Shown piece by piece: positions 1-32,213 of a stretch of DNA of 32,213 bases. Made by a program: the position numbers and the translations under genes. The DNA lies in contig JAHQWA010000474.1 in NCBI GenBank assembly GCA_019634045.1, forward strand, positions 1 to 32,213. The letters are read 5' to 3'. The notes beneath the pieces are model-generated. The model was given only the letters and a program-made list of their open reading frames with translations, was not told the origin of the DNA and did not search any database. The stretch comes from Saprospiraceae bacterium (GTDB lineage: Bacteria; Bacteroidota; Bacteroidia; Chitinophagales; Saprospiraceae). Every line of letters begins with the position of its first letter. Positions within the stretch are counted from its first letter, which is position 1.

Positions 1-1
1 T

Positions 2-688
2 GTTAATCCCACCCAATTCAATGAAAGCTCAGACCTTACAAAGTATCCGAGAACGCCCGCTAAGGATATTGAAATGTTAGCATCTGCAGGATGTGATATC
101 ATTTTTATGCCTTCAGCTACTGAAATATACCCCCCGGGGGTGGACCTGGATTCCCCCATACCTCCGAAAGAGTTGGTTGCGGGAATGGAAGGGCAATTTA
201 GGCCGGGACATTTTGAGGGCGTGGTTCAGGTTGTTAAACGCCTCTTGGATCTGGTACAACCTGCACGATTATATATGGGCCAAAAGGACTATCAGCAAGC
301 GGCTATCATTGGTTGGATGCTCAAATCGCTTGAACTTCCAGTGGAGTTAGTTGTATGTCCTATTATGCGGGAAGTGGATGGTTTGGCCATGAGTTCCCGA
401 AATGTAAGACTGGAGGAGGACATCCGTTCTCGGGCCACCTTGATATACCAGACACTTTCTGCCGTGAAAGAGAAACTTCTTGAGGAGTCTGTGGAGGATT
501 TAAAGGACTGGGCCATTGGTAATTTATCACAGAAAGACTTCCGGCCCGAATATTTTGATATCGTGGATGGGATTAGCTTGCAGCCGGTCCATCAGGTCAC
601 AGCTACCGATTTTGTAGTGGCTTGTACCGCGGTTTGGGCTGGTGAAGTACGATTGATAGATAACATGATACTGCAGCAAAATTCCTAG
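2..688 (+). CDS. panC: Pantoate--beta-alanine ligase, 5'-truncated by window edge
   Basis: PanC joins D-pantoate to beta-alanine using ATP, the last step of pantothenate synthesis, in the cytoplasm. The open frame runs from the window edge (VNPTQFNESSDLTKYPRTPA reads from base 2), so the start codon and the N-terminal nucleotide-binding part lie outside. The first internal ATG at 74 is not the true start. Family signatures are visible: the NPTQF and KYPRT segments, GQKDYQQ (about bases 277-298) and the KMSKS-like loop LAMSSRN (about 385-405). About 228 residues are present of the usual 280 or so. The next gene is panD, which supplies the beta-alanine substrate. Identification is very secure; only the 5' end is missing. 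Confidence 0.96.
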   Translation, partial: VNPTQFNESSDLTKYPRTPAKDIEMLASAGCDIIFMPSATEIYPPGVDLDSPIPPKELVAGMEGQFRPGHFEGVVQVVKRLLDLVQPARLYMGQKDYQQAAIIGWMLKSLELPVELVVCPIMREVDGLAMSSRNVRLEEDIRSRATLIYQTLSAVKEKLLEESVEDLKDWAIGNLSQKDFRPEYFDIVDGISLQPVHQVTATDFVVACTAVWAGEVRLIDNMILQQNS

Positions 689-858
689 CTATTTCCAATC
701 TGGTAAAAGGGGGGAATGCTCAGGCTGTACCTCCTCAGGGGAAAGAGAATATTTATTTGCAATAAAATTAACCACTTCACTATCTTCGCGCGACGCTAGC
801 TAAAGCCTAGTCGATAATAACATCTATTTATTTCAAACAGAAACAAAAGCTTTGCCAT

Positions 859-1215
859 ATGTTAATTCAAAGGCTAAAATCAAAGATCCACCGTGGGACC
901 ATTACACAGGCCCGCTTAAACTACGTGGGTAGTATTACAATTGATGAGGATCTGATGGATTCTGCTGACCTTCAAGAGGGAGAACGCGTTCAAATCGCCA
1001 ACAATAACAATGGTGCCAGAATGGAAACCTACGTTATTAAAGGAGAGAGAGGATCTGGTATTATCTGTCTGAATGGAGCTTCGGCGAGGTTGTTCCATCC
1101 TGGTGATATATCCATTATCATGTCCTATGTATACATGGATATGGAAGAGTCCAAAACCTACAAACCGAAAGTGGTTTTGGTGGACGAAAACAACAAGCAA
1201 ATAGAGATGCCATAG
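859..1215 (+). CDS. panD: Aspartate 1-decarboxylase (pyruvoyl-dependent proenzyme)
   Basis: PanD decarboxylates L-aspartate to beta-alanine, which feeds PanC. The 118-residue product has the usual length. It starts [16 protein letters not shown], and the self-processing site is Gly24-Ser25 in [12 protein letters not shown]; Ser25 becomes the pyruvoyl group. The core [16 protein letters not shown], with the conserved Asn-Gly-Ala-Ser-Ala-Arg stretch, is also present. It lies 170 bases after panC on the same strand. I see no terminator between them, so co-transcription is likely, although the gap is long for a tight operon. No panB is visible. Confidence 0.97.
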
Positions 1216-1278
1216 GTAGTTCTATTGGGCTATACTTGCGCTTTTGCAACAAAGTACTATCAATTGGCGTAATTACAT

Positions 1279-1299
1279 GAAACCTGTTTAACAGGTTTC
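1279..1299. repeat. 21-base perfect palindrome, possible operator or short hairpin
   Basis: Two 10-base arms (GAAACCTGTT and AACAGGTTTC) are exact reverse complements around a single central T. It sits between panD and the membrane protein gene, about 80 bases before the latter's start. No T-run follows (the next bases are CTTGCCCCC), so it does not look like an intrinsic terminator. Dyad symmetry with a one-base centre fits a dimeric repressor site better. The binding factor is unknown. Confidence 0.5.
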
Positions 1300-1314
1300 T
1301 TGCCCCCAAGGGAG

Positions 1315-1336
1315 GACCAAGATCCCGATTTTGGTC
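1315..1336 (+). terminator. Hairpin after panD, weak terminator candidate
   Basis: GACCAAGATC and GATTTTGGTC pair over ten positions with one G-T wobble and a two-base loop. A loose T-rich stretch (a run of six T at about 1350) follows some 14 bases later rather than immediately. It may end panD transcripts or be a leader structure of the next gene. Confidence 0.3.
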
Positions 1337-1379
1337 TCTCTACTACTATTTTTTCCAATATCATCCAAAGCATAGTACC

Positions 1380-2453
1380 TTGAAAAGCTTTCTGATCAAC
1401 CTCCTGAAATTTAGCCTATTCCTTGGAGTGGGGCTCCTTATCTTATATTTTGTTTACAGCAACCAAAATGCTGCCTATCAAGCTGAATGTGAGTTGAATC
1501 AAGTTACAGCGGAAGACTGTAGCTTGATCAAAAAGGTTATTTCAGATTTTCGTTCCGTCAATTATTTTTGGATTTTCCTAGTGTTACTAAGTTTTACCAT
1601 TAGTAATGTTAGCAGGGCTATCCGTTGGAATATGTTGATTCGCCCTTTAGGCTACCAACCTAGATTTATTAATTCCTTTTTTGCCACAGTAATCGGATAC
1701 TTCGCAAACCTGGGATTCCCCAGACTTGGAGAGGTATTACGACCAGCTACTATGGCTCAGTATGAGAAGATTCCTCTTGAGAAGTTAGTAGGGACCGTGG
1801 TGGTGGATCGGATAATTGATGTAATTAGCATTTTGATTGTTAGTGGTCTAGCTTTTCTCCTGGCTTTTGACACCATCTGGGATTTTTTGAACGAATATGC
1901 AGATTTCGACGATAAATTCGGGGGACTTTGGAATCTAGCCCTACTTGGGTTGGGTGGACTAGCTGCGGTGGGGCTTGCCTTCTATTTGCTACGCAAACAG
2001 ATCATGGCCACCAAAATCTACGCAAAGATTGTAGACCTGGCTAGAGGGTTTTGGCAAGGAATCCAGACGGTTCGTCAATTGGACCGTCCTTGGTTATTTC
2101 TCTTCCATAGCGTGAATATTTGGTTCATGTATTTTATGATGACCTACTTGTGCTTCTTTGCCTTTGAGCCGACGGCTCACCTTTCAGCAGTAGCAGGGTT
2201 GGTCGTATTCGTCTTGGGAGGATGGGGCGTTGTGATCCCATCACCTGGAGGAATGGGAACTTATCACTTCTTGGCACAGACCGGACTCATGATGTATGGA
2301 GTAAGCGGGGATGATGGTTTTTCATGGGCCAATATTGCCTTCTTTTCTATAAATCTAGGATGTAATGTGCTGATTGGTTTAATAGCCTTAATTGCTTTGC
2401 CGATCGTAAACCGCAATTATAATCCTACGCTGCCTGCTACTGATCCAGCATAA
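1380..2453 (+). CDS. YbhN/AglD-type flippase-like membrane protein (UPF0104)
   Basis: This 357-residue polytopic membrane protein belongs to the lysylphosphatidylglycerol-synthase transmembrane-region / YbhN family. The family is thought to act in lipid or lipid-linked intermediate handling; the substrate here is unknown. A helix at residues 7-27 is followed by an external Cys-containing loop (Cys37, Cys47), then further helices to about residue 345. Family features include SNVSRAIRWNMLIRPLGY, the GYFANLGFPRLGEVLRP segment and GGWGVVIPSPGGMGTYHF near the C-terminus. The chosen start is TTG; it directly precedes the hydrophobic first helix and no nearby ATG would keep that helix. It lacks the soluble MprF aminoacyltransferase domain. 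It lies between panD and the heptose adenylyltransferase. Confidence 0.85.
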   Translation: MKSFLINLLKFSLFLGVGLLILYFVYSNQNAAYQAECELNQVTAEDCSLIKKVISDFRSVNYFWIFLVLLSFTISNVSRAIRWNMLIRPLGYQPRFINSFFATVIGYFANLGFPRLGEVLRPATMAQYEKIPLEKLVGTVVVDRIIDVISILIVSGLAFLLAFDTIWDFLNEYADFDDKFGGLWNLALLGLGGLAAVGLAFYLLRKQIMATKIYAKIVDLARGFWQGIQTVRQLDRPWLFLFHSVNIWFMYFMMTYLCFFAFEPTAHLSAVAGLVVFVLGGWGVVIPSPGGMGTYHFLAQTGLMMYGVSGDDGFSWANIAFFSINLGCNVLIGLIALIALPIVNRNYNPTLPATDPA

Positions 2454-2465
2454 TAATCATAGACG

Positions 2466-2493
2466 AGTAGTAGGGAAGACTCCTCCTACTTTC
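2466..2493 (+). terminator. Imperfect hairpin between membrane protein and rfaE2
   Basis: AGTAGTAGG pairs with CCTCCTACT with one mismatch and a seven-base loop, followed by TTTC. It lies 13 bases after the membrane-protein stop codon. It may be a weak terminator or attenuator; the short T-run makes it doubtful. Confidence 0.25.
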
Positions 2494-2509
2494 GCTACAA
2501 TTCAAACCT

Positions 2510-3007
2510 ATGTCTTATCATGATCAAATAGAAGCAAAGGTATTATCCATTGACTCGATTCAAGAAGTTCGGAAGGAATGGGCAAAACAAGGAGAGAAAG
2601 TAGTCTTCACGAACGGTTGCTTCGATATTCTGCATTATGGCCATCTGCATTATTTAGCGCAAGCTCGTGACTTAGGTCAAAGGCTAATCATCGGTCTAAA
2701 TTCAGATGCTTCAGTCAGTAGATTAAAGGGAGCGCATCGGCCGATTCAAGATCTTCGGACACGACAGATGATGTTAGCTTCTCTTGCGTTTGTTGATGCG
2801 GTTGTAATGTTCGAAGAGGATACTCCCTTGCAGTTAATTGAAGCTATTCTTCCTGATGTATTGGTGAAAGGAGGTGATTATTCTCCTGAAACTATCGTCG
2901 GGGCTAAAGTGGTGAGTGCGGCAGGAGGAGAGGTAAAGGTGTTGTCCTTTATCCCTGGTTACTCTACTTCTTCTATTGAAAGTAAGATCAAGCAACGGGG
3001 AATCTAG
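2510..3007 (+). CDS. rfaE2: D-glycero-beta-D-manno-heptose 1-phosphate adenylyltransferase (RfaE domain II)
   Basis: This cytidylyltransferase-fold enzyme activates heptose-1-phosphate with ATP to ADP-heptose for lipopolysaccharide core or other heptose-containing surface glycans. The 165-residue protein corresponds only to the C-terminal half of HldE; the kinase half is absent, as in organisms with separate hldA/rfaE1 genes. The nucleotide-binding signature [16 protein letters not shown] has the HxGH motif at His42-His45. [11 protein letters not shown] and LVKGGDY follow, typical of the family. It lies 56 bases after the YbhN-type gene. Closely related glycerol-3-phosphate cytidylyltransferases share the fold, but LVKGGDY and the overall pattern favour RfaE2. 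Confidence 0.88.
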
Positions 3008-3027
3008 GTTTACAGGCAAAAAATTAC

Positions 3028-3059
3028 AAAAGGCCCTTAAGCCACCTCAAAGGCCCTTT
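3028..3059. terminator. Probable terminator between convergent rfaE2 and exbD
   Basis: AAAAGGCCCTT and AAAGGCCCTTT flank a 12-base spacer. Each arm is itself nearly palindromic, so they read as direct repeats but also pair as AAA/TTT plus GGCC/GGCC with one mismatch. Position between two convergent stop codons supports termination in either direction. The stem is imperfect. Confidence 0.45.
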
Positions 3060-3088
3060 GCAGCTTCCTTTCTTGATTTCACATCCAA

Positions 3089-3646
3089 TTAGGTGCCAAC
3101 TACATCTCCATGTGAGGTAGGATCTGCCTCCGAAATAATCATTGGGATTTCGTTTCTAATGGATTTCCTTTGCGCCTTATTCAACTCTTCGTAAGCTTCC
3201 CCAAAATTTTCCTGAGCCAATTCATCCCATAGTTCGTTGTAGGCCGCGACAATCTCATTGTACACACCCAAGTAGGTTTCGTACTGCGTCCCGCGGTCGT
3301 TTTGTAAAGACACAACAGCTTTGGTTGGACTGGCAGCCCACAGGGGACTGTTCCCTGGATTAATGATAAAACGTTTGGTGGTTTCCCGTAAAGAAGAAGA
3401 ACTAGCTAATTCTCCTTCAACCAAGAGCTGATTGGCAGCGTTTATTTTGACGGTTAGCACATTTCGATCTGCCAATTTATCGGGAGGAGTATTGACTTCC
3501 CATATCGGCAATCTCACCAAAATGCCTTGATCTTCCAGGATTTTGGTCGTAACCAAAAAAAAGATGAGTAATAGAAAAGCGATGTCGGCCATAGAACCGG
3601 CATTTACAGCAGGTGATTCCCTGCGTGGTCTTCGTCGTGGTAACAT
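3089..3646 (-). CDS. exbD: ExbD/TolR-family biopolymer transport protein
   Basis: ExbD is the periplasmic-facing partner of an ExbB/TolQ proton channel that powers TonB or Tol. I chose the ATG at 3646 (MLPRRRPRRESPAVNAGSM) rather than the upstream ATG at 3694. The Arg-rich cytoplasmic N-terminus right before the helix is typical, and the 16 extra residues look unlike the family. The single helix includes MADIAFLLLIFFLVTT with the conserved proton-relay Asp21. The periplasmic part is followed by an extended, charged C-terminus (about residues 130-185) often seen in Bacteroidota ExbD. No ExbB, second ExbD or TonB gene is next to it, so its partners must be elsewhere. Confidence 0.85.
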   Translation of the reverse strand: MLPRRRPRRESPAVNAGSMADIAFLLLIFFLVTTKILEDQGILVRLPIWEVNTPPDKLADRNVLTVKINAANQLLVEGELASSSSLRETTKRFIINPGNSPLWAASPTKAVVSLQNDRGTQYETYLGVYNEIVAAYNELWDELAQENFGEAYEELNKAQRKSIRNEIPMIISEADPTSHGDVVGT

Positions 3647-4050
3647 AGATTTTGAAGCATTTACAGGCAGGAAATGCTGAAAACGAAATCCCACCTTAAT
3701 GAATGAATAGCTGGCAGCTTCTCGATCTGGTGTCGACGATTAGTGATAAAGATGAAAAGGGAATACTTTTTGGTGTAGAATTATTTCAAAAAAATGTAAA
3801 AAACAGGCAAAACTATATACAAGGCAAGAAATAGATTTCGAAGTGGTTCAAAAATGATCTGCTTGAGATCTGAGTAAAATAAGGGGGAAGGCGAGGTAAG
3901 CTTCCTATTTCGCCCTTCCCACTTCACATGAAATTGCTGTGATCTCGGATTGGAGATTCTAGCAATTTCTTGTTAGTTTGGGCTGCTGTCCGATTGGCAA
4001 AACCCAATATAAACATACGAACATGTTCTAAGAAGAATAGCCACCTATTC
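3647..4050. other. 404-base non-coding stretch between SulP-1 and exbD
   Basis: No convincing gene. It holds a GC-rich hairpin at 3884-3920, probably the SulP-1 terminator. On the minus strand there is a -7-like TAGTTTTG at 3808-3815 without a matching upstream TTG, some 160 bases before the exbD start. A 63-codon frame at 3924-4115 overlaps the SulP-1 end in another frame and resembles nothing I know. Confidence 0.5.
3884..3920 (-). terminator. Hairpin downstream of SulP-1
   Basis: Read on the minus strand, GGGAAGGGCGA pairs with TCGCCTTCCC with one bulged base, and an inner AGG/CCT extends the stem. It is followed by CCTTATTTTA, a broken T-run. It lies about 130 bases past the SulP-1 stop codon. 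Confidence 0.5.
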
Positions 4051-5670
4051 TCATCGCGAAACGTCACCAAGCGTTTTGTATAGCTCCTTTTTAGGCGTAA
4101 GCCGGAAAAATTCAAGATAACTTGGTGGATTTACCACAGTGCCTCTCTCTGAGATGAGTTTTATAGTGATATTTCTGATTTTAGCCTTGTACGAAAAATC
4201 ATCTAATATTTCTATTATATCGTTATCCAAGTATCGGGTTTTTCTCACATCTAATTCTAAATAGGAATTTTCAGGCAGATTGTCCAACTCTTTGAGAATG
4301 GCCCCTTTATGAAAAAATGTTACTTGCTCGGCAAGCGTCATTTTTATTGTATTATCATCAACATCATCGCCTTCTATGTGAAGAAAATGCGAATTCTGAT
4401 AGCTTTTTATTAGCACCACAACTATACCTACTAGCAGACCTAATGCTAAACCAATGAGCAAGTCTATGAATATTATGCCCAAAACTGTCACTATGAATGG
4501 AATAAACTGTTTCCAGCCCAAATCATACATAGTTTTAAAAAGAGCGGGCTTTGCCAACTTATAGCCCACAATAAAGAGAATAGCTGCTAATACTGAAAGG
4601 GGAATCATATTCAGTAATCTTGGTATCAAGATTACTGAAATAAGTAATAAAAACCCATGAATAATGGCAGACATTTTTGTTTTATTACCGGATTGGATAT
4701 TGGCGGAGCTACGTACAATAACCTGGGTAATTGGTATTCCACCTATTAGACCAGATAATACATTTCCTGTACCTTGAGCCAATAATTCTCTATTAGTAGG
4801 AGTGACCCTTTTCTCCGGATCTAACTTGTCTGTAGCTTCCACACATAAGAGCGTTTCCAGACTCGCTACTAAGGCAATAGTGAATGCTACCACCCAAATT
4901 TCTGGATTTGTTATTGCCGCAAAATTGGGGAAACTAAATTGGGCTAAAAATGAAGCGGTGTCTTCAGGCACAGGTACACTCACCAGTTGATTGGCATTAA
5001 AGCTTATGGCAGAACTCCCCTTAGTCACAGCATAGAAAATAATACCTACCACTACTGCTACCAGTGGTCCTTGCACTAGCTGAAATATCTTGGCTTTCTT
5101 AGAAAGAACGGTACTCCATAAAATCAGAATTCCCAATGCAATTAAAGCTATAACTGTTGGCCCCAAGCTGATATGATTCAGAGAACTGAAAATTTCGGAA
5201 AAGGTATTTTCTCCATCTAACTGAAGGAAAGCAAAATCACCTTCTGGATCCGCATCCCATCCAAAAAAGTGCGGGATCTGCTTCAGAATAATAATAATAC
5301 CAATACCTGTCAACATGCCTTTGATAACAGATGAGGGAAAGTAATAACCAATAATTCCAGCCCTTAGGACACCAAATAGAATTTGGATAACTCCCCCCAA
5401 TACGACGGCAACAAGGAAGTTTTGATATCCTCCTAGGCTAGAGATTGCGGCCAATACGATGGCAGCTAGTCCTGCAGCAGGACCACTAACCCCCACCTCT
5501 GAGCCACTAATGGCACCTACCACGATGCCCCCAATAATACCGGCGATCAAGCCCGAGAACAAAGGAGCACCACTAGCTAAGGCAATACCTAAACATAAGG
5601 GTATTGCTACAAAGAATACCACTATACTAGCGGGTATATCATCCTTCAAATAAGAGAGATTACTTTTCAT
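4051..5670 (-). CDS. SulP-family inorganic anion transporter with C-terminal STAS domain (paralog 1)
   Basis: SulP permeases move sulfate, bicarbonate or related anions across the inner membrane, often with H+ or Na+. The 539-residue protein opens with DIPASIVVFFVAIPLCLGIA and continues with GVSGPAAGLAAIVLAAIS, both family hallmarks. The conserved central part has LLCVEATDKLDPEKRVTPTN and GGIPITQVIVRSSANIQSG. About 12-14 hydrophobic segments end near residue 425. Residues 440-530 form a short STAS-like regulatory domain (ELDVRKTRYLDNDIIEIL). It is divergently oriented to a clear paralog at 6820-8457. No carbonic anhydrase or sulfate-assimilation gene is adjacent, so the substrate cannot be assigned; bicarbonate is a common role for this subgroup. 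Confidence 0.9.
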   Translation of the reverse strand: MKSNLSYLKDDIPASIVVFFVAIPLCLGIALASGAPLFSGLIAGIIGGIVVGAISGSEVGVSGPAAGLAAIVLAAISSLGGYQNFLVAVVLGGVIQILFGVLRAGIIGYYFPSSVIKGMLTGIGIIIILKQIPHFFGWDADPEGDFAFLQLDGENTFSEIFSSLNHISLGPTVIALIALGILILWSTVLSKKAKIFQLVQGPLVAVVVGIIFYAVTKGSSAISFNANQLVSVPVPEDTASFLAQFSFPNFAAITNPEIWVVAFTIALVASLETLLCVEATDKLDPEKRVTPTNRELLAQGTGNVLSGLIGGIPITQVIVRSSANIQSGNKTKMSAIIHGFLLLISVILIPRLLNMIPLSVLAAILFIVGYKLAKPALFKTMYDLGWKQFIPFIVTVLGIIFIDLLIGLALGLLVGIVVVLIKSYQNSHFLHIEGDDVDDNTIKMTLAEQVTFFHKGAILKELDNLPENSYLELDVRKTRYLDNDIIEILDDFSYKAKIRNITIKLISERGTVVNPPSYLEFFRLTPKKELYKTLGDVSR

Positions 5671-5775
5671 CTTAATTTCCGTTAAAACTTAATTGAGTGA
5701 TAAAGATAAGTGTTTAATCAACAGATGCAAGTAACACTTGTGTATATAATAGTATTTGAAGTAAAGATAATAGTT

Positions 5776-6021
5776 TTACCAAATAACACGGACTGGCCTT
5801 GTTGCATAAAGATACAACAAGGCCGGTAGAGAGCTATAAATCTTATCAAGGTATTCAAGTTCATCTTCAAATGAAGGAGAATACTCACCGGGGTCTTGGA
5901 CACTTAAAAACAAGGTTTTCCCATTAGGAGCAAACCACGGTCCCGTCAGTTCCGCATCAGCAGGTACGCTTGCGACCTGGATGACTTGACCGGCCCATTG
6001 GGCAATTGGAGAAATTGGAAG
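5776..6021 (-). pseudogene. C-terminal remnant of a PhoX/DUF839-type alkaline phosphatase
   Basis: Read on the minus strand, an open frame of 81 codons lies between an in-frame TAA (6022-6024) and a TAA at 5776-5778, with no start codon. It contains AELTGPWFAPNGKTLFLSVQ followed by DPGE. This matches the well-known C-terminal block of PhoX/DUF839 proteins, where 'TGP.F.PDG.TLF...QHPGE' is conserved. PhoX enzymes are secreted Ca/Fe-dependent phosphomonoesterases. Only about 80 of several hundred residues remain. The last 20 residues (after YLDKIYSS) do not resemble the family and may be out of frame. Confidence 0.65.
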
Positions 6022-6024
6022 TTA

Positions 6025-6227
6025 TGCGGTCTGATCTTCCTACAAAACACTCTCCAATTGGAAGAGGTTATATCTCTTATCAACAGGCTAAAACTTGGAC
6101 TTTATTAGGTCATAAAAAGGAAGCAGTCGAGCTTTTGAAGCGATCAAGAAAAGAAGGCAGGAAAGTGTTGATCAGTACCTACAGTTTACCTATGCTCTCA
6201 ATCACTCAATTCTTTGTCCTGTAGTTA
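6025..6227 (+). pseudogene. Possible TPR-protein remnant
   Basis: An open stretch reads ISYQQAKTWTLLGHKKEAVE then LLKRSRKEG. That pattern (Ala-x5-LG-x-KxxA-xxLL-x5-EG) is typical of tetratricopeptide helices near the C-terminus of many Bacteroidota proteins. The only possible starts (TTG at 6006, ATG at 6024) lie in or at the edge of the antisense of the PhoX remnant, so a native N-terminus is lacking. The region past TYSLPM has no recognisable pattern. It could also be a small real gene or chance; the evidence is weak. Confidence 0.3.
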
Positions 6228-6350
6228 GTAGGCAAAATTTAAAACCTTTTTCCATTTGAAGACGTTTTACTTCCGTGTCTTCCTACTATGCTCTTTCAAA
6301 GAATAGTAAAACTATTATTTTCAAAAGATTTTTATTTTCTTTACATTAGG

Positions 6351-6689
6351 ATGAAAGCCTCATCAACATACCGAATATACCCTAAAAATAGCACTAGCAG
6401 CAGATTGTTGCCTGCCGCTTTTGTATTGTTGGTATTGCTCTTGGGCTATAATTCGTGGGCGACAAGTCAAGACATTGTATTTGCCGTAGAATGTGTAGAG
6501 ATTGTTGACTCCGTTGAAGAAGAAGATGAAGACAAAGATTACGATCTTGAAATTCTACAAGATGATGATTTTTGCCATCCTTTAGCTTATTTTGTTTTAG
6601 CGCAAGTTGATGAAGTCAACGCTAATTTTTCTTCCATTCCTCCAGGGCTTGATTTTCGAATCGCTCCTCTCTTACCTCCAGAAGTATAA
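6351..6689 (+). CDS. Small acidic exported protein, unknown function
   Basis: This is a hypothetical protein of 112 residues if started at the ATG at 6351. A longer frame from 6288 adds 21 residues rich in Phe and Lys that look like untranslated AT-rich leader. Residues 18-38 form a hydrophobic segment (LLPAAFVLLVLLLGYNSWAT) that may be a signal peptide or anchor. Past it come an acidic cluster (VEEEDEDKDYDLEILQDDD), two Cys residues on either side of that cluster, and a Pro-rich end (PLLPPEV). I do not recognise the family. It lies 130 bases before the second SulP gene on the same strand, so a shared transcript is possible. Confidence 0.6.
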   Translation: MKASSTYRIYPKNSTSSRLLPAAFVLLVLLLGYNSWATSQDIVFAVECVEIVDSVEEEDEDKDYDLEILQDDDFCHPLAYFVLAQVDEVNANFSSIPPGLDFRIAPLLPPEV

Positions 6690-6819
6690 ATCTTTGGGGC
6701 TTGTCCCCTCTCGATAATTATCTGAATACACAACTTTCATCTTACAATTCATTTACTAGTCTACCTTGAACATAGCTTAAGGCTTGGGATTTATTATTCC
6801 AAAAAAATCAGTATCACCG

Positions 6820-8457
6820 ATGAGTTCACAAAACAAAAACGGGGTGTTTAGTCACCTAAAGTCAGATATTCCCGCGAGTATCGTCGTGTTTCTTGTGGCA
6901 GTTCCCTTGTGTTTAGGGATAGCCCTTGCATCTGGAGCCCCTTTATTCTCTGGTATTATCGCAGGTATCGTAGGCGGTATCGTAGTAGGTATATTTAGTG
7001 GATCGCAGTTAGGCGTAAGTGGCCCTGCTGCTGGTCTTGCTGTAATCGTATTAACAGCCATCCAAGAATTGGGTGCTTTTGAAATATTTTTATTGGCCGT
7101 ATTCCTTTCGGGTATTATTCAGATAGCCTTAGGGTTTGCCAAAGCAGGTATCATTGGTTATTACTTCCCATCTTCCGTAATCAAGGGAATGTTAGCCGGT
7201 ATTGGAGTCATCATTATATTAAAGCAAATCCCGCATGCGGTAGGATATGACAAAGACTATGAAGGAAGCTTAGCTTTCAATAACCCCGATGGTCACAATA
7301 CCTTTTCTGAGCTAATGTACATGTTGGAAGCTATTACCCCTGGTGCCTTAATCATCGCCGCAATATCCATGGCCATATTGATCTTGTGGGAGCGTCCATT
7401 TATGAAGAAAATACCGCTCTTCAAAATTGTTCAAGGACCTTTAGTTGTGGTGGCATTAGGTATTATTTTGAACATGGTTTTTGCTTCAACGGGTAACCTG
7501 TCTTTAAGGACAGAGCAATTGGTAAATATCCCGGTTGCTGACTCATTATCCGGTTTCTTTGGACAATTTACTTTTCCAGATTTTAGTCAGTTGGCAAATC
7601 CTGCTATTTATATGACTGCTGTTACAATTGCAGTGGTAGCGAGTTTGGAAACCCTATTGTGCCTAGAAGCTACAGATAAATTGGATCCACATAAACGGGT
7701 GACTCCTGCAAACCAGGAATTGAAAGCTCAAGGTCTTGGTAACATGCTTTCAGGCTTGATTGGTGGTTTGCCTGTAACACAGGTAATCGTGCGTAGTTCT
7801 ACCAATATTCAGTCTGGAGGTCAGACGAAGATGGCTGCTATCATACACGGTTTGTTGTTGTTGGGTTGTGCCATGGCAATTCCTAATATCTTGAATTTGA
7901 TTCCACTTTCTAGTTTGGCTGCTATTCTCTTTCTAGTGGGTTACAAATTGGCCAAGCCCGTATTGTTCAAAGAAATGTATAAACTAGGATGGTCTCATTT
8001 TGTACCATTTGTGGTAACCATTGTAGGTATCGTACTAACCGACCTACTAATGGGTATCGGATTAGGTCTTGTAGTAGCAATCTTCTTCGTATTGTACAAC
8101 AACTACAAGCGCCCATACCTTTTCAAAGAATCTGAATACAAGGCTGGAGAACCTATCCGTCTTGAATTAGCGGAAGATGTAACCTTCTTGCATAAGGCTA
8201 ATATTCTTAAGACGCTAAGTCAGATTCCAGATAATTCAACTGTCATTCTCGATGCATCGCGTTCAATTAATATTGATCAAGATGTGATTGAAATTATAGA
8301 GGACTTTAAGGCTAGTGCTCAGTATCGGTCGATTGAGGTGCAATCGATTTCGAGGAAAAATCCGAGCTTACCTAATCAGGTTAAGCAGTTCCAAGTTGCC
8401 GTACTAAATGGTACTGAAACCAATGGGAAAGCGGATGAGGTATTTGCTGATGCTTAG
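6820..8457 (+). CDS. SulP-family inorganic anion transporter with STAS-like C-terminus (paralog 2)
   Basis: This is a second SulP permease of 545 residues. I start it at ATG 6820 (MSSQNKNGVFSHLKSDIPAS), which aligns with the start of paralog 1, rather than at the upstream TTG at 6784. DIPASIVVFLVAVPLCLGIA, GVSGPAAGLAVIV, the LLCLEATDKLDPHKRVTP block and GGLPVTQVIVRSSTNIQSG are all present. By eye it shares well over half of its residues with paralog 1 in these blocks. The C-terminal STAS-like domain (about residues 445-530) includes DASRSINIDQDVIEII and differs more. A clear terminator follows at 8525. Substrate is unassigned. Confidence 0.9.
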   Translation: MSSQNKNGVFSHLKSDIPASIVVFLVAVPLCLGIALASGAPLFSGIIAGIVGGIVVGIFSGSQLGVSGPAAGLAVIVLTAIQELGAFEIFLLAVFLSGIIQIALGFAKAGIIGYYFPSSVIKGMLAGIGVIIILKQIPHAVGYDKDYEGSLAFNNPDGHNTFSELMYMLEAITPGALIIAAISMAILILWERPFMKKIPLFKIVQGPLVVVALGIILNMVFASTGNLSLRTEQLVNIPVADSLSGFFGQFTFPDFSQLANPAIYMTAVTIAVVASLETLLCLEATDKLDPHKRVTPANQELKAQGLGNMLSGLIGGLPVTQVIVRSSTNIQSGGQTKMAAIIHGLLLLGCAMAIPNILNLIPLSSLAAILFLVGYKLAKPVLFKEMYKLGWSHFVPFVVTIVGIVLTDLLMGIGLGLVVAIFFVLYNNYKRPYLFKESEYKAGEPIRLELAEDVTFLHKANILKTLSQIPDNSTVILDASRSINIDQDVIEIIEDFKASAQYRSIEVQSISRKNPSLPNQVKQFQVAVLNGTETNGKADEVFADA

Positions 8458-8524
8458 TGATCATAAGCCTAGTTCCTACTATTTCCTTTTGGATACTATT
8501 TTGGTTTAATAATGATCATATATC

Positions 8525-8556
8525 GCCCCTGTTTTTTAAAGGCAGGGGCTTTTCTT
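8525..8556 (+). terminator. Intrinsic terminator after SulP-2
   Basis: GCCCCTG (8525-8531) pairs perfectly with CAGGGGC (8543-8549), and the T-rich tract TTTTCTTT follows. It lies about 70 bases past the SulP-2 stop, in the canonical position. Confidence 0.8.
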
Positions 8557-8637
8557 TGTCCCTTTCCAAACTTCTCCTCTTAAGAACCAAAATTTTACTA
8601 ATTTCCTCCGCTAGAAGAACCAATACATAATCGTTCC

Positions 8638-11193
8638 ATGCAAAGACTCTTATTTGTCTTGTTAATCCTTTCTTGCAGTTTTGGCTGCACACCAGAAAAA
8701 GAAATGAACCTAGGGCAACAACTCGCAAACCTCTCCATTCAATGGCAGTTAGTTAGTAATCAAATTGGAGAGGAATCCGGATATAGATCCCAATTCATTA
8801 TAACTAATAATAGTTCGACAGCACTGACAGATTCCGGTTGGAGTCTTTACTACAACCAGACCAATCGAAAAGTCAGACCTGGGACGACACAAGGGCCCGC
8901 TGAAGTGGAGTTATTGAAAGGGGATTTCTATCGACTTCGACCTTCCTCTGAATTTTCTATCCCTGCTGGCGAGAGTCTCAAGATCAGTTGGGATCTTTCA
9001 GATTGGGCCATTAAGGAGTCCGATGCACCACTAGGACTTTACTTTGCTTATGACGAAGCAGAGGGGGACACAAAAATAGCGAAGGTATCAAAGTATGAAG
9101 TCCTTCCCTTTACTGAAGCTGAGCAGATCAACCGATTTACGAGTGACAAAACGCCCATCCCTTCTGCGGGAAACCGTTTTGAACAAAATAAGCGCCTAAG
9201 CCTCTTGGCTGAAGAAGATATTGCTCCGATAGTTCCCCGCCCACAATCCTTCCAGCGTAAACCCGGCGTTTTTGCTTGGTCTGATGAAGTCATAGTCAAC
9301 TATAACAAAGCACTTGAAAAGGAGGCTAATTACCTTTCGGATTACCTGCAATCTCACTTTAATAAAAAGATTAAGCTGGAGGAGGGAGCAGGAAGCGGGC
9401 AGGTTCAACTTACCTTAGGAGCCACCCCGCAGGCTGAAGGGTATCGGCTCGTCGTTAATCCAGAGCGAATAGATATTGTCGGACAAGATCCCGCAGGTGC
9501 ATTTTATGGAGTTCAGTCTCTTTTGGGCCTTATTCCGATAGCCAGTTATGAAGAAAAAGGCACAGCTTTGGAGATTCCTGCTATTGCTATTGAAGATGCC
9601 CCCGGTTTTACCTACCGCGGCTTGCACCTGGATCTGGCAAGAAATTTCAATAGTCCCGCCACAGTAAAGAAAGTAATTGAACTAATGGCTTTCTATAAGC
9701 TCAACAAATTGCATTTGCATTTGACTGATGATGAGGGCTGGCGATTGGCCATTGAGGAGTTGCCCGAGTTGACAGAGGTTGGTGCCAGAAGAGGCCATAC
9801 CATCACGGAAGAAGCCTTCCTACAACCAGCCTATGGATCTGGACCTGATCCAGATGATTCTAATTCACATGGAAATGGATTTATCACGAGAGAAGAATTT
9901 AAGGATATTATACGCTGGGCTCATGACCGGCATATTGAAGTGATCCCAGAACTCAATGTACCAGGGCATGCTCGGGCGGCCATCAAATCTATGGAAGCAC
10001 GCTATCGACGACTCATGGAAGCTGGAGAAAAAGAAGCAGCTGAGCAATATCTGCTGACGGATTTTGAGGATCAATCAAAATATGAAAGTGTCCAATTCTA
10101 TCCTGATAATGTAGTCTGTGTCTGCAAAGAATCAGTGTATCAATTCTATGAAACAATCGTCGACGATGTGATCGAAATGTTTGCAGAGGCAGAAGTGCCA
10201 CTCAAAACGATACATACCGGAGGGGATGAAGTTCCATCTGGAGTTTGGACAGATTCTCCGATATGTCAAGAACTGATAGCGCAAGATGCAACGCTTACTA
10301 GCCCGGCAGACCTGTCGACCTATTTCATGGGTCGTATTAATAAAATCCTGAGTGAAAGAGGATTGATTACTGCAGGTTGGGAGGAGATCGCTATGCAAAA
10401 ACAGGCAGATGGCAGCTATGTCGCTCATCCTGATTTTGTAGATGCTAACTTTCTACCCTATGTATGGCAGAATTTATGGGGCAATCAAGACTTAGGGCAT
10501 CGCTTGGCGAATGCTGGGTATCCCATTGTCATCTGCAATGTCACCAATCTGTACTTTGATTTAGCATACAATAAAGATCCGGAAGAACCTGGGTTTTATT
10601 GGGGAGGTTTTATCGATACGCGGAAGGCTTATGAGATCTTACCCTATGATGTCTTAAAATCAACTACGCATGATCCATTGGGAAATCCATTTGATCCAGA
10701 TGTGGACTACAAGGATATGGCTCCATTAAAGGCACCACAGAATATTCGTGGCATACAAGGAGAACTTTGGAGCGAAACGATCAAAGGAGCATCGATGCTC
10801 GAATACTATATCCTCCCAAAACTGATGGGACTGGCGGAGCGGGCATGGTCTCCTAGGCCGGATTGGGGTAACATTGAGGATCAGGAGCAGCGGGCTGTGG
10901 CTTTAGACCAAGCCTGGAATGAATTTGCCAATGTTTTGGGCCAAAAAGAATTGAAGCGATTAGATTATCTATTTGGAGGATTCGATTTTCGAGTACCACT
11001 CCCTGGTGCTGTTGTAGAAGAGGGGCAATTGAAGGCAAATATTGCTTTTCCTGGTTTGGACCTGTTTTTGGCAGATGGATCCCCTTACGAAGGACCAATA
11101 GATATGACAGGAGATGTACAATTAGAGGCTCGTACGGCTAAGCGCAAAAGTAGAGTAGTGACCATCAAGAAGCCTGGTAATATCTTAGATTAA
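8638..11193 (+). CDS. GH20 beta-N-acetylhexosaminidase lipoprotein
   Basis: This glycoside hydrolase removes terminal GlcNAc/GalNAc from chitin oligomers or glycans by substrate-assisted catalysis. The 851 residues begin with an SPII signal (SCSFGC, lipidated Cys17), so the enzyme is likely outer-membrane anchored. An N-terminal CHB_HEX-like carbohydrate-binding domain spans about 33-185. A GH20b domain starts near 198 (IVPRPQSF). The catalytic barrel starts near 324 (FTYRGLHLDLARNF), with LHLHLTDDEGWRL. The catalytic pair is Asp530-Glu531 in HTGGDEVPSG. A C-terminal CHB_HEX_C-like domain begins at FRVPLPGA. All family parts are intact. There is no SusC/SusD pair nearby. Chitobiase-type activity is the likeliest role. 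Confidence 0.93.
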   Translation: MQRLLFVLLILSCSFGCTPEKEMNLGQQLANLSIQWQLVSNQIGEESGYRSQFIITNNSSTALTDSGWSLYYNQTNRKVRPGTTQGPAEVELLKGDFYRLRPSSEFSIPAGESLKISWDLSDWAIKESDAPLGLYFAYDEAEGDTKIAKVSKYEVLPFTEAEQINRFTSDKTPIPSAGNRFEQNKRLSLLAEEDIAPIVPRPQSFQRKPGVFAWSDEVIVNYNKALEKEANYLSDYLQSHFNKKIKLEEGAGSGQVQLTLGATPQAEGYRLVVNPERIDIVGQDPAGAFYGVQSLLGLIPIASYEEKGTALEIPAIAIEDAPGFTYRGLHLDLARNFNSPATVKKVIELMAFYKLNKLHLHLTDDEGWRLAIEELPELTEVGARRGHTITEEAFLQPAYGSGPDPDDSNSHGNGFITREEFKDIIRWAHDRHIEVIPELNVPGHARAAIKSMEARYRRLMEAGEKEAAEQYLLTDFEDQSKYESVQFYPDNVVCVCKESVYQFYETIVDDVIEMFAEAEVPLKTIHTGGDEVPSGVWTDSPICQELIAQDATLTSPADLSTYFMGRINKILSERGLITAGWEEIAMQKQADGSYVAHPDFVDANFLPYVWQNLWGNQDLGHRLANAGYPIVICNVTNLYFDLAYNKDPEEPGFYWGGFIDTRKAYEILPYDVLKSTTHDPLGNPFDPDVDYKDMAPLKAPQNIRGIQGELWSETIKGASMLEYYILPKLMGLAERAWSPRPDWGNIEDQEQRAVALDQAWNEFANVLGQKELKRLDYLFGGFDFRVPLPGAVVEEGQLKANIAFPGLDLFLADGSPYEGPIDMTGDVQLEARTAKRKSRVVTIKKPGNILD

Positions 11194-11333
11194 GGTATGC
11201 AATTGGAGGTTGTAGAACAGGTTGTAGACCCAATTTCCACCAATAAATCCAACCGTCATAAATCGGACATATCAGATAAAAAGGGGCAACTTTGGATCAT
11301 CAAACCTGTTAAACAATTTAAAAAGCTTTTCTC

Positions 11334-11915
11334 ATGAAATTACGAAACGCATCCACCATCACTTGGCTTCTTTTTATGTCTTTGCTAGTTACCAGCTGTA
11401 ACTCTCAGACTAATACCAATGCTGAGGGAGAGGAAACAGCTACTCCAGCAACTATGGGACAGCAAGTGGTAAACAAGACAAATCCCCACTATGTAGAGGG
11501 GGGAATTAAGTGGATGACCTTTGAAGAAGCCCTAGCTGCAAACCAGCAGGAACAACGTAAGATCTTTATTGATGTATATACGGATTGGTGCGGATGGTGT
11601 AAGGTAATGGATAAGAAAACCTTTACCGATCAGACCGTGATCGATTATATGAATGAACACTATTATGCTGTGAAATTCAATGCTGAAAAAGAAGCGCCAG
11701 TTACCTTCCAAGGCAAGAACTTTGAATTGGTAGATGGTGGTCGTCGCCCGATACATACATTAGCGTATGCCATGCTGGATGGAAAATTGAGCTATCCTTC
11801 TTATGTATACTTCAATGAGAGTGTCCAGCGCGTTACCATTAGCAAGGGCTTTAAGGACGCGGTTCGGTTTCTCAAAGAGCTTGAAACCATTGAACAGAAT
11901 GGCGGCGGCATCTAA
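11334..11915 (+). CDS. Thioredoxin-fold lipoprotein with CGWC active site
   Basis: This 193-residue protein is predicted to act in the periplasm. An SPII signal precedes Cys22 (LLVTSC). The thioredoxin-like domain (about 60-180) carries the active site DWCGWCK with Cys86 and Cys89, as in the thioredoxin_7/DUF255 and DsbD-C-terminal-like families. The preceding KIFIDVYT strand fits the fold. It probably acts as a thiol-disulfide reductase, but the partner is unknown. It lies 140 bases after the GH20 gene and ends just before a strong terminator. The spacer holds AAACCTGTTAAACA (about 11312-11325), resembling half of the palindrome at 1279, which may be chance. Confidence 0.85.
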   Translation: MKLRNASTITWLLFMSLLVTSCNSQTNTNAEGEETATPATMGQQVVNKTNPHYVEGGIKWMTFEEALAANQQEQRKIFIDVYTDWCGWCKVMDKKTFTDQTVIDYMNEHYYAVKFNAEKEAPVTFQGKNFELVDGGRRPIHTLAYAMLDGKLSYPSYVYFNESVQRVTISKGFKDAVRFLKELETIEQNGGGI

Positions 11916-11940
11916 GGTAATAGAATAGTATTTCGCATCA

Positions 11941-11996
11941 AAAAAGGCGTTGGCTCAAAGGATTTATTCCTAATGAATCAACGCCTTTTTGTTTTT
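11941..11996. terminator. Strong bidirectional intrinsic terminator
   Basis: AAAAAGGCGTTG (11941-11952) pairs over all 12 bases with CAACGCCTTTTT (11979-11990), followed by GTTTTTTC. On the minus strand the A-run becomes a T-run. It therefore serves both the thioredoxin-like gene and the convergent gene ending at 12014. Confidence 0.88.
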
Positions 11997-12013
11997 TCTT
12001 CCCATACAATGCA

Positions 12014-12646
12014 TCAAGGCTGTATGGCTACTTTCCGACGAGCGTAATACCACATGCTACTAATGATCCAGATCGTACCCATGATAGATGGGATGATTTG
12101 GCTATAGGGTTGCCAGGCTGCCAGGACTGTTCCCGCGAAAGCGGAAAAAAGAGCAATGTAGGCCGAAATCATTTTGAATATATGCTCCATTAACCAATAC
12201 TTTGCCAATTGAGGCCTGAAATGGCGCAGTAAATCATAGGCGGCGACAGTAAATAGGAAGCCTAACAGATACACTACCACCGATTGATGCCAGACAGCTC
12301 CCCTGGAACCAACCAAGAAGAGAAAACGCCCAGCCATGACCACGAGAAACAAGGTCGCGAGTAGATCTATCCATTCTGGCCCTTTGGTTTTGTTTCGTAG
12401 AACCCTATAACCGGCGAAGGACATATAGGCGCTCTGTAAGGTCACAATGGTCAGAAAAGGGCGTGATCGGAAGAATAGTACACCTAGAGTAGCGGTGAAA
12501 ATGGTGGCGGCCATGAGGTACAGAAAGTAGCGGCCATATTTGACATGGATTGCTCCTCCCTTTTTGGAAAAGAAGGGGATGAGTCCGATGATTAGTGCCA
12601 GACTGCCAGCGAAAATATGCGCTAAAATATTGATTTGGTGAAGCAT
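12014..12646 (-). CDS. Polytopic membrane protein, DUF2306-like
   Basis: This 210-residue integral membrane protein has about six hydrophobic segments (roughly residues 8-25, 38-58, 65-82, 92-110, 122-140 and 153-200). It resembles DUF2306-type proteins in its start (HQINILAHIFAGSLALIIG) and in a conserved HVKYGRYFLY segment; assignment is by pattern only. No function can be given. It is the last gene of a minus-strand run and follows the LytTR regulator by 115 bases, so it may be that regulator's target or partner. Confidence 0.65.
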   Translation of the reverse strand: MLHQINILAHIFAGSLALIIGLIPFFSKKGGAIHVKYGRYFLYLMAATIFTATLGVLFFRSRPFLTIVTLQSAYMSFAGYRVLRNKTKGPEWIDLLATLFLVVMAGRFLFLVGSRGAVWHQSVVVYLLGFLFTVAAYDLLRHFRPQLAKYWLMEHIFKMISAYIALFSAFAGTVLAAWQPYSQIIPSIMGTIWIISSMWYYARRKVAIQP

Positions 12647-12761
12647 AGGATAGATTTGTTTTGCTTCAAAACTATTAGTGGAGTAAAGGGAAAGCTAGGG
12701 AAAACAGGCGGATGGGGACTATAAATAGGTGAAATGGGGGCTCAGGAAGGTGAAAAATAGC

Positions 12762-13553
12762 TTAGTCCACAATTTTAATCATGGATCTGATCACTTGAGT
12801 ATAACTATTACTGGAAACCAGTTTGGTATTATGCTTATCGCCTAGTGTTAGTTCATAACGTCCTTTCAGATGTGGGGCGATCTGAGCCACTCTATTTTGG
12901 TTTACAATATACTTCCGGTGGATGCGAGCAAAGGTAGGAGGTAAGCGTTCGGCCAAAAAACCAAGGGCGTAATCACAAAGATGTTTTTGGCCATCCTTGA
13001 GATGGAGATAGGCATACATATCTGAAGCTTCGACGTATACGAGGTCTTCTATCTGGATGAAAATGGTGCGATCCCCTTTTTTCACCGGAATCTTCTCAAG
13101 CACCGTTCTAGTTGTAGCCTCTGGTTCTTGCTCCGCCTTAATCTCACCTAGCACCCGGTCGAAAGTGAACCCAAGTACCGGACTGAGAATGGCATTGAAA
13201 GCATGTCCCCCATCGAGGCGAAACAAATGATAAGGACCATGTTCAAAAAGCAATTTTCTTACTACTTGTTCAATCTCACTTCCTAGTATTCCGACTAGGA
13301 CAAAAAGGACGGCCAAACCCATAGTTTGCTGCCACTTGACCCATTTTTGTGGCAATAGCCAATCCTTATTGAAGATTATGAATAGTAGACCATATCCGAT
13401 AGATAAACAGATGATAGTATGGATTACAAGGGCCTCACCAATGTTTTCTGCCGATCCCATAAAATACCCCGCAATACCAAGACATGGCCCCATGAGTAGT
13501 AGTGTGGGTAGGTATTGATTAGGACCAGCAAAATTGGGTTGCACCTTTGCCAT
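12762..13553 (-). CDS. Membrane-anchored LytTR-domain transcriptional regulator
   Basis: Three to four N-terminal hydrophobic segments (about residues 14-130) are followed by a linker and a C-terminal LytTR DNA-binding domain (about 155-260). The LytTR domain is marked by IEDLVYVEASDMYAYLHL, RIHRKYIVN and the final strand near KLVSSNSYTQVI. No receiver domain is present, so it is not a classical response regulator. A membrane sensor joined to the DNA-binding part, as in many Bacteroidota LytTR proteins, is the likely design. The signal and target are unknown. It starts 23 bases after nadD and may be co-transcribed with it. Confidence 0.85.
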   Translation of the reverse strand: MAKVQPNFAGPNQYLPTLLLMGPCLGIAGYFMGSAENIGEALVIHTIICLSIGYGLLFIIFNKDWLLPQKWVKWQQTMGLAVLFVLVGILGSEIEQVVRKLLFEHGPYHLFRLDGGHAFNAILSPVLGFTFDRVLGEIKAEQEPEATTRTVLEKIPVKKGDRTIFIQIEDLVYVEASDMYAYLHLKDGQKHLCDYALGFLAERLPPTFARIHRKYIVNQNRVAQIAPHLKGRYELTLGDKHNTKLVSSNSYTQVIRSMIKIVD

Positions 13554-13576
13554 GTTCTTATAATTTGGAGAAAATG

Positions 13577-14152
13577 CTAGCGATATAACCTACTTTTTTC
13601 GAGATTTTCAAATACTGATTCAGGTACTAAATATTGGATGGAGTGTCCCTCCTTTATACAGTTTCTGATATAACTGGCAGAAATATGCATCTGCGGCGCT
13701 TCAAAGATCCTCACTTTAGGATGCTCAGATAAATCCCCCAAAGGATAATTTGGTCGTTTATAGACATAGATCTCGTAGTCGCGCAGAATTAGTTCATGAT
13801 TCTTCCATTTGTGCAGGGTCGCCAAATTGTCGCCACCCATGATGAGTACAAATTCTCGATCTGGAAATTTCTCTCTTAAATAAGCGAGGGTATCAATCGT
13901 ATAGGAAGGTTGGGCTAGCTTAAATTCGATGTTTGAGGCCAGAAGATGGGGGTTATCTCCAATAGCCAATTGTACAAGATGTAATCGGTCATAATCGGAG
14001 GCCAGAGAAGCTTTGGACTTTAAGGGGTTTTGTGGAGAAACTACCATCCAAACCTGCTTAAGATCCGTCTGTGTAGCCATGAAATTGGCAATGATCATGT
14101 GGCCTACATGTACCGGATTAAAGGAGCCAAAGAATAAACCGACTTTCTTCAT
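13577..14152 (-). CDS. nadD: Nicotinate-nucleotide adenylyltransferase
   Basis: NadD adenylates nicotinate mononucleotide to deamido-NAD in NAD synthesis. The 191 residues begin MKKVGLFFGSFNPVHVGH, with the nucleotidyltransferase HxGH at His15-His18. Later come VSPQNPLKSK, VLIMGGDNLATLHKWK and the ISASYIR motif near the C-terminus, all characteristic of NadD. Length is normal. It lies six bases after the lipoprotein gene and 23 before the LytTR gene on the minus strand, so it is in the middle of an operon-like run. Confidence 0.95.
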   Translation of the reverse strand: MKKVGLFFGSFNPVHVGHMIIANFMATQTDLKQVWMVVSPQNPLKSKASLASDYDRLHLVQLAIGDNPHLLASNIEFKLAQPSYTIDTLAYLREKFPDREFVLIMGGDNLATLHKWKNHELILRDYEIYVYKRPNYPLGDLSEHPKVRIFEAPQMHISASYIRNCIKEGHSIQYLVPESVFENLEKSRLYR

Positions 14153-14158
14153 GGTCTA

Positions 14159-14620
14159 TCACTGATTATTTGCAGGGGGCTGTTCGTCCTGCCATTCTTC
14201 CTCCGTCATTTCAATATCGTTCTCTTCCGGCACATCAACTAGCCATTGTCCCTCAATCCGAACTAATTTGAATAGGGATTGGTACGCTTCGTATTCATCT
14301 TTCAATTCGCATTGACAACGTGCAGTGTCGACGACTGTTGTGCAGTTCATATCGAGTATCTGGGTGTGAATAATGGTAGAGTCTGGTGGGTCTCCAGCCA
14401 TGATTTGTGCCAACATATTGAGCATATCTTTACCTTCCGGTGTGCTTAACAAGGCGGCTCTTTCAAAACGGTTGCTATCCATATAGGCCTGATATTGCTG
14501 AATAACAGTTTCAGGCGTATTGGGTAAAGGTTCCGCTTGGTAATTATCTGCTCCTTTAGGGTCATCTTGGCAGGCGAAGAGCATACAGCTGAGTAGGCCT
14601 AATGTTAGATAGTGTCTCAT
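14159..14620 (-). CDS. Small lipoprotein with possible NTF2-like fold
   Basis: The product is 153 residues. An SPII signal ends at LFAC (Cys17). The mature part resembles DUF4878-type NTF2-like lipoproteins: a helix with ETVIQQYQAYMDSNRFERAA, then strands ending KLVRIEGQWLVDVPEE, followed by an acidic tail (MTEEEWQDEQ). The family match is by pattern only and function is unknown. It has three internal Cys (CTTV, CQC). It is tightly linked to nadD (six-base gap). Confidence 0.75.
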   Translation of the reverse strand: MRHYLTLGLLSCMLFACQDDPKGADNYQAEPLPNTPETVIQQYQAYMDSNRFERAALLSTPEGKDMLNMLAQIMAGDPPDSTIIHTQILDMNCTTVVDTARCQCELKDEYEAYQSLFKLVRIEGQWLVDVPEENDIEMTEEEWQDEQPPANNQ

Positions 14621-14724
14621 AGAGCAGTATTTGCTGTGAAGCGTTCAGTAAACAGGGCTTACTAACACGAAATGAATCCAAATAAAGAAGTTGGCTACAA
14701 TTTTCTACCGCTGGTAAAACGCCA

Positions 14725-15840
14725 CTAGTTACTTAGCATTACGGGCATCACTAGCATCAAGATTTCTTCTCCGTCCGGCTCTTCGGTAGGCAGCAAAATA
14801 CCAGCTCGCGTTGGATTAGACAACTCAATTTTCACCTCATCTGCTTCAAGCACACCCAACATCTCAATTAAGAACTTAGCATTGAATCCGATATTTAGTG
14901 GGTCTCCCTCAAAAGTGCAAGCGAGTTGTTCTGTAGCCTCATTGGAAAAGTCCAAATCTTGTGCAGAGATGGTCAAGCTACCATCCATGATATTCAAAAT
15001 CACCTGATTGGTAGTCTTGTTCGCATAGATCGCAATACGCTTTAGCGAGTTTTGGAAATCAGTCCGCTGTAGCGTTAAAGTGTTTGGGTTATCTACGGGT
15101 ATTACCGCATTATAATCCGGGTACCTGGCGTCGATCAAACGGCAAACAAGGTTGGTAGTACCAAAAGTAAAAAAGGCGTTGGCTTTATTGAAGGCAATAT
15201 TCACTTCGTCAGCAGCAGGTAGTGCAGAGCGGAGCAACGTTAGCGCCTTCTTTGGTACGATAAAAGACGTAGATACTTCGCTGGTTACTTCGGCAAAAGT
15301 GTATTTAACTAGTTTGTGTGCATCGGTGGCAACTAGGGTCAGCTTATTGAAGTCAATCTGGAAATAAACACCGGTCATCGCCGGTCTAAGCTCATCATTC
15401 GAAGTGGCAAATAATGTCTTCGTGATGCCTTGAGTCAAGGCTGGAGCTTGAATCTTGATCGTATCAACGGTATCTGGCTCTGGTATTTTGGGGAAATCCT
15501 TGCCGTCCTCACCGGCTAAACGGTACTTACCATAGGCAGAGGTGATCTCGATACCAAAGTTTTCATCATTGATAGTGAACGTGATAGGCTGTTGAGGCAA
15601 TGCCTTCAGCGTCTCCAAGAGGATCTTGGCAGGCACGGCAACCGATCCATCCGCATCTGACATCACTTCGATTTCTGTAGAAATTGAGGTTTCTAGGTCG
15701 GTCGCAGCAATACTTAATTTGTTATTGCTGATAGAAAACAGAAAATCTTCCAAAATAGGTAAAACGGGATTGGAGGCAATAGCTCCTCCAACAATCTGTA
15801 ATTGTTTAAGCAATTCGGAAGAAGAAACGCTGAATTTCAT
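14725..15840 (-). CDS. dnaN: DNA polymerase III beta subunit (sliding clamp)
   Basis: DnaN forms the ring that tethers polymerase III to DNA. The 371 residues have the typical length and three similar domains. The start is MKFSVSSSELLKQLQIVGG. DLETSISTEIEV, RLAGEDGKDFPKIPE and TLVATDAHKLVKY are hallmark segments, and it ends MPVMLSN, close to the usual C-terminal MPM-type end. A promoter with both boxes lies at 15913-15944 and a perfect DnaA box at 15962-15970. dnaA is not in the window; the gene stands apart from the classic dnaA-dnaN pair. Confidence 0.97.
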   Translation of the reverse strand: MKFSVSSSELLKQLQIVGGAIASNPVLPILEDFLFSISNNKLSIAATDLETSISTEIEVMSDADGSVAVPAKILLETLKALPQQPITFTINDENFGIEITSAYGKYRLAGEDGKDFPKIPEPDTVDTIKIQAPALTQGITKTLFATSNDELRPAMTGVYFQIDFNKLTLVATDAHKLVKYTFAEVTSEVSTSFIVPKKALTLLRSALPAADEVNIAFNKANAFFTFGTTNLVCRLIDARYPDYNAVIPVDNPNTLTLQRTDFQNSLKRIAIYANKTTNQVILNIMDGSLTISAQDLDFSNEATEQLACTFEGDPLNIGFNAKFLIEMLGVLEADEVKIELSNPTRAGILLPTEEPDGEEILMLVMPVMLSN

Positions 15841-15912
15841 ATTCGTGCCTGATTTTCGTGAATGTTATAAGCAAAATACCAAATAAAGGCCTATCGATCA
15901 ATCTGTAAGCTG

Positions 15913-15944
15913 CAAAACTACATTTTCTTGCGTACTTTTTTCAA
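15913..15944 (-). promoter_or_regulatory. dnaN promoter, Bacteroidota type
   Basis: On the minus strand TTG (15942-15944), 21 bases, then TAGTTTTG (15913-15920) match the -33 TTG / -7 TAnnTTTG consensus with permitted spacing. Transcription would start near 15906 and give a leader of about 65 bases. Confidence 0.6.
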
Positions 15945-15961
15945 GCAAATAATTAACATCA

Positions 15962-15970
15962 TGTGGATAA
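15962..15970 (-). promoter_or_regulatory. Perfect DnaA box upstream of dnaN
   Basis: TTATCCACA reads on the minus strand, an exact match to the DnaA R1-type box. It lies 18 bases upstream of the dnaN -33 element and two bases past the ROK-kinase stop codon. I found no second perfect box nearby. It may let DnaA control dnaN. Confidence 0.5.
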
Positions 15971-15972
15971 TG

Positions 15973-16881
15973 TTAAGTAACCAATAATGCCGCCCCAAAA
16001 ACCCCGGCACTATCTCCTAATTTAGGCTTGAGAAAAGGCGTTTCTACCGTCTTGTTGAAGATGAATTGTTCAATCCGCTTGACTCCCTCCGTATACAAGA
16101 GATCAATGTTTCCAACTCCTCCTCCTAGCACTATGGCATCGGGGTCAAGAACGTTAATTATATTGGAGATACCCTTGGCGAAGAAATGCAATAGTCGCTC
16201 CATGGTTTCCGAAGCATGAGAGTCATTTTGTGCCTTATGACGTTGCGTAATTTCCTTCAATGATAAATGTTGTCCACTTATCTTTTCATAATACTTTTCG
16301 AGTGCCGGACCTGCTATAACCATTTCCGTGCATCCGATATCTCCGCAGTAGCAGGCTCCCCCCGATTCATCAAGAAAGGTATGTCCCCATTCACCGCCAA
16401 TACCCTGCCCTCCATTCCAGACTTGTCCATTGATCACAATCCCACCTCCTACTCCGGTACCTAAGATCACACCGAAGACTAGTTGGGCATCCGGAACATG
16501 ATCTCGTACTGCTCCTAAATTTGCTTCTGCAATGGCAAAGCAATTGGCGTCATTAGCCATCTGGACAGGAATGCCTAATTTTCGCTCAATATCCTTCTTG
16601 AAAGGTCGGTTATTTAAGCAAGTGGTATTGCTATTCTTCATTAGTCCTGTTCGCGGGCTGATCGTACCGGGTGTGCCAATGCCAATGCGCTCTGGCCTAA
16701 GGCCGGAAGCTTCTGATAATCTATTGATCACCAATTGAACCTGATTAATAATGTGATCGTACCCTTTTTCTCTCTCAGTGGGTTCGCGGAGTCGATGTAG
16801 AACTTCTATGCTTTGGCTGTCTTTCAGAATGGCGCCTTCAATTTTAGTACCACCTAGGTCTATCCCCCAAACTGGCTGCAT
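15973..16881 (-). CDS. ROK-family sugar kinase
   Basis: ROK kinases phosphorylate glucose, fructose, GlcNAc or ManNAc with ATP. The 302 residues start with the phosphate-binding loop GIDLGGTK. The catalytic Asp111 is in MANDANCFA, and GVGGGIVINGQ forms the second nucleotide loop. The zinc-binding signature is complete: Glu164/His167 in GGEWGHTF, then Cys177, Cys179 and Cys184 in CYCGDIGCTE. A fused HTH is absent, so it is an enzyme rather than a NagC/XylR-type repressor. Substrate is uncertain; GlcNAc is possible given the GH20 enzyme in the window, but the two genes are not linked. Confidence 0.92.
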   Translation of the reverse strand: MQPVWGIDLGGTKIEGAILKDSQSIEVLHRLREPTEREKGYDHIINQVQLVINRLSEASGLRPERIGIGTPGTISPRTGLMKNSNTTCLNNRPFKKDIERKLGIPVQMANDANCFAIAEANLGAVRDHVPDAQLVFGVILGTGVGGGIVINGQVWNGGQGIGGEWGHTFLDESGGACYCGDIGCTEMVIAGPALEKYYEKISGQHLSLKEITQRHKAQNDSHASETMERLLHFFAKGISNIINVLDPDAIVLGGGVGNIDLLYTEGVKRIEQFIFNKTVETPFLKPKLGDSAGVFGAALLVT

Positions 16882-17006
16882 AAATTGTGCTTTGAAATGT
16901 CAAGAATATTAGAAGTGCGGACCTATTAAACTCTTTTTAAATGTTTTATCTAATGTCTGTAAGGGCAAAAATGGTCGACTACAGTGGGTAAACACTGCTA
17001 TTTTTT

Positions 17007-17014
17007 TAATTTTG
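17007..17014 (+). promoter_or_regulatory. -7 element TAATTTTG before esterase gene
   Basis: TAATTTTG matches TAnnTTTG and lies 60 bases before the esterase ATG, preceded by a run of T. No TTG is found 17-23 bases upstream, so only half of the promoter consensus is met. Confidence 0.4.
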
Positions 17015-17074
17015 CACAAATTTTCGAATAGCTTCCGTAAACCGCTTACAAACAGTGCAATACCACAGTGAGGC

Positions 17075-18214
17075 ATGGCAGAAAATAAAACTACAGTTCA
17101 AAGGAAGGGAAAAGAAGGGAAATTGTCGCTATCGGTAAGTAGTAATTTTGATGATGAAAGGCCGGTTTATATTGCAGGGAATTTCAACGCTTGGCAATTA
17201 CCGGATGAAAGATATCGATTGCAGAGAGAGGGAGAGGGACGTTATCGTTTTCAATTCGATGACATTTCTACGCTGCCTTCCTTATTAGAGTATAAGTATG
17301 CAAAGGGAGATTGGGAAGGAAGAGAACTTACTTTGTACGGGGAGGAAGTTGAGAACCGAAATCTACTTTCAAACATTGGGTTCAAAGCCGAACAAGTTGG
17401 CCGCTGGCGCACCCAAAACTTAGGATATTCACCTGATTTCCTTCCGAAGATAGAGATTCTCGACGAGGCCTTTGAGATACCTCAATTGATCAAGACTAGA
17501 CGAATCTCGGCATTATTGCCGTTTGATTATGAAACTAGTGGTAAAAACTACCCTGTTCTCTATCTTCAAGATGGCCAGAATTTATTTGACGATTATGCCC
17601 CATTTGGCAATTGGGCCATCGATAAGAAGTTGGCTACATTGGCAGAACTAGGGTTGGGAGATATTATAGTGATTGCCATTGATCATGCCGAAGAAGACCG
17701 AGTAAAAGAATTTACGCCGAGTGTAGGAGGGAATTTAGGAAAAGGGGAGGGAAAGAAATATGTGCGCTTCCTGGCTGATACCTTGAAGCCTTATGTAGAT
17801 AAGCATTTTAGAACCATACCAGATCGTACACATACGGGAATTGGAGGTAGTTCTATGGGAGGCTTAATCAGTATTTATGCAGGTTTAATGTACCCTGAAG
17901 TGTATGGGCGATTATTGATTTTTTCGCCTTCACTCTGGGCCGCGCCCAATATTCATTTTCATGCGATCAATTTAGAAGAGGCCCATGATACACGGGTCTA
18001 CATCTACGCAGGAGAAGGAGAGAGCAACACCATGGTTCCGAACATCAAGAAATTCCAACAAGCCGTACAAAATCAGGGATCAGCGGCTAATGTTGAATTT
18101 GATCTTTCTATAGATCCCCATGGCCATCATAATGAAGCCCAATGGGGAAGAGAATTCCCTAAAGCTATAGCTTGGTTATTTTTTAATAAGTCAAGTGAAG
18201 AAAATAAAGCATAA
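17075..18214 (+). CDS. Esterase (alpha/beta hydrolase, esterase D type) with N-terminal CBM48-like domain
   Basis: The 379-residue protein has no signal peptide. Residues about 16-100 form an early-set/CBM48-like domain (VYIAGNFNAWQL, then YKYAKGDWEGRE), as in glycogen-binding modules. From about residue 140 an esterase-D/Fes-like hydrolase follows: ISALLPFDYE, PVLYLQDGQNLFDD, the nucleophile elbow GGSSMGG with Ser260, and the His segment DPHGHHNEAQW. The overall layout matches enterochelin-esterase-like proteins. It probably cleaves an ester in the cytoplasm; the substrate is unknown. The leucyl aminopeptidase gene follows after 158 bases on the same strand. Confidence 0.88.
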   Translation: MAENKTTVQRKGKEGKLSLSVSSNFDDERPVYIAGNFNAWQLPDERYRLQREGEGRYRFQFDDISTLPSLLEYKYAKGDWEGRELTLYGEEVENRNLLSNIGFKAEQVGRWRTQNLGYSPDFLPKIEILDEAFEIPQLIKTRRISALLPFDYETSGKNYPVLYLQDGQNLFDDYAPFGNWAIDKKLATLAELGLGDIIVIAIDHAEEDRVKEFTPSVGGNLGKGEGKKYVRFLADTLKPYVDKHFRTIPDRTHTGIGGSSMGGLISIYAGLMYPEVYGRLLIFSPSLWAAPNIHFHAINLEEAHDTRVYIYAGEGESNTMVPNIKKFQQAVQNQGSAANVEFDLSIDPHGHHNEAQWGREFPKAIAWLFFNKSSEENKA

Positions 18215-18372
18215 TAGATCGCCAAAACGATCGATGAAGCTAACCCAAAGGGGTTGAGACGAAGTTCATTTTACTACTGTCCAACCAAAAGTATTTGTGA
18301 TAGCTCCAAAGTAAAGCCAGATGCACTGACCCTATGCAGTTATACCTCTTCACTCCAAAAGCAAAATGATTA

Positions 18373-19857
18373 ATGCACATCAAACTATCCTATTCCCTAG
18401 ATGCAAAGATTGAACATCTCATCTTACCCATCCTCTCTACTGATCAACTTGAACAAACACTACAAGGTATTGCCGATCAGACCGGAATTGCTGCTAAACG
18501 CCTACAATCTACCTACAAGGCGGAATTAGGAGAGGTACAGGTTTTATATACTGCTGAACGGAGTATATACCTACTGGGCCTTGGGAAAAGTCCCAAGTTT
18601 GCAGAGATATTGAAGGTTTTTCGAAGTTTTTCAAATAAGCATAAAGGGAAATTCGATAAGGTGCTAGGCTTGAGTTGGGAACATTGTCTCGACCAGTCTG
18701 AATTGCCGCGTTGGGTAGAGGCTGCTGCCAATGGTTTGATTTTGGGCACCTACCAAATTGGCCGCTTCAAATCTGACAATGGTGCTGTGCATCCGCTTGC
18801 TGAAGAAGAGGCCAATTTGCATGTTGTGGTGGCGGAAAAGGCGGTCAAAGCTTGTGAAGCTGCTGCAATTCGAGGTAAACGGATGGCTTATACCCAAATG
18901 AGCATATTTGACCTAGTGAATGCCCCTAGCAATAAGAAGCTACCTACAGATCTAGCCAATTGGGCACTCGAATCTGGAAAGAAATTTGGCTATGAGGTAG
19001 AGACTTTTGACCAAGCTAAGATCAAGTCGACGGGACTAGGAGCGCTCCTGGCGGTGAATCGAGGTAGTGAACACCCTGCTTCCTTCATAATTATGGAGCA
19101 TAAGCCCAAAGGACCAGGAGAGTTTAAGAAGGTAGGATTAGTCGGAAAAGGGGTCACCTTCGATACCGGGGGACTGTCTATTAAGCCTTCTATCAATATG
19201 CACTACATGAAGAGTGATATGGGCGGTGCTGCTGCGGTTTTTGGTACCCTAGAAATGGCTGCTAAAATTAATCTCCCTGTTCATCTGATAGGTATAGTGC
19301 CTGCTACTGAAAATAGCGTTGATGCCAAGGCGGTCAAGCCCAGTGATGTGATCGATTCCTACAGCGGTAAAACTATCGAAATTATTGATACGGATGCTGA
19401 AGGGCGACTTATCCTGGCCGATGGACTGAATTACATGGTTAAACATTATGAGCCGGAAATCCTGATTGATTTAGCGACGCTAACAGGTAGTGCAGTCCGT
19501 ACATTTGGGTATCATGCAGCTGCTCTCTTTTCCAACAATGACGAGTTAGCAGAAAGGATTCATAATACAGGAAACAAAAACGGAGAAAAGAGTTGGCGCT
19601 TACCCATATGGGATATCTATAAAGATGACATCAAATCGGATGTAGCGGATATTCGAAACTATAGCGGCCGACCTACGGCTGGAGCCATTGCTGCGGCTAA
19701 GTTCTTACAGTTTTTTACAGAAGACCACCCCAAGTGGGCTCACCTGGATATTGCTGGCGTAGCCTTTGGTGACTCGGAATTTTCCATGCAGCGTAGTGCT
19801 ACAGCTTTTGGCATCAGATTGTTGATTGAACTGATGGAGAGTTATATCCAAGAGTAG
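18373..19857 (+). CDS. pepA: Leucyl aminopeptidase, M17 family
   Basis: This cytosolic two-metal aminopeptidase removes N-terminal residues from peptides. The 494 residues are of normal length. Metal and catalytic residues are intact: Lys259 and Asp264 in VGKGVTFDTGG, Lys271 in SIKPS, Asp282 in MKSDMGGAAAV, and Asp341, Glu343 and Arg345 in DTDAEGRLILADGL. The N-terminal macro-like domain (about 1-175) is diverged, as usual in Bacteroidota. The first residue of the usual NTDAEGR signature is Asp instead of Asn. It is probably a general peptide-recycling enzyme. Confidence 0.95.
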   Translation: MHIKLSYSLDAKIEHLILPILSTDQLEQTLQGIADQTGIAAKRLQSTYKAELGEVQVLYTAERSIYLLGLGKSPKFAEILKVFRSFSNKHKGKFDKVLGLSWEHCLDQSELPRWVEAAANGLILGTYQIGRFKSDNGAVHPLAEEEANLHVVVAEKAVKACEAAAIRGKRMAYTQMSIFDLVNAPSNKKLPTDLANWALESGKKFGYEVETFDQAKIKSTGLGALLAVNRGSEHPASFIIMEHKPKGPGEFKKVGLVGKGVTFDTGGLSIKPSINMHYMKSDMGGAAAVFGTLEMAAKINLPVHLIGIVPATENSVDAKAVKPSDVIDSYSGKTIEIIDTDAEGRLILADGLNYMVKHYEPEILIDLATLTGSAVRTFGYHAAALFSNNDELAERIHNTGNKNGEKSWRLPIWDIYKDDIKSDVADIRNYSGRPTAGAIAAAKFLQFFTEDHPKWAHLDIAGVAFGDSEFSMQRSATAFGIRLLIELMESYIQE

Positions 19858-19884
19858 CAGATATACTGAAAGAAGCTGGTGGGA

Positions 19885-21207
19885 TTAGATTAGTCCTCTA
19901 GCCTTCAATTCCAGATACTTGTTTACGGTATTGATAGAAAGATCAGCGGGGCGAGTGAGGATAGCCTGAATGCCATATTGACGAAGTCTTTGAACCATTT
20001 GCGTCTTTTCAGAGAGGAATTTCTGAGCAACGGTCTGATGATAGATGTCTTCTAAGGTATCCACTTCTTTTTCGGCGTAGGCTTTAATTTCGGTATTCTC
20101 AAAAAACACCACGACTAAGAGGTGAAATGTATTGATTCGTCGCAGGATTGGCAACACTCGCTCCAAGGCCTGCGAGCTTTCGAAATTGGTAAATAGAAGC
20201 AATAGACTTCTCCCTGTAATGAGTTTTCGAGCTGCGTGGTATAACAACTCGAAATTAGCTTCTTTAGATCTTTCCTTTTCCTTGTATAGGGCATACAAAA
20301 TCTTATTCAGTTGGGTGGGATTGCTGTCGGCCTTTAGCGTTGTTCCCATTTTATCGGAAAAGCTGATCAGACCAGCCCGATCGTGTTTTTGCAAGGCTAT
20401 ATTGGAAAGGACTAAACTTGTATTAATGGCGTAATCCATCAGGCTCAGTCCTTCAAAGGGCATACGCATTGATCGACTCTTGTCGATAATACAATAGATC
20501 TGCTGAGCCCGTTCATCCTCATATTGGTTAACCATGAGTTCCCCACGGCGACTACTCGCCTTCCAATTAATACTCCTATAATCATCTCCGCGTACATAGT
20601 TTTTGATTTGCTCAAATTCATAACTATGCCCAATCCTTCTCATTTTCTTAATCCCCTTCTTGTGACTTGTCTTATCAAAAGCCCTGAGTTCAAATTGCTT
20701 CATTTGCATGATGGAAGGATAAACAGGGATTTTCATAGGGTGATCTTGGCGATATCGGCGCTCAAGAAGGCCTAATCGCGTCGCAATGTAGACATTGATG
20801 CTGCCGAAATCATATTCACCACGTTCATATGGTGTAAGCTCATACTTTAATTGTAAGTCCGTCTCAGCTTCCAGTTCTACCTTCTGTTCAAAGTTCCGCA
20901 ACTGAAAGTGAATGGGTAGCTCGTCAATGATCGTTAACCAAACCTTTTGTGTACTTCCGTTTTTCAAATCTATATAAACTGGATTTGGGTCTCCCATAGA
21001 AAAAACCTTGGGTAGTCGACGCTTTGCCTCTACTTGCATTTGTCGATTGAAAAGGACAAATGCATCAATTAGGGTTAGGGTAATACCAATTACGAAGCTA
21101 ATTAAGGCTACGGGAAACAGAATAGGAACGGCAAAACTAAGCGCAAATAATGCGGCTAATCCTCCTAGCATCCAGAAAAAACGATCTGTGAGATATATGT
21201 TACGCAT
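19885..21207 (-). CDS. DUF58-domain membrane protein (VWA-like)
   Basis: In this 440-residue protein two N-terminal helices (about residues 10-52) precede a beta-rich region (about 75-180). The DUF58 core has RGDDYRSINWKASSRRGELM and a VWA-like fold (CIIDKSRSMRM, with a partial MIDAS Asp-x-Ser-x-Ser). DUF58 proteins are usually encoded next to MoxR-type AAA+ ATPases and BatA/B-like VWA proteins. None of these flank this gene, so it acts as an orphan or its partners are elsewhere. It converges with pepA, whose end is only 27 bases away, and no clear terminator is seen between them. Confidence 0.88.
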   Translation of the reverse strand: MRNIYLTDRFFWMLGGLAALFALSFAVPILFPVALISFVIGITLTLIDAFVLFNRQMQVEAKRRLPKVFSMGDPNPVYIDLKNGSTQKVWLTIIDELPIHFQLRNFEQKVELEAETDLQLKYELTPYERGEYDFGSINVYIATRLGLLERRYRQDHPMKIPVYPSIMQMKQFELRAFDKTSHKKGIKKMRRIGHSYEFEQIKNYVRGDDYRSINWKASSRRGELMVNQYEDERAQQIYCIIDKSRSMRMPFEGLSLMDYAINTSLVLSNIALQKHDRAGLISFSDKMGTTLKADSNPTQLNKILYALYKEKERSKEANFELLYHAARKLITGRSLLLLFTNFESSQALERVLPILRRINTFHLLVVVFFENTEIKAYAEKEVDTLEDIYHQTVAQKFLSEKTQMVQRLRQYGIQAILTRPADLSINTVNKYLELKARGLI

Positions 21208-21295
21208 GAGAATGGGAGCAACGTCTGATCACTTAGCAAGGTAAGCATAATCAAGCGAATACTCAACTTCTTCGATTAAGCGGGAATACGATACC

Positions 21296-22138
21296 CTAGT
21301 TGGAGGCTCCAAATTCTCGTAGGACAGCTTCGACACCCGGTGAAACCTCTTTCAGTAACCAAGCTCCGGTAGTATCCGCTGGGATATCAGGATGCAATAA
21401 GGAGGCTCCCGCTTCCAGCAAGATTCTAGCTATTCGGGTATAGTCGTCAGCATGGCTCTGCGCAGAGCCAGAATAGACGGAACCATGTACTACCCAACCA
21501 AGTGGCGACATATTATGCAAATCACCACGAATTTCTAGTGGTGCTTGATAATCGATCATTAATTGAGTGTTGGCAGGTTGACCGAACCAAGCGGCCATGT
21601 GTAATCCCGTTCCTTCATCCAGTCCTCTGCTGGTAATATCGATTCCTGCGTCTAAGAGGAGATGGACTACATCCGTTCGTTGACGGCCTGTAAGGTCAGG
21701 TAAGATACGTGCCTCTTCCGCATTCATCTGGGGTACTAAATCCGGATGTTCTGCTATTAAAGCCGAAGCTTTTTCCATTTCACCATTGCCCAAGGCTACG
21801 GCTAAATGATCTGCTGTATTGAGGGTTGTATCTGCTCCCTTTTTTTGTAGGAAATCGCTGATTTCAGTAAATCCTCTTCTAATCGCATGCACATAAGCCG
21901 TTTTACCTCCTTTGGTTTTGGCATTGATATCTACGCCATATTTAAGAAGAGGGCTTATTGCTTCTAATCGTCGTCGCCTCACCGCTACGTGGAGGGCGTT
22001 TTCTTCATACTTCCAGTAGGACTCATTGGGATCTGCCCCTGATTCTAAGGCAGCTTCCATTTTTTCAGGCGAGTAATTCCAATCTAGTAAATAATGTAAA
22101 TCCGGATGATTAGCCATATTGAATATTGAGGATGACAA
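21296..22138 (-). CDS. Ankyrin-repeat protein
   Basis: This 280-residue soluble protein has no signal peptide. Repeats of about 33 residues are visible: NALHVAVRRRRLEAISPLL followed by YGVDINAKT, then KTAYVHAIRRGFTEISDFL, GTGLHMAAWFGQPANTQLM and a last one near the C-terminus (ARILLEAGASLLHPD). It is probably a protein-binding scaffold; the partner is unknown. It starts 50 bases after the M14 peptidase stop on the same strand, so it may be co-transcribed. Confidence 0.85.
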   Translation of the reverse strand: MSSSIFNMANHPDLHYLLDWNYSPEKMEAALESGADPNESYWKYEENALHVAVRRRRLEAISPLLKYGVDINAKTKGGKTAYVHAIRRGFTEISDFLQKKGADTTLNTADHLAVALGNGEMEKASALIAEHPDLVPQMNAEEARILPDLTGRQRTDVVHLLLDAGIDITSRGLDEGTGLHMAAWFGQPANTQLMIDYQAPLEIRGDLHNMSPLGWVVHGSVYSGSAQSHADDYTRIARILLEAGASLLHPDIPADTTGAWLLKEVSPGVEAVLREFGASN

Positions 22139-22188
22139 GAATATTCAAATATAACTTTTTTGATTAAAAAATTAAACCTTTATGCGTA

Positions 22189-23931
22189 TTATTCGATTCT
22201 GAAGACTGGATATCGTAGATGTTCCTTCTCGTAGTGAGGAGTACGCTTATAAATGAAATCTAACTGCGCTCGACCATTCTTGGCAAACTTAGGGTCCTCC
22301 TTTTTTCGCTTTTCTAAGTCTGCTTTCAATGCAGGCATCTCTTCCAGCCACTCCAAGGCTTTATCTTCGAATACATAGGAGGAGAAATGTTCCTTTTGTT
22401 GCAAAATAGAATCGAAATAATTCCAACTGAAGAAGGAGTCAGGCCCTTCCGGTTCTAGTATTTCAATAATGAATCGATTGGTCCATTGTGTAGTGGGAAT
22501 CAGCCAATCCCCTGCCCGGAAGGAAACAGCTTTTTTCTCAGCGCGCACCTTCGTCTGGTAATGCATATAATGGCCTTCATAAGGTCGAGTTCTCGTTTTG
22601 AAGTCATCTAGATAATAGACCGTCACCTCAATGGTTGTATCTGCGTGCAGACGTTGCATCGAAACACCATTTTCGCGAAGGCGATCAATCACGGTATGCC
22701 AAGCTTGTGAGATGAGATAGGCCTTGGGACGCTCTACGGAACTAGTGGGGATATAGTGATTATAATAAGGAATTTGTTTGGTGAAAGGCTGTTGCCGATC
22801 ATACTTAAGCCTCGGTAACCCACTGATTGCACTAGTAGTAGTAGTAGCAGTATACCCTTTAAAGTCGATGAGTTTGTAAGTTGCCGTATCTCGTTTCCAC
22901 TGTAGCGGGAAATCTTTTTGCTTAGCAACTAGCGCCTTACTTTCTTTTTTTCGATTAACAATATCAGCCGCATCTCTGATCAGAATCTTGACTATACCCT
23001 GCATGAAGGTATAGGTGGACTCCACCCGCTTCTTAAAGGGCTTGAGCATATGCGTTTCGGGCATGAAGCCAATGCAATGGAACAAAGCCGCGTATCCGGT
23101 GGAATAGCGTGGCGACTCCAGGAAATCAGTTATACCTTTCGCATCTGGCGTACGGCCAAGACTGTTGACATAGGGCGTCATCTCATAGGGACTATTCGCC
23201 ATATAATCAAAAAGGAAAGGCATCATTTTTTGATCTAGGTATTCTCCTAGTGGTCCTCCCAATTTGTCTTTTTGGGTAGGAATGATGGTTAACGTATACT
23301 GGTAGTCTGCACCATTACTCGTATGGGTATCAATAAATACTTCAGGGTCTACGGCATGAAAGATTTCCGTAAAACTGCGTGCATTCCGAGTATCTGCTTT
23401 GATGAAGTCTCGATTTAGATCATAGTGCCGTCCATTGCCTCGGAAACCGTAGGAAACAGGCCCATTCTGGTTAGCTCGAGTGTGACTATTGCGATTGAGT
23501 ACTCCACCGATGCTGTAAAATGGAATAATGGCTACCACCACCTGATCTAGAAAGGCACTATACGCTTTGGGTTTACTGAGTAGTTCTCTGGCTAACATCA
23601 TGGAAGCTTCCACTCCGTCGGGCTCTCCAGGGTGAATAGCATTGTTAATGAGTAATACTAATTTGCCCTTGGCATGAATATTATCAAAATCAAAATCGCC
23701 ATCTGAAGAAATTGTAAAAAGATGCAGTGGCTTTCCACTATCGGTAAGGCCAAAGGGCTGCAATTGGGCTTTCTGAGCGTATGCTTGTGATAACTTCTGA
23801 TAATAAGCTATTCCCTCTTCGTAGGTAGCTGTTTCTAGACCTTTAGATCGTTCAAAGACGGTCAAGGGGGACTGCCCGTTTAGGTACGGAAGGAGGCCAA
23901 TAAGCAAAAGCAATAGCAGGCTGGATCGCAT
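22189..23931 (-). CDS. M14-family zinc carboxypeptidase, secreted
   Basis: This 580-residue metallocarboxypeptidase carries a signal peptide (residues 1-20, leucine-rich, ending NGQ). Zinc ligands are His100 and Glu103 in AIHPGEPDG and His203 in FIDTHTSNG. Arg174 in LNRDF is the substrate-binding Arg, and Glu292 in MPETHML is the likely general base. The domain covers about residues 35-335. The remaining 245 residues have no family I recognise and probably form a beta-rich accessory domain. It likely trims peptides in the periplasm or outside. The overall length is typical for Bacteroidota M14 proteins. Confidence 0.92.
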   Translation of the reverse strand: MRSSLLLLLLIGLLPYLNGQSPLTVFERSKGLETATYEEGIAYYQKLSQAYAQKAQLQPFGLTDSGKPLHLFTISSDGDFDFDNIHAKGKLVLLINNAIHPGEPDGVEASMMLARELLSKPKAYSAFLDQVVVAIIPFYSIGGVLNRNSHTRANQNGPVSYGFRGNGRHYDLNRDFIKADTRNARSFTEIFHAVDPEVFIDTHTSNGADYQYTLTIIPTQKDKLGGPLGEYLDQKMMPFLFDYMANSPYEMTPYVNSLGRTPDAKGITDFLESPRYSTGYAALFHCIGFMPETHMLKPFKKRVESTYTFMQGIVKILIRDAADIVNRKKESKALVAKQKDFPLQWKRDTATYKLIDFKGYTATTTTSAISGLPRLKYDRQQPFTKQIPYYNHYIPTSSVERPKAYLISQAWHTVIDRLRENGVSMQRLHADTTIEVTVYYLDDFKTRTRPYEGHYMHYQTKVRAEKKAVSFRAGDWLIPTTQWTNRFIIEILEPEGPDSFFSWNYFDSILQQKEHFSSYVFEDKALEWLEEMPALKADLEKRKKEDPKFAKNGRAQLDFIYKRTPHYEKEHLRYPVFRIE

Positions 23932-23939
23932 GGACTTTT

Positions 23940-23947
23940 TATTTTTG
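23940..23947 (+). promoter_or_regulatory. -7 element TATTTTTG before GNAT gene
   Basis: TATTTTTG fits TAnnTTTG and lies 40 bases before the acetyltransferase ATG, in the 56-base gap to the divergent M14 gene. No TTG lies at the expected upstream distance. Confidence 0.35.
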
Positions 23948-23987
23948 GTGCATCAACAAGGAATAATGCCGAAAATAGCCTTTATCT

Positions 23988-24512
23988 ATGAAAATTGAAT
24001 TGCGTTTGGCAAATAGAACGGATGTACCGGCATTGCAACAGATGGCCGAACGTTCCTATCATCAACATTTCACCTACTTGTGGACACCGGAAGGCTTACA
24101 GGCCTATTTGGAGCACTACTATGACCTGAAAACTTTTTATGACTTTATAGAGGCATCTGATCGCCAAGTTTACCTAGCTTTTTATCGAGGACAGATTGCA
24201 GGTTACCTCGTAGTACAAACCCAGAAGAATTGGAAAGATCAATCATCTGGTTGCTATATTCATCGTATTTACCTGCTATCAGAATTTGCAGGCCAAGGGA
24301 TCGGTTCACTACTAATGGGAAAAGCCGAAGAATTGGCTAGACTATCAGCAAGCAATTATTTGTGGTTGGAAGTGATGCAAAGCAGTATAAATTCCATTGC
24401 CTTTTATCAGAAAAAAGGTTTCGAAATTGTCAGCTTATCCTATTTTGATATTCTTCCAATGAAGACTGAAGCCTTAGCTGAGATGTGGATCATGCAGAAG
24501 CGCTTCATCTAA
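23988..24512 (+). CDS. GNAT-family N-acetyltransferase
   Basis: This 174-residue protein transfers an acetyl group from acetyl-CoA to an amine; the substrate is unknown. The N-terminal part (ADVPALQQMAERSYHQHF-like; here RTDVPALQQMAERSYHQHF) and the YLWTPEGLQAYLEHYYD segment resemble PaiA-like polyamine or ribosomal acetyltransferases. The acetyl-CoA motif is IYLLSEFAGQGIGSLLMGKA with the Q-G-x-G-I-G core. The final GNAT block is SINSIAFYQKKGFEIV. Single gene, divergent from M14. Confidence 0.88.
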   Translation: MKIELRLANRTDVPALQQMAERSYHQHFTYLWTPEGLQAYLEHYYDLKTFYDFIEASDRQVYLAFYRGQIAGYLVVQTQKNWKDQSSGCYIHRIYLLSEFAGQGIGSLLMGKAEELARLSASNYLWLEVMQSSINSIAFYQKKGFEIVSLSYFDILPMKTEALAEMWIMQKRFI

Positions 24513-24555
24513 CCCTCTTTTACCCAAAGGAATACTTAGGGCCATCCGCAGCCGC

Positions 24556-25887
24556 CTACTGTTTACTTTCCATATCAATTAAGGCGGTCCAGACACTTAA
24601 GTTCATACCATCCGCTCGGGTCCAAATTGGTCGGATACGCCCTGCGTGAGCACTGATATTGTTGTAATCACCAAAAAATGCATTGGGACTTGGGGTGAAT
24701 GGGGTTTCACTTACTTTTTGATTGATAAAGCTTTTACCTCCATCTGTACTATAAGCGATATAAACGTCTGTCTGATTATCCTCATAGGCGCGCCGATCGT
24801 AAAAAACGAAGTAAAGATTCCCCGTGGTTTGATCGATATCCATCCAAGTGAAAAATTGTTGCTTTCCCGGTGAATCGTCATTGACCCGGATGGGGGCAGA
24901 CCAGGTTTTTCCCTGATCTGTCGATTTTGCCAGCCAAACATCTGTATCGGCTTCACCGTTTCTTTGATCGCACCAATTGACGTAAAGGGTTCCGCTATGT
25001 GGCCCCTGGCTATTATCGATGGCGGTGATGGGTAGGCCATTGGCTCGAAAGATTCCGGGTATGTCGAAGGTCCAACCACCTGGTTGGTCACTTACGACAA
25101 TGTCTTTATCCAACCAGCTAGCGCCTCCATCTGTAGACTTATCCAAGTAAATCTTTTCATCGTAGGACCAAGCAATGTATACTGTACCATCAAGTCCGAC
25201 AGCTGGTACGGCGCCTTCTGGCGTCTGGTCATCATCAATGCAGTCCCCTTCCAATTCATTAATTTGAATGGGACTGGCCCAGGTCTTCCCTTCATCGGAG
25301 GATTGAGAAAAAAGAATGCGAGACTTATCTTTATCCCTCTTGCTACCGTATTGATCAAATTCGGTCCAGGATATGTATAAAGTACTAGTTTCCGGATGAA
25401 CCGCTAACCATTGCTTGTCCTGGTCTTTGGGGTGTCTTAAGCCTGTGTAACTGCCATCATCCCAAGTTTTTCCTCCATCCTTTGATTTTTGAATGACAAT
25501 TCGATCGAGTATTTGACTGTCTTGCCAGCCTTTTCCTGTTGGATCGGAAAGGTGAGAATAGAAGAAATTTCCTTTAAAATCTGTAGTGATTACGGGATCG
25601 CCAAACACGCCGAAAGAAGAACTCAATTTTTGAGTGGCCCAAGTTTTTCCTCCATCCATAGAAGAATAGGCACGATTGAGAATGGCACCAGCGACGATGT
25701 TGTCTATGTCGGAAGGGTTAATGGCAATACTAGGCTCGCAAGGCCCTCCTTGTGGGTTAATCGGACCTCCATCGATCTTAATGTTTTTGAAGGTTTGTGG
25801 GAGTTGCAAGGCTTGACGAGGGCTGATTTTGCGTTGGCAGGCTACCAAGGTGATAGCTAAGGTTAGAACGACAACTGTTGTTCGCAT
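24556..25887 (-). CDS. BNR/Asp-box beta-propeller lipoprotein
   Basis: In this 443-residue exported lipoprotein the SPII site is LVAC (Cys17). At least six Asp-box motifs (S-x-D-x-G-x-T-W) repeat through the chain: SMDGGKTW, SKDGGKTW, SSDEGKTW, STDGGASW, STDQGKTW and STDGGKSF. They mark a six-bladed propeller of the sialidase/exo-alpha-sialidase-like superfamily. I see no FRIP motif or full arginine triad, so sialidase activity should not be assumed. It may be a glycan-binding or other hydrolytic propeller. It follows the MocR gene after 30 bases on the same strand, so the two may share a transcript. Confidence 0.85.
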   Translation of the reverse strand: MRTTVVVLTLAITLVACQRKISPRQALQLPQTFKNIKIDGGPINPQGGPCEPSIAINPSDIDNIVAGAILNRAYSSMDGGKTWATQKLSSSFGVFGDPVITTDFKGNFFYSHLSDPTGKGWQDSQILDRIVIQKSKDGGKTWDDGSYTGLRHPKDQDKQWLAVHPETSTLYISWTEFDQYGSKRDKDKSRILFSQSSDEGKTWASPIQINELEGDCIDDDQTPEGAVPAVGLDGTVYIAWSYDEKIYLDKSTDGGASWLDKDIVVSDQPGGWTFDIPGIFRANGLPITAIDNSQGPHSGTLYVNWCDQRNGEADTDVWLAKSTDQGKTWSAPIRVNDDSPGKQQFFTWMDIDQTTGNLYFVFYDRRAYEDNQTDVYIAYSTDGGKSFINQKVSETPFTPSPNAFFGDYNNISAHAGRIRPIWTRADGMNLSVWTALIDMESKQ

Positions 25888-25917
25888 GCTGGGTATTTGA
25901 AAATGACTATTGAGCGT

Positions 25918-27345
25918 TCAATGTAGTAGTTTTTTCGCTAATTGACCAAGCTGTTTTATACCTGCTTCCACTTTCTCATCAAAAGGATGACTAAAACTGA
26001 GTCTAATGTAGTTTTTGTACGATCCTTCTACGGCAAATACTTGACCGGGTGATATCCCAATGTCGTGCTCTTTTGCCTCCCGGAACAATTGATACCCATC
26101 AAACCCTAATGGTAAACTCAACCAAAGGATCATACCCCCTTTGGGCATTAGGAACCTAACTTCTTCCGGAAAATATGTTCGAATCGCCTGAGCATACTGT
26201 AGCGCTTGTCTATGCAAGGCGGTACGTAGTTTTCGTAGATAAAAGCTGTACCTACCTTTTTGAAGAAAATGCAATAGTGACAATTGTGCTAAGCTATCCG
26301 TGCTGATCGAATGAATCCGCTTCTGTCGGAGTACGGCAGAGAGAAACCTTCCTGGAAGGCAGTATCCCACTCGAAATCCAGGTGCTAGTGTTTTGGAAAA
26401 AGAGGAACAATACATTACCCAGCCTTCTTCATCGAATTGCTTGCAAGTGCTAGGGCGGGTAGGGCCAAAATACAGGTCGCCATAAATATCATCCTCAATC
26501 AGGGGGATTTGATGTTGATGTAAGAGCCTGACAAGCCGCCTTTTTTGTTCGGTAGGAATCACCGCACCAGTTGGGTTGCTGAAGTTGGTAACAGAAAGAC
26601 ATACCTTTACTGAAAACGAATGAATGGCTTTTTCAAGGAATGCTATATCAAGTCCGTGCTCGTCATGCACTGGAATTGCGACGACTTGTAAGCCTAGATT
26701 TTCAACCATTTGAGCAATACCGAAGTAGGTCAATTGATCCATGGCTATGATATCCCCAGGCTTAGACACCGCTCGGAGACAAAGGTTAAGCGCCTCCATA
26801 CAGCCCGTTGTAATCAACATTTCATCAGGCGTATAATAGTCTCCCCATTCTAAGAGTTGTTTCCCGATAATGCTTCGAAGTGCTTTATTACCTTGAGGCA
26901 ATTCATAATGCAATAAGTTTTCCTTATTCATACGAGTAGCTTCAATGATAGCCTTTTGGATCTTAGCCGTTGGTAATAAATCTGGAGCAGGATAGGCGCT
27001 CGATAAACGGATTAGAGTAGAGCTATCTCTAAGTTCTTCCATTTCCTCAATTATGAAAGCGCTATCCAATTGCTTAAGTGTTGGCTGAGACTGGCGTTCT
27101 GGTTTATAGAAGGGACGCGATAGTCGCTGGACGGCGAACTTCACATAATAGCCAGATTTGGACCTGGCTTCGATCAAGCCCTTGGCTTCGAGGAGGTAAT
27201 AGGCTTGAAATATAGTAGAGGGGCTCACTCCTCTCTGTTTGCTGGAGTTTCTAACAGAAGGAAGCTTATCCCCTTCTTTTAAGGTCCCTTGCCGAATGCT
27301 TTGTTCCAAGGTTTCGGCGATACGCTCATACAGGAAGGCCGTCAT
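25918..27345 (-). CDS. MocR-type regulator: GntR winged helix fused to class I aminotransferase fold
   Basis: This is a PLP-binding transcription factor of the MocR/PdxR/GabR type. I start it at the ATG at 27345 (MTAFLYERIAETLEQSI), giving 475 residues. The upstream ATG at 27420 would place the start beyond the -7 element. The GntR DNA-binding domain (about 1-70) has GDKLPSVRNSSKQRGVSPST. The aminotransferase-like domain (about 105-470) has NPTG, EDDIYGD and the PLP Lys318 in SSFSKTLAPGF. It is divergent from a PLP-dependent decarboxylase gene with a 107-base gap, so it probably controls that gene and itself. The effector is unknown. Confidence 0.92.
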   Translation of the reverse strand: MTAFLYERIAETLEQSIRQGTLKEGDKLPSVRNSSKQRGVSPSTIFQAYYLLEAKGLIEARSKSGYYVKFAVQRLSRPFYKPERQSQPTLKQLDSAFIIEEMEELRDSSTLIRLSSAYPAPDLLPTAKIQKAIIEATRMNKENLLHYELPQGNKALRSIIGKQLLEWGDYYTPDEMLITTGCMEALNLCLRAVSKPGDIIAMDQLTYFGIAQMVENLGLQVVAIPVHDEHGLDIAFLEKAIHSFSVKVCLSVTNFSNPTGAVIPTEQKRRLVRLLHQHQIPLIEDDIYGDLYFGPTRPSTCKQFDEEGWVMYCSSFSKTLAPGFRVGYCLPGRFLSAVLRQKRIHSISTDSLAQLSLLHFLQKGRYSFYLRKLRTALHRQALQYAQAIRTYFPEEVRFLMPKGGMILWLSLPLGFDGYQLFREAKEHDIGISPGQVFAVEGSYKNYIRLSFSHPFDEKVEAGIKQLGQLAKKLLH

Positions 27346-27359
27346 ATATTTATCTGATA

Positions 27360-27372
27360 TGGTCCAAATATA
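27360..27372 (-). promoter_or_regulatory. MocR-gene -7 element overlapping TGGACCA palindrome
   Basis: On the minus strand TATATTTG (27365-27372) fits TAnnTTTG. It overlaps TGGACCA (27360-27366), a 7-base dyad of the kind reported in several MocR operators. This suggests autorepression. No -33 TTG is seen. Confidence 0.4.
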
Positions 27373-27387
27373 AAAAACTGAATCTGT

Positions 27388-27415
27388 TTTGTTGAGGGCA
27401 TTAGCTCTAATTTTG
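27388..27415 (+). promoter_or_regulatory. Promoter of decarboxylase gene
   Basis: TTTG (27388-27391), 16 bases, then TAATTTTG (27408-27415) match both Bacteroidota promoter boxes, with spacing one base shorter than the usual 17-23. Transcription would begin near 27421, giving a 30-base leader with a purine-rich AGAAGGA. Confidence 0.45.
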
Positions 27416-27452
27416 GCCACATAAAATTCTTATAGAAGGAAAAAACGATTAA

Positions 27453-28859
27453 ATGGAACAGCAGTTATTGAGAGATAAAACACAAACACCGGTCATCTTA
27501 GAAGAAACGCTAAAAGAATCCCTAGCCTTTCTAGCAAACCTATCAGATCGTCCGGCGGGGCTTCGTACCGCTCCCCCTATTGAAGACCACTTGGCGGAGG
27601 AAGGAGTGGGCAGCCTAGCAGCTCTTTCTTCTTTCCAGGAACAATTCAGTGCTGGCTTGTCCGGTAGCCCAGGTCCAAGATATCTAGGTTTTGTAACAGG
27701 CGGTAGCACTCCCGCTGGCATAGCCGGCGATTGGCTAACCAGTGTAATAGATCAAAATGTGGCAAGTGCTGGAGATTCATCTGCGAGTCAGGTAGAATAC
27801 CAGGCTGTCAACTGGTTAAAAGCGTTATTTGGTATCGACGATACGTATTCTGGTACCTTCGTTTCTGGAGCCACGATGTCTAGTTTTACGGGCTTGGCGA
27901 TTGGTCGCCAGTGGGTAGGGCAAGAATTGGGAGTAGATATTGGGCATGAGGGCTTGGCTGCCATTGGCCTGATTCCTGTTCTGAGTGGTTGTGCACATTC
28001 CAGTGTATTCAAAGCCTTGTCTATGTTAGGTATGGGGCGCTCTTCAGTTCAACGCTTGCCCTTGCAAGAAGGGCGTGAGGCGGTAGATCTAGCCGCGCTA
28101 CGGAAAGCCTTAGCTGCTCAAAAGGGTAGACCCTGTATCGTAGTAGCCAATTCTGGTACAGTGAACAGTGTTGACTTTGATGATTTGCAGGCGATCGGTC
28201 AACTCAAAAAAGAATTCCCTTTTTGGCTACATGTAGACGCGGCATTTGGCGGCTTTGCAGCCTGTTCGCCTCAATACGCTCATTTCATGGAGGGGATCAA
28301 TGCGGCAGATTCTATTACCATTGACTTGCATAAGATGTTGAATGTTCCCTATGACTCTGCTATTCAATTGACTAGACATTCGGAACTGCAACAGGCTGTA
28401 TTCCAAAACAGTGGGGCTCGTTATTTAGAGGTCGACGCAGCAGAGGTGCCTTTTGTCCATCTTACTCCGGAGAACTCTCGCCGGTTTCGTGCTTTGCCTA
28501 CCTGGTTTTCTTTGAAAGCCTATGGGCGAGCTGGATTTAGGGATTTAGTGGAAAGGAATGTCACCTTGGCCAAGCAGTTGGGGGATTGGATTGATCGTTC
28601 TACTCATTTTACCCTATTATCGCCTGTTCATTTCAATGTGGTTTGTTTTACACTGGATGCTCCGCAGCATGAATTGGCGGCTAGGATTAACCAATTCCTT
28701 TCTGCTTTGACGCACGATGGGAGGGTGTTTTTGACGCCCTCGGAATGGAAAGGAACGCCATGCATTAGAGCAGCATTTTCTAACTGGCAAACGCAAGAAT
28801 CGGATCTTTTCATTATTCAACAAGCGCTACAAGAGGTAATGTTATCCTATCAGCAGTAA
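27453..28859 (+). CDS. PLP-dependent group II amino-acid decarboxylase
   Basis: The 468 residues have the aromatic-amino-acid / glutamate decarboxylase fold. The PLP lysine is Lys294 in ITIDLHKMLNVPYDS. His182 (SGCAHSSVFKAL) stacks on the cofactor and Asp262 in HVDAAFGG pairs with its nitrogen. PRYLGFVTGG and FVSGATMSS are also conserved. It should release CO2 from an amino acid to give an amine; the substrate cannot be told from sequence alone. Proteins of this kind are often labelled only 'aminotransferase family'. A GNAT gene follows after 43 bases (ATG start) and a MocR regulator is divergent, together suggesting an amine pathway. Confidence 0.88.
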   Translation: MEQQLLRDKTQTPVILEETLKESLAFLANLSDRPAGLRTAPPIEDHLAEEGVGSLAALSSFQEQFSAGLSGSPGPRYLGFVTGGSTPAGIAGDWLTSVIDQNVASAGDSSASQVEYQAVNWLKALFGIDDTYSGTFVSGATMSSFTGLAIGRQWVGQELGVDIGHEGLAAIGLIPVLSGCAHSSVFKALSMLGMGRSSVQRLPLQEGREAVDLAALRKALAAQKGRPCIVVANSGTVNSVDFDDLQAIGQLKKEFPFWLHVDAAFGGFAACSPQYAHFMEGINAADSITIDLHKMLNVPYDSAIQLTRHSELQQAVFQNSGARYLEVDAAEVPFVHLTPENSRRFRALPTWFSLKAYGRAGFRDLVERNVTLAKQLGDWIDRSTHFTLLSPVHFNVVCFTLDAPQHELAARINQFLSALTHDGRVFLTPSEWKGTPCIRAAFSNWQTQESDLFIIQQALQEVMLSYQQ

Positions 28860-28902
28860 TGCTCCTAGAGTCTTCTTGTCATCACTTCTTTATCGAATTA
28901 CC

Positions 28903-29367
28903 ATGACGGTTTTACCCAATATTGATGAATGCTACGAGGTAGAGCGCGATGGCTACCTCATTTCTACAAATCCCGATAAGCTGGACTTCTCCATTATCCA
29001 TCATTATTTATCTGAGCAATCCTATTGGTCAGCTGGGATACCCAAGGAGCTGGTTCAAAAAGCAGCACGAGGGGCTATTTGCTTTGGTGTGTACGATGGA
29101 GAGAAGCAGATCGGTTATACTCGACTTATTACGGATGCTGCTACTTTTGGCTACTTAGCCGATGTGTTCATCTTGGAGGAATACCAGGGGCAGGGCTTAG
29201 GAACCTGGCTAATCGATTCTATCTTGGCTCATCCCGCCTGTCAGGAGTTTAGGCGTTGGTTTCTAGCTACACGTGATGCCCATGGACTGTACGCGAAGTT
29301 TGGCTTCGAACCTCTGAAGCAACCAGAAGTCTACATGGAAAAAGTGATGTTCTATAAATACAATTAG
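28903..29367 (+). CDS. GNAT-family N-acetyltransferase downstream of decarboxylase
   Basis: The product is 154 residues from the ATG at 28903; an upstream TTG at 28876 would add nine residues and is less likely. The acetyl-CoA motif is VFILEEYQGQGLGTWLIDSI. The C-terminal block AHGLYAKFGFEPL completes the GNAT fold. Substrate is unknown. The gene lies 43 bases after the decarboxylase stop, on the same strand and with no terminator in between, so it is probably in the same operon. It could acetylate the amine made by the decarboxylase. Confidence 0.88.
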   Translation: MTVLPNIDECYEVERDGYLISTNPDKLDFSIIHHYLSEQSYWSAGIPKELVQKAARGAICFGVYDGEKQIGYTRLITDAATFGYLADVFILEEYQGQGLGTWLIDSILAHPACQEFRRWFLATRDAHGLYAKFGFEPLKQPEVYMEKVMFYKYN

Positions 29368-29375
29368 CGATTACA

Positions 29376-30533
29376 CTACTGCTCTTGCAGAAATTGCTCG
29401 ACTGTCAAGCCTAGCCGCCGAACGTTTTGGTGGCTAGCTTGTACGCCACTCTGATCCGTATTGACCTGCATAGCAACTGCATATTTTCCCTCCTGTGCAA
29501 ACTCAACATGCGTGAAATAGCCCGGCATTACTCCGGCATGACCAAAGCTTTTGCCAGCAGGGTTTGACCAAACAAATGTTCCTAAACCATAGCCCGTTTC
29601 AGCGGCTTGGCCAGTACGGAAATTCACGGAAGAAAGAAGCAGATCATAGGTGATTGTACTAAGTATTTTACCCGTATGTAGCCACTTGATGAAATAGGCT
29701 AGATCTTCCACATTCGTAACGAGTCCACCTCCCGTCCATTCAAACTGAGGATTCATAGCATACAAGCCATCTTTAATCACCTTTTTAGGTAATTTGAAAA
29801 AGTTATTTTCTCCTATATAGCCTTGTGTGATGCCAGGAAGCTCTCTTTGGGTGGAAGGATAAGTAGACCGAAGATGGAAAGCAGAAATAATTCGTTCTTC
29901 CAGCTGCGTATAGTAACTGGATTGGGTTACCTTTTCGATAATGAGGCCCAGTAGGATATAGTTGGTATCAGAATAGCCCCACCCCTGACCCACCGGATGT
30001 TTTGGAGCTTCTGAGGCAATAATAGCTAGGCATTCGGCTGGTGTCCAGGAACGAATAGGATCTTTTTCGATGGCGGCGATAAAGGCTGGAGCAAAGACGT
30101 AGCGTGGCAATCCACTAGTATGGTTCAACAAAGATTGGGTCGTTAGGTCTTCGGCATTCGGCAGGTCCTTATACCAGTCAACGCCAATGAAGTACTTACT
30201 TACCTTATCATTCAATTGGATCTTCCCTTCATCGACTAGTTGAAGAGTGACAGCGGAGACAAAGATTTTGCCAACACTACCCAAAAGCATTTGCGCTCCT
30301 AGTGGCATGGCAATTTTCTCTTCCTTATCGGCATAGCCAGAAGCCAAGCTAATCAACTGTCCATCAGCTAATACGATTGCCGCCGTCGCTCCTGGAAGTT
30401 GCTGTTCCTTTACGATACTATCCAAACTGGCTTGTAAATTGGCCTTAAGGGTTAGAATGGGAGCTTGAGCGCTTCCAAGAGTGCTAAAGAAAGCTATTAG
30501 AAGGAAAAAGAGAACAGTCTTTTTCATGTCCAA
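29376..30533 (-). CDS. Serine hydrolase, class C beta-lactamase / DD-peptidase family
   Basis: The 385 residues start with a signal peptide (about 1-22, ending GSAQ), so it is exported. The nucleophile motif is SVGK (Ser86, Lys89). The second motif is YSDTNY (Tyr187), with Asp in place of the Asn of the strict YxN form, a variant seen in this broad family. The third is HAG in FGHAGVMPGY. It may be a D-aminopeptidase, DD-carboxypeptidase or esterase; beta-lactam resistance should not be assumed. It converges with the GNAT gene, whose end is eight bases away. Confidence 0.9.
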   Translation of the reverse strand: MDMKKTVLFFLLIAFFSTLGSAQAPILTLKANLQASLDSIVKEQQLPGATAAIVLADGQLISLASGYADKEEKIAMPLGAQMLLGSVGKIFVSAVTLQLVDEGKIQLNDKVSKYFIGVDWYKDLPNAEDLTTQSLLNHTSGLPRYVFAPAFIAAIEKDPIRSWTPAECLAIIASEAPKHPVGQGWGYSDTNYILLGLIIEKVTQSSYYTQLEERIISAFHLRSTYPSTQRELPGITQGYIGENNFFKLPKKVIKDGLYAMNPQFEWTGGGLVTNVEDLAYFIKWLHTGKILSTITYDLLLSSVNFRTGQAAETGYGLGTFVWSNPAGKSFGHAGVMPGYFTHVEFAQEGKYAVAMQVNTDQSGVQASHQNVRRLGLTVEQFLQEQ

Positions 30534-30681
30534 CTGATTTTGAGATCACTAATGTTTTGTTTAAAATGCTCTGTTAAATGTAGGCTTTTGCTAGTGGGGA
30601 GAGGCAAATTTCTTGCTAATTGTTATCAAACTTAGAGCAATCCGAAGGATAAAATAGGAAGAAAAGTATTCTAAAATAGTA

Positions 30682-30712
30682 GAGCTTTGCACTCAAATAG
30701 AATGCAAAGCTC
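30682..30712 (-). terminator. 10-base-pair hairpin downstream of mscS
   Basis: GAGCTTTGCA (30682-30691) pairs perfectly with TGCAAAGCTC (30703-30712) around an 11-base loop, in the gap past the mscS stop. On the minus strand it is followed by TACTATTTTAG, not a clean T-run, so it is an atypical terminator or transcript-protecting stem. Confidence 0.4.
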
Positions 30713-30797
30713 AAACTGTTTTGGTAGCGCTATTGCGCATATGACGGAAACCTATAAAATGCTGATAAAGTCTAGGCTAATATTCCGCTCTGCGAGC

Positions 30798-31616
30798 CTA
30801 TGATGCCTGATCTACGTGTACATCCATTTGTGGGAATGGAATACTGATACCTTCAGCATCAAAAGCTTTCTTCACGTTTTCTTGCATATAGAAAAAAGTA
30901 TCCCAGTAGTGTTCACTTTTACAGAAAGGCCTTGTAGCTAAATTCACACAGCTGTCACCGAGAGAAGCTACTACGACTCCTTGGGCAGGATCTTCTATAA
31001 TATGAGGGCATTCTTTTCCCACTTTCAAGATTACTTCTCTGGCTTTATCAATGCTATCATTGTAGCCGATGCCATAAGTGAGTTCTACACCAATGATTCC
31101 TTGACCAGAGATGTTGGTAATAATATTGCTAGTCACTACGCCATTAGGGACAATGATCTTTTTGTTATCTAAGGTTAGCAAGATGGTGTTGAAAATTTGA
31201 ATTCCTTCAACTGTTCCTGTCTCTCCACCGCCGATAGTTACCAGATCACCAACTCTATAGGGTTTAAATACTAGCAACAATACGCCACTGGCGAAATGTC
31301 CTAAGCTACCTTGTAGCGCCATACCAATAGCGAAGGCAAGGGCACCGAAGATGGCAACAAAAGAAGTAGTTTCAATACCAAACATGCCGGCGACACTCAA
31401 AAGCAACATTATTTTGAGGCCAACACTTACTAGAGAAACAAGAAAAGGTCTGATGGTTTCGTCAACGCCTCGTTTGGTTAGTGTTTTACTCAAAACACTA
31501 GTAATTCGGCCTACAACCCAGAAGCCAATGATGAGCGTTAGTAATGCTCCAATGACGCTGAGCGAGTATTCCGCAATAAAGCCTTGGATGGTTTCGAGTA
31601 TACTGTCCAAATTCAT
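30798..31616 (-). CDS. mscS: Small-conductance mechanosensitive channel, MscS family
   Basis: This 272-residue inner-membrane channel releases solutes upon hypo-osmotic shock. It has three helices (about residues 17-37, 60-80 and 86-112). The pore helix is glycine/alanine-rich (FGALAFAIGMALQGSLGHF, then ASGVLLLVFKPYRVGD), the family signature. The beta domain has GTVEGIQIFNTILLTLDNK and IVPNGVVTSNIITN. A C-terminal alpha/beta part ends IPFPQMDVHV. Length is like E. coli MscS (286). It is divergent from recX. Confidence 0.93.
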   Translation of the reverse strand: MNLDSILETIQGFIAEYSLSVIGALLTLIIGFWVVGRITSVLSKTLTKRGVDETIRPFLVSLVSVGLKIMLLLSVAGMFGIETTSFVAIFGALAFAIGMALQGSLGHFASGVLLLVFKPYRVGDLVTIGGGETGTVEGIQIFNTILLTLDNKKIIVPNGVVTSNIITNISGQGIIGVELTYGIGYNDSIDKAREVILKVGKECPHIIEDPAQGVVVASLGDSCVNLATRPFCKSEHYWDTFFYMQENVKKAFDAEGISIPFPQMDVHVDQAS

Positions 31617-31694
31617 AATGTGTGGTTTTAATTAACTTTGTGGATGTATGTAGAAAATAGAGTAAATAGCCTGGGTTTGATGTTAAGGAGAAAA

Positions 31695-31702
31695 CAAACC
31701 TA
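31695..31702 (-). promoter_or_regulatory. -7 element TAGGTTTG before mscS
   Basis: On the minus strand TAGGTTTG fits TAnnTTTG and lies 78 bases before the mscS ATG. No matching TTG is found upstream. Confidence 0.35.
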
Positions 31703-31774
31703 CACGCTTTTTCTTCTAGACGTGTAATTTAGGAAAAAGACACACCTTTAGATTAATTCAATACCAAATCATCT

Positions 31775-32213
31775 GTGCAAAAGCCCAAAAAGTACATAAG
31801 TGCCACGGATGCACTGAAAAAGTTGCAACGATATTGTGCTTACCAAGATCGTTGTCACGCTGAGGTGCGCAGCAAATTGTTGGACCTAGGAGTGTACGGA
31901 GATACCCTAGAAGAAATCATGGCCGAGTTGATCACAGATAACTTTCTGAACGAAGAGCGCTTTGCAAGATCATATGCTCGGGGCAAATTCAATATCAAGA
32001 AATGGGGAAGAATACGGATCAAGCAAGAGTTGAAAAAACGGAAAATAACGGACTATTGTATCCGCAAGGGCATGGAGGAAATAGAAGAAGAGGATTATGA
32101 AAAGACGTTGCACCAATTAATTGAAAAAAAAGCTTCACAAATGGAAGATGCCTTTTCCTTCCAGAATAAGGCCAAGATTGCAACCTACTTGATTCGAAGA
32201 GGATTTGAGTCAA
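31775..32213 (+). CDS. recX: Regulatory protein RecX, 3'-truncated by window edge
   Basis: RecX binds RecA filaments and modulates recombination. An in-frame TAA at 31754-31756 and the absence of any upstream ATG leave GTG at 31775 as the best start (VQKPKKYISATDALKKLQRY). About 146 codons follow with no stop before the window end. Family segments are clear: CHAEVRSKLLDLGV, the ELITDNFLNEERFARSYARG block, then WGRIRIKQELKKRKI and FSFQNKAKIATYLIRRGFE. No recA is in the window. The minus-strand frame over the same bases (32019-32213) is a shadow. Confidence 0.93.
   Translation, partial: MQKPKKYISATDALKKLQRYCAYQDRCHAEVRSKLLDLGVYGDTLEEIMAELITDNFLNEERFARSYARGKFNIKKWGRIRIKQELKKRKITDYCIRKGMEEIEEEDYEKTLHQLIEKKASQMEDAFSFQNKAKIATYLIRRGFES

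Follow-up and report, generated by a model that had tools for sequence, protein, structure and literature searches.

Facing DnaA boxes at a fixed distance from the dnaN promoter: a candidate DnaA-controlled element in part of the Saprospiraceae

How replication parts and dNTPs are matched to the initiation of replication is an old question, and most of what is known of DnaA as a transcription factor comes from E. coli, B. subtilis, and Caulobacter. In the available part of an E. coli study, DnaA binds almost all of its targets, including nrdA and nrdD, through two boxes 2-3 bp apart, and one peak lies inside dnaN without a double box (PMC11317965). The available text of a second source gives dnaA-dnaN and ywlC as direct DnaA targets in B. 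subtilis. For Caulobacter, it describes predicted DnaA boxes before replication genes, including dnaB, together with a proposed control of the reductase (PMC8203912). DnaA control of dnaN and of reductase genes is, then, already known elsewhere. A search of the openly accessible literature, judged on the titles and abstract openings listed and with subscription papers and preprints outside its scope, showed no report of a DnaA regulon or box-promoter module in Bacteroidota like the one described here. This module, rigid and recognizable by sequence, would predict DnaA-controlled promoters in Bacteroidota and make the question testable in that phylum.

The window analyzed is a stretch of 32,213 nucleotides from a Saprospiraceae bacterium. 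On its minus strand lies dnaN, the gene for the DNA polymerase III beta clamp and the proposed controlled gene (14725..15840; PF00712, PF02767, PF02768). An intergenic regulatory region of 132 bp (15841..15972), the gap between ORFs, separates dnaN from a co-oriented ROK-family kinase gene (15973..16881, minus strand; PF00480, E 1.7e-73), which is upstream context and presumably lies outside the element. An earlier note on this DNA had reported one exact DnaA box in the gap, and this was confirmed. The sequence TTATCCACA occurs at 15962-15970 on the minus strand, two bases past the ROK stop codon, and is the single exact match in the whole window.

Alone, this match proves little, because the exact 9-mer shows no genome-wide enrichment (112 copies in the 10.16-Mb genome vs 111 for the reversed control) and the 1-mismatch matches in the window are as frequent as expected (9 observed vs 8.57). 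The 0.25 chance matches previously calculated for the window are correct for uniform bases, but the genome's own density gives about 0.36 per 32 kb. Such figures are what a chance 9-mer match would produce. Against chance stand the retention of the site in 4/4 genomes of the genus, found in the comparison of dnaN upstream regions that the earlier note had proposed, and its phasing to the promoter through much of the family; with these in hand, a chance match has practically no probability left.

The exact box is one half of a pair. A second, weak box, absent from the earlier note, opposes it at 15950..15958 on the plus strand; it reads TAATTAACA on that strand and TGTTAATTA on the minus strand, and 3 of its 9 positions are unlike TTATCCACA. 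The spacer between boxes 1 and 2 is 3 bp long (15959-15961, TGA). Read on the coding strand, the element is TTATCCACA-TGA-TGTTAATTA, a near-palindrome of two head-to-head DnaA boxes in which box 1 is the strong half. The family motif of the pair is TTWTCMACANNNTGTKRRT, with box 1 as its first half and box 2 as its second, and the TGT is conserved at 98-100% in 41 aligned sites. Across the family, the strong-box consensus is TTWTCMACA. The window's second half-site departs from the consensus at 3/9 positions.

This arrangement can be compared with the E. coli double boxes at nrdA, nrdD, polA, purH, DARS, and datA. As the available part of that study presents them, they too consist of two 9-mers with 2-3 bp between them, in many cases a strong one with a weak one, before replication and nucleotide genes; they are direct repeats, whereas the Saprospiraceae boxes face each other (PMC11317965). 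The head-to-head arrangement with 3-bp spacing, which lies within the E. coli range of distances but not in its same-orientation form, accounted for 33 of 45 boxes in the dnaN upstream regions, a count that permits 2 mismatches in the second box; the window's own pair has more and falls outside it. Every other arrangement reached at most 5, and no direct-repeat spacing rose above 5/45. In the available portions of the literature compared, head-to-head boxes at a fixed distance are undescribed for DnaA-controlled promoters.

To describe conservation before dnaN, an expectation-maximization motif search was run over 112 dnaN upstream regions, seeded with a pattern spotted by eye in relatives; it estimated the share of regions with a site at 0.43. 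These regions came from 118 genomes with a dnaN match (116 plus G002 and G003), after leaving out G103, which had no upstream sequence, and five very distant genomes (G010, G071, G079, G086, and G119). The upstream regions L002, L028, and L107 were shorter than 300 bp, an N-terminal fragment was used for G067, and the better of two dnaN copies was used for G101. The two G101 copies are adjacent (G101:C108:11867-14198) and are 75% and 58% identical to the window's dnaN.

The motif TTWTCMACANNNTGTKRRT was found in the 112 Saprospiraceae regions 27 times exactly, 38 times with at most 1 mismatch, and 43 times with at most 2 mismatches. The corresponding averages for 50 shuffled sets were 0, 0.02, and 0.64, and the reversed sequences gave one match at 2 mismatches. 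These pair counts overstate the independent evidence, because the pattern was shaped on the same regions and the genomes share descent, which the shuffles leave in place. The dnaN counts are partly circular; the evidence from the window's own genome, the palindrome, the phasing at reductase genes, and the wide scan is less so.

Conservation falls off with distance from the window's genome. The phased pair was present in 31/39 genomes whose dnaN is at least 75% identical, in 9/34 at 65-74%, and in 1/39 below 65%. The full module (pair plus -7 box) was found in 20/62 family genomes, and in 5/186 other genomes of the order, with 0 in the controls. Its 25 loci comprised 12 at dnaN, 5 at nrdB, and 8 at neither, and among the five module genomes outside the family but in the same order, one locus lay by nrdB or dnaN. 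A sample of the phylum, 395 genomes with 6 from the family and 13 others from the order, gave the window's own genome as its only match. Conservation is restricted in the identity, order, and phylum counts alike, and the element thus belongs mainly to a section of one family. Named contigs that carry the pair include those of uncultured Lewinella sp. (L251, L247), of a Saprospiraceae MAG (L297), and of Flavilitoribacter nigricans DSM 23189 (L239), in which the module precedes dnaN.

One genome, G002, was considered as a counter-example, having a dnaN contig without the pair, and was then rejected as such: a ROK gene, the pair, and a -7 box end its contig C401. G002 therefore keeps the element, apparently with an insertion between promoter and dnaN. 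The apparent insertion is about 100 bp or more; the ends of C401 (L394) and C47 (L002) share 33 bp, and the break may be an assembly fault.

The earlier note had also described a promoter with both Bacteroidota boxes close to the DnaA box. The -7 box is there and its position is conserved, but the -33 box is doubtful. TAGTTTTG lies at 15913..15920 on the minus strand, starts 50 bp after the start of the pair, and fits TAnnTTTG, the Bacteroidota -7 motif. In 41 of the 43 dnaN sites, the distance from the first base of the pair to TAnnTTTG is 49-51 bp, and in 32 it is exactly 50 bp; the -7 box played no part in the search pattern for the pair. A possible -33 element, a weak TTG read from the sequence, is at 15942..15944 on the minus strand, 21 bp from the -7 box. 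In 41 aligned dnaN promoters, TTTG occurred at a spacer of 18-22 bp in 3 and TTG in 8. The -33 box is likewise missing from promoters that do not carry the pair.

The phasing bears on another suggestion of the earlier note, that the box might titrate DnaA. At datA and DARS2 of E. coli, paired boxes are indeed strong DnaA binders according to the available part of the study cited above (PMC11317965), which fits a titrating or reactivating site of the datA or DARS type that stands before dnaN by happenstance. Titration is disfavored because it offers no reason for a fixed 49-51 bp spacing to the -7 box, and the recurrence of the pair at dnaN and at reductase genes also speaks against a titrating or reactivating role, which we consider very improbable.

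The pair also occurs outside the dnaN regions. In the window's own 10.2-Mb genome, the pair occurs at two places only, the dnaN promoter and upstream of nrdB (contig C108), with a control count of 0. A strict palindrome was found in 53/120 family genomes, again with 0 in the control. Thirty palindrome loci were fetched: 22 of them lay upstream of nrdB, 3 preceded a gene for a class II reductase, and 5 were elsewhere. At 19 of the 25 reductase-gene sites, a -7-like element (at most 1 mismatch) was located 49-51 bp from the pair. Over offsets 21-109, there were 40 such elements in all at these sites, and the other 21 were scattered, with five at offset 61. The reductase-gene sites have a degenerate -7 element. 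The nrdB upstream regions also hold boxes in other spacings and orientations, such as single boxes and a pair with a 1-bp spacer. A DUF1883 and TIR-domain gene is preceded by the pair in two genomes, including Neolewinella maritima (L146:1618-2403, L318; profile check on the L146 protein). The dnaA gene has no such pair upstream, and there is therefore no sign of autoregulation through the pair.

NrdR coordinates the expression of reductase genes through upstream sites, and NrdR boxes differ in sequence from the pair. The two systems are alike in having sites upstream of reductase genes. They differ in that a search for NrdR (TIGR00244), which genomes with NrdR boxes should encode, found it in 0/61 family genomes, with 9/14 controls positive. 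A Bacteroides control genome had no NrdR match either, so the absence is not special to Saprospiraceae. The module suggests what may control ribonucleotide reductase where NrdR is missing.

A further proposal of the earlier note was to use GC skew to see whether the replication origin is near, and the outcome was negative. In G064, a complete relative, the sign of the GC skew switches at about 2.35 Mb; the skew minimum and the richest box cluster are at about 2.348 Mb. This cluster, the richest within 380 kb scanned, lies partly in ctaA and partly next to it, with its start at 2,347,678, and a second begins at 2,349,010. The dnaN gene of G064 is at 1.84 Mb, 0.51 Mb from the skew minimum, and its nrdB pair is at 0.30 Mb, where nrdB was confirmed. 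The genome of the window has its origin-marking ctaA locus on contig C381 and its dnaA on C441, while the window is C432. An oriC would show a box cluster at the GC-skew minimum; the window has one pair and one exact box. A cluster of four exact boxes on C108 was also considered as oriC. It was rejected, given that such clusters track nrdB or other reductase genes even without a corA neighbor and that the G064 nrdB pair is 2.05 Mb away from the skew minimum.

DnaA-type 9-mers are concentrated at the ctaA side of the origin, where the 800 bp before ctaA in 30 genomes together contain 81 TTWTCMACA boxes vs 6.7 expected from the control density. They show no strongly favored spacing in these 30 genomes (head-to-head 3 bp: 8). 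In many of the 30 genomes, DnaA-type 9-mers also stand at near-constant spots inside ctaA (L358-L387, oriented positions about 2036-2620), an indication that the ctaA coding sequence may contain part of the origin. Box variants at the origin and at dnaN did not match genome by genome; in G100 and G022, dnaN carries TTATCAACA while the origin side has only TTTTCCACA. Variant matching was accordingly dropped as support for DnaA.

The element has the features of a DnaA-box transcriptional element: its 9-mer matches the DnaA box, its 9-mers occur at the origin, and its position in the promoter is conserved. The box-binding domain of the DnaA encoded in this genome is intact, and its GGRDHSTV aligns with GGRDHTTV in PDB 8btg. 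We consider it likely, from these comparisons of sequence, that DnaA controls dnaN (and nrdB) through the pair, in one direction or the other. The earlier note's idea that DnaA controls the clamp gene in spite of a distant dnaA is thus strongly supported by the retention in the genus and the phasing in the family, but it is incomplete, since it considered one box and the element consists of two. Several observations count against DnaA control, namely the inverted geometry, the lack of variant tracking with the origin, the limited conservation, the degenerate -7 element at reductase genes, and the 3/9 departures in the second half-site.

We infer that two DnaA molecules would bind the head-to-head pair symmetrically, one at the strong TTWTCMACA box and one at the weaker box across the 3-bp spacer. 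Counted from the predicted start, the pair spans about -62 to -42 and has its center near -52, which would put both molecules next to RNA polymerase on its upstream side. The promoter has a poor -33 box but a good -7 box, and from this fixed position DnaA would most likely recruit or stabilize the polymerase and so turn dnaN on. With nrdB or another reductase gene under the same module, one protein could tie the clamp and the dNTP supply to initiation. Facing boxes at a fixed distance would also provide a different geometry for studying the contact between DnaA and RNA polymerase.

As to the sign of the DnaA effect, we lean slightly toward activation. DnaA might instead bind and repress dnaN, or act both ways by nucleotide state, with less clamp at high DnaA-ATP; this overlaps with the explanation just given, the sign being the sole difference. 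There is precedent for it, as the available part of the second source has DnaA repressing dnaA and either activating or repressing nrdAB in E. coli (PMC8203912). The whole of the pair, however, lies at a fixed distance ahead of the -7 and -33 positions, where activators usually bind, and a repressor would need no 49-51 bp phase. We regard repression or dual action as a minority possibility and rather improbable.

The module was then sought beyond the family by scanning genome_contigs (84,980 species) without taxon restriction. Among the matches listed, 117 loci comprised 62 at dnaN, 7 at nrdB, 42 at other genes, and 6 with too short a downstream sequence to be classified. One of the 7 listed nrdB loci is weak (L299, 22% identical). 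The 42 other loci received their nearest-gene labels from visual inspection of translations; L258, L253, L262, L281, L285, and L295 were confirmed by profile search, and L275, L328, L301, L310, and L327 by similarity to these. Among the matches listed, the Firmicutes loci are at dnaA (L262, L310, L327), rnpA (L285), and a threonylcarbamoyl-AMP synthase gene (L281), which we take to be of the ywlC type. The -7 match at the Firmicutes loci is probably incidental. Their facing boxes 3 bp apart are an independent pointer to the use of this arrangement by DnaA.

These loci recall the B. subtilis regulon, in that some Firmicutes have the same head-to-head pair before dnaA and the ywlC-type gene. The Saprospiraceae case differs from that regulon, as far as its available description goes: dnaN stands alone, far from dnaA and the origin, with its own phased pair.

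The Firmicutes loci also help to judge whether the near-palindrome is read by an uncharacterized dimeric transcription factor other than DnaA, which would co-regulate dnaN and the reductase genes, its DnaA-box likeness being coincidental or ancestral. An inverted repeat with a fixed 3-bp spacer suits a symmetric dimer, and box variants do not follow origin variants. Yet both halves match 9-mers clustered at the origin, the varied box spacings and orientations at nrdB fit 9-mer units, and the same pair stands before dnaA and the ywlC-type gene in Firmicutes. Taken together, these points make a factor other than DnaA unlikely.

Within Bacteroidota, the matches listed include three Bacteroidales MAGs with the module before a dnaB helicase gene (L258, L275, L328) and two Labilibaculum MAGs with it before a gyrB/parE-like topoisomerase gene (L253, L301). 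At L253 and L301, the -7 match ends 17 bp ahead of the start of the gyrB/parE-like gene. It is conceivable, to a degree somewhat short of probable, that in Saprospiraceae, where no NrdR was found, DnaA would be a dedicated activator of a minimal clamp and reductase regulon through a symmetric dimer at -52, and that related Bacteroidota would use the module for dnaB and topoisomerase genes. For Caulobacter, whose predicted DnaA boxes also precede dnaB, the available part of the source mentions neither a fixed inverted pair nor promoter phasing (PMC8203912). Many of the remaining listed matches are probably due to chance or unexplained; several, including sites within long open frames (L292, L316), have the look of chance matches. 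PhoH-like genes were seen downstream of the module in Chitinophagaceae-type genomes (L295, L325, L330), of which L295 was checked by profile.
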